DNA from: Prevotella sp.
Lineage (GTDB): Bacteria; Bacteroidota; Bacteroidia; Bacteroidales; Bacteroidaceae
DNA length: 44,184 nt
Reading direction: 5' to 3'
Assembly: GCA_017548605.1 (NCBI GenBank)
Contig: JAFYZT010000035.1
Coordinates: forward strand, 1 to 44,184
Shown piece by piece: positions 1 to 44,184 of the stretch. Numbering within the stretch: the first letter of the stretch is position 1; every line of letters starts with the position of its first letter. The translations under genes were made by a program, and so were the position numbers. Below the pieces are notes generated by a model that worked only from the letters and a program-made list of their open reading frames with translations, was not told where the DNA came from and did not search any database.

Positions 1-472
1 AATGTAATACCCCTAATTTTCTTTGTAAAGCATCTATGGTATCGTTATTCATCAAGGAATAACGTGAGGCTAGCCGAAATTCCTTGGCTGCTTCGTTTGG
101 TAAATACTGTTTTATCAATATTGTGCCCATCTGCCCGTGAACCTTTGCCAGCAGAGCGTAGATGGAATCGCCTCCGGCGGTGGTGTCGGCCACCTCAATG
201 GCATGCTGGAAGGCGGCGAGGGAGGCTGGTGCCTCACCCATGTCACGATAGACACTGCCGAGGAGGTAATGGGCATGCATACGGTCGTAGTTGGTGCCGT
301 GATGGTCAAAATAGTCGGTGAGTTGGCGGATGGTGTCAAGGGATAAATGCTTGTAGGCTCGGTTGAGCGAGTCCTGCTCGTGGAGCAGGGCACGCATATA
401 ATCGGTACGCCCCTCCCCGCAGCCTATAAGCAGTAGGAAGAACAATAACGGGAGTATGAATAGTTTGCGCAT
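1..472 (-). CDS. TPR-containing lipoprotein, 5' part only
   Basis: This gene runs off the left edge; about 157 N-terminal residues are visible and no stop is reached. It opens MRKLFILPLLFFLLLIGC, a lipoprotein signal peptide with a lipobox ending at Cys18, so the product is probably a lipoprotein. The mature part is alpha-helical with alternating small and aromatic residues typical of tetratricopeptide repeats (for example HAHYLLGSVYRDMGEAPASLAAFQHAIEVADTT). In Prevotella and Bacteroides, proteins with this type of N-terminus often continue into a membrane helix and a LuxR- or AraC-type DNA-binding domain, making a surface-to-DNA regulator. That C-terminal part is outside the window, so a regulatory role is only a suggestion. 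The start is the ATG at 470-472, about 40 bp beyond the stop of the upstream same-strand GT9 gene. Confidence 0.7.
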   Translation of the reverse strand, partial: MRKLFILPLLFFLLLIGCGEGRTDYMRALLHEQDSLNRAYKHLSLDTIRQLTDYFDHHGTNYDRMHAHYLLGSVYRDMGEAPASLAAFQHAIEVADTTAGGDSIYALLAKVHGQMGTILIKQYLPNEAAKEFRLASRYSLMNNDTIDALQRKLGVLH

Positions 473-509
473 AATATATAATATCTACCAAATTCGCTCC
501 AACCTACCC

Positions 510-1553
510 TTATGTATTAATAATTCTTATCACCTTATCGATAATGTCATCAGGTGAAATAGTGTTCATACATGCCATGTCTTGGCGGTGACAGGGTTTG
601 TTGCCATAGATGCTACAGGGGCGGCACTCCAACTCTTTCTGCACGGCATTGTCCAACGACTGTCCCCAGCCCATGAATCCGGCATAGGGATGCGTGGCAC
701 CCCACACGCTGACCACGGGCGTATCAACCAATGAGGCAAAGTGCATATTGGCACTGTCCATCGACACCATCACATCGAGGTGGCTCATGATAATCAACTC
801 CTGGAATAGTCCGGCAGCCTGCGACGAGGCATTCACGCAACGGGGATAGGCATCACACCAACGATCAAGCACCTCCTTTTCTTGTGCTCCTGCCCCGAAG
901 AAGAACAGGCGGGTAGCAGCATCCTCCGTCAAACGTTTTACCACCTCTTCCATACGCTCCAGAGGATACACCTTTCCCTCATGGGCAGCAAAGGGAGCGA
1001 TACCTATCCATTTCTCACCTTGTTTCTTCTGTCCGATAGTGGATGGCAACAGCGACAGGTCGCCACCACCTTCGGGGAAGATGGAACGGAACTCCAACTT
1101 CACGGGATAGCCCAACCGTTCCAGCACATCGGCATAGTTCTGGAAAGTGGTAGGCTGCTGCTCCAACACCTTGCCCGACTGCGCCACCAGGCGCCGTTTG
1201 CCGGCACGGTGCTTGTCGATATGTGCCACACGGTAATGGCCCATCTTGAACCGCATACGAAGATAGTTCGAACGGAGCACACCGTGCATATCGGCCACGG
1301 CAGTGAAATCCTTCTCTTTCAGTTCATGATACAGGCGGTTCAACCCCTGCAACCCCCGGTAGTCATTGCGAAGGTCGGCCTCGATAAAAGCGATGTTTTT
1401 CGACAGTCCCACGAAGAACGGACGGGCAAAGCCACGGCTGAGCACAGTGATACGCACATCAGGATACTGATGCGCCAACGAGCGGACCACGGGCACCAAC
1501 ATAGCCACGTCGCCCAAAGCCGAAAAACGGATAATCAGGATATGCTCCGCCAT
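510..1553 (-). CDS. Glycosyltransferase family 9 (heptosyltransferase-like)
   Basis: A 347-residue protein resembling ADP-heptose:LPS heptosyltransferases (GT9, WaaF/RfaF type), cytoplasmic or membrane-associated enzymes that extend the lipopolysaccharide inner core. It begins with the usual first beta-strand and loop, MAEHILIIRFSALGDVAMLVPVVRSL, which contributes to the acceptor side. The second Rossmann half carries the nucleotide-sugar signature (WIGIAPFAAHEGKVYP, then MVSMDSANMHFASLVDTPVVSVWGATHP). A cysteine cluster near the C-terminus (CRPCSIYGNKPCHRQDMACM) is common in this family. The gene starts 15 bp after the stop of the DUF4254 gene and is very probably co-transcribed with it. The exact sugar and acceptor cannot be told from sequence; LPS or lipooligosaccharide core assembly is the family-based expectation. 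Confidence 0.85.
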   Translation of the reverse strand: MAEHILIIRFSALGDVAMLVPVVRSLAHQYPDVRITVLSRGFARPFFVGLSKNIAFIEADLRNDYRGLQGLNRLYHELKEKDFTAVADMHGVLRSNYLRMRFKMGHYRVAHIDKHRAGKRRLVAQSGKVLEQQPTTFQNYADVLERLGYPVKLEFRSIFPEGGGDLSLLPSTIGQKKQGEKWIGIAPFAAHEGKVYPLERMEEVVKRLTEDAATRLFFFGAGAQEKEVLDRWCDAYPRCVNASSQAAGLFQELIIMSHLDVMVSMDSANMHFASLVDTPVVSVWGATHPYAGFMGWGQSLDNAVQKELECRPCSIYGNKPCHRQDMACMNTISPDDIIDKVIRIINT

Positions 1554-1568
1554 GTCAACGCCAGTGAT

Positions 1569-2174
1569 TTATTTCTTCTGGTACAGAATGGGGTTGGTTG
1601 ACGGGTCGTTATACATCTTCATTTGACGGTACACCTTCATGTATTTACGTCCATCTTGAATATCTTCCAACAGCTGGTCGATGGCCAGACTCAAGTCTCT
1701 TTGTTGCTCCAGAAGCACATGCAGCTTGTCTTGGCACTTCTGGATATGTTCATTGGAGGCATCGGTGCGGTTCACCTGCTCCTGCATGTGATAGATTTTC
1801 AGAGCGAGGATAGACAGCCTATCGACGGCCCATGCCGGACTCTCCGTATTCAACCGAGCATCGGGGGCGGGTGTCACGTCGCTGAACTGTTGGCGATAAT
1901 AGGAGTCTATCTGCTCCACCAGATCCGTGCGGTCTTGATTGCTGCGGTCGATACGTCGTTTCAGTTGCAGGGCAGCCACAGGGTCAATATGCGGGTCGCG
2001 GATAATATCCTCGAGATGCCACTGCACGGTGTCAATCCAACACTTCAGATACAGGCGGTTTTCCAATGAATCGCGTTTATAGGGATTATTGATGGGGGTG
2101 TCCACATCATCCGTCACATGGTAGTCGCGGATAGCCTTGTTGAAAATCTGATTATACAATTCGGTGTTGTTCAT
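1569..2174 (-). CDS. DUF4254 domain protein
   Basis: A 201-residue, highly helical and charged protein with no signal peptide or membrane segment, matching the DUF4254 family of Bacteroidota (pattern NNPYKRDSLENRLYLKCWIDTVQWHLEDIIRDP, later PAWAVDRLSILALKIYHM). The biochemical function of the family is unknown to me. An upstream in-frame start at 2225 would lie beyond the promoter box at 2195-2203, so the start is set at the ATG at 2172-2174 (MNNTELYNQIF). The gene heads a two-gene unit with the GT9 glycosyltransferase 15 bp downstream, a pairing I recall from other Bacteroidales. That arrangement suggests a role in cell-surface glycan assembly, by inference only. Confidence 0.8.
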   Translation of the reverse strand: MNNTELYNQIFNKAIRDYHVTDDVDTPINNPYKRDSLENRLYLKCWIDTVQWHLEDIIRDPHIDPVAALQLKRRIDRSNQDRTDLVEQIDSYYRQQFSDVTPAPDARLNTESPAWAVDRLSILALKIYHMQEQVNRTDASNEHIQKCQDKLHVLLEQQRDLSLAIDQLLEDIQDGRKYMKVYRQMKMYNDPSTNPILYQKK

Positions 2175-2194
2175 ATAACAAAGTGATATTTTTG

Positions 2195-2226
2195 GCAAAG
2201 ATAGTATAAACCAAAGATAATACAAA
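2195..2226 (-). promoter_or_regulatory. Bacteroidota promoter for DUF4254-GT9 unit
   Basis: On the minus strand a -33 element TTTG (2223-2226) is followed after 19 bp by TATCTTTGC (2195-2203), matching the Bacteroidota consensus TTTG-N19/20-TAnnTTTG. Transcription would start near 2190, leaving a leader of about 15 nt before the DUF4254 ATG at 2174. Confidence 0.75.
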
Positions 2227-2417
2227 ATAAAACACTATTTATTTTTTTCCGAAACGCAGCTACCAACCAGCCTCATATTGGGTGAGGAACCCTATTTTGT
2301 TGTAACAATATGATAGTATTTCCATCCGATAGAATATCAATCTGAAAGAAATGCATTGTGAATTTTTACAATGTGTAAGTGGTGGTTATAATATTTTAAC
2401 AAAATGCTGATATTTTC

Positions 2418-2449
2418 TTGATGAACTTGTCAAATTGCACTACTTTTGC
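2418..2449 (+). promoter_or_regulatory. Promoter of the PII-amtB operon
   Basis: TTG (2418-2420), a 20 bp spacer, then TACTTTTGC (2441-2449), the Bacteroidota -33/-7 pair. Predicted start near 2454, giving a leader of about 60 nt before the PII ATG at 2517. Confidence 0.75.
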
Positions 2450-2516
2450 ACACGAAAGCTTTCAGGATGTAACCCGATATGGGTTGAGTATTAACAAGGT
2501 AAAAAGTAAAAGACGT

Positions 2517-2864
2517 ATGAAAAAGATTGAGGCTATCATCCGCAAGACAAGGTTCGAGGATGTGAAGGAAACGTTGCTGCAGTCGGACATCGACTGGTTT
2601 GAGTATCATAACGTGCATGGCATCGGCCAAAGCCGACAGGAAAGGATTTACCGTGGCGTTCAATACTCTACCGACGTGATAGAGCGTGTGGCACTGACCA
2701 TCGTCTGCCGCGACCAATTCGTGGAGCCGACGCTGAAGGTCATCCTAAATGTGGCCCACACGGGTGAAGTCGGCGACGGACGTATCTTCGTGAGCGATGT
2801 CATCGACACGTGGAGCATCCGTACAGGTGAGAATGGTGACACGGTACTCAGGGACAAAAAGTAA
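2517..2864 (+). CDS. glnK: P-II family nitrogen regulator
   Basis: A 115-residue PII signal-transduction protein. PII trimers bind ATP/ADP and 2-oxoglutarate and control ammonium transport and nitrogen metabolism. The start MKKIEAIIRKTRFEDVKETL is the standard PII N-terminus. The T-loop stretch IYRGVQYSTDV keeps the tyrosine equivalent to the uridylylation site of enterobacterial GlnB. The B-loop GEVGDGRIFVSDV and the C-terminal IRTGENGD match the nucleotide-binding signatures. A longer in-frame start at 2418 would span the promoter, so the ATG at 2517 is chosen. The gene is followed 47 bp later by amtB. The glnK-amtB arrangement is the usual one, and GlnK would be expected to plug AmtB when nitrogen is sufficient. 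I name it glnK rather than glnB because of that linkage. Confidence 0.93.
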   Translation: MKKIEAIIRKTRFEDVKETLLQSDIDWFEYHNVHGIGQSRQERIYRGVQYSTDVIERVALTIVCRDQFVEPTLKVILNVAHTGEVGDGRIFVSDVIDTWSIRTGENGDTVLRDKK

Positions 2865-2911
2865 TGGAGAATTGACAATCTTAGTAAAAACAACGACAAA
2901 AATTATAGATT

Positions 2912-4165
2912 ATGAACGATATAGGATTATCACTCGATACCGTATGGATGTTGCTAGCAGCCATGCTGGTTTTCTGGATGCAGCCAGGTTTCGCACTGTG
3001 TGAGGCAGGCTTTACACGGTCGAAGAATACGGCCAACATCTTGATGAAAAATTTCGTCGACTTTATGTTCGGCTCATTGCTCTTTTTCTTTCTCGGCTTC
3101 GGATTCATGTTCGGTAGCGAAGGAGCTGGATTCATTGGAGGACCCAACTGGGGCGACCTTTCATTCTATAACGGCGACCTGCCGGTAGAAGGATTTCTGA
3201 TTTTCGAAACGGTGTTCTGTGCCACAAGTGCGACGATAGTGAGCGGTGCGATGGCTGAGCGGACCAAGTTCTCTATGTACCTCATATATAGTGCTTTCAT
3301 CTCGCTGTTCATATACCCGATAGAGGGTCACTGGACATGGGGTGGTGGCTGGCTCTGCAACGACGCTGCCGACGGATTTATGATGTCAACGTTTGGCGAC
3401 GTGTTCCACGATTTTGCCGGTTCAGCCATTGTGCATAGCGTAGGCGGCGTGTTGGCTCTTATCGGTGCCATGGCATTAGGACCACGCTTGGGCAAATACG
3501 GGCGCGACGGCAAGAGCCGTGCCATTCCCGGTCATAACCTGACGATGGCGGCTTTAGGCGTGTTCATCCTTTGGCTCGGATGGTTCGGCTTCAACCCCGG
3601 CAGTCAGTTGGCAGCCAGTGGTGAGGTGAACCGTGTGGCTATCTCTCATGTGTTCCTGACCACCAACCTGGCGGCAGCAGCAGGCGGCATGGCTACAATG
3701 TTCGTCACCTGGCTCAAATACGGCAAGCCGTCACTCTCATTGACACTGAACGGTGTGTTGGCCGGGCTGGTAGGTATCACGGCAGGCTGCGACCTTGTCT
3801 CACCCATCGGAGCTGCCATCATCGGACTGGTGTGCGGTGTGGTGCTGGTCTTTTCCATCGAATTCATCGACCACGTGCTTCACATCGACGACCCTGTAGG
3901 TGCTTCGTCCGTACATGGTGTATGTGGTATCCTCGGCACATTGTTGACGGGGTTGCTTTCCACATCCAACGGAGCATTCTACGGCCACGGCTGGGGCTTC
4001 TTCGGTGCTGAGTGCTTCGGCATCCTAATTATCGATCTCTGGGCAGCCGCCTGTGGATTTGCACTGTTCTACGGCATCAAGTGGGCTCGTGGCTTACGTG
4101 TTGGTGCACGTGTGGAAGAGGAAGGCCTCGATATTTATGAACATGGAGAAAGTTGTTACAATTAA
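2912..4165 (+). CDS. amtB: Ammonium transporter AmtB
   Basis: A 417-residue inner-membrane ammonium channel of the Amt/Mep/Rh family with about eleven hydrophobic segments. Recognisable family stretches are the N-terminal WMLLAAMLVFWMQPGFALCEAGFTRSKN, the central FAGSAIVHSVGGVLALIGAMALGPR, containing the pore histidine in AIVHSVGG, and the late DDPVGASSVHGVCGILGTL with the second pore histidine in SVHG. The PII-interacting cytoplasmic C-terminus is present (EEEGLDIYEHGES). There is no signal peptide beyond the first membrane helix. It follows the PII gene and precedes a beta-barrel gene by 13 bp, so the three form one operon for ammonium acquisition. Confidence 0.96.
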   Translation: MNDIGLSLDTVWMLLAAMLVFWMQPGFALCEAGFTRSKNTANILMKNFVDFMFGSLLFFFLGFGFMFGSEGAGFIGGPNWGDLSFYNGDLPVEGFLIFETVFCATSATIVSGAMAERTKFSMYLIYSAFISLFIYPIEGHWTWGGGWLCNDAADGFMMSTFGDVFHDFAGSAIVHSVGGVLALIGAMALGPRLGKYGRDGKSRAIPGHNLTMAALGVFILWLGWFGFNPGSQLAASGEVNRVAISHVFLTTNLAAAAGGMATMFVTWLKYGKPSLSLTLNGVLAGLVGITAGCDLVSPIGAAIIGLVCGVVLVFSIEFIDHVLHIDDPVGASSVHGVCGILGTLLTGLLSTSNGAFYGHGWGFFGAECFGILIIDLWAAACGFALFYGIKWARGLRVGARVEEEGLDIYEHGESCYN

Positions 4166-4178
4166 AAGGAATAGAAAA

Positions 4179-4898
4179 ATGAAAAAGTCAATAATAATGT
4201 TTTTGCCTACTGCATTGTTGCTCCTTGGAACGACAAACGCAAAGGCACAGGAAGAGAAAGTGGAAACGACGATTGCCGCAGATATCGTGAGTCAGTATAT
4301 CTGGCGTGGATTAGATGCGGGTGACGTTTCGCTACAGCCAACACTCGGCATCGGATACAAGGGTTTGTCGCTGACGGCCTGGGGAAGCATCGGTCTGAGC
4401 AACCCACAGGACACGAAGGAGTTCGACCTGACGCTCGCTTACACCAACGGTGGGTTTAACGTGGGCGTGAACGACTACTGGTTCAATGAAGGTCTTGATC
4501 CCGACAACCACTATTTCAAGTACGATGCCCATGGGACTAACCATGTCTTTGAGGCCTTTGTAGGCTACGATTTCGGCTTCGCGTCACTCCAGTGGTTTAC
4601 CAACTTCGCGGGCAACGATGGTGAGAACAAAGACGGCAAACGCGCCTATAGCAGTTACTTCGAGGCTAATATTCCGTTCAACCTGGCAGGTGTCAGTTGG
4701 ACAGCCACCGCCGGCGCTGTACCTTATGCCACCAGCTTCTATGATACAACGGGGTTCGCCGTCACCAACCTATCGCTGAAGGCGGAAAAGGAAATACGTA
4801 TCACCGATACCTTCTCCATCCCCATCTTCGGACAGGTAACAGGTAATCCATGCTCCAGAAAAGCCTATCTGGTATTTGGCTTCACCCTGCAACCATAA
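4179..4898 (+). CDS. Outer-membrane beta-barrel protein of the ammonium operon
   Basis: A 239-residue protein with a signal peptide (MKKSIIMFLPTALLLLGTTNAKAQ) and a mature part made of alternating amphipathic strands rich in Tyr, Trp and Gly (IVSQYIWRGLDAGDVSLQPTLGIGYKGLSLTAWGSIGLSN). It ends in an aromatic/hydrophobic strand, KAYLVFGFTLQP. The pattern fits a small outer-membrane beta-barrel, broadly similar to the TorF-like putative porins. The in-frame reading starts further upstream inside amtB, but the ATG at 4179 gives the signal peptide and lies 13 bp after amtB. Its position suggests outer-membrane passage or scaffolding for nitrogenous solutes; the substrate is unknown. Confidence 0.8.
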   Translation: MKKSIIMFLPTALLLLGTTNAKAQEEKVETTIAADIVSQYIWRGLDAGDVSLQPTLGIGYKGLSLTAWGSIGLSNPQDTKEFDLTLAYTNGGFNVGVNDYWFNEGLDPDNHYFKYDAHGTNHVFEAFVGYDFGFASLQWFTNFAGNDGENKDGKRAYSSYFEANIPFNLAGVSWTATAGAVPYATSFYDTTGFAVTNLSLKAEKEIRITDTFSIPIFGQVTGNPCSRKAYLVFGFTLQP

Positions 4899-5226
4899 GT
4901 TGGATCCCACTATATTAGTAGTAAAGAAGTTAAGAAGTTACCGCTACGCTAAGTAGTTAAGCCAATAGCAATTAAGACAGAGAAAGTTCATGTTTCTCGT
5001 ACTTAAGAGTAATGGCTTAACTACTTTAACTTCTATACCTTCTTCAACTTCAAAATCTACTATAACAAACAAGTACGATTTAATGCTTTTTTAAACTCAT
5101 CGTAAGCCGATAATTAGGAAATGTTGCGTAAATTTGCATCGATTTAAAGTGTTTGGTGACGGATATATCAAGAGAGAATCTACAGTTTTTGCACTATCAA
5201 CCGTTATCATCGCGCGATGAAATAGA
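4899..5226. other. Intergenic region after the ammonium operon
   Basis: A 328 bp gap. The first half is the inverted repeat described at 4922-5050. The second half is AT-rich and contains a -7-like box TAAATTTGC (5129-5137) without a convincing -33 partner, which might serve the downstream thioredoxin-like gene. No ORF is supported here. Confidence 0.55.
4922..5050. repeat. Imperfect inverted repeat with AGnAGTTA-type arms
   Basis: The left arm (4922-4965) reads as GTTAA-rich octamer units, a CGCTACGCT module and GTTAAGCCAAT. The right arm (5009-5050) reads as its approximate reverse complement, AATGGCTTAACTAC...AACTTC. The same architecture recurs at 41338-41473. It lies 3' of the nitrogen operon and could act as a terminator or as a dispersed mobile palindrome. 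Confidence 0.65.
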
Positions 5227-6309
5227 ATGATGAAAAAGAAAACGATCATAATCGCACTTCTCACCCTCGTTGCTCTGGCAGGGAAAGGGCAAATCAATTA
5301 TCGGCTGGAAGGAAACATTGGGCAGCCAGAAGTAACAGACACGCTCATCTTGAAAGAAGAGCGAGGAGAGATAGTGGACGGCTTCATCGCTACAGAAGTA
5401 CTCGACACCCTCTACATCGTGAAAGGCGAAATCATGCCGAAAGAAGGAACTTGGTCGGAGCCGGTGATGGCAAGAGCCAAAGGCAAACATATTTTACTCT
5501 TGCATATAATACTAGACAATGGTACAACGAGAATTGACGGGACTATCGATGGCTCTGTCGTCCGTCAGTCGGGCACTTCGCTCGTTGATGCCATGAACCA
5601 GATGGATGAAGATCATCAACAGTTAATTGAAGAGTTTCGGCAGGCTATCAATAGCGGCGAGCCTATTGACACTATGGCACTGATTGCCCGTGAGGACAGT
5701 TTTGTAGTCAGTGTATTATCGGCACATCCCAGTGACCCAGTAGGAAGCCTTGCTGTCAATGACTATGCATCCGATGTCCATCATATTTCACCACAGAGGG
5801 GGTTGGAACACATCGCCATGCTCACGCCCTCTTGGGTGGAAAAGGAACCGAAACTGCAAATGCTACGAAGAGATCTGCAAGCGCTGATTAGCACAGGTGT
5901 GGGAACAATGTTTATCGATATTGTAACGGAGTACAACGGCAAGCAGCAACGCCTTTCTGATTATGTAGGACGCGGCAAATATGTACTTGCAGATTTCTGG
6001 GCTTCATGGTGTGGACCCTGTCGCCGCGAAATACCAAATCTCATCGCCATCTACAATAAGTACAAAGACCAGGGACTGGTTGTTCTTGGTATTGCCACAT
6101 GGGATGACCCTGTGAAAACGTTGAAAGCCATCAAGGACGAAAACATTCCATATCCTCAAATCATAAACTTTAAAAAGACCGATACCGATGTTTACGCTAT
6201 CGGCAGCCTCCCCGAAATCATTCTCTTCGCTCCTGACGGCACTATCCTCGCTCGCGGGTTGCAGGGAGATAAGATAGTACAGCAATTGAAGAAGATTTTT
6301 AATGACTAA
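5227..6309 (+). CDS. TlpA-like thioredoxin-fold protein with DUF4369-like N-terminus
   Basis: A 360-residue exported protein. Residues 1-22 form a signal peptide (MMKKKTIIIALLTLVALAGKGQ). Residues of about 23-120 form a beta-rich region (YRLEGNIGQPEVTDTLILKEE) resembling the DUF4369 domain often fused to thioredoxins in Bacteroidota. A helical linker follows. Residues of about 225-360 form a TlpA/ResA-like thioredoxin domain (YVLADFWASWCGPCRREIPNL) with the redox pair Cys262-Gly-Pro-Cys265, and the cis-proline region SLPEIILFAPDG. The expected role is thiol-disulfide exchange in the periplasm, for example reduction of cysteine pairs in apocytochromes or other envelope proteins; the target is not shown. 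The start could be either of two adjacent ATGs (5227 or 5230). The gene stands alone between repeats and the leuS promoter array. Confidence 0.88.
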   Translation: MMKKKTIIIALLTLVALAGKGQINYRLEGNIGQPEVTDTLILKEERGEIVDGFIATEVLDTLYIVKGEIMPKEGTWSEPVMARAKGKHILLLHIILDNGTTRIDGTIDGSVVRQSGTSLVDAMNQMDEDHQQLIEEFRQAINSGEPIDTMALIAREDSFVVSVLSAHPSDPVGSLAVNDYASDVHHISPQRGLEHIAMLTPSWVEKEPKLQMLRRDLQALISTGVGTMFIDIVTEYNGKQQRLSDYVGRGKYVLADFWASWCGPCRREIPNLIAIYNKYKDQGLVVLGIATWDDPVKTLKAIKDENIPYPQIINFKKTDTDVYAIGSLPEIILFAPDGTILARGLQGDKIVQQLKKIFND

Positions 6310-6372
6310 TGATGCGGAGAATGTCTCGGTTTAAATAAAATTCTCACACTCTGAAATAGAAATACATATCTA

Positions 6373-6570
6373 TTTCACTCGCTTAATCGAATTTTTGCAC
6401 TACCTTTGAATAAGGTAGGCGGCGTTTCGGTTGTAAAAATGAAAAAGATTTTTCATTTTGTACTTCACTCAACTTGCACTACCTTTCAATAAGGCAGGCG
6501 GCACCTCGGAAAAGAAAGAAAAAGTATATTTATCTTTGCTTTTCGCTCGGTTTGCACTACCTTTGCACTC
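6373..6570 (+). promoter_or_regulatory. Three tandem promoter-like repeats upstream of leuS
   Basis: Three imperfect copies of a unit of about 78-79 bp share a pyrimidine-CTC start, TTGCACTACCTTT and (copies 1 and 2) AATAAGGyAGGCGGC. The -7 boxes are TACCTTTGA (6401-6409), TACCTTTCA (6480-6488) and TACCTTTGC (6558-6566), spaced 79 and 78 bp apart. Copies 2 and 3 have a TTTG 19 bp upstream (6457-6460 and 6535-6538); copy 1 lacks a clear -33. The last copy predicts a start about 22 nt before the leuS ATG. Confidence 0.75.
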
Positions 6571-6592
6571 GAATTTATTAATTTTTCATCAA

Positions 6593-9454
6593 ATGGAATA
6601 CAATTTTAGGGATATCGAGCAAAAATGGCAACGCCGCTGGGTGGAGAACCACACCTATCGGGTATTGGAAAATAACGAGAAGAAAAAATTCTATGTGCTG
6701 AACATGTTCCCCTACCCTTCCGGCGCGGGACTGCACGTGGGACACCCCCTCGGCTATATCGCCTCCGATATCTACGCACGCTATAAGAGACTACAAGGAT
6801 TCAACGTGCTCAACCCCATGGGCTACGATGCCTACGGACTGCCCGCTGAGCAATATGCCATACAGACGGGACAACACCCCTCCATCACCACCAACGAGAA
6901 CATCAACCGCTATCGCAGCCAGCTGGACAAGATAGGGTTCTGCTTCGACTGGGACAGGGAGGTGCGTACCTGCGAGCCCGGCTACTACAAATGGACACAA
7001 TGGGCTTTCATGAAGATGTTTGAGTCGTATTACGACAACCAAACACAGAAAGCGAAACCAATCACTGAACTTGTGGAATATCTTTCCACAAAAGGCACCG
7101 AAGGACTGGACGTGGCATGCAGCGAGGAGATAACCATAACTGCCGAACAATGGAACGCCATGACGGAGAAAGAACAGCAGCAGACACTGATGAACTACCG
7201 CATCGCCTATCTCGGCGAGACAATGGTGAACTGGTGCGCCGGACTGGGTACCGTGCTGGCCAACGACGAGGTGGTGGACGGCGTGAGTGTGCGCGGCGGC
7301 TTCCCCGTGGTACAGAAGAAGATGCAGCAGTGGTGCCTCCGCGTGTCGGCATACGCACAGCGACTGCTCGACGGACTGGACACCATCGACTGGACGGAAT
7401 CGCTCAAGGAGACCCAGAAAAACTGGATTGGTCGTTCGGAAGGTGCCGAGGTGGAGTTCAACGTGAAAGACAGCGATGTGCATTTCACCATATTCACCAC
7501 TCGTGCCGACACGATGTTCGGTGTCACCTTCATGGTGCTGGCCCCGGAGAGTGAATATGTGGCACAAGTGACCACAGCCGAACAACAAAAGGCAGTGGAG
7601 GACTATATCACCTCGACCAAGAAACGTACGGAACGCGAACGTATCGCCGACCGCCGCGTGACGGGTGTGTTCACCGGCTCTTACGCCATCAACCCCTTCA
7701 CGGGCGAGGAGATACCTATCTGGGTGAGCGACTATGTGCTCAGCGGCTACGGCACGGGAGCCATCATGGCAGTGCCCGCCCATGACTCACGCGACTACGC
7801 CTTTGCCAAGCATTTCAACCTGCCCATCGTGCCGCTCATCGAGGGCTGCGACGTGAGCGAGGAGAGCTTCGACGCGAAAGAAGGTATCGTATGCAACTCA
7901 CCCAGGACCGACCTGAAACCATATATTGATTTCTCACTCAACGGCATGACGGTGAAAGAGGCCATCGCAGCCACCAAGGAGTATGTGAAGACACATAATT
8001 TGGGACGCGTGAAAGTGAACTACCGTCTGCGCGACGCCATCTTCTCACGCCAGCGTTACTGGGGCGAGCCGTTCCCCGTATATTACAAGGACGGTATGCC
8101 CTATATGATTGCAGAAGACAAGCTGCCTCTCGAACTGCCGGAGATTGACGAATACAAACCCACCGAGACTGGTGAGCCGCCATTGGGCAGGGCCAAACGA
8201 TGGGCTTGGGACATCGAGAAAAACGAGGTGGTGGACAAGGCACTCATCGACAATGTGAAGGTGTTCCCGCTCGAGCTGAACACCATGCCGGGCTTCGCCG
8301 GGTCATCGGCCTACTACCTCCGTTATATGGATCCGCACAACGACAAAGCGTTGGTGGATGCGCAGGTGGATGCATACTGGCAGAATGTGGACCTGTACGT
8401 GGGTGGTACCGAACATGCCACGGGACACCTTATCTACTCCCGCTTCTGGAACAAGTTCCTGCACGACTACGGCTATTCATGCAAGGAAGAGCCGTTCCAA
8501 AAACTGGTGAATCAAGGTATGATACAAGGACGGAGCAACTTCGTCTATCGCATCAACAGCGACGATCATGACAAGGCTCCCGTGTTCGTCAGTCTGGGAC
8601 TGAAAGACCAGTACGACACCACACCCATCCATGTCGATGTGAACATCGTGAATGCCGACGTGCTCGACCTCGAGGCGTTCAAGGCATGGCGACCGGAATA
8701 TGCCAATGCGGAGTTCATCCTCGAAGACGGCAAATATGTCTGTGGCTGGGCCATCGAGAAAATGTCGAAGTCGATGTTCAACGTGGTGAACCCTGACATG
8801 ATCGTGGAGAAATACGGTGCCGACACACTGCGCCTGTATGAGATGTTCCTCGGTCCGGTGGAACAGAGCAAGCCATGGGACACCAACGGCATCGACGGAT
8901 GCCACCGCTTCCTGAAGAAATTCTGGGCATTGTTCCACGATGCACGGTCAACGAAAAACGACATGCTCACCCTCGATGGCGAAACGACACCGGCCATGCT
9001 CAAGAGCGTGCATAAACTGGTAAAAAAGGTGAGCCAGGACATCGAGAGCTTTAGCTACAACACCTCTATCGCAGCATTCATGATTTGTGTCAACGAACTG
9101 TCGCAACAGAAATGCCGCAACCGTGAGCTGCTGCGCACACTGGTCATCCTCATCGCTCCCTTCGCACCACATATCGCCGAAGAGCTGTGGGAAGGACTGG
9201 GTGAGCAAGGCAGCGTGTGCGACGCCACATGGCCCACATGGGATGAGAAATACCTCGTGGAGAATGAGATGAACCTGACTATCTCGTTCAACGGCAAGGC
9301 CCGCTATCAGATGACCTTCGCCGCCGATGCCGACAACGCCACCATAGAAAAAGAGGTGCTGGCCGACGAACGGGCACCGAAATATATCGGTGACAAGAAA
9401 GTGGTGAAGGTGATTATCGTGCCGAAGCGCATCGTGAACATCGTCATCAAATAA
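6593..9454 (+). CDS. leuS: Leucine--tRNA ligase
   Basis: A 953-residue class Ia aminoacyl-tRNA synthetase that charges tRNA-Leu with leucine in the cytoplasm. The HIGH-type motif HVGH is at residues 48-51 ([15 protein letters not shown]) and KMSKS at 723-727 ([15 protein letters not shown]). Between them is the CP1 editing domain ([19 protein letters not shown] and [19 protein letters not shown]), which removes mischarged amino acids. An anticodon-binding helical domain and a C-terminal domain follow. The frame is open 45 codons upstream, but that stretch translates the promoter repeats, so the ATG at 6593 ([12 protein letters not shown]) is the start. A 13 bp stem hairpin lies just after the stop. 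Confidence 0.97.
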
Positions 9455-9467
9455 ACGCTATATAGTA

Positions 9468-9496
9468 GATAAGGCAGGTGCTTCACCTGCCTTATC
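9468..9496 (+). terminator. Hairpin terminator after leuS
   Basis: A perfect 13 bp stem (9468-9480 with 9484-9496, GATAAGGCAGGTG and its complement) around a CTT loop, 13 nt after the leuS stop codon. The following run is A- rather than T-rich, so termination might be partial. Confidence 0.7.
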
Positions 9497-9541
9497 ATAC
9501 CTAAAAAACACACCTTTCTAACCTAAAAAGTATTCATTACT

Positions 9542-10513
9542 ATGACCATCGACCAGAAACTCATCATGGCGGAAGCCAAGGACTGTCTGGGCATCACCCT
9601 GGCGGCGCTGCTCTATACCTTTGGCTTCACCTTCTTCCTCATGCCCTACGAGATTGTGACGGGCGGTGTGGCTGGTGTCTCGGCCATCGTATATTATGCC
9701 ACGTCGTTTCCCAACTCATACACGTATTTTCTGGTCAATGCCGTTCTGTTGATCATCGGACTGAAAATACTAGGTTGGAAATTCCTGTTGAAAACCATCT
9801 TTGCCATCGTCATACTCACCATACTGCTGGAGGTGATGCGTGACGTGGTACCAAGAGATGAACAGGGAAACATGGTGAAGATATTGGGCGAAGGACAGGA
9901 CTTCATGTCGCTGGTCATCGGATGTATCATGACAGGTATCGCCCTGGGACTGTTCTTCCTGAACAACGGCAGCACGGGAGGCACCGACATCATAGCGGCC
10001 TCCATCAACAAATACCATAACGTGTCGTTGGGCACCATCCTCATCTTCGTGGATTTTGTCATCATCGGCAGCTGCTTCTTCATCCCGCAGTTCGGTACTT
10101 ACCTGGAACGGTTGCAGATGATCGTGTTCGGCTTCTGTACCATGCTCATCGAAAATTTCATGCTTGACTATATTATGGACAGGAAACGCCAGTCCGTGCA
10201 ATTCTTGATTTTCTCGGAGAAATGGCAGGAGATAGCCAATGAGATAGGCACGAAGATGGAACATGGTGTGACCATCCTCGACGCACAAGGATGGTACACG
10301 GGAAAGAAGAGTAAGGTGCTCTGTATCCTGGCGAAGAAAAACGAAAGTGTGTCCATCTTCCGACTCATCAAAATCATTGACCCCCATGCCTTCGTCAGCC
10401 AAAGCTCCGTCATCGGCGTCTATGGCGAAGGATTTGACGAGATGAAGGTAAAAGTGCCGAAGAAGAAGAAGAAGAATACCCACCCCAACCCTCCCGAAGG
10501 GAGGGAGCATTAA
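9542..10513 (+). CDS. YitT family membrane protein (DUF161/DUF2179)
   Basis: A 323-residue inner-membrane protein with about five to six hydrophobic helices in residues 18-215, including the family signature FFLMPYEIVTGGVAGVSAIVYY and a second copy-like GLFFLNNGSTGGTDIIAASINKY. A soluble C-terminal DUF2179 domain follows (GVTILDAQGWYTGKKSKVLCILAKKNE ... IDPHAFVSQSSVIGVYGEGFD). The transport or signalling role of YitT proteins is not established to my knowledge. The last residues, NTHPNPPEGREH, are not part of the family: they are translated from a dispersed GGGAGGG repeat that has invaded or overlapped the 3' end, so the ancestral stop was probably just upstream. The gene lies downstream of leuS, beyond a hairpin. 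Confidence 0.9.
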   Translation: MTIDQKLIMAEAKDCLGITLAALLYTFGFTFFLMPYEIVTGGVAGVSAIVYYATSFPNSYTYFLVNAVLLIIGLKILGWKFLLKTIFAIVILTILLEVMRDVVPRDEQGNMVKILGEGQDFMSLVIGCIMTGIALGLFFLNNGSTGGTDIIAASINKYHNVSLGTILIFVDFVIIGSCFFIPQFGTYLERLQMIVFGFCTMLIENFMLDYIMDRKRQSVQFLIFSEKWQEIANEIGTKMEHGVTILDAQGWYTGKKSKVLCILAKKNESVSIFRLIKIIDPHAFVSQSSVIGVYGEGFDEMKVKVPKKKKKNTHPNPPEGREH

Positions 10514-10640
10514 GGGGTAAGAGGAGAGAAGTGAAGGGTGAGAGATATGCCAATAGCAGGAGTAAGGAGCAAAGAGCAAGAGATATGCCAGTGGGGTAAT
10601 GGCTTAACTCCTTAACGTCTTAACTCCTTAATTACATTCA
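10477..10640. repeat. Composite dispersed repeat, copy 1 (3' end of YitT gene)
   Basis: Modules in order: TACCCACCCC (10477-10486), hairpin CCCTCCC-GAA-GGGAGGG (10489-10505), a TTAAGGGG/GAGAAGTGA purine stretch, GAGATATGCCA (present twice), then GTAATGGCTTAACTCC followed by TTAACTCC repeats. The same modules occur in the same relative order at 14777-14962 and 21824-21942. The repeat starts inside the YitT coding sequence. Confidence 0.8.
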
Positions 10641-10669
10641 TCACTCAACATTCAAAAAATCGCTTCGCG

Positions 10670-10704
10670 ACAATTCAAAACTCAACATTCAAAATTCAAC
10701 ATTC
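10670..10704 (+). repeat. Heptamer tandem array upstream of rdgB
   Basis: Five consecutive 7 nt units of the type AAmAyTC (ACAATTC, AAAACTC, AACATTC, AAAATTC, AACATTC), ending 5 nt before the rdgB ATG. A further AACATTC lies about 20 bp upstream. The unit resembles the AACACTC array inside lgt. Confidence 0.75.
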
Positions 10705-10709
10705 AACAA

Positions 10710-11300
10710 ATGACTCTCGTATTTGCAACTAACAACAAACATAAACTGAGTGAGATACGTGCCATCCTAGGCGATGACATCAATATTCTCTCACTTGCGG
10801 ATATCAACTGTCATGCTGACATTCCCGAGACAGCGGATACCTTAGAAGGTAATGCCCTGCAAAAAGCACAATATGTGGTGGACCATTTCGGGATGAGCTG
10901 TTTTGCCGATGATACCGGCCTGGAAGTGGATGCGCTGAATGGTGAACCAAGCATTTATTCCGCCCGTTATGCGGGAGAAAACCATGACAGCGAGGCCAAT
11001 ATGACCAAATTATTAAAAAAATTAGGACAAAATAACAATCGCAAGGCACAATTTCGGACAGTTATTGCGTTATTGGTAGTAGAAGGCGGTGAAACACGGC
11101 AACATCTCTTCGAAGGTATCGTCAAAGGAGAGATTATCCGTGAACGCCGTGGTGGCGAGGGATTCGGCTATGATCCCATCTTCCAACCCGAAGGCTATTC
11201 ACAAACCTTTGCGGAGATGGGCAGTGAGGCGAAAAACGCCATCTCACACCGTGGACGCGCCGTCAGAAAACTGGTTGAGTACCTTACAAACAAAGAATAA
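10710..11300 (+). CDS. rdgB: Non-canonical purine NTP pyrophosphatase (RdgB/HAM1)
   Basis: A 196-residue cytoplasmic enzyme of the Ham1/RdgB family, which hydrolyses dITP, ITP and XTP to the monophosphate and so keeps deaminated purines out of DNA and RNA. Family stretches are the N-terminal [15 protein letters not shown], the metal-site region [26 protein letters not shown], and the specificity region [22 protein letters not shown] ... AISHRGRAV. The length is normal. The start ATG at 10710 directly follows the heptamer array, so no Shine-Dalgarno site is possible. The gene precedes the PorZ-like gene on the same strand by 83 bp, with a G-rich repeat between. Confidence 0.96.
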
Positions 11301-11346
11301 TAAAAACTAAGATGATTGCCATAACTCCTATACTCAAGTGGTTTAA

Positions 11347-11376
11347 CCCCTCCTTGGGAAGGGGAAAGGGGGAGGT
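11347..11376. repeat. G-rich hairpin repeat between rdgB and the PorZ-like gene
   Basis: CCCCTCCTTGGGAAGGGG followed by AAAGGGGGAGG, a member of the G-rich hairpin family. It is translated as NPSLGRGKGE in an open but spurious 24-codon extension of the next gene. Its orientation relative to the upstream gene is opposite to that of the other copies. Confidence 0.7.
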
Positions 11377-11383
11377 TCCTATT

Positions 11384-13666
11384 ATGAAACGAACAATCCT
11401 ATTATTACTGACAGTGATGCAGACCCTTTGGCTGTCTGCATCAAGCATCGGCACCTGGAACTGTTTCCCGGCATACGGTGAGATACAGTCTATCCAGCCC
11501 GCCGGAAAATTGGTGTATGTGCTCAGTTCAAAAGGATTGTTCAGCTATAATATAGGTGATGGCAGTGTGCAGACCTATCATAAGATGAACTGTCTCTCCG
11601 ACTGTTTCATCAGTCATATCGCCTATTGCCAGAAAGCCAAACGACTGGTCATCGTCTATGACAACCAGAATATCGACTTGCTGGACAGCAACGATGATGT
11701 CATCAATATCTCCGACTATTACAACAAGTCGTTGTCCAGTGATAAAACCATCAACAGTATTACTACAAGTGGTGAATTTGCCTATCTGAATACTGCTTTC
11801 GGTATCGTCAGGGTGAACGTGGAAAAAGGGGAAATCAACAACACCTATTCCTTGGACAAGAATGTCCATTCAAGTTGTATCTTCAATGGAACGATATATG
11901 CCGCCACCGATGACGGTGTATGGTGTGGCGACATGAAACAGAACCTGCTCGACAAAAACAATTGGAAAAAGAATGTGGATACCGTCTTCAAGGGAATCTA
12001 CAACATTGATGACCATGTGTATGGCGTGACGGACAACAGCATCATGGAATATGCTGGAAACAACTGGACGCAGCGTGAAACGGTAAGTCATCAATTCCTT
12101 TCTCTCTCTGGTAATAAGATTCTGTTGGGTAGTAACAACGTTCTGCGGATTTATGACGGACACATGACTACTCTACAGATGCAGGAAGACACCCATACGG
12201 CTTATGCCTATGATACTGCCAATAATTGTTTCTGGAGCAACCAGGGTAACGGCAAACTGTATGGTTTCCGTCAGAGTGAGGATGGACTGCAAAACATCAT
12301 TACAGATATCGTGCCCGACGGACCTGTTTCCAACTCATTTGCATACCTCCGTTTCGTCAATAATACGTTATATTCCTGTTCCGGCGGCTTCAGCAGTGAA
12401 TCGGACCAACTGATGCCGGGTATATTGCAATCCATGACAAATAATGACTGGACAATTTATGAAAAAGTTGACTTGTCCAGTGTCGGCTCTTACTATATAG
12501 ATGTGATGTGTCTGGATGTGGATCCGAAAAATAAAGAACATGTCTTTGCCGGAGGACGAACGGGAGTTTTCGAATTTCTCAATGGCAAATTTGTGAATTA
12601 TTACAGCAACCATAATAGTCCGTTACGGTCGGCTCTCGATCCCGAAAATATCAAATATGTGTTGGTGTTTGGTATGCACTTCGATGCTTCGGGTAATCTA
12701 TGGATGTTGAACAGTCAGGCTAAGGGTACCAACGTACTGTGTCTGGACAATTCGGGAAAATGGAACTCCATACCGAAAGATGAGTTCTGGGACAAGGACA
12801 ATAATGGCAGGAGCCTGGCTTTCATGCAACATGCTTTCATCGACAGCCGTGGATTGTTGTGGTTTGCCAATAACCATTACCTGTCCACCTCATTCGGTAG
12901 CTACGACATCAAAAATGATGTTGCCCAGCGTTATGCCTCCTTCATCAACCAAGATGGTACTTCCTATCGTATCGATTATGTACGCACAGTGACGGAAGAT
13001 AAGGATAAGAATATTTGGGTGGGTACCAATACAGGACCGTTCATTCTGACGGCAGACAATATCCGCCAAGGTATAACTGATGAGTTATATCAGGTGAAAG
13101 TACCACGTAACGATGGCACCAATTTTGCTGATTATCTGCTCAGTGGTGTTGATGTCACTACCATCGCCATTGATGGTGGTAACCGTAAATGGATAGGTAC
13201 GAACGGACAGGGTGTCTATCTCATCAGTGCCGACAATATCACACAGATACACCATTTCTTGGCCAACGATAGTAAACTGCTTTCCAACAATATCCAACAT
13301 ATTGTCATCAATGATAATACGGGCGAGGTTTTCATTGCTACCGATAAGGGTCTATGCTCATATATGAGTGATGCCACGGCTACCAATGACGAGATGACTG
13401 ATGACAATGTGTATGCCTATCCCAACCCTGTGGAACCGGATTATAAAGGATTGATTACGGTGGTCGGTCTCAGTTACAATGCCGATGTGAAGATTACCAC
13501 TTCCAATGGTGTGTTGGTGACTGAAGGACGAAGCAACGGTGGTACCTTCACATGGGATGGCTGTGATAAAAAAGGCCATCGCGTGGCATCAGGTGTCTAT
13601 ATGGTACACACGGCTACCAGCGATGGCAATTCGGGAACGGTCTGTAAGATAGCTATCGTCAATTGA
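11384..13666 (+). CDS. porZ: PorZ-like beta-propeller protein (type IX secretion family)
   Basis: A 760-residue exported protein: signal peptide MKRTILLLLTVMQTLWLSA, then repeated beta-propeller blades (GKLVYVLSSKGLFSYNIGDGSVQTY, FAYLNTAFGIVRVNVEKGEI, NIWVGTNTGPFILTADN, NRKWIGTNGQGVYLISADN). It ends in a beta-sandwich with VYAYPNPVEPDYKGLITVVGL and GVYMVHTATSDGNSGTVCKIAIVN. Length and layout agree with PorZ of Porphyromonas gingivalis, a surface component linked to anchoring of type IX cargo to A-LPS. The ATG at 11384 gives the signal peptide; the upstream extension is repeat-derived. The 3' end overlaps the convergent CapA-like gene by 8 bp. No other type IX component is in the window. An alternative label is a two-component-regulator-type propeller protein. 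Confidence 0.72.
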   Translation: MKRTILLLLTVMQTLWLSASSIGTWNCFPAYGEIQSIQPAGKLVYVLSSKGLFSYNIGDGSVQTYHKMNCLSDCFISHIAYCQKAKRLVIVYDNQNIDLLDSNDDVINISDYYNKSLSSDKTINSITTSGEFAYLNTAFGIVRVNVEKGEINNTYSLDKNVHSSCIFNGTIYAATDDGVWCGDMKQNLLDKNNWKKNVDTVFKGIYNIDDHVYGVTDNSIMEYAGNNWTQRETVSHQFLSLSGNKILLGSNNVLRIYDGHMTTLQMQEDTHTAYAYDTANNCFWSNQGNGKLYGFRQSEDGLQNIITDIVPDGPVSNSFAYLRFVNNTLYSCSGGFSSESDQLMPGILQSMTNNDWTIYEKVDLSSVGSYYIDVMCLDVDPKNKEHVFAGGRTGVFEFLNGKFVNYYSNHNSPLRSALDPENIKYVLVFGMHFDASGNLWMLNSQAKGTNVLCLDNSGKWNSIPKDEFWDKDNNGRSLAFMQHAFIDSRGLLWFANNHYLSTSFGSYDIKNDVAQRYASFINQDGTSYRIDYVRTVTEDKDKNIWVGTNTGPFILTADNIRQGITDELYQVKVPRNDGTNFADYLLSGVDVTTIAIDGGNRKWIGTNGQGVYLISADNITQIHHFLANDSKLLSNNIQHIVINDNTGEVFIATDKGLCSYMSDATATNDEMTDDNVYAYPNPVEPDYKGLITVVGLSYNADVKITTSNGVLVTEGRSNGGTFTWDGCDKKGHRVASGVYMVHTATSDGNSGTVCKIAIVN

Positions 13667-14756
13667 CGGTAATGTTTCCTTCGCTATCAATACGTATAGG
13701 ACTGTCTTTAATGTCTGACTCTGTCAATGACTTGATTTCTCGTGCTACGGCATGAGTAGCATCCTTACGTGGACCCACACCTTTCTGTTGGATAAACGAA
13801 TGGATTTTTCCGCTTAGGAAAGAACCGTCCTTACCTATCTGTATGGTCACCACAGGTGAATAGCCGGAGATACCTGTCAAACTGATGCCATAAGGTGTGC
13901 AGAAATTACCCAGACTGTAAGCTATGAAACGACCTTTGTACACCTCCATGCAACGCACCACATGCGGACCATGACCATAGACCACATCCACACCATTATC
14001 GATGCAGAAATGGGCAAACTCACGCAAGGAACCACGGTCTTCACCTAAGAATGTCTCCGTACCATGAGGCAGATGGTTCTTTGTACGACCTTCAGCACCG
14101 CCATGGAAAGAAACGATGAGTATATCACTCTTTTTCTTCAAGTCGTCGAGAATACGTTTCACCGTGGCCAAATCCTTATGACGTAACGTATAGGAGTTAT
14201 GACCGAAGGCACACAGACCATAACGGACACCGTTACGTTCCACAACAGCCGACTCTACCCTACCCTTGATACCGGAAAATTTGATACCTTGTTCCGTCAA
14301 TACCTTTTCAGTACTCTCTATGCCATGCTGACCAAAGTCGTTGGCATGATTATTCGCCATACTCAGATAGTCATAGCCTGCATCGGTAAGCAACGGAGCA
14401 AAACGGGTAGGCATACGGAAAGAATAGCTGTTGGGACCATTTCCCTTTGTCGAGGAACCTCCTTCGCAGACAGCACCTTCCAGATTACCTACGGCCAGAT
14501 CAGCCGCCAACGTATATTCCTTGGTGTCTTTGAACAAATCACGTCCCTCATTGGCGGGCAACTGTACACTTGGAAAAGTAGTACCCATCATGATATCGCC
14601 GCACATAGCGATGGTCATGGTATCGGGTAATTCCCTATTATCGGTCAAAACGCTGTCCTGTGCCCCTGTTTCTCCTTTTTCGGCAGATTGTTTGGCTTCG
14701 GACGTACAAGCCGTAGAAACGGCTAAAAACATGGTCAAAAACAAATATTTTATCAT
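13659..14756 (-). CDS. CapA/PgsA family lipoprotein (metallophosphatase fold)
   Basis: A 365-residue protein with a lipoprotein signal peptide (MIKYLFLTMFLAVSTAC, Cys17), probably anchored to an envelope membrane. The body matches the CapA family (PGA_cap): MTIAMCGDIMMGTTFPS at the start, DLAVGNLEGAVCEG, YDYLSMANNHANDFGQHGIEST, ILIVSFHGGAEG, and VDVVYGHGPHVVRCMEVYKGRFIAYSLGNF. These carry the Asp/His/Asn residues of the calcineurin-like metal site. CapA proteins are tied to poly-gamma-glutamate capsule synthesis in Bacillus, but most Bacteroidota members lack capB and capC nearby, as here, so the true substrate is unknown. The gene is convergent with the PorZ-like gene. Confidence 0.88.
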   Translation of the reverse strand: MIKYLFLTMFLAVSTACTSEAKQSAEKGETGAQDSVLTDNRELPDTMTIAMCGDIMMGTTFPSVQLPANEGRDLFKDTKEYTLAADLAVGNLEGAVCEGGSSTKGNGPNSYSFRMPTRFAPLLTDAGYDYLSMANNHANDFGQHGIESTEKVLTEQGIKFSGIKGRVESAVVERNGVRYGLCAFGHNSYTLRHKDLATVKRILDDLKKKSDILIVSFHGGAEGRTKNHLPHGTETFLGEDRGSLREFAHFCIDNGVDVVYGHGPHVVRCMEVYKGRFIAYSLGNFCTPYGISLTGISGYSPVVTIQIGKDGSFLSGKIHSFIQQKGVGPRKDATHAVAREIKSLTESDIKDSPIRIDSEGNITVN

Positions 14757-14776
14757 GACATTTATATAGATTTTTT

Positions 14777-14962
14777 TAAGAAGTTAAAGTGGGAGTTAAA
14801 TAGGAAGTTAATTCGCTTCGCTCATGGGAGTTAAAATGGACATTACCACATCCTATTTTTACTTTTTTACTTTTTTACTCTTTTACCTTTCATCCCCCCT
14901 TTATACTGGCATACCTCTTACCCCTTCTTCGTTCCCTCCCTTTGGGAGGGACAGGGTGGGTA
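14777..14962. repeat. Composite dispersed repeat, copy 2 (between nadA and CapA-like gene)
   Basis: Contains GTTAA-rich units and TTCGCTTCGCTCATGGG, then CTGGCATACCTCTTACCCC, then the hairpin CCCTCCC-TTT-GGGAGGG (14934-14950) running into ACAGGGTGGG (to 14960). Read on the minus strand the module order matches copies 1 and 3. The GGGTGGG end is 2 bp from the nadA stop codon. Confidence 0.75.
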
Positions 14963-15955
14963 TTAACTCAGTTCCAACATCTTATTAATCGGTTTCACTG
15001 CCTCACGTGCGATATCTTCATCCACATCCACTTCTGGCCATTCATATTTCAGGGCATTGTAGATTTTCAACAAGGTATTCATCTTCATATAGTCACATTC
15101 ATTGCAGCTGCAGCCAACGCTCCCTTCCGACACCTCTGGTGGAACAGGATAAAAAGTCTTTCCTTCACACTTACGCTGCATCTCATGCAGAATACCTGCC
15201 TCAGTGGCCACGATAAACTCTTTTTTATCGCTCTCAATAGCATATTTCAAAATGACAGCCGTACTGCCCACCACATCGGCAATGGCCAACACAGGTCCCT
15301 TACACTCAGGATGTGCCAATATCACTGCTTCGGGATGTGCCTTTTTCAATGCCACTATACCATCAACAGAGAAACGTTCATGGACATGACAGCCACCATT
15401 CCACAACAACATATCACGACCAGTGATACTATTGATATAACTACCCAGGTTATAGTCAGGACCGAAAATCAGTTTGGCATTCTGTGGAAAAGTGTCAACA
15501 ATCTTCTTCGCATTGCCTGAAGTGACAACAATGTCGGTGAGAGCCTTCACAGCTGCCGTGGTATTCACATAACTCACCACCTGATAGCCTGGATGCTCCT
15601 CTTTATATTTCTTCAGGTCTTCGGCCTTACAGGAGTCGGCCAATGAACAGCCGGCATTGAGGTCAGGCACCAACACTTTCTTGTCGGGACAAAGTATCTT
15701 GTCGGTCTCAGCCATGAAATGTACGCCACACATCATGATTATATCTGCATCGGTCTTAGCAGCCTTCTGTGCCAATGCCAGTGAGTCGCCAATGAAATCA
15801 GCAATATCCTGTATCTCTCCTTGTGTATAGTAGTGTGCCAGAATGACGGCATTCTTTTCTTTGCACATCCTACGGATTTCCTTCTTCAGATCCAAGGACT
15901 CGTCCACTGGTTCATTGATGAACCCTTGTTCAATCCACTTTTTTTTCAACTTCAT
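14963..15955 (-). CDS. nadA: Quinolinate synthase
   Basis: A 330-residue [4Fe-4S] enzyme of de novo NAD synthesis, which condenses iminoaspartate with dihydroxyacetone phosphate to quinolinate. Diagnostic stretches are NAVILAHYYTQGEIQDIADFIGDSLALAQKA, MCGVHFMAETDKILCPDK, PDLNAGCSLADSC (first cluster cysteine), LLWNGGCHVHERF, and the C-terminal GCSCNECDYMKMNTL, which carries the last cluster cysteine. The length fits the family. nadB and nadC are not adjacent. The start codon faces the AT-rich DnaA-box region; a minus-strand -7-like TATATTTGC at 16158-16166 could drive it but has no clear -33. The gene is divergent from ald. Confidence 0.96.
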   Translation of the reverse strand: MKLKKKWIEQGFINEPVDESLDLKKEIRRMCKEKNAVILAHYYTQGEIQDIADFIGDSLALAQKAAKTDADIIMMCGVHFMAETDKILCPDKKVLVPDLNAGCSLADSCKAEDLKKYKEEHPGYQVVSYVNTTAAVKALTDIVVTSGNAKKIVDTFPQNAKLIFGPDYNLGSYINSITGRDMLLWNGGCHVHERFSVDGIVALKKAHPEAVILAHPECKGPVLAIADVVGSTAVILKYAIESDKKEFIVATEAGILHEMQRKCEGKTFYPVPPEVSEGSVGCSCNECDYMKMNTLLKIYNALKYEWPEVDVDEDIAREAVKPINKMLELS

Positions 15956-16482
15956 ATTTTTATTATTTTTGTTTTTCTTTTTTAGAAAGAATTTTTGTGA
16001 TGTTAATAATAGACTGTGGAAAATGTGTATAACTTTGGGTATAAAAATAATCCACTTTGAATGAACTGTCTAACATGGTTTATTCACATGTTTTGTGGAT
16101 ATTTTATGATTGATTATCAGTCATTAGGGTTATTTTTCCACAATTTTCTATTTTGGTGCAAATATAATAAGTTTATATCTTTTTTCATGAAAAACTATGG
16201 AAAACTTTCTTAAAAAGATATTTGAGAGTGGGGTTTTTCCACCATGTTCAGCCTCTCCCATTTTTCCTCTTTTTTATCCACAGTTTACACCCTAAGTTTT
16301 CCACAATGTTATCCACAATAGTGTTGAATAGTTAAGAGGAAGTTAAAAGGGTCTTGATACTGCTTGATTCATGGATATTCAAGAGGGAGGAAAAAAGGGG
16401 ACAAATGAAAAAATATTTTTAAAAAATAGGTATTTCACATAATTATTATTACTTTTGTGAGGTTAACTAAAAACTCAATATT
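15956..16482. other. AT-rich DnaA-box cluster, candidate oriC
   Basis: A 527 bp gene-free region. Nonamers like the DnaA box TTATCCACA lie at 16274-16282 and 16309-16317 (both exact). Near matches are at 16015-16023 (reverse TTTTCCACA), 16024-16032 (reverse TTATACACA), 16048-16056 (TAATCCACT), 16080-16088 (TTATTCACA), 16094-16102 (reverse ATATCCACA), 16134-16142 and 16297-16305 (TTTTCCACA), and 16235-16243 (TTTTCCACC). A strongly AT-rich stretch at about 16143-16225 lies between box groups and could be the unwinding element. No coding frame is supported. dnaA is not in the window, so the assignment rests on box density alone. Confidence 0.65.
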
Positions 16483-17589
16483 ATGATAGTAGGAATTCCA
16501 AAAGAAATTAAGGACAATGAGAACCGAGTAGGTATGACACCGTCGGGAGTAGCCGAACTGACGAAGCGCGGTCATACAGTGTTTGTACAACATACCGCTG
16601 GTGAAGGAAGCGGTTTTGCTGATGTCGAGTATGAAAAGGTAGGTGCAAAGATTTTACCTACCATTGAAGATGTCTATGCCCAGGCAGAGATGATAGTAAA
16701 GGTGAAAGAGCCTATCAAACCGGAATATCCTCTTATCCGTAAGGGACAAGTTCTTTTCACTTATTTCCATTTTGCTTGTGAGAAAGAACTTACTGAAGCC
16801 ATGTTGAAGAGCGGTGCCACATGTATTGCCTATGAAACAGTGGAAATGCCCGATCGTTCATTGCCATTGCTCATTCCGATGAGTGAGGTAGCAGGACGTA
16901 TGGCCACACAGAATGGTGCCTATTATCTGCAGAAGACACAAGGAGGTAAGGGTAAGCTGATGGCTGGTGTACCTGGTGTAAAACCTGCCAAGGTATTGGT
17001 GCTCGGTGCTGGTACTGTTGGTGAAGCAGCAGCCCGCATTGCGGTAGGTATGGGTGCCGACGTGACTATTACTGACATATCATTGCCTCGACTGAAGAGA
17101 TTGGCTGCTGACATGCCGAATGTACACACTCTCTACTCTTCGGAACATAATATCCGTCAGGAATTGCCTACGGTAGATATAGTAGTAGGTTCAGTACTTA
17201 TCCCCGGCGATGCTGCACCTAAACTCATCACACGCGACATGTTGAAACTGATGGAACCGGGAACAGTTCTTGTCGATGTGGCTATCGACCAAGGTGGCTG
17301 TTTCGAGACATCTCATCCCACCAAACACAGTGACCCTGTATATACCGTTGATGGTATCATTCATTATGCTGTGGCCAATATCCCCGGTGCAGTACCCAAC
17401 ACTTCGACAATGGCTCTTACCAACGCTACCTTGCGTTATGTCATTGCCTTGGCACAAAAAGGTTGGAAGAAAGCTTGTCGTGAAGACGAGTCATTGTATA
17501 AAGGAGTAAACATCACCGACGGAAAGGTTACTTTCGAGGCCGTGGCCAAAGTGTTTGACCTTCCTTATACTCCATTGAAACTCGATTAA
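16483..17589 (+). CDS. ald: Alanine dehydrogenase
   Basis: A 368-residue NAD-dependent alanine dehydrogenase, interconverting L-alanine with pyruvate and ammonia. The N-terminus MIVGIPKEIKDNENRVGMTPSGVAELTKRGHTVFVQ contains the substrate-binding Arg and Lys residues. The Rossmann nucleotide site is VLVLGAGTVGEAAARIAVGMGADVTITD, and the region DVAIDQGGCFETSHPTKHSDPVY is typical of AlaDH. The size matches the family. The box TACTTTTG (16450-16457) is a possible -7 element without a clear -33, placing the start close to the candidate origin. mutS begins 6 bp after the stop and is probably co-transcribed. Confidence 0.95.
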   Translation: MIVGIPKEIKDNENRVGMTPSGVAELTKRGHTVFVQHTAGEGSGFADVEYEKVGAKILPTIEDVYAQAEMIVKVKEPIKPEYPLIRKGQVLFTYFHFACEKELTEAMLKSGATCIAYETVEMPDRSLPLLIPMSEVAGRMATQNGAYYLQKTQGGKGKLMAGVPGVKPAKVLVLGAGTVGEAAARIAVGMGADVTITDISLPRLKRLAADMPNVHTLYSSEHNIRQELPTVDIVVGSVLIPGDAAPKLITRDMLKLMEPGTVLVDVAIDQGGCFETSHPTKHSDPVYTVDGIIHYAVANIPGAVPNTSTMALTNATLRYVIALAQKGWKKACREDESLYKGVNITDGKVTFEAVAKVFDLPYTPLKLD

Positions 17590-17595
17590 AACATA

Positions 17596-20220
17596 ATGGC
17601 TGCGAAAGACAAAGGATTAACCCCCATGATGAAACAGTTCTTCACGCTGAAGGCGAAACATCCTGATGCGTTGATGCTGTTTCGTTGTGGTGACTTCTAT
17701 GAGACATATTGTCAGGATGCCATCGATGCGGCAAAGATATTAGGTATCACGCTGACTAAACGGAATAATGGCGGCATATCTGGCAGTGCCGAGATGGCAG
17801 GCTTTCCCCATCATGCTCTCGACACCTATCTGCCGAAGCTGATACGTGCGGGTCGGCGTGTAGCTATCTGTGACCAGTTGGAAGACCCGAAGATGACCAA
17901 GACTTTGGTGAAAAGGGGTATCACCGAACTGGTAACTCCCGGTGTGGCCATCAACGATAATGTGCTCAACTATAAGGAGAACAATTTCCTCGCAGCCATT
18001 CATTTTGGAAAGGGTGCCTGTGGCGTTTCTTTCCTGGATATCAGCACGGGTGAGTTCCTAACAAGTCAGGGAACTTACGACTATGTGGAAAAACTGTTGA
18101 GTAATTTCCAACCTAAGGAAGTGCTGTATGATAGGAACAAGAGGAATGAGTTTCAACAGTATTTCGGTACCAAACATTGTATCTTTGAGTTGGACGACTG
18201 GGTGTTCACCGAAGAGACGGCACGTCAGAAACTGTTGAAACATTTCCGTGTCAGGTCATTGAAAGGCTTCGGCATAGAACACCTGCGTGAAGGAGTCATC
18301 GCCTCGGGAGCCATCCTGCAATACCTTGAGCTGACGCAACATACACAAATCAATCATATCACCACCCTCTCGCGTATTGAAGAAGATAAATATGTGAGGT
18401 TGGATAAGTTCACCATCCGTTCCTTGGAGTTGTTATCACCCATGCAGGACGACGGTGCGTCGCTTCTGGATGTGGTTGACAAGACAGTGACACCGATAGG
18501 TGGCCGTATGTTGAAACGGTGGATGGTCTTTCCCTTGAAAGATCTGAAAATGATCAAGGAACGCCACGATGTGGTGGAGTATTTCTTCCGTGAGCCCGAC
18601 TTACGTCAGTGTATCGCCGAACAGTTGGAACATATCTCCGACTTGGAACGTATCATCTCTCGTGTGGCGGCATCACGTGTGTCGCCCCGTGAGGTGGTGC
18701 AACTGAAAGTGGCCTTGCAGGCTTTGGTATCTATCAAGGCGGCTTGTGAGAATGCCGACAATGAGGTGCTGCGCCTGTTGGGTAATCAATTCAACCTTTG
18801 TGAGGTGTTGCGCGACCGTATCGCCAAGGAGGTGTTCGAGGATTGTCCCCTGTTGGTCAACAAGGGACATGTCATCAAGGAGGGTGTGGACAGTACGCTC
18901 GATGAACTGCGCCATATCGCCTACAGCGGCAAGGATTATCTGATGAGGATACAGGAACGTGAGACGGAACAGACGGGTATCAGCAGTCTGAAGATTGGCT
19001 ATAACAATGTTTTCGGCTATTACCTGGAGGTGCGTAACACCTACAAAGATAAGGTGCCTGCCGACTGGGTGCGCAAGCAGACCTTGGCTCAGGCAGAGCG
19101 CTATATCACACAGGAACTGAAGGAATATGAGGAGAAGATTCTCGGTGCCGAGGAGAAAATCCTTGCCTTGGAGACGCGGCTGTTCAATGACCTGGTGATG
19201 GCGATGCAGGAGTTCATCCCTGCCATCCAAATCAATGCTAACCTGCTGGCACATCTTGACTGTCTCCTTTCTTTCACACGGGTGGCCGAGGAGAATCATT
19301 ATATTCGTCCCGAGATGGATAATTCGGAGATTATCGACATCAAACAAGGTCGCCATCCCGTCATCGAGACACAGCTGCCGCTGGGTGAACGGTATGTACC
19401 CAATGATATCTATCTTGACAACGAGAAACAGCAGATTATCATCATCACAGGTCCCAATATGGCGGGTAAGTCGGCGCTGTTGCGTCAGACGGCCTTGATA
19501 GTGTTACTCTCACAGATAGGCTCTTTCGTGCCAGCAGAACGGGCACGGATAGGTATTGTGGATAAGATTTTCACCCGTGTGGGTGCTTCCGACAACCTCT
19601 CACAGGGAGAGAGTACCTTCATGGTGGAGATGACCGAGGCTTCGAACATCTTGAACAATGTCTCTACCCGTTCCTTGGTGCTGTTCGATGAGTTAGGTCG
19701 TGGCACATCCACCTATGATGGCATATCCATCGCCTGGGCCATCGTGGAATACCTGCATGAACAGCCACGTGCCCATGCCCGTACCTTATTTGCCACACAC
19801 TATCATGAGTTGAACGAGATGGAGAAACATTTCTCTCGTATCAAGAACTACAACGTAAGTGTGAAGGAGGTGGACAATAAGGTGATATTCCTCCGTAAGC
19901 TGGAACGTGGCGGTTCGGAACATTCCTTCGGTATCCATGTGGCGGAAATAGCGGGCATGCCCAAGAGTATCATCAAACGGGCTAATGTCATCCTGAAGCA
20001 GTTGGAGAGCGAGAATGCGCAGGTCGGCAGTGCCGGTAAACCGAAAACCGAGGTATTGGGACAAGGTCGTGAAGGTATGCAGTTAAGCTTCTTCCAGTTA
20101 GATGACCCCGTACTCAGTCAGATACGTGACGAAATCCTGGGTCTCGACATCAACAACCTCACCCCCATGGAAGCCCTCAACAAACTCCACGGCATCAAAC
20201 GAATTTTGACTGGGAAATAA
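17596..20220 (+). CDS. mutS: DNA mismatch repair protein MutS
   Basis: An 874-residue mismatch-recognition ATPase. The N-terminal mismatch-binding domain contains the family FYETY motif in [17 protein letters not shown], with the conserved Phe-X-Glu that intercalates at the mismatch. A connector, a long helical clamp region and an ABC-type ATPase follow: Walker [18 protein letters not shown], a signature region [15 protein letters not shown], Walker [18 protein letters not shown], and the H-loop ATHYHEL. The C-terminal [13 protein letters not shown]...[12 protein letters not shown] tail is usual. The start lies 6 bp after ald. It acts with MutL, which is not in the window. Confidence 0.98.
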
Positions 20221-20384
20221 ACCACCCCCCCAACTCGAATTATTAAATAAATGCTTTTTATTTGAAATTTAATCTCAATCCACTGTGTATCAAAGAATTA
20301 CGTATAAATACACAATTAAGAAGATTTGAATCTGCTTAATATATATTTTTGAGGTCTTGAAGTTATACTTTTGCCCTAAAACAA

Positions 20385-20425
20385 GCAAATTCTTGCTAAT
20401 TTTGCAAAAACTTGCAAGAATTTGC
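20385..20425 (+). other. 12 bp stem hairpin downstream of promoter-like box
   Basis: GCAAATTCTTGC (20385-20396) is the exact reverse complement of GCAAGAATTTGC (20414-20425), with a 17 nt loop. It begins about 11 nt after a TACTTTTGC box (20366-20374). It might be the 5' hairpin of a short RNA or a late terminator for mutS; neither is shown. Confidence 0.45.
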
Positions 20426-20576
20426 AAGAATTGAAATTTTTCAACGGCTTTCACACCCTGCCACGTCCCGTTGGGATTACATATCCCTTTAGGCTGGCGC
20501 CAGCCATCCTACAAAATCCAAAGTGTCCTGAAGGATTTGAAAGCAAGCTTTCATCCTTCGGGACTCTTCGTCTTTA

Positions 20577-20594
20577 GTGATCCCGTTGGGATTC
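20577..20594 (-). repeat. Duplicated 3' tail of tRNA-Arg
   Basis: An 18 nt stretch identical to the tRNA-Arg 3' end plus following bases (GAATCCCAACGGGATCAC on the minus strand), 110 bp away from the one in the tRNA. It is followed on the minus strand by a 40 nt hairpin (20525-20564) whose 14 nt apex GAAAGCTTGCTTTC is the same as in the tRNA terminator hairpin. A shorter 13 nt copy lies at 20466-20478. Confidence 0.75.
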
Positions 20595-20626
20595 TTCGCA
20601 TCCCCTACCCTGCCACGGGCTGATCC

Positions 20627-20678
20627 ACAAAACAAAAATACTCAAAAATTGAAAGCAAGCTTTCTCCTTCTGAGTATT
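20627..20678 (-). terminator. Terminator of tRNA-Arg
   Basis: On the minus strand AATACTCA (20678-20671) pairs with TGAGTATT (20644-20637), enclosing a second hairpin GAAAGC-TT-GCTTTC (20651-20664), and is followed by a T-rich run TTTTGTTTTG (20636-20627). It begins 9 nt after the tRNA end. Confidence 0.75.
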
Positions 20679-20687
20679 ATTATTTTG

Positions 20688-20761
20688 TGATCCCGTTGGG
20701 ATTCAAACCCAAGACCTTCAGAACCGGAATCTGACGCTCTATTCAGCTAAGCTACGGGACC
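20688..20761 (-). tRNA. tRNA-Arg (CCG)
   Basis: A 74 nt cloverleaf on the minus strand. The acceptor GGTCCCG pairs with CGGGATC, discriminator A; D stem GCTT/GAGC; anticodon stem TCAGA/TCTGA around loop TTCCGGT, giving anticodon CCG, which reads CGG (Arg); T stem TTGGG/CCCAA with loop TTTGAAT. CCA is not encoded. A consensus promoter lies 16 bp upstream and a hairpin with a T-run lies downstream. The T loop has TTTGAAT instead of the more usual TTCGAAT. Confidence 0.95.
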
Positions 20762-20776
20762 TTTCCAAAAGTGAGT

Positions 20777-20809
20777 GCAAAAGTATCAAAAAAAACACAT
20801 TCCACCAAA
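20777..20809 (-). promoter_or_regulatory. Promoter of tRNA-Arg
   Basis: On the minus strand TTTG (20809-20806), a 20 bp spacer and TACTTTTGC (20785-20777), a consensus Bacteroidota promoter. The predicted start is a few bases upstream of the mature tRNA 5' end at 20761. Confidence 0.8.
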
Positions 20810-20874
20810 AATCAGACGGAAATAATTATTCATCATACTTTGCACGGATATGCTCTAAATGCTTGATAACAGTC

Positions 20875-21786
20875 TTATTCCGCACCCAACTTCTTGAGCC
20901 ATTTGCCGCCAATCATGCAAGCCACACCGAGGATAATGAAGGGGATACTGAGAAGCTGACCCATGTCGAAAGTCATGCTGTCCTCGAAGTCAACCTGCGT
21001 CTCCTTGGTGAACTCAATGAAGAAACGAGCAGTGAAAATCAGGGTGAGACAGAGACCGAAGAAAAAGCCGGAACCAACGGTTTTGGAGTGTTGAGTGTTG
21101 AGTGTTGAGTGTTGAGTGTTGTCGTTTGTTGTTTGCTGTTCTTGTTTGCTTTTTGTATAGAAATACCACCCGATGAAGAAGATGATGAAATAGGCGATGG
21201 CCTCGTAGAGCTGTCCGGGATGACGGGGCGATTCAGAATAACCAGGTCCGGCGGCTTGGAAGATAAAAGCCCAGGGTACGTCGGTCACCTTACCGATGAT
21301 TTCAGAGTTCATGAGGTTACCGATGCGGATGAAGCAGGCGGTGGTGGGCGTGGCGATAGCGATAATGTCGAGCACGCGCCAGAGGTTAACCTTCGTCTTC
21401 TTGTAATAGAGCCACAGCGCAAACATCAGACCCAATGTGCCACCATGTGAGGCCAGTCCCTCGTAGCCCGTGAATTTCCATGAGCCGTCAGCCATCTTGT
21501 GTATGGGCAGGAACATCTCCAGGACATGCTCCCAGCTACTGAGGAAATAGTCGGGTTCATAGAACAAACAATGTCCTAGACGCGCACCGATGAGGATGCC
21601 GAAGAAGCAATAGATGAACAACGGGTCGAAATACTCGTCTTTGATTTTCTCTTTCTTGTATAGGTATTTCACGATAAAGAAAGCGAAGCCCAATCCGAGC
21701 AGCCAGCACAGCGAATACCAGCGGATGGAGAATGACCCGAGGTGAAAAGCCACTTCATCGGGGTTCCAGACAATATAGCTGAACAT
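20875..21786 (-). CDS. lgt: Prolipoprotein diacylglyceryl transferase
   Basis: A 303-residue inner-membrane enzyme that transfers diacylglycerol from phosphatidylglycerol to the lipobox cysteine of prolipoproteins, the first maturation step for the lipoproteins seen elsewhere in this window. Family motifs are [59 protein letters not shown] and [14 protein letters not shown]. About seven membrane helices are present. A hydrophilic loop, [26 protein letters not shown], sits before the last helices and is encoded by five perfect 7 bp repeats, an unusual insertion. The first ATG at 21786 ([14 protein letters not shown]) is the usual N-terminus. Confidence 0.96.
21086..21120 (-). repeat. Five perfect 7 bp tandem repeats inside lgt
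   Basis: GAGTGTT repeated five times on the plus strand (AACACTC on the coding strand). It encodes the loop [12 protein letters not shown]. Because 7 is not a multiple of 3, gain or loss of one unit would shift the frame; three units keep it. Confidence 0.95.
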
Positions 21787-21823
21787 ATTTCTAATGACAA
21801 ATTACGAGTTACGAATTTAATTT

Positions 21824-21942
21824 AGAAGTTAAGGAGTTAAGAAGTTAAGGAGTTAAGCCATTACGCTGCTGGCATATCTCTCACCCCTCACTTCTCACCT
21901 CTCACCCCTTAACGCCCCTCCCTTCGGGAGGGCCGGGGTGGG
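21824..21942. repeat. Composite dispersed repeat, copy 3 (3' of ychF)
   Basis: Four 8 nt units (AGAAGTTA, AGGAGTTA, AGAAGTTA, AGGAGTTA; 21824-21855), then AGCCATTAC, GGCATATCTCTCACCCC, pyrimidine-rich TCACCTCTCACCCC, hairpin CCCTCCC-TTC-GGGAGGG (21916-21932) and CCGGGGTGGG ending at 21942, directly adjacent to the ychF stop codon. It is the reverse complement of the arrangement at 10477-10640. Confidence 0.82.
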
Positions 21943-23043
21943 TTACACATTAAACCGGAAGTGCATGATGTCGCCGTCCTGCACCACATAGTCCTTGCCT
22001 TCGATGCCCATCTTGCCAGCCTCACGCACGGCAGCCTCGCTGCCATACTGGATATAATCATCGTATTTGATGACCTCGGCACGGATGAAACCCTTTTCGA
22101 AGTCGGTATGTATGACACCGGCGCACTGCGGTGCTTTCCAGCCCTTGCGGTAGGTCCACGCCTTCACCTCCATGGGTCCAGCGGTGATAAACGTCTCAAG
22201 GTTAAGCAGCGAATAGGCCTTTTTGATGAGGCGGTTGACACCACTCTCTTTCAATCCCAGCTCATCGAGGAACAGCTGCTTATCTTCATAGCTCTCGAAC
22301 GAGGCAATGTCTTCTTCCGTCTTGGCGGCGATAACCAGAATCTCTGCTCCCTCATCCTTGGCCACCTGTTCCACGCGTTTGGAATAGTCATTGCCTTCCT
22401 TGGCAGCACTCTCATCGACATTGCACACATAGAGCACGGGCTTGGCAGTGAGCAGGAACAGGTCGTGTGCCGCCTGCTGCTCCTCCTTGGAATCGAAGGT
22501 CACGGTACGGGCATTCTTGCCCTGTTCGAGCGCCTCCTTATAGGCGTTCAGCACGCCCACTTCGAGTTTGGCCTCTTTATTGCCTGCCGCAGCCGGTTTG
22601 AGCTGTTTGTTGAGCCGTGCCTCCACGGTTTCCAGATCTTTCAGCTGCAGTTCGGTGTCGATAATCTCCTTGTCGCGTATGGGGTCGATGGTACCGTCAA
22701 CATGGGTGATATTGTCGTCGTCGAAGCAGCGCAACACATGGATGATGGCATCTGTCTCACGAATGTTGCCGAGGAACTTGTTGCCCAGGCCCTCACCCTT
22801 CGAGGCCCCTTTTACCAGACCGGCGATATCGACGATTTCACAGGTGGCGGGAACGATACGTCCCGGGTGTACCAATTCGGCTAATTTGGTAAGTCTCTCG
22901 TCGGGCACGGTGATGACGCCCACATTGGGTTCGATGGTGCAGAAGGGGAAGTTGGCTGCCTGTGCCTTCGCACTTGACAGACAGTTGAACAATGTTGATT
23001 TACCCACGTTGGGCAATCCTACGATACCACATTTTAATGCCAT
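21943..23043 (-). CDS. ychF: Redox-regulated ATPase YchF (Obg family)
   Basis: A 366-residue P-loop NTPase of the Obg/YchF family. It begins [27 protein letters not shown] with the Walker [37 protein letters not shown] covers switch I, and [38 protein letters not shown] covers switch II. A coiled-coil insertion and a C-terminal TGS domain follow ([32 protein letters not shown]). YchF prefers ATP over GTP and is linked to ribosome and oxidative-stress functions. A -7-like TAATTTTGC lies on the minus strand at 23071-23079, about 28 nt before the ATG. The stop codon abuts a dispersed repeat. Confidence 0.96.
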
Positions 23044-23113
23044 TTCTTTATATCGGTTGTTAATGATGCTGCAAAATTACCAAACTTTCTTGATATTTGA
23101 AAGACAACCGGGA

Positions 23114-25429
23114 TTATTTGTATTTCTTCACCCGTTCATCATTGATGACACCACCCCAATTCAGTCCGAAAGCAAAGTCGTAAGTATGGCCGTCAGCATC
23201 CTGATAGCAACGCATGTCACGAGGCACATCTTCCTGCTGCTCTTCCACCGCCTTCATGTAGGCAGGCATCTGCATGGGCAACAGGGCAGAAGGCTCCGTC
23301 TTGCCGCTGATGATGTCGAGCAACGCCTGGTGTTGTACGTTGAAGGAGATAAGGATGGCATCGGCCGACGGCTCTATCTCAGCAAGGACGATGGGTCTGC
23401 CTGTCTCCACAATGACCACAACAGGCTTGTCACCCATCGCTTTCTTTGTTTCCATCACCATCACCATATCGTCGCGGTTGTAGGTCTTCACGGTCTTACC
23501 CCGGAAACTACGGTTCGTGGTTTTCTCCATAGGGTCGCCACCGGCAATGCTCACCGGACGGGCATCGGCAGCCGTATAATCCTCATACTGCAGACTGAGG
23601 GGTACGTAGCCGTTGCCTCCTTTCTTCACGTCGTCGAGGCTGTAGCCCACACCCGTGCTGGGCTCCTCAATCAGACAGAGGGCGAAATCGGCTTGGTCGG
23701 GCTGTTCCACCACTTCGAAATATTTCTTCACCAACGACAGGTCTATCGGCTCCTCGGTCTTCTCCTCGGAGATGCCGCCCCACATGCCGGGAATGGCAGG
23801 GAAATGACGTTTGGGTACATACACCTTCTTCCTGTCTTTCAGCGGCAGCACCTGGTTGGCGTGGTTCTTCAGCATCACCACCGATTTCAGCTGGGCCTCA
23901 TAGCCTTCCTTCATAAAATCGGCATTGCCAACTATCTTCTGTGATTCGGCTGGGTCAAGATAGGGGTTCTCAAACAGTCCCACACGGAACACATTGAGCA
24001 ACAAACGACGGGCAGACAGCTCAAAGCGCTCACGGGCACTGGCCTCGCCAAAATCCTTGCTCCACATCTGATAAGCCTCCAAAACCGGACCAATCTCGTT
24101 GTTACCGCCAAACTGGTCCACTCCCGCCTGTAAAATCTTATAGTGGCGCTCTGCCTCCGTCAGCGGCTCCACACCCCACGGCTTGCCACCTCTCGGACTG
24201 TCGAGCACCTTCATGTCCTGTGTGATACCCCAGTCGGTACATACCACACCCTCGAACTTCGCTTCGGTCCTGAGTTGCTGCTCAATCATCCATTTGCTAA
24301 ATCCGCCTCCCACATTTTCACCCGACGGGTCTTGGTTCCACAGGATGCTGTAGATGGGCATCACGGCCGAGGCCATCTGTGTGCCACCTTCCAATTTGAA
24401 CGCTCCCTCCACGAAGGATTGTTTGTGCAGCGCCCGCTTGTTACCGGGATAAACGGCATATTTACCCGAGGCGAAGTGGGAGTCGCGCCCTCCCTCCTGG
24501 GCACCATATCCATACCAGTGCTTCACCATGGCATTGACACTCTTCGTCCCCCACCCTTTTTCCTCAGGTGTGGTCTGGAAAGCGTCACAATAGGCGCGGG
24601 CCATATCAGTGGAGAGCTGCGGATCCTCGCCGAAGGTGCCGTTGAAACGGAACCAGCGCGGCTCGGTGGCGATGTCCACCTGCGGTGACAGGGCGGTGGC
24701 GATGCCCAACGCACGGTATTCCACGGAGGCTATCTCTCCAAAACGATGTACCAGTTGCGGGTCGAAGGTGGCTGCCAGACCGAGCGACGTGGGCCACTGT
24801 GAAATATGTCCTCCTGCACCGGCATTGAATTCGGTGGTAGCCTTCGCCTCATGGCGGGGATCGGAGCTGGTGTTGACGGGAATGCCATGGTCGAGACCTT
24901 CCACGAACGCCTGCATCTTGTTGTTCCATTCAGCCGCGATGGCTGGAGTCTCCACACCGGTCACCAGGACGGCACGCAGGTGGTCGTCGCGTAAGAATTT
25001 CTTCTGGTCGTCCGACAAATCTGAAGCCTTGGCACCGCTTTCCTCAAACGATTTGTTGTTGTAGGTGGAGGCACCGAACCCCATCCGCTCCACCATGGGC
25101 ACCGACTGATGGCTGCTGTAGAGCATCAGTCCGGCAATCTCCTCTATAGTGAGTTTCGAGGCCAGGTCGGCAGCACGCTCCTCTCCACTGAGTCGCCAGT
25201 CCTCATATTTATCCAGTGAGTCGTTATGATTCAGGTCTTTGAAGGCATAGCCGTCGACCGTCAGCAGTTTGACGCCCGAAGTGGGTGAGTAACCCAAGGT
25301 GGCACCGTCACCTTGTTCGACGAGCATGAAATTGTCTACCTGCTTCTCCGACCATTTCTGACCGTTGCACGACAATAGCATCATGAGCAGCAAACCCATG
25401 AATGCAATAGATAGTTTTTTAGTTATCAT
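23114..25429 (-). CDS. Glycoside hydrolase family 3 lipoprotein (beta-glucosidase-like)
   Basis: A 771-residue protein with a lipoprotein signal peptide ([21 protein letters not shown], Cys21), thus likely attached to the periplasmic or outer face of an envelope membrane. The N-terminal GH3 barrel shows [60 protein letters not shown] and the nucleophile region GVVCTDWGI, with the catalytic Asp near residue 399. A C-terminal GH3 domain ([27 protein letters not shown]) and a short [20 protein letters not shown] end follow. It would release terminal beta-linked sugars from plant or host glycans; the specificity is not evident. It lies 70 bp downstream of polA without a SusC/D pair, so it is not part of a classical polysaccharide utilisation locus here. 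Confidence 0.92.
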
Positions 25430-25499
25430 AGGGCAATTTTTCTATTGATAGAGTGATGATGTTATAAAGGTAATTTTGTAAAGATTTTTCATAATCCAT

Positions 25500-28265
25500 T
25501 TAGTGGGCTTCGAGCCAGTTACTCCCCCACCCTGCATCGGCGATGAGGGGCACACAGAGGGGATAGGCGTTCTGCATCTCCTCGATGACAATCTGCTCTA
25601 CCCTATCCTTCTCCTCAGGTAGCACGGAGAAGTTCAATTCATCGTGTACCTGCAGAATCATCTTCGAGCGGATATCTTCGCGACGGAAGCGGTTGAAGAT
25701 ATGTACCATGGCCACCTTGATGATGTCAGCGGCACTACCTTGGATGGGTGCGTTAATGGCATTTCGCTCTGCAAAGCCCCTGACGGTGGCATTGGCGGAG
25801 TGGATATCGGGCAGGAAACGGCGGCGGTGGAAGAAGGTCTCCACATAGCCTTTCTCACGTGCCTGTTCCTTGGCTTTTTCCATATATTCGCGCACCTGCG
25901 GGAACATCTCAAAATAGCCATCCATGAGCTGTCGGGCCTCTGCCCGTTCTATGCCCAACCGCTCGGCCAGTCCGAAAACGGTGATGCCATAGATGATGCC
26001 AAAATTGGCGCGTTTGGCCTTGGTGCGCTGGTCACGTGTCACCGACTCCATCGTCTCGTGGTAGATACGTGCCGCCGTGGCCGCATGGATGTCGTAACCC
26101 TCGCGGAACGCTTCAATCATCCGCTCGTCCTGACTCAGATGGGCCATCACGCGCAGCTCAATCTGACTGTAGTCGGCGGAGAAGAAGAGACAGTCTTCCT
26201 CGGGAATGAACGCCTTGCGTATCTCCTTGCCGTCCTCACCGCGCACGGGGATATTCTGGAGGTTGGGGTCGCTGGAGGAGAGTCGTCCCGTGGCCGTCAC
26301 CGTCTGGTTGAACGACGTGTGGATATGTCCTGTCCGTGGGTTGATGAGTTTGGGCAGCGCATCGACGTAGGTGCCGAGGAGTTTTTTCAGTCCCCGGTGG
26401 GCGAGGATATCAGCCACAATCTCATGTTTCCCCTTGAGGGCCTGCAACACATCCTCGCTGGTGACGAACTGTCCCGTCTTCGTCTTCTTGGGCTTTTCCA
26501 CAATCTGCATCTTCGCGAAGAGGATGTCACCCACCTGTTTGGGCGAAGCGATGTTGAACTGTTCACCCGCCAGCTCGTAAATACGTGTCTCCAGCTCGTT
26601 CATGCGACTGGTGAGCTGCCGTGATGTCTCTTCGAGCGACTGGGTGTCGATACGCACTCCTGTCAGCTCCATCTCGGCGAGCACCTTGACGAGGGGCATC
26701 TCTACTTGATGGAAGAGTTGCTCCACCCCACCCTCTCGCAATTTCGGCTCAAGCACGTTTTTCAGTTGCAGCGTGATGTCGGCATCCTCGGCGGCATATT
26801 CATAAATCTCTGCCGGGGTGAGTTCACGCATCGACTTCTGGGTTTTACCCTTCGGCCCGAGGAGTTCGTCAATATGGATGGTCTGGTAGTGGAGGAAGGT
26901 CTCCGCCATGTAATCCATATTATGACGTAGTTCGGGTTGGATGAGGTAGTGGGCCACCATGGTGTCGAACAACGGTCCTTGTAACTCGATGCCGTACCGT
27001 CGGAGTACCATGTAGTCGTATTTGATATTTTGTCCCACCTTCACAATTTTCGGATTTTCATAAAGGGGTTTGAAAATTTCGACGATTTTTAGTGCCTGGT
27101 CGAATTTTTCGGGGATGGGCACATAATACGCCTCATGTTCCTTCACCGAGAAGCTTAAACCCACCAGTTCGGCATCGATGCCATTGATGGAAGTGGTTTC
27201 CGTGTCTAGACTTAAAATTTCATTTGTAAATAAAAAATCACATAGTTTCTTGATATCTTCTTGATTTTCAACAAGATGATATTTGTGAGAGGTGGTTTTT
27301 AGGCTCTCAAAACTCGAATTTTCTGGAGTTTTCGCCCCCTCACCCGTAAATTCTGCAAACAAATCGAGTTCAACAGGCCCTTTTTTCGCCGTTTTTTCCA
27401 TTCGTTTGAGAAATTTGTCGGCGAGGGTCTTAAATTCGAGTTCGTTGAAGATGGTCAGTAATTTTTCCTTGTCGGGATCCTTGACCTTGATTTTTTTCAA
27501 GTCGAGGTCGACGGGTACATCCGTTTTGATGGTCGCGAGGAATTTTGAGATTTTGATATCGTCGATATGTTCCTCCACTTTTTGCTTTAACGCTCCCTTC
27601 AGTTCATCGGTTCGGGTGATGAGTTGCTCTATTGACCCGAATTGGTTGATGAGTTTCACGGCTGTTTTCTCCCCAACCCCGGGACAACCTGGGAAATTAT
27701 CGGCAGAATCGCCCATCAATGCCAGCAGGTCGATGACCTGTTTAGGACGGTCGATGCCATATTTCTCCGTCACCTCTTTCACACCCATCACATCATAGCC
27801 GCTGCCAAAACGGGGCTTATACATATAAATATGGTCTTCCACCAGTTGTCCATAGTCCTTGTCAGGCGTGAGCATGAACGTGTCCACATTCGCCTTCGAG
27901 GCTTTCTTGGCTAAAGTGCCGATGACATCATCCGCCTCAAAACCCGGTGTGATGTATATCTCGATGTTCATGGCTTTGAGGATATCCATGATGATTGGTA
28001 CGGCAGCTGTGATGTCTTCGGGTGTTTTTTCACGTTGGGCCTTGTAGGGTTCATACGCCTCATGACGGAAAGTGGGTCCGTGAGGGTCGAAAGCTACGGC
28101 TATATAGGTGGGTTTTTCCTTTTCCAACACCTCGTTGAGGGTATTGCAGAACCCCATAATCGGTGATGTGTTCAGTCCCTTGGAGTTGACTCGTGGATTT
28201 TTGATGAACGCGAAGTATGCTCTGTAGATAAGGGCATAGGCATCGATGAGAAACAGCTTATCCAT
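25500..28265 (-). CDS. polA: DNA polymerase I
   Basis: A 921-residue family A polymerase with all three domains. The N-terminal 5'-3' exonuclease has FLIDAYALIYRAYFAF, FEADDVIGTLA, and LLALMGDSADNFPGCPGVGEKTA. The middle 3'-5' exonuclease has ILSLDTETTSINGIDAELVGLSFS, keeping the DxE metal ligands. The polymerase has motif A FFSADYSQIELRVMAHLS, motif B RTKAKRANFGIIYGITVFGLA and motif C LQVHDELNFSV. It fills gaps and removes RNA primers. It is divergent from the polyprenyl synthase gene; a short inverted repeat, GTGTAA-AA-TTACAC (28282-28295), lies in its leader. Confidence 0.98.
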   Translation of the reverse strand: MDKLFLIDAYALIYRAYFAFIKNPRVNSKGLNTSPIMGFCNTLNEVLEKEKPTYIAVAFDPHGPTFRHEAYEPYKAQREKTPEDITAAVPIIMDILKAMNIEIYITPGFEADDVIGTLAKKASKANVDTFMLTPDKDYGQLVEDHIYMYKPRFGSGYDVMGVKEVTEKYGIDRPKQVIDLLALMGDSADNFPGCPGVGEKTAVKLINQFGSIEQLITRTDELKGALKQKVEEHIDDIKISKFLATIKTDVPVDLDLKKIKVKDPDKEKLLTIFNELEFKTLADKFLKRMEKTAKKGPVELDLFAEFTGEGAKTPENSSFESLKTTSHKYHLVENQEDIKKLCDFLFTNEILSLDTETTSINGIDAELVGLSFSVKEHEAYYVPIPEKFDQALKIVEIFKPLYENPKIVKVGQNIKYDYMVLRRYGIELQGPLFDTMVAHYLIQPELRHNMDYMAETFLHYQTIHIDELLGPKGKTQKSMRELTPAEIYEYAAEDADITLQLKNVLEPKLREGGVEQLFHQVEMPLVKVLAEMELTGVRIDTQSLEETSRQLTSRMNELETRIYELAGEQFNIASPKQVGDILFAKMQIVEKPKKTKTGQFVTSEDVLQALKGKHEIVADILAHRGLKKLLGTYVDALPKLINPRTGHIHTSFNQTVTATGRLSSSDPNLQNIPVRGEDGKEIRKAFIPEEDCLFFSADYSQIELRVMAHLSQDERMIEAFREGYDIHAATAARIYHETMESVTRDQRTKAKRANFGIIYGITVFGLAERLGIERAEARQLMDGYFEMFPQVREYMEKAKEQAREKGYVETFFHRRRFLPDIHSANATVRGFAERNAINAPIQGSAADIIKVAMVHIFNRFRREDIRSKMILQVHDELNFSVLPEEKDRVEQIVIEEMQNAYPLCVPLIADAGWGSNWLEAH

Positions 28266-28300
28266 ACACTTAGATTTTTCCGTGTAAAATTACACATTTT

Positions 28301-28334
28301 TTTGTGATTAATCAATTTAAAATGACTAATTTTG
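28301..28334 (+). promoter_or_regulatory. Promoter of polyprenyl synthase gene
   Basis: TTTG (28301-28304) and TAATTTTG (28327-28334) with a 22 bp spacer, slightly longer than usual. A 10 bp palindrome TGATTAATCA (28305-28314) sits between them and could be an operator. The predicted start is about 14 nt before the ATG at 28353. Confidence 0.6.
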
Positions 28335-28352
28335 TCACAAATTTCAGATGCT

Positions 28353-29330
28353 ATGGATTATCTCTCTCTTATTGGCACGCCTATTCATGACGACCTTGTG
28401 CGTTTTGAGCAACTCTTTTCATCGTCTTTGTCCCACGGCGATGGTCTGCTGTCACAGGCTTTAGACCATATCAGGCAGCGTGGCGGCAAGCGTATGCGCC
28501 CTATCCTGACCTTTCTTATGGCCAAGAATTTTGGCGAGGTAAGTATGGTGACGCAACATGCTGCTCTGGGCCTTGAACTGTTGCATACGGCTAGTCTGAT
28601 TCACGACGATGTGGTGGATGAGAGCTCCGAACGACGTGGTCAACCGTCACTGAATGCCAGTTTCAACAATAAGGTTTCCGTACTCGTCGGTGACTATATC
28701 CTTTCCACAGCACTGCTTCATGTGTCGTTTACCGAACGTCAACTGATTATCCAGAGTTTGGCGGAGTTAGGACAGACATTGTCAAGTGGTGAGCTGTTGC
28801 AGCTGAATAATTTCTCACACGACGGGTTGGATGAGGGCGTTTACTATGATATTATCGAGCAGAAAACGGCCTCGTTGTTCTCTACCTGTGCGAAAATCGG
28901 AGCCATCAGTGCCGGTGCCGACGATGAAGCGGTGCGTTCGGCTACCCGTTTTGGAACGGTTGTGGGTATGATTTTCCAGGTGCGTGATGATATTTTTGAT
29001 TATTACGATTCAAAAGAAATAGGCAAACCGACTGGTAATGACATGACGGAAGGTAAGCTGACTTTGCCAGCTCTATATGTTTTGAATAACACGAAGGACA
29101 AAGAAATGCTGGAAATAGGGAACCACGTGAAACATCGTAGTGCTTCCGAGGAAGAGATACTCCGTCTGGTGGCTTTTTCCAAGGAGAACGGTGGCATTGA
29201 TTATGCCATCCAAAAGATGAATGAATGGCATGAAGAAGGAGAGGCTTTTATTGATAAATTTGTAAAAGAAAAAGCCATCTCCACGTCATTGCATGCCTAT
29301 CTCGATTTTATCTCTGAGAGAAAGTTTTGA
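28353..29330 (+). CDS. Polyprenyl (octaprenyl-type) diphosphate synthase
   Basis: A 325-residue trans-prenyltransferase that builds a long polyprenyl chain from isopentenyl diphosphate, probably for the menaquinone side chain used in fumarate respiration. The first Asp-rich motif is LLHTASLIHDDVVDESSERRGQPS and the second is FQVRDDIFDYYDSKEIGKPTGNDMTEGKLTLP; GGKRMRPIL binds substrate. A TTG-initiated form seven codons longer is possible, but it would overlap the -7 box, so the ATG at 28353 is preferred. Chain length cannot be read reliably by eye. It is divergent from polA and stands alone. Confidence 0.9.
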   Translation: MDYLSLIGTPIHDDLVRFEQLFSSSLSHGDGLLSQALDHIRQRGGKRMRPILTFLMAKNFGEVSMVTQHAALGLELLHTASLIHDDVVDESSERRGQPSLNASFNNKVSVLVGDYILSTALLHVSFTERQLIIQSLAELGQTLSSGELLQLNNFSHDGLDEGVYYDIIEQKTASLFSTCAKIGAISAGADDEAVRSATRFGTVVGMIFQVRDDIFDYYDSKEIGKPTGNDMTEGKLTLPALYVLNNTKDKEMLEIGNHVKHRSASEEEILRLVAFSKENGGIDYAIQKMNEWHEEGEAFIDKFVKEKAISTSLHAYLDFISERKF

Positions 29331-29438
29331 AGTACTTTCGTGTAAAGTGATGAATGTTCACTTTGCTACATACAATTAGGGTTTAGTATTCTATGGTTTC
29401 ATATAGAACACTAAACCCCAAACTTTTACTTTCAGCGT

Positions 29439-30320
29439 TTAGAAGAATTTCGTTTCTTCTCCTACCACCTCACTGAGCAGGAGGTTGGCCAGACGGCTTG
29501 TTCCCAGTCGGAACCATTTATTCGTGAGCCATTTTTCGCCCAGAATCTCCTTTACGATGGTGTAGTAGATAATGGCATCCATCACGGTATTGAGGCCGCC
29601 AGCGGGCTTAAAACCTATCTGTATGCCCGTTTCATCATAGTATTCTTTGATGGCCTGACACATCACGTATGCTGCCTCGGGTGTGGCAGCCGGCTCGAGC
29701 TTGCCGGTGGATGTCTTGATGTAGTCGGCACCTGCATACATCGCCAGAATCGATGCTTTCTTGATGTTGGAAGCTGTTTTCAGGCATCCCGTTTCAAGAA
29801 TCACCTTCATATCATGGTCGCCACACGCTGCTTTCATCTCGTTGATATCGTCGCAGACACCTTCATAATCGCCGCTGAGGAATTTTCCTACGGGCATCAC
29901 GATGTCTATTTCCGTGGCACCATCCTTGATGGCAAGTGCCGTTTCTGCCACTTTCACTTCAATGAGTGCTTGTGACGAGGGGAAGGAGCCGGATACACAG
30001 GCTATTTCCACACCTTCTACCTCCAATGTCTGACTGACAATGCTTGCGAAACAAGGATATACACAGATGGTGGCCACATGGGGTAGGGTGGGGTACTGCT
30101 CGTCGAAAGCATTCACTTTTTCTGTAAAGGCCATCACACTTTCTTCAGAGTCGGTGGTCTTCAGCGTGGTCAGTTCGATACTGCCCATGAGGAACCGTTT
30201 CACCGCGAGATTATCGTTTTCTGGTACTTTCTCAGCAATGATTTTCTTCACTTCTTTCTTCACCTGATCATCGTTGATGTCGGTGACATACTTGCTCAGT
30301 GCTTCTTCGTATTTGTTCAT
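29439..30320 (-). CDS. deoC: Deoxyribose-phosphate aldolase
   Basis: A 293-residue class I aldolase cleaving 2-deoxyribose-5-phosphate to acetaldehyde and glyceraldehyde-3-phosphate, in deoxynucleoside salvage. Catalytic stretches are IDIVMPVGKFLSGDYEGV, MKVILETGCLK, the Schiff-base region AGADYIKTSTGKLEPAATPE, and GIQIGFKPAGGLNTVMDAI. The length is that of the longer DeoC group found in Bacteroidota. It is the last gene of the minus-strand run from mnmG; a repeat-filled gap of about 200 bp separates it from the MazG-like gene, so it may have its own promoter. Confidence 0.95.
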   Translation of the reverse strand: MNKYEEALSKYVTDINDDQVKKEVKKIIAEKVPENDNLAVKRFLMGSIELTTLKTTDSEESVMAFTEKVNAFDEQYPTLPHVATICVYPCFASIVSQTLEVEGVEIACVSGSFPSSQALIEVKVAETALAIKDGATEIDIVMPVGKFLSGDYEGVCDDINEMKAACGDHDMKVILETGCLKTASNIKKASILAMYAGADYIKTSTGKLEPAATPEAAYVMCQAIKEYYDETGIQIGFKPAGGLNTVMDAIIYYTIVKEILGEKWLTNKWFRLGTSRLANLLLSEVVGEETKFF

Positions 30321-30407
30321 GATTATTGAGTTATTAGTGAGTTCTTGAGTTAATAAGTTTATAGTTATTAAGTTATTGAGTTTTCAGTTTTAGAGTTAAT
30401 AAGCTAT

Positions 30408-30452
30408 CTTAGGTTAACCTAGGGCTTCTTAGGATAACTTAGGATTGCCTAG
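30408..30452. repeat. 10 bp tandem repeat array, CYTAGG units (copy 1)
   Basis: Four full units in exact 10 nt phase (CTTAGGTTAA, CCTAGGGCTT, CTTAGGATAA, CTTAGGATTG) plus CCTAG. It lies between deoC and the MazG-like gene, next to GTTATTAAG-rich sequence and a G-rich hairpin (30483-30501). A second array of the same unit is at 33245-33296. Confidence 0.85.
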
Positions 30453-30482
30453 TTTTTTCAATCATTATTTAGCCTTAGGTTC

Positions 30483-30501
30483 CCCCCTCCTTAGGAGGGG
30501 G
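30483..30501. repeat. G-rich hairpin repeat after MazG-like gene
   Basis: CCCCCTCC-TTA-GGAGGGGG, an 8 bp stem, running into AAAGGGGGAGG. It is a member of the dispersed family at gene 3' ends and could terminate the dtd/MazG-like transcript on the minus strand. Confidence 0.7.
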
Positions 30502-30521
30502 AAAGGGGGAGGCTTTTCCCC

Positions 30522-30857
30522 CTACGCCAGCAATTTCGGGTTAGCGATATGGCGCAGACTGTCACGGTTCGTCTTTTTCTCCAGGGTTTTGATAAATTCC
30601 TCGGTGAGGTTGATACCTGTCTGGTTCGCCAGACAAAGGAGAACCCATAGCACATCAGCCATCTCCTCGCCGATATTTTCTTTTTCGCCTTCTTTGAAGC
30701 TCTGGTCGCCGTATCTGCGGGCCATGACACGCGCCAATTCACCCACTTCTTCGGTCAGACAGGCCATATTGGTCAGTTCCGAGAAATAGCGGACTCCATA
30801 GTTGTGTATCCATTCGTCCACCATCTGTTGTGCTTTCAGGATGCTTATCTGTTTCAT
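30522..30857 (-). CDS. MazG-like nucleotide pyrophosphohydrolase
   Basis: A 111-residue helical protein of the MazG/all-alpha NTP pyrophosphatase superfamily. The metal-binding signature is present: CLTEEVGELARVMARR, then NIGEEMADVLWVLLCLANQTGINL, giving the EExxE...ExxD arrangement. Such proteins hydrolyse (d)NTPs to monophosphates and clear damaged or excess nucleotides. Its ATG overlaps the dtd stop by one base (TAATG), so translation of the two is probably coupled. The exact substrate is not determinable. Confidence 0.88.
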   Translation of the reverse strand: MKQISILKAQQMVDEWIHNYGVRYFSELTNMACLTEEVGELARVMARRYGDQSFKEGEKENIGEEMADVLWVLLCLANQTGINLTEEFIKTLEKKTNRDSLRHIANPKLLA

Positions 30858-31309
30858 TATGTCTTGTTTTTCGTGTCCATGATAATGGTTACGGGACCGT
30901 CATTGGTCAGTTCCACCTGCATATATGCGCCGAATTGTCCCGTGGCCACTGGTTTGCCGATGGCTTGCCCCATCTCTTTGCAGAACAATTCGTACATGGG
31001 TATGGCCAAACTATGTGGTGCAGCGTGAATCCATGACGGACGGTTGCCTTTCTTCGTTGATGCCATGAGTGTGAACTGGCTCACAACCATAATGTCACCT
31101 CCAACATCCTGCACGGAGCGGTTCATCACACCCTCGTCGTCGTCGAAGATACGCAAGGCGACAATCTTCTTCACCAGCCAGTCTATATCCTCCTTGCTGT
31201 CGTCTGTGCCCACGCCTAACAGCACCAACAACCCTTGTCCTATCTCAGCTGTGGGATAGTCTTTGATGTGTACTTTGGCGCTTTTCACGCGTTGTATGAC
31301 TACTCTCAT
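30857..31309 (-). CDS. dtd: D-aminoacyl-tRNA deacylase
   Basis: A 150-residue DTD protein that removes D-amino acids and glycine mischarged onto tRNAs. It begins MRVVIQRVKSAKVHI and contains the catalytic VVSQFTLMASTKKGNRPSW region with the SQ-Thr active-site element, plus the chiral-proofreading NDGPVTIIMDT (GPVT) motif near the C-terminus. The length is normal for the family. It lies 66 bp after uvrC on the same strand and overlaps the MazG-like gene by one base. Confidence 0.96.
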   Translation of the reverse strand: MRVVIQRVKSAKVHIKDYPTAEIGQGLLVLLGVGTDDSKEDIDWLVKKIVALRIFDDDEGVMNRSVQDVGGDIMVVSQFTLMASTKKGNRPSWIHAAPHSLAIPMYELFCKEMGQAIGKPVATGQFGAYMQVELTNDGPVTIIMDTKNKT

Positions 31310-31375
31310 GGTACAAAAATACGAAAAGATTTTGAGTATACGATGTTTTTCCTGGATATTTCTTTAGCAGAAGGT

Positions 31376-33208
31376 TTATTCCGCATGCAACTGTTGCCAG
31401 AGTATTTCTCCCTTTTTGTTGCCAATCACCGCAGCGATGTCGTCAAGACTGGCCTCGCGGATTCTTTTCATCGATTTGAAGTGTTTGAGCAATGCTTCTT
31501 TAGTCTTCGGACCAATACCCTTGATATTGTCCAGTTCCGATTGTACCGCATGTTTACTTCGCTTATCGCGGTGGAAAGAGATAGTGTAACGGTGCACCTC
31601 GTCTTGGATACGTGTGAGCGCGAGAAACAGCTCGGAGTTGGTTTTCATCCCGATGACAACGGGTGGGAAACCGAAAAGCAGTTCATTCGTGCGGTGTTTA
31701 TCGTCCTTGGCCAGTCCTGCGATGGCGATGTTAAGGTGCAGCTCATCTTCCACCACCTGTCGTACCACTTCCATCTGTCCTTTGCCACCGTCGGTGATGA
31801 TGAGGTCGGGTAGGGGAGTGCCCTCTTCCATCATGCGGGAGTAACGTCGACGTACCACTTCCTGCATCGAGGCATAGTCGTCTGGTCCCACCACCGTCTT
31901 AATGTTGTATTTACGGTAATCTTTTTTGCTCGGTTTCATCCCTTTGAACACCACGCATCCAGCCACGGCGTCCGCCCCACTGATGTTGCTATTGTCGAAA
32001 CACTCTATTTGGTAGGGCATTTTCTGTAAGCCCAATGCTTTCTGCAACTCTTTCAAGAGTCGTGTGTTTTTCTGTTCGGGGTTGAGCTTTTCCGAGCGTT
32101 TCAGCCTGTCCACCTTATATTGTTTGCCGTTCATGGTTGACAGTTCGAGAAGGTGGCGTTTCTCACCTCTCTGTGGGATGGTGAAGGTGATATCGCCCAT
32201 TTTCCATTCCAGCTCGAAGGGTACGACAATCTCTTTCGCCTGGGAGCGGAAACGCTCACGAATCTGTGGTATGGCCATGGTGAGCAACTCTTCATCGGAC
32301 TCATTGAGTTTGCGTTTGTATTCGAAGGTGAAGGCTTGGTTGATACAGCCGTTGGCCACGTGCATATAGTTGATGAATGCCATCTTGTCCACGTCGTCGT
32401 TGACGATGGAGAACACGTCGATGTTGTTGACGGTGTGGCTCACCACCTCGCTCTTCGCACAGTAGTTGCGGACAAGCAGGTAGCGTTGTTTGAGTATTTC
32501 CGCCTCCTCAAATTCCAGCCTTTCCGCCTTTTCCTGCATGCGCTGGTAGATGGCATCGGAAATGTCCCGTGTGTTTCCCTTGAGTATCTCTTTCGCCTGT
32601 TCGATGCAGTCGAGGTAGTTCTCCTTCGTCTGCTTTCCCACACATGGTCCGAAGCAGTTATGCAGGTGGTATTCCAGACAAGGCCGGAAAGCCCCTTTGC
32701 GGATGCCTTCCTCGGTGAGCGGCAATCGACAGGTGCGTGGCTTGTACACCTTTTGTATGAGGTCGAGCACCGTGTACATACTGGCCACATTGCTGTAGGG
32801 ACCGAAATACTGCCCCCCTTTCTTGTTGATGACCCTGGTCTTGAAAACCCTCGGGTATTCTTCTTTGGTCACGCAGATGCTGGGGTATGTCTTACCGTCT
32901 TTGAGCAGTACGTTGTAGCGGGGGTTGTATTTCTTGATGAGACTATTTTCCAACAAAAGTGCATCCTCCTCGGTCTTCACGACGGTGTAGGTGATATTGT
33001 GTACTTTGGAGACGAGCACCTTGGTCTTGAACCTGTCCACCTCTTTGTGAAGGTAGGATGACACCCTTCGTTTCAGGTTCTTCGCCTTGCCCACATAGAT
33101 GATGGTCCCTTCGGCATCAAAGAATTGGTAGCTACCCGGCAGCTCAGGCATGTTCTGTACGATGCCTCTCAGGTGTTCGAGCCTCTTCTCGTTCTCTTCC
33201 TTCGTCAT
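31376..33208 (-). CDS. uvrC: UvrABC system protein C
   Basis: A 610-residue nucleotide-excision repair endonuclease that makes the dual incision with UvrB. The N-terminal GIY-YIG nuclease domain is PELPGSYQFFDAEGTIIYVGKAKNLKRRVSSYL. A cysteine-containing region (CLEYHLHNCFGPCVGKQTKENY) resembles the Fe-S-type motif of the family, followed by a UVR motif-like helix, the RNase H-like nuclease domain (QIECFDNSNISGADAVAGCVVF, DLIITDGGKGQMEV) and C-terminal helix-hairpin-helix repeats (LDNIKGIGPKTKEALLKHF). A parS-like site lies 13 nt upstream of the ATG. Confidence 0.97.
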   Translation of the reverse strand: MTKEENEKRLEHLRGIVQNMPELPGSYQFFDAEGTIIYVGKAKNLKRRVSSYLHKEVDRFKTKVLVSKVHNITYTVVKTEEDALLLENSLIKKYNPRYNVLLKDGKTYPSICVTKEEYPRVFKTRVINKKGGQYFGPYSNVASMYTVLDLIQKVYKPRTCRLPLTEEGIRKGAFRPCLEYHLHNCFGPCVGKQTKENYLDCIEQAKEILKGNTRDISDAIYQRMQEKAERLEFEEAEILKQRYLLVRNYCAKSEVVSHTVNNIDVFSIVNDDVDKMAFINYMHVANGCINQAFTFEYKRKLNESDEELLTMAIPQIRERFRSQAKEIVVPFELEWKMGDITFTIPQRGEKRHLLELSTMNGKQYKVDRLKRSEKLNPEQKNTRLLKELQKALGLQKMPYQIECFDNSNISGADAVAGCVVFKGMKPSKKDYRKYNIKTVVGPDDYASMQEVVRRRYSRMMEEGTPLPDLIITDGGKGQMEVVRQVVEDELHLNIAIAGLAKDDKHRTNELLFGFPPVVIGMKTNSELFLALTRIQDEVHRYTISFHRDKRSKHAVQSELDNIKGIGPKTKEALLKHFKSMKRIREASLDDIAAVIGNKKGEILWQQLHAE

Positions 33209-33220
33209 GTGGGTTATGGT

Positions 33221-33236
33221 TGTTTCACGTGAAACG
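33221..33236. promoter_or_regulatory. parS-like ParB binding site 1
   Basis: TGTTTCACGTGAAACG, one base off the perfect palindrome TGTTTCACGTGAAACA that defines bacterial parS. It lies between the decamer array and the uvrC start codon. Confidence 0.85.
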
Positions 33237-33244
33237 TTTTTCTT

Positions 33245-33296
33245 TTAGGGTAACTAGGATTTCTAGGAAAACCTAGGATGGCTTAGGATAGCCTAG
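33245..33296. repeat. 10 bp tandem repeat array, CYTAGG units (copy 2)
   Basis: About five units in exact 10 nt phase (TTAGGG, then CTAGGAT, CTAGGAA, CCTAGGATG, CTTAGGATA, CCTAG), in the gap between apt and uvrC and 9 bp from parS-like site 1. Confidence 0.85.
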
Positions 33297-33370
33297 AAAA
33301 TCCAAGAACTGCCTATTTCCGCCCTGGGCTATTCTCTTGCTCCCAGCCCCTTGCTCCTTGCCCCAAAACA

Positions 33371-33397
33371 CCCTCCCTTTGGGAGGGCCGGGGTGGG
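33371..33397. repeat. GGGAGGG hairpin / G-quadruplex repeat after apt
   Basis: The hairpin CCCTCCC-TTT-GGGAGGG (33371-33387) continues as CCGGGGTGGG, so the plus strand reads GGGAGGGCCGGGGTGGG, a four-tract G-quadruplex motif. It lies about 17 bp after the apt stop codon on the minus strand. Confidence 0.75.
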
Positions 33398-33414
33398 ACC
33401 CACCCCTTTTTTAT

Positions 33415-33945
33415 TTACACCTCCAGCAGTGCGGTGATTTCCGTCTCCTTATCGAATGCCTCGCGGCCGTTGAGACCTTCGTTTACCAGCTCGATGATGA
33501 AATTCATATAGATCTTTTTGGGGTTGAATTTCTTCACCAGATCGTAGGCGGCCTTCATGGTGCCACCGGTAGCCAGCAGGTCATCGTGGAGTAGGATGAC
33601 GTCATCGGAGGAGATGGCATCTTTGTGAATCTCGATGGTGTCTGTTCCGTATTCCTTGGTATAGCTCTCCTGCACTGTCTCGGCGGGCAGTTTGCCCGGC
33701 TTGCGGCAGAGTACCACACCGGCTCCCAGTTTGACGGCCAGGGCGGAGGCCATCACGAAGCCGCGGCTCTCAATGCCCACGATTTTGGTGATGCCTTTGT
33801 CCTTGTAGATATCGTACAGTTCATCTTCCATGATACGCAGGCACTCGGCGTTTTTAAACAGGGTGGTCACGTCGCGGAAGTTGATGCCTTTCTCCGGGAA
33901 GTCGGGGATGCAGCGCAGGTTGTCTAATAGAATTTTGTTGTTCAT
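33415..33945 (-). CDS. apt: Adenine phosphoribosyltransferase
   Basis: A 176-residue purine salvage enzyme making AMP from adenine and PRPP. Family stretches are IPDFPEKGINFRDVTTLFKN, IVGIESRGFVMASALAVKLGAGVVLCRKPGKLP, and the PRPP-binding loop DDVILLHDDLLATGGTMKAAYDLV. A longer in-frame start at 33984 (MFHVEQ) is only the translation of the parS-like site, so the ATG at 33945 (MNNKILLDNLRC) is chosen. The gene is flanked by the two parS-like sites, between mnmG and uvrC on the same strand. Confidence 0.95.
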   Translation of the reverse strand: MNNKILLDNLRCIPDFPEKGINFRDVTTLFKNAECLRIMEDELYDIYKDKGITKIVGIESRGFVMASALAVKLGAGVVLCRKPGKLPAETVQESYTKEYGTDTIEIHKDAISSDDVILLHDDLLATGGTMKAAYDLVKKFNPKKIYMNFIIELVNEGLNGREAFDKETEITALLEV

Positions 33946-33967
33946 ATTGTGTTCGTTTTTGATTGAT

Positions 33968-33983
33968 TGTTCCACGTGAAACA
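33968..33983. promoter_or_regulatory. parS-like ParB binding site 2
   Basis: TGTTCCACGTGAAACA, an exact match to the 16 bp parS sequence known from Bacillus subtilis. It lies 22 nt upstream of the apt ATG. Confidence 0.92.
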
Positions 33984-34152
33984 AAAGGTAAATAGGGGTT
34001 ATTGAATGGTTAAAATATTAAAAGATTTAAATATTAAAAACATTAAATTTAAATGGTTTAAGGGCTGTTGTTGGGTATGATTTTGTAAAAATTTTTCAGT
34101 ATTTATTTCTCCTCATTCAGACCCGCTTTCACTTAACGTCTTCCTCGTTCTC

Positions 34153-34228
34153 CCCCTCCCTTGGGGAGGGCAGGGGTGGGTCTCATCATCTTCTCGTTTT
34201 CCCCTCCCTCGGGGAGGGCTAGGGTGGG
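34153..34228. repeat. Two tandem GGGAGGG hairpin / G-quadruplex repeats after mnmG
   Basis: CCCCTCCC-TT-GGGGAGGG (34153-34170) with CAGGGGTGGG, then CCCCTCCC-TC-GGGGAGGG (34201-34218) with CTAGGGTGGG. The copies are 48 bp apart; the second ends 5 bp from the mnmG stop codon. Confidence 0.8.
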
Positions 34229-34233
34229 TATCG

Positions 34234-36105
34234 TCACCTACCCATCAGTACCAGCATGGCATTGATGTCGCTGGGTGACACACCTGGTATACGACTGGCT
34301 TGTGCAAGTGTTTCCGGGTCGATGCGTTTGAGCTTCTGACGTGCCTCGGTAGAGATGGCGTTGAGGTTGTCGTAGTCGAAATGACCCCGAATCTTGATGT
34401 TTTCGAGTCGTCGCATCTTGTCTGCCATCATCCGTTCGCGGTCGATATAGCCCTTGTATTTGAGTCGTATCTCAGCTCCCTCGGCTATCTCCTCCTTACG
34501 GTTGGCGGGAGCGTCAAGCAGTGCCTTCAGCTCGGGCAGTTGTTCGGCGGCGTCGGCGATGGTCACCTGAGGCCGGCAGAGCACGTCGATGAGTGGGCAA
34601 CCGCCGTGGAGTGGGGTGGTGCCCACCCGTTCGAGCATGGCGTTCATCTGTTGCGCCTTCACATGTGTATGTTCGCAATAGTCGATGATGCGGTGTATGG
34701 CCTCTTTCTTCTCCAGCCACCAGTTCAGTCGTTCGCTGTCGGCTAGTCCGATGGCATGCGCCTTCTCCGTCAGTCGTTCGTCGGCATCGTCCTGACGGAG
34801 AAGCACACGGTATTCGGCGCGAGAGGTAAACATACGGTAGGGCTCGTCGACACCTTTCGTCACCAGGTCGTCGATGAGCACGCCGATATAGCTCTCATCG
34901 CGTCCTAGGACGAGTGGTATGCCGCCGCCACATCGTATGGCTGCGTTGGTACCCGCCACAAGGCCCTGTCCTGCTGCCTCCTCATAGCCCGTGGTGCCGT
35001 TGACCTGTCCGGCGAGGAACAGTCCCTCAATCACCTTTGACTCGAGGGAGTGGTGCAGCTGGGTGGGGTCGAAGAAATCATATTCGATGGCATAACCCGG
35101 TCGGTACACCTTCACGTCGCGCAGGGCGGGGATATGGTGTAGTGCTTCTATCTGCACATCCATGGGCATGCTCGACGAGAAGCCGTTGAGGTACATCTCA
35201 TTGGTGTTCTCTCCTTCGGGCTCGAGGAAGAGCAGGTGCTGTTCCCTTTCGGGGAAGGTGATGAGTTTCGTCTCTATCGACGGACAGTAACGTGGACCGA
35301 TGCTTTGTATCTGTCCGTTATACAGCGGCGACTGCTCGATGCCGCCCATCAGTGTCTTGTGTACCTCGGGGTTGGTGTAGCATATCCAGCAGGGCAGCTG
35401 TTGCAGGGCACGATGTCGGTTGAGGAAACTGAACTGGTGGAATGTGTCCTCGCCGTCCTGTATCTCCATATCCTCGAAATGTACCGTGCGACGGTCAATC
35501 CTCACCGGTGTGCCCGTCTTCATCCTGTCGCTGCGTATGCCGTGGCGTGTGATGCTCTCGGTGAGGTGGTGTGCCGCCGGCTCGGCGATACGTCCGCCTT
35601 CCACCTTCCTCGGACCGATATGCATCAGTCCGTTGAGGAACGTGCCGGCGGTAAGCACGATGCTCTTGGCATGGAATGTGGCACCCCAGATGGTCTTAAC
35701 GCCCGTGGCCACACCATCGTCCACCATCAACTCTTCAACCTGGTCCTGCCAGATGTCGAGGTTGGCTGTGTGGTCGAGGGTCTCCCTCCATTTCCAGATG
35801 AATTTACCGCGGTCGCATTGTGCCCTCGGGCTCCATACCGCTGGTCCTTTCGACATATTCAACATACGGAACTGTATGGCCGTGGCGTCGGTCACCAGAC
35901 CCATCTGTCCTCCCATGGCATCAATCTCGCGTACAATCTGTCCCTTGGCGATGCCCCCCACGGCGGGGTTGCACGACATCTGCGCGATTTTGTTCATGTC
36001 CATGGTGATGAGCAGGGTATGCGCACCCATGCGGGCTGCCGCGCAGGCTGCCTCGCATCCGGCGTGTCCAGCGCCGATGACTATCACATCGTAGGAAAGG
36101 TTCAT
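34234..36105 (-). CDS. mnmG: tRNA uridine-5-carboxymethylaminomethyl modification enzyme MnmG
   Basis: A 623-residue FAD enzyme that with MnmE installs the cmnm5 group on U34 of several tRNAs. The dinucleotide fold is at the N-terminus (YDVIVIGAGHAGCEAACAAARMGAHTLLIT). Other signatures are SCNPAVGGIAKGQIVREIDAMGGQMG, TGTFLNGLMHIGPRKVEGGR, GLFLAGQVNGTTGYEEAAGQGLVAGTNAA and EYRVLLRQDDADERLTEKA. The C-terminal MnmE-binding helical domain is complete. A minus-strand TAACTTTGC (36130-36138), 25 nt before the ATG, is a probable -7 box without a clear -33. mnmG (gidA) is often close to the chromosomal origin in bacteria, which agrees with the parS-like sites beside it. Confidence 0.97.
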   Translation of the reverse strand: MNLSYDVIVIGAGHAGCEAACAAARMGAHTLLITMDMNKIAQMSCNPAVGGIAKGQIVREIDAMGGQMGLVTDATAIQFRMLNMSKGPAVWSPRAQCDRGKFIWKWRETLDHTANLDIWQDQVEELMVDDGVATGVKTIWGATFHAKSIVLTAGTFLNGLMHIGPRKVEGGRIAEPAAHHLTESITRHGIRSDRMKTGTPVRIDRRTVHFEDMEIQDGEDTFHQFSFLNRHRALQQLPCWICYTNPEVHKTLMGGIEQSPLYNGQIQSIGPRYCPSIETKLITFPEREQHLLFLEPEGENTNEMYLNGFSSSMPMDVQIEALHHIPALRDVKVYRPGYAIEYDFFDPTQLHHSLESKVIEGLFLAGQVNGTTGYEEAAGQGLVAGTNAAIRCGGGIPLVLGRDESYIGVLIDDLVTKGVDEPYRMFTSRAEYRVLLRQDDADERLTEKAHAIGLADSERLNWWLEKKEAIHRIIDYCEHTHVKAQQMNAMLERVGTTPLHGGCPLIDVLCRPQVTIADAAEQLPELKALLDAPANRKEEIAEGAEIRLKYKGYIDRERMMADKMRRLENIKIRGHFDYDNLNAISTEARQKLKRIDPETLAQASRIPGVSPSDINAMLVLMGR

Positions 36106-36157
36106 CTGTGGTGTTTGTGTTTCTTCGGTGCAAAGTTACTCTTTTTTTGCTAAAAAC

Positions 36158-36189
36158 TTTGAAATATCATTAAATAATAGTATTTTTGC
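36158..36189 (+). promoter_or_regulatory. Promoter of the fumarate reductase operon
   Basis: TTTG (36158-36161), a 19 bp spacer and TATTTTTGC (36181-36189), an exact Bacteroidota promoter. The predicted start near 36194 leaves a leader of about 120 nt before the cytochrome b ATG, long for this group. Confidence 0.78.
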
Positions 36190-36315
36190 AGACGTTATGG
36201 GTCTTTCCGATACCTAAATAGTGGTATGGAGGGCTTTTTTGTCTGTTAAACCAGGTCTATTACTCTTAGAAACCCTTTCGTAAATATTTTATAATTTTTT
36301 AAATATCAAACTTTT

Positions 36316-37158
36316 ATGTGGTTAATTAATTCATCAATTGGTAGAAAAGTAGTGATGTCAGTCACTGGCATCGCACTGATCTTGTTTTTGACGTTCCACT
36401 GTTGCATGAACATCGTTGCGCTGTTCTCAGGTCATGCTTATAATACGATCTGCGAACTGCTCGGTGCGAACTGGTATGCTGTGGCGGCGACACTTGCCTT
36501 GGCGGCTTTGGCTGTCATCCACATTGTCTATGCCTTCATCCTCACCGCACAGAACAGACGCGCACGTGGCGAAAACCGCTATGAGGTATCAACGACGGTG
36601 AATGCCGGAAAGGTGGAATGGGCTTCCAAAAACATGCTTGTGCTGGGTATCATCATCGTGCTGGGACTGTTGCTCCACCTGTGGAACTTCTGGTACAACA
36701 TGATGTTCGCCGAGCTGTTCCCCTGTCTGCACAGCGACCCCGCTCCTGCCGACGGTTTCGGAAAGATTGCCACCACTTTCGGTAACCCCGTCTATGTGGT
36801 GCTGTATATCATCTGGCTCGTCGCCCTCTGGTTCCACCTCACCCACGGCTTCTGGAGTTCATTGCAGACCCTCGGATGGAATGGCAAGGTTTGGTTCAAG
36901 CGCTGGAAGACTATCGGGAATATTTTCGTGACATTGCTCGTTGCCGGTTTCCTCGTGGTGGTGCTGGCTTTCACGTTCAAGTGTGCGCCCAGTCTCTGCA
37001 AGGCCGCTCAATGCAAGGCTCAGACCGAATGTGCGATGCAGGCTCCCTGCGACAAGGCTCATGCTGATTGTGACAAGGCTCATGCTGGTTGTGACAAGGC
37101 CAAGGCTGACTGCTGCAAGGAAAAAGCTGATTGCCCCAAGGCTCAGGCCGAACGCTAA
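36316..37158 (+). CDS. frdC: Fumarate reductase/succinate dehydrogenase cytochrome b subunit with Cys-rich tail
   Basis: A 280-residue membrane subunit of a type B (five-helix, di-haem) quinol:fumarate reductase. Residues 1-222 are the normal domain: five hydrophobic helices and histidines at 28, 69, 121 and 174/177 (FLTFHCCMN, AVIHIVYAF, LLLHLWNFW, WFHLTHGFW) that fit the haem b ligands. It passes electrons between menaquinol and the flavoprotein. The tail at 223-280 is unusual: ten cysteines at spacings of 5 to 7, with CDKAHAD, CDKAHAG, CDKAKAD as three tandem 21 bp units (37048-37110), plus CCKEKAD and CPKAQAER. In five-helix relatives the C-terminus is periplasmic, so the tail might bind metals or form disulfides there. 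It heads the C-A-B operon. Confidence 0.93.
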   Translation: MWLINSSIGRKVVMSVTGIALILFLTFHCCMNIVALFSGHAYNTICELLGANWYAVAATLALAALAVIHIVYAFILTAQNRRARGENRYEVSTTVNAGKVEWASKNMLVLGIIIVLGLLLHLWNFWYNMMFAELFPCLHSDPAPADGFGKIATTFGNPVYVVLYIIWLVALWFHLTHGFWSSLQTLGWNGKVWFKRWKTIGNIFVTLLVAGFLVVVLAFTFKCAPSLCKAAQCKAQTECAMQAPCDKAHADCDKAHAGCDKAKADCCKEKADCPKAQAER

Positions 37159-37203
37159 CCTTTTAATTCATTTTATTTTTCAATTCTATAATATTTGAAA
37201 AAC

Positions 37204-39183
37204 ATGGCAAAAGTAATTGATTCTAAGATTCCCGCAGGTCCAGTGCCTGAGAAATGGAAGGAATATAAGGCTCATCAGCGACTGGTCAACCCGAAGAATA
37301 AGCTGAAACTTGACGTTATCGTTGTCGGTACGGGTCTGGCTGGTGCCTCTGCCGCCGCTTCGCTGGGTGAGATGGGCTTCAATGTCATCAACCTGTGCAT
37401 TCAGGACTCTCCCCGTCGTGCTCACTCCATCGCTGCCCAGGGTGGTATCAACGCCGCCAAGTGCTATCAGAACGATGGTGATTCCGTATATCGTCTGTTC
37501 TACGACACCGTGAAGGGTGGTGACTACCGTGCCCGCGAGGCCAATGTCTATCGTCTGGCAGAGGTGTCAAACAATATCATCGACCAGTGTGTGGCACAGG
37601 GTGTTCCCTTCGCCCGTGAGTATGGAGGTATGTTGGCCAACCGTTCGTTCGGTGGTGCCCAGGTAAGCCGTACGTTTTACGCTAAGGGTCAGACGGGTCA
37701 GCAGCTGCTGCTCGGTGCCTACAGTTCATTGAGCTGCCAGGTGGAAGCCGGCAAGGTGAAGCTCTACACCCGTTACGAGATGGAGGATGTGGTGATTGTC
37801 GACGGCCGCGCCCGCGGTATCATCGCCAAGAACCTCGTCACCGGCGAGCTGGAGCGTTTCAGCGCCAATGCCGTGGTCATCGCTACCGGTGGATATGGTA
37901 ACACCTATTTCCTCTCCACCAACGCCATGGGTTGCAACTGCACCGCTGCCGTTCAGTGCTATCGCAAGGGTGCTTATTTCGCTAACCCCTCCTACGTGCA
38001 GATTCACCCGACATGTATCCCGGTACACGGCGACAAGCAGTCGAAGCTGACGCTGATGTCGGAGTCGTTGCGTAACGACGGTCGTATCTGGGTGCCTAAG
38101 AAAATTGAGGACGCCAAAGCTCTGCAGAACGGCACCAAACAAGGTTGGGAGATTCCCGAGGAAGACCGCGACTACTATCTGGAGCGTCGTTATCCCGCCT
38201 TCGGTAACCTCGTGCCGCGCGACGTGGCTTCACGTGCCGCCAAGGAGCGTTGCGACAAAGGCTTCGGCGTGAACAATACCGGTCTGGCCGTGTTCCTCGA
38301 CTTCTCCGAGTCCATCAACCGTCTGGGCATCGATGTGATTATGCAGCGTTATGGCAACCTCTTCGAGATGTACGAGGAGATTACCGACGTGTTCCCCGGC
38401 GATGTGGCCAACGAAATCAATGGTGTGACCTATTACAAGCCGATGATGATCTATCCCGCTATCCACTACACCATGGGTGGTATCTGGGTAGATTACGAGC
38501 TGCAGACGTCCATCCCCGGCCTGTTCGCCATCGGTGAGTGCAACTTCTCCGACCACGGTGCTAACCGCCTCGGTGCTTCTGCACTGATGCAGGGTTTGGC
38601 CGACGGTTACTTCGTGCTGCCGTACACCATCCAGAACTACCTCGCCGACCAGGCTGTATGGCCGAAGGTTAGCACCGACCTGCCCGAATTCGACGAGGCA
38701 GAGAAGGCTGTGGATGCCGAACTCACCCGTCTGCTCAACATCAAGGGTAAACGTTCTGTTGACTCCATCCACAAGGAGCTGGGTCACATCATGTGGGAGT
38801 ACGTAGGTATGGGCCGCACCGCTGAAGGTCTGAAGACCGGTCTGAAGAAGATGCATGAGTTGGAGAAAGAGTTCGACACCAACCTGTTTGTGCCTGGCAC
38901 GAAGGAAGGCCTGAACATCGAACTCGACAAGGCCGTTCACCTGCGCGACTTCTTCACCATGGGTCAGCTCGTCGCTTTCGACGCTTTGAGCCGTAACGAG
39001 TCCTGCGGCGGTCACTTCCGCGAGGAGTACCAGACCGAGGAAGGCGAGGCCAAGCGCGACGACAAGAACTACTTCTACGTAGGCTGCTGGGAGTACAAAG
39101 GCAAGGGCAACGAGCCCGAGCTCATCAAGGAGCCGCTGGAGTATGAAGCTATCAAAGTACAAACCCGTAACTATAAGAATTAA
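37204..39183 (+). CDS. frdA: Fumarate reductase/succinate dehydrogenase flavoprotein subunit
   Basis: A 659-residue catalytic subunit, with the FAD dinucleotide fold [23 protein letters not shown] (GTGLAG at 42-47) and the covalent FAD histidine in [16 protein letters not shown] (His74). Substrate and active-site regions include [71 protein letters not shown] and [15 protein letters not shown]. The sequence resembles the type B enzymes of Bacteroides and Wolinella. A TTG start three codons earlier is possible; the ATG at 37204 is preferred. It follows frdC by 45 bp and precedes frdB by 5 bp. In fermenting Bacteroidota this complex mainly reduces fumarate to succinate. Confidence 0.97.
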
Positions 39184-39188
39184 AGACT

Positions 39189-39947
39189 ATGGCTAAGAAT
39201 ATAAGTTTTACAATAAAATTTTGGCGTCAGAACGGTCCGAAAGATGCGGGACACTTCGATACCCATGAGATGAAGGACATCCCTGATGACACTTCTTTCC
39301 TCGAGATGCTTGACATCCTGAATGAGGAACTGATCAACGAAGGCAAGGAACCCTTCGTGTTCGACCACGACTGCCGCGAAGGTATCTGCGGCATGTGCTC
39401 GCTCTATATCAACGGTACGCCGCACGGCAAGACAGAGCGCGGTGCCACCACCTGCCAGCTTTACATGCGCCGCTTCAACGACGGCGATGTTATCACCGTC
39501 GAGCCGTGGCGCTCCGCCGGCTTCCCCGTTATCAAGGACTGCATGGTTGACCGCAACGCTTTCGATAAGATTATCCAGGCTGGTGGCTACACCACCGTCC
39601 GCACAGGTCAGGCTCAGGATGCCAATGCCATCCTCATCCCCAAACAGGATGCTGACGAGGCAATGGACTGCGCCAGCTGCATCGGCTGTGGTGCCTGCGT
39701 CGCTGCCTGCAAGAACGGCTCTGCCATGCTCTTCGTGAGCTCGAAGGTGAGTCAGTTGGCACTCCTTCCTCAAGGTCGTCCCGAGGCTGCCAAGCGTGCC
39801 AAGGCGATGATTGCCCGTATGGACGAGCTGGGCTTCGGTAACTGCACGAACACACGTGCCTGCGAAGCCGTCTGCCCGAAGAATGAGACCATCGCCAACA
39901 TCGCCCGCCTGAACCGCGAGTTCATCAAGGCCAAGTTGAACGATTAA
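39189..39947 (+). CDS. frdB: Fumarate reductase/succinate dehydrogenase iron-sulfur subunit
   Basis: A 252-residue electron-transfer subunit. The N-terminal ferredoxin-like [2Fe-2S] site is Cys62, 67, 70 and 89 ([21 protein letters not shown] ... TTCQLY). The C-terminal half binds the [4Fe-4S] and [3Fe-4S] clusters with Cys161, 164, 167, 170, 174 ([14 protein letters not shown]) and Cys219, 225, 229 ([15 protein letters not shown]). It links frdA to the haem subunit. The ATG is 5 bp after the frdA stop, and a strong hairpin terminator follows 36 bp after its stop, closing the operon. Confidence 0.97.
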
Positions 39948-39983
39948 GCGCAGTGCCAAGTGATTTATCACAAGCAACTCAAT

Positions 39984-40015
39984 AAAAAAGTGGAGGTCCG
40001 ACCTCCACTTTTTTT
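39984..40015. terminator. Rho-independent terminator after frdB
   Basis: AAAAAAGTGGAGGT (39984-39997) pairs perfectly with 40001-40014 around a CCG loop and is followed by a T-run. Because the stem has A- and T-runs on both sides it could work in both directions. Confidence 0.93.
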
Positions 40016-40088
40016 GTGTTGAGTAAAGTCTTACCGTTATGATATACTATATCCACTAAATAACTGGAACGAAAAACTTATTCGATTA

Positions 40089-40119
40089 TTTGCGAATTTT
40101 GTTTTTTTATGTAATTTTG
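40089..40119 (+). promoter_or_regulatory. Promoter of higBA with upstream palindrome
   Basis: TTTG (40089-40092), a 19 bp spacer and TAATTTTG (40112-40119). A palindrome, GATATA-C-TATATC (40041-40053), lies 35 bp upstream of the -33 element and could be an operator for the HigA repressor, although it is further out than usual. Confidence 0.7.
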
Positions 40120-40140
40120 TAGCCGTAATCACATTGATGT

Positions 40141-40458
40141 ATGGTTGTTACTTTTAATGAGGAATACTTGGAAAGGCTGTATACTTCGGGCCAGACGGGG
40201 CTGAAGAAACTCAGGTTTCAACCTCAGGTCGTCCGGGGGTATCAAAAAGCTGTGAAGTATTTGATTCAAGCTGCACGGATAGAGGATTTATTCCCATTTA
40301 AGTCACTTCATTTCGAGTCTTTGCATGGAGATAAAGAAGGACGGTTTTCCGTGAGAGCAAATGACCAGTACCGTGTTGAATTTACGATAGAAAAAACGAC
40401 AGATGAACCAATAGTAACCATCTGCAACATTATGGAATTATCAAATCATTATAAATAA
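40141..40458 (+). CDS. higB: HigB-type toxin (RelE/ParE superfamily)
   Basis: A 105-residue protein matching HigB/RelE-type mRNA interferases, which cut mRNA on the ribosome. Features are FQPQVVRGYQKAVKYLIQAARIEDLFPFKSLHFESLHGDKEGRFSVRANDQYRVEFTIEK, with the family's basic region, the central RFSVRANDQYRVEF core and the late TICNIMELSNHYK. The order toxin first, antitoxin second is typical of higBA. The antitoxin gene begins 16 bp after the stop. The ATG at 40141 is about 16 nt after the predicted start of transcription. Loss of toxin activity cannot be judged from sequence. Confidence 0.9.
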   Translation: MVVTFNEEYLERLYTSGQTGLKKLRFQPQVVRGYQKAVKYLIQAARIEDLFPFKSLHFESLHGDKEGRFSVRANDQYRVEFTIEKTTDEPIVTICNIMELSNHYK

Positions 40459-40474
40459 CAGAGGAGGAAATATT

Positions 40475-40819
40475 ATGGTCAAAGTTAAAGACATTGCGGC
40501 AGAAAAGATGGCAAATAATATGACTTCATCGGAATTGATTCATCCAGGAGAGATGATCAAAGATGAAATCATTGCCCGAGGAATAACCCAGAAGGAACTG
40601 GCTCGTCAAATGGGCGTGTCATATACGGTATTTAACGAGATATTAAATGGGAAACGGCCTGTCACCACGGAATATGCATTATTGCTCGAGGCTGCACTCG
40701 GAACAGATGCCAATATATGGATAGGTATGCAAGCGGCATATAACATGCAGCGAATCAAACAAGATACATCATTCATGAAACGACTTGATAATATTCGCAG
40801 GATTGCAGCAGTACTCTAA
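40475..40819 (+). CDS. higA: HigA-type antitoxin, XRE family
   Basis: A 114-residue helix-turn-helix protein (LIHPGEMIKDEIIARGITQKELARQMGVSYTVFNEILNGKRPVTTEYALLLEAALGTDANIWIGMQAAYNMQRIKQ), the classic HigA/VapI pattern. It neutralises HigB and represses its own promoter in known systems. The start is preceded by GAGGAGG (40461-40467), 7 nt from the ATG. That is a near-perfect Shine-Dalgarno site, rare in Bacteroidota, and it supports acquisition by transfer. The ATG at 40475 is therefore well supported. Confidence 0.93.
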   Translation: MVKVKDIAAEKMANNMTSSELIHPGEMIKDEIIARGITQKELARQMGVSYTVFNEILNGKRPVTTEYALLLEAALGTDANIWIGMQAAYNMQRIKQDTSFMKRLDNIRRIAAVL

Positions 40820-40847
40820 TTAATTATCATCCAAACAGTAATTACGA

Positions 40848-41321
40848 ATGAAATCTTTTCTTAAACTCTTGACCCTGTTCATCCTGCTGTTGTCGGCACC
40901 GTTGTTCTGTGCCTGCGGGGATGATGACAATGAAGAGTCTATCGAGTATGTTGACGTAAGCACATACATATTGGGCAAATGGAAAACCTATAAAGCCACG
41001 GCCAATAACGGTCAACAGAGCATGACGCAGAGCATCAGTAAAGATGGCACCTTGTCCGAGGCGTATATTGAGGTGGAATTCAAAACGGGAGGAATAGCCT
41101 CCGTCAGCGCTTGGAGCGTTGATAACAATGGATTAAGCTCGTGGGAAACAGAACAGGGAACCTATACTGTTGATGGTAATACAGTGAAAATCTCTTCCGA
41201 AGATGGTGGTTCTTTCTCCCTCACATTCGACCAAAAGTCCAAAGAACTCTATCTGAGGGGTTACGTTACCGATGAATATGGCGGTAATATCTCTGTTTTT
41301 ATCTATTTCAAAAGACAATAG
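40848..41321 (+). CDS. Small lipoprotein, lipocalin-like
   Basis: A 157-residue protein with a lipoprotein-type signal (MKSFLKLLTLFILLLSAPLFCAC, probable lipidation at Cys23) followed by an Asp/Glu-rich linker (GDDDNEES). The remaining part is a beta-rich domain (YILGKWKTYKATANNG ... WETEQGTYTVDGNTVKISSEDGGSFSLTFDQKSKELYLRG), resembling the lipocalin-like domains common in Bacteroidota lipoproteins. No binding partner or ligand is evident. It begins 28 bp after higA on the same strand and might share its transcript, but a functional link is not implied. Convergent with the TPR-like gene; an inverted repeat separates them. Confidence 0.75.
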   Translation: MKSFLKLLTLFILLLSAPLFCACGDDDNEESIEYVDVSTYILGKWKTYKATANNGQQSMTQSISKDGTLSEAYIEVEFKTGGIASVSAWSVDNNGLSSWETEQGTYTVDGNTVKISSEDGGSFSLTFDQKSKELYLRGYVTDEYGGNISVFIYFKRQ

Positions 41322-41337
41322 CGTTACTCCATTTTTT

Positions 41338-41473
41338 AGAAGTTAAGGAGTTAAGAAGTTATCGCTTCGCTCAGAAGTTAAGCCATAACCTTGCAAAACA
41401 CTATTTCAATGGTTTTTGTGAACCTTGGGCATACGGCTTAACTCCTTAACTTCTTTACTTCTTTAACTCCTTC
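41338..41473. repeat. Imperfect inverted repeat between convergent genes
   Basis: The left arm (41338-41386) has AGAAGTTA, AGGAGTTA, AGAAGTTA units, ATCGCTTCGCTCAG and AAGTTAAGCCAT. The right arm (41431-41473) reads as approximate complement (ATACGGCTTAACTCCTTAAC, then further CTTTA-type units). It has the same build as 4922-5050. Placed between converging genes, it may act as a bidirectional terminator. Confidence 0.72.
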
Positions 41474-41476
41474 TTT

Positions 41477-42007
41477 CTAATATCCCCCAGTTGCCTGTTT
41501 CATACCGTCCATAAAAGCCTGTTGTAGCTGTTTGGCCAGTTCGTTGTCGGGGTTGATTCTCAGGGCTTTCTCGTAATCTTCCATCACGTCCATGTAATAA
41601 CGCTGTCCGTTGATGGAGGGATTCTGAACGATGAGCGTCATGTAGAGGAAGCCGTGAAGGGTATAGATGTCGGACTCATCGGCATCTTTCAGTTTTTTCA
41701 TCTGCTCGATAGCCTGTTCCGCTTCTGTCAGAAGGCTTTCTGTCTGCGGTGCATGAGGATTGGTTACCGAGAACTCCAGACATGTCAATGCTATCTGGTA
41801 CTTCGGTTGAACACTATCGGGGAACATGGCATCGATACGCTTTAGTTCGGCCACGCAGTTGACCACAGATTCCGCTGTAGGTTGCTTTTTGGAGAGCGAC
41901 TGGCCGATGAGCTCCTGCATCGAGGACTCCTGGGCATGGATGTTTACTGAGGCCACGAAAAAGAGAGCGATGGCCAGGACACTTTTTTTAAAAATTTGAG
42001 ATGTCAT
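41477..42007 (-). CDS. Exported TPR-like protein
   Basis: A 176-residue protein with a signal peptide (MTSQIFKKSVLAIALFFVASVNIHA) and a helical mature part with TPR-like spacing (QPKYQIALTCLEFSVTNPHAPQTESLLTEAEQAIEQMKKLKDADESDIYTLHGFLYMTLIVQNPS, then VMEDYEKALRINPDNELAKQLQQAF). It is probably periplasmic. Its first 20 nt overlap the end of the TonB-dependent receptor gene, so the two are very probably translated from one message. That suggests it is an accessory of the receptor, although its function is unknown. Confidence 0.75.
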   Translation of the reverse strand: MTSQIFKKSVLAIALFFVASVNIHAQESSMQELIGQSLSKKQPTAESVVNCVAELKRIDAMFPDSVQPKYQIALTCLEFSVTNPHAPQTESLLTEAEQAIEQMKKLKDADESDIYTLHGFLYMTLIVQNPSINGQRYYMDVMEDYEKALRINPDNELAKQLQQAFMDGMKQATGGY

Positions 42008-44039
42008 AAGCTTTATTATTTTTAAGTGAGATAAATATGCCGATGTATAGGAATCGGTCGCGCGACGCCGTGACGGGCCTGCCTGCCGTGTCGTAGCGGA
42101 AGATGTTGGTGCGGCCGAAGATATTATTCAGCGAGGTATAGACAATCACCTTCGGACTCACCAGGAAAGTGACATTCATGTCCACGCTGTTGTAATGGGG
42201 TGTTGTGCCGTTCTCGAAATGGCGTCCACTGGTAAATGACTCCGACAGTCCGAAAATCGTCTTACCCAAACCATATTTGGCAGTTATTCTGAGGTTGTGG
42301 CGAGAAGCATAATTGGGTGTCCGCAGACTGGTATAGTCTAGGTAGAGCCGTTCTGAGTCATTGAATGAGTAGGAGAGGGTGGTGGTGAGGTTCTTGATGA
42401 TGGAATGGTCTTCCAGAAAAAAGTCCACGCCGCGGCTCGTACCGTATCCGAGGGGTTGGTACAGTCCGTTTTCCAACAGGGGCAGCCGGTGGTATTTCTT
42501 CCAATAGGGCTCTATCCGCACAAGCGTGCTTGGTGTCTGATATTGTATCGAGAAAATGGCATGGTCGGCGGTGCTCTGGCGTTTCATCTCCTTGTTCTGG
42601 GCCAGATAGTCATCCTCTGCCGTCTGACTGTAGCGGCCTGCCACCAATGAGAACTGAAGCCTGTTATTCGGAATATAGCTGAGTGTGGCCCTGGGCATCA
42701 TGAGCCATTCGCCCGTCATCATCTCCGCTCTGGCGGAGAGATTGAGAAACAGACGTGGCACGATGCGCCACTGGGCATCAACATGGGAGGCCAGGATATG
42801 ATAGTCGAGATGGTAGTCGTAAACATCATATTTCATCGTGCTGTGGCGGATATAATCCTCTATGCCGGCAGACATTTTCAATGTATTGGAGCAAACCTTT
42901 CGTACTTCCGCCTTCAGGTGCACCTCGTTGCGGAAATTTCGATAGTGGTCTCCTGTAACCCTCGCATTGTCGATGTCGTTGAACACCGAAGAGTTGGCAA
43001 TGCCTGTGAAGAGTGAGAATCCATGACCTATAGTCGTTTTGTAAGTAACGTTCGCATAGATGTTATGTTCTTTGAGCGACAGTCTCCTACCGTCAATCTC
43101 TTGGCCCACGGACGTCAGGTCGTAGCCGACATACGATTTCAGAATGCTTGAGGCATTGAATTCCTTTTTATATTGAGCCTCGCCTGACAACTTGCGGTAT
43201 GGGCGGGTGTAAACGTTGCGTTCCTTGAACTGCCGGTTGTAGAGAGCCATGCTGGTCAGTGCGGCATTGAACGACAGCGAGCTGCTCTTGAAAGCCTTGG
43301 TGCCACCGATATTCCAGTCCACCAGTGATGCGCTGACACCATATTTATCGCTCGTTGCCATGTCGGTTGTCTCCATTGGTAGTACGGCAGAGAGAGCCTG
43401 ACCGTATTCACCGCCGTAACCGCCTAAGGAGAAGTTGATGCCTTTGAAGAGAAAGGGTGAGAAGCGTCCTCTTACGGCTGTATTCTCCGTCTCAGTAGAA
43501 TAGGGTACCAGCACGTGCATCCCATTGATGAATGTCTGACATTCGTCGCTCTCACCACCGCGTACATATAGTTTGCCACTCTCGCCCACGGTCTGTGTGC
43601 CGGGCAGGGTCTGCAGTGCCGCCACGATGTCGCCGCAGGAGTTGCCAGCCATCACCACGTCGAGGGCATCCATCGTTTTGAAGTTCTCACTCTTGCCGAA
43701 TCGGAAGGTGCTGGCCGTTACCACCACCTCATTGATGGTTGTGGCCCGCTCGTTCATACGGATGCTGAGGCCTGTCAACTGACTGCTGTCGGCTGTCAGC
43801 ATATAGTCATCAAATCCTATGAAGGTCACCTTGAGCGTCACCTCACCCGTCTTCGTCGTGGTGAAGGCGAATTGTCCGAGTGAGTCGGTCAGGCATCCGT
43901 CAATGGTACCCATTATAAATACGTTGGCACCTGCGAGCGGCTCTTTGCCGTCGCTCACGTTACCCGAGATAGTGGTCTGTGCAGCCACGTTCCAGGCAGC
44001 CAACAATAAGATGATGATATGTGTCAGTCGATGTTTCAT
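41988..44039 (-). CDS. TonB-dependent receptor with carboxypeptidase-like N-domain
   Basis: A 683-residue outer-membrane transporter. The signal peptide is MKHRLTHIIILLLAAWNVAAQ. A CarboxypepD_reg-like domain follows (TTISGNVSDGKEPLAGANVFIMGTIDGCLTDSLGQFAFTT), then the plug (VVAALQTLPGTQTVGESGKLYVRGGESDECQTFINGMHV), then a beta-barrel of alternating aromatic strands. It is shorter than SusC-type receptors and has no SusD partner, so it is more like siderophore, cobalamin or peptide receptors; the substrate is unknown. The ATG at 44039 lies right after a consensus promoter (TATCTTTGC at 44043-44051); the longer start at 44057 would lie upstream of the promoter box and is rejected. It overlaps the following TPR-like gene by 20 nt. 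Confidence 0.9.
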   Translation of the reverse strand: MKHRLTHIIILLLAAWNVAAQTTISGNVSDGKEPLAGANVFIMGTIDGCLTDSLGQFAFTTTKTGEVTLKVTFIGFDDYMLTADSSQLTGLSIRMNERATTINEVVVTASTFRFGKSENFKTMDALDVVMAGNSCGDIVAALQTLPGTQTVGESGKLYVRGGESDECQTFINGMHVLVPYSTETENTAVRGRFSPFLFKGINFSLGGYGGEYGQALSAVLPMETTDMATSDKYGVSASLVDWNIGGTKAFKSSSLSFNAALTSMALYNRQFKERNVYTRPYRKLSGEAQYKKEFNASSILKSYVGYDLTSVGQEIDGRRLSLKEHNIYANVTYKTTIGHGFSLFTGIANSSVFNDIDNARVTGDHYRNFRNEVHLKAEVRKVCSNTLKMSAGIEDYIRHSTMKYDVYDYHLDYHILASHVDAQWRIVPRLFLNLSARAEMMTGEWLMMPRATLSYIPNNRLQFSLVAGRYSQTAEDDYLAQNKEMKRQSTADHAIFSIQYQTPSTLVRIEPYWKKYHRLPLLENGLYQPLGYGTSRGVDFFLEDHSIIKNLTTTLSYSFNDSERLYLDYTSLRTPNYASRHNLRITAKYGLGKTIFGLSESFTSGRHFENGTTPHYNSVDMNVTFLVSPKVIVYTSLNNIFGRTNIFRYDTAGRPVTASRDRFLYIGIFISLKNNKAYDISNF

Positions 44040-44042
44040 GCC

Positions 44043-44075
44043 GCAAAGATACGGCACGTGTTTATATGCTCCAAA
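44043..44075 (-). promoter_or_regulatory. Promoter of the TonB-dependent receptor gene
   Basis: On the minus strand TTTG (44075-44072), 20 bp spacer, TATCTTTGC (44051-44043). The last base of the box is only 3 nt before the ATG (44039-44037), so transcription would start at or very near the start codon. Confidence 0.75.
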
Positions 44076-44184
44076 TTCCCGTGACAGACAGCTAAAACGA
44101 CTGACGGAAAACTATGTTCGTTGGTGAATGACTAAGAAAAATGACGAATGACTAAGCAATAAATTCCCTTAGTTTGGGTACGAA

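Follow-up and report, generated by a model that had tools for sequence, protein, structure and literature searches.

The window – the whole stretch of 44,184 nucleotides analysed here – raises the question of where the chromosome of its host begins to replicate. It contains a 527-bp gap (15956–16482; 27.5% GC) that a preliminary description took for a candidate chromosomal origin (oriC), gene-free and flanked by divergent genes. The layout is as described: no long frames lie between nadA (quinolinate synthetase; 14963–15955, minus strand) and ald (alanine dehydrogenase; 16483–17589, plus strand), the latter followed by mutS (17596–20220). Does replication start here, in a host assembly – a 55-contig draft – in which dnaA lies on one contig (C23) and the gap on another (C31)?

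Our computations lead us to answer that 16004–16317 is very probably the oriC of this Prevotella-group bacterium. The reading follows from a non-random cluster of DnaA boxes, set in near-fixed register around a core element, kept in relatives, and located where their strand composition and rRNA gene direction switch. The origin first proposed for the gap is thus supported by a conserved cluster, by the skew break of relatives, by the divergence of their 16S genes and, in two relatives, by a skew that follows the element itself.

DnaA boxes and a conserved core

Eight nonamers with at most one mismatch to TTATCCACA begin within 16015–16317, at 16015 (–), 16024 (–), 16080 (+), 16094 (–), 16134 (+), 16274 (+), 16297 (+) and 16309 (+); two of them, at 16274 and 16309, match exactly, as had been reported. 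Four more with two mismatches (16036, 16048, 16196 and 16235) bring the total to 12; the cluster first described stands, its count of ten falling between these two totals. None of 2000 dinucleotide shuffles of 15956–16482 gave eight boxes (mean 0.27, maximum 3), and none of 400 permuted box words gave eight matches (maximum 4). At this threshold the remainder of the window has at most two boxes in any 303 bp, which bears out the claim of a density far above the surroundings. Across the host genome the exact box occurs at 36 sites, against 46 for the same word read backwards, and is therefore not enriched: it is clustering, not abundance, that sets the site apart.

The boxes fall into two groups. 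Distal to nadA is an array on the plus strand (16274–16317) made up of TTATCCACA at 16274–16282, TTTTCCACA at 16297–16305 and TTATCCACA at 16309–16317, at offsets of –100, –123 and –135 from the core. On the nadA side are TTTTCCACA at 16134–16142 (plus strand; offset +40, the most constant box), ATATCCACA at 16094–16102 (minus; +80), TTATTCACA at 16080–16088 (plus; +94) and an abutting pair on the minus strand (16015–16032), namely TTATACACA at 16024–16032 and TTTTCCACA at 16015–16023. The interval between the groups (16143–16273), earlier described as AT-rich and free of boxes, has no box with up to one mismatch and is AT-rich at the core that it holds, but is richer in GC at about 16221–16260.

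An alignment of 18 upstream regions revealed, between the two box groups, an almost constant block with the consensus AAAGATATAAACTTATTANNTTTGCA. Its copy in the window, AAAGATATAAACTTATTATATTTGCA (16157–16182, minus strand; 26 bases), matches that consensus perfectly. Whether the boxes are conserved in related Prevotella, a point raised in the preliminary description, was examined through a NadA scan of named genomes, which found 505 relatives and from which 80 loci were kept, 75 with 600 bp upstream of nadA. They are conserved: at least four boxes are present upstream of nadA in 67 of the 75 (fewer than four in the other eight) and at least one exact box in 64, the density there being 9.13 per kb versus 0.38 in the remainder of the same loci. 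The core is perfect in 46 of these 75 loci, has at most two mismatches in 60 and at most three in 65, leaving 10 with no match at that level; the reversed core word never came below six mismatches. In the 65 loci with a core it lies upstream of nadA, at a distance of 216–326 bp (median 229).

The association holds when the core, rather than nadA, is the point of entry. In a set of 120 genomes of the same genus, drawn from a larger group and often incomplete, the core occurs with at most two mismatches in 64, as a single copy in all but one (G043, with three), and the reversed control in none. When only good genomes of the genus are counted the figures are 38 of 57, with none in 19, and some genomes that lack the core carry diverged cores with boxes. 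Each of the 31 loci of the own genus that were retrieved with the core (L192–L222) has three to nine boxes within 450 bp. The register is nearly fixed: 97 of 111 loci had a core with up to three mismatches together with its flanks, and in the 87 distinct loci lined up on it a box stands exactly at +40 in 73 and at +94 in 35, while same-strand boxes recur at about –148, –136, –124 and –112, a step of 12 bp. The core is the best conserved part of the site; its columns reach 1.7–1.9 bits in these 87 loci, values inflated by the choice of loci for their core, the unpicked figure being the 60 of 75 given above.

Upstream of nadA (700 bp) at 30 loci of other genera we found at most one box in 23, two or three in five, and five or six in two; the TTATCCACA cluster is therefore not family-wide. 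A core profile matched at E < 0.001 in eight of these 30 loci. Searched across the family at E ≤ 1, the profile matched in 149 of 151 genomes, which makes the count uninformative; within the own genus 12 of 15 genomes scored at E ≤ 5e-12, and of 16 matches fetched from other genera six adjoin nadA, four on the expected strand and two on the opposite one (L279 and L294). Core matches at the level of the order came from six of 295 genomes, two of the own genus; the other four (L223–L226, other families) were set aside as unrelated, with no box in 3 kb. Two contigs titled Bacillota and Ruminococcaceae (L071 and L074) carry a Prevotella-like nadA together with a box cluster and are probably misbinned.

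The core also contains, at 16159–16166 on the minus strand, TAnnTTTG, quoted as the –7 promoter motif of Bacteroides in an excerpt of PMC7366714. The motif has 35 matches on the two strands of the window, so that its presence may be due to chance. Taken at face value it suggests that transcription running through the nadA-side boxes may begin in the core as well; the 24 conserved positions of the core are more than a promoter by itself explains.

The neighbours of the site

The preliminary description placed the origin between nadA and ald. As regards nadA, a long-standing neighbour, this holds; as regards ald it describes a local and incidental arrangement, since, apart from the window, just one of the 80 named relative loci (L032) has ald on the far side of the site, nine of the 80 extending less than 2 kb upstream. 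Two close relatives, L033 and L034, have mutS directly facing the site in the place of ald. The site thus goes together with nadA, and an insertion probably brought ald between the site and mutS. The segment 16483–20220, in which ald separates the origin from mutS as it does in L032, accordingly has the look of a recent insertion of ald at an origin. A PorZ-like type IX secretion protein (Pfam) is encoded near the origin at 11312–13666, and many loci have a relative of this protein close to nadA.

In a few relatives the core and nadA are apart. In G010, G074 and G083 the core, with six to nine boxes, lies far from nadA and adjoins the gene for a protein of about 270 amino acids, which we take to be duf3108 (the likeness of the G074 and G083 copies was judged by eye). 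A 71–72% relative of this gene adjoins the core in G451, G477 and G540, where nadA is on another contig. Across the site in G010 and – by eye – in G074 is a glycosyltransferase-like gene, presumably gt9, and in L061 and L271 a relative of this gene is found opposite nadA, on the far side of the site. The simplest explanation is that nadA moved and the origin stayed.

Strand composition and rRNA gene direction

Plain GC skew makes no clean switch in the window, and the minimum of plain third-position G–C at 15955 was rejected as a decisive sign: it is confounded by gene strand, genes to the left being mostly on the plus strand and those to the right mostly on the minus strand. We therefore used a two-factor model in which third-position GC skew per gene is the sum of a strand effect and a replichore effect, with origin and terminus scanned. 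Of 26 breakpoints tried within the window, 16219 fits best; at that fixed site 102 of 5000 permutations were as good, a figure uncorrected for the choice among breakpoints.

Relatives give a fuller picture, based on scattered pieces of about 10–20 kb from five genomes. In G023 the best origin (1,510,000) practically coincides with the core (1,509,756) and gives a gain of 0.50, against 0.07 for dnaA as origin; in a 10-kb profile the sign switches between 1.50 and 1.52 Mb. In G116 the best origin is at the ends of the record, where nadA lies (gain 0.36; dnaA 0.25), and in G060 the core itself (0.183) compares with 0.176 for the best grid point, at 1.81 Mb. In two of the genomes core and nadA are separated, by about 0.9 Mb in G010 and by about 0.8 Mb (the short way round the circle) in G074. 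In both the best origin is beside the core, with gains of 0.101 (G010, contig C3) and 0.095 (G074, contig C4), whereas nadA yields 0.014 and 0.050, in both cases with a terminus-like sign; dnaA, too, fits as terminus in G074. These gains are small for G010, G074 and G060. In the two genomes with a distant nadA the break in skew follows the core and not nadA. A skew minimum far from the site, the outcome that the preliminary description had singled out as damaging, is thus not what these relatives have: in all five the break falls at the core or nadA-side cluster.

The direction of rRNA genes points the same way. We placed the origin at the core (at nadA where the core was unplaced) and the terminus opposite to it. 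Of the 53 16S genes or fragments in 14 relatives, 52 then run away from the origin, against 26.5 expected for random sites; the sole exception is a short fragment in G399. The count is for one piece per gene on contigs bearing a core, excludes G016 (no nadA, and no core with up to two mismatches), and uses rounded genome lengths for G507 and G551. Single genomes are weak in this test, 10–50% of random sites doing as well. Six of the 14 relatives come from outside the genus but within the family (four from g2, one each from g182 and g187), and for two of the set, G418 and G472, we recognised nothing core-like upstream of nadA. An origin on the nadA side may accordingly be older than the genus, though recognisable boxes are few in other genera.

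As for dnaA, an origin in its vicinity was considered and rejected, there being one box only in the 4362 bp around the host gene. Nor does the site belong to the class of origins that adjoin dnaA: in the host the two are on different contigs, and in six relatives 0.6–1.2 Mb separates dnaA from the core. That the absence of dnaA would not be fatal had been anticipated; in this group dnaA cannot serve as an origin finder. Two exact boxes within 100 bp occur in the host genome at this site and at one other (C55:44758/44789), which was also rejected as an origin, the surrounding 20 kb having at most two boxes per 400 bp. That pair (9759–9798 of locus L165), with its boxes 31 bp apart between divergent long frames and no further boxes, is possibly a DnaA-regulated promoter.

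Could the boxes of the nadA gap be something of this kind, a DnaA-responsive promoter region for nadA and/or ald rather than an origin? The TAnnTTTG motif does point to nadA, the core keeps to its narrow range of distances upstream of that gene, and a co-oriented gene follows the core in the loci looked at. Yet core and boxes are found far from nadA in three relatives, in two of which the skew break goes with the core, ald is the neighbour in a single relative locus, and a promoter leaves skew and rRNA direction unexplained; we consider it very unlikely. A locus for DnaA titration or reactivation (datA- or DARS-like), with the origin elsewhere, would sit comfortably with a box cluster away from dnaA, but not with the coincidence of skew break and 16S directions at the site, and the only other close pair of exact boxes, on C55, is no cluster; its probability is slighter still. 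That boxes merely accumulated by chance, for which the low GC content of the gap might be invoked, is contradicted by the shuffles and by conservation in relatives, and the likelihood that we attach to it is negligible.

Opening of the DNA and comparison with known origins

Given an origin at 16004–16317, a central issue is where the strands would part. Three AT-rich candidates lie beside the boxes: the nadA-side edge (15956–16003), a candidate unwinding element that is also the nadA leader; the core; and a tract on the ald side (16407–16456), which contains the least stable 40-mers of 15801–16600 and is outside the conserved part. Our first reading favoured the core. Over –160 to +186 the least stable 30-mer starts at the core (–20 to –1) in 53 of 87 loci, within 16015–16317 of the window it starts at 16159–16163, and no part of the site is better conserved. 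We lowered this reading because a wider flank shows the edge to be less stable: with sequence to +260 included, the nadA-side edge is least stable in 77 of the 87 loci and the core in five. The abutting box pair and a trio-like tract, moreover, adjoin the edge. Opening at the nadA-side edge therefore strikes us as an even prospect, weakened by the position of the least stable 40-mers of the window on the ald side, away from the proposed site; opening at the core (16157–16190), the origin being otherwise as stated, is possible but rather doubtful.

The trio-like tract (16004–16012) is 2 bp from the box pair and reads TAATAATAG on the plus strand, or 3'-GAT AAT AAT-5'; for the strand of the trio relative to the box we rely on what we take to be the usual arrangement. 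An edge box with up to two mismatches is present in 81 of the 87 loci, and at successive third positions after it T stands in 67, 67, 57, 51 and 56 of the 81. Runs of at least four trios occur in 40 of the 81, against 16% in shuffles, but the opposite orientation is enriched as well (runs of at least three in 33 of 81, against 15%), and the trio reading is a weak one.

On this basis we envisage the following series of events. DnaA would bind the distal array (16274–16317) and the nadA-side boxes (16015–16142) and then oligomerise; from the abutting pair (16015–16032) it could engage the trio-like tract (16004–16012). The AT-rich edge (15956–16003) would melt and the helicase would be loaded there, two forks then leaving the site. 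The core might serve as a second melting site, or as a binding site for DnaA or another factor, and as its –7 motif points through the nadA-side boxes, transcription may help opening.

Several of these features have counterparts elsewhere. Origins of the Escherichia coli type comprise several DnaA boxes and an AT-rich unwinding region; the present site has several boxes and AT-rich candidates for such a region, and differs in its neighbours and in the layout of its boxes. The Bacillus subtilis-type BUS, as set out in an excerpt of PMC8287927, offers a further parallel: an abutting box pair, then three middle-A trinucleotides on one strand within 16 bp, beside AT-rich DNA. By that rule, which is loose, and on the strand assumed above, a box in the window has three or more 3'-NAN-5' trinucleotides no further than 16 bp away. 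Unlike the BUS there described, our site is not beside dnaA, has an extra core between the box groups, and gives a partial trio signal in relatives.

The one predicted Prevotella origin found in the open-licence literature is that of P. intermedia OMA14, placed by Ori-Finder on the first chromosome with dnaA elsewhere (PMC4755523, in excerpt), its authors remarking that oriC is commonly far from dnaA in Bacteroidetes. The two are alike in that multiple DnaA boxes coincide with a GC-skew transition and dnaA is not nearby; in contrast to what we describe, the excerpted account mentions no conserved core, fixed spacing or nadA. For Porphyromonas gingivalis and other strains oriC is placed at dnaA by convention (PMC5771137, in excerpt), and excerpts of PMC7111523 and PMC13342612 bear on oriC finding in general.

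We propose tentatively, and with somewhat less than even confidence, that the core is a new kind of Bacteroidota origin element, a sequence-specific site that is recognised by DnaA or by some unknown factor and/or serves as a promoter at the origin. It would mark oriC across most of the genus Prevotella in near-fixed register with the boxes, stay when the neighbouring gene changes, and survive in diverged (TTnTTAACTTTGCA-like) form ahead of nadA in the family's other genera. The word GATATAAACTTATTA is absent from the open-licence literature searched; subscription papers and DoriC fall outside that scope, and the origin predicted here may be listed there. The question that this raises is what reads the core.

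In practical terms the core offers an easy marker for finding oriC, even where a metagenome assembly is fragmented, and the position of oriC is needed for estimates of growth from read coverage. Counting cores could also flag mixed genome bins. A case in point is G043, in which three nadA genes, each with its own core, occur on contigs C13, C26 and C30 of one bin (contamination given as 2%): so many origins in a single bin point to mixed strains or species. The circular record of G116 (C1) begins inside the core and was for that reason missed by pattern searches; joining its ends restores a perfect match, and the record was perhaps rotated so as to start at a predicted origin.
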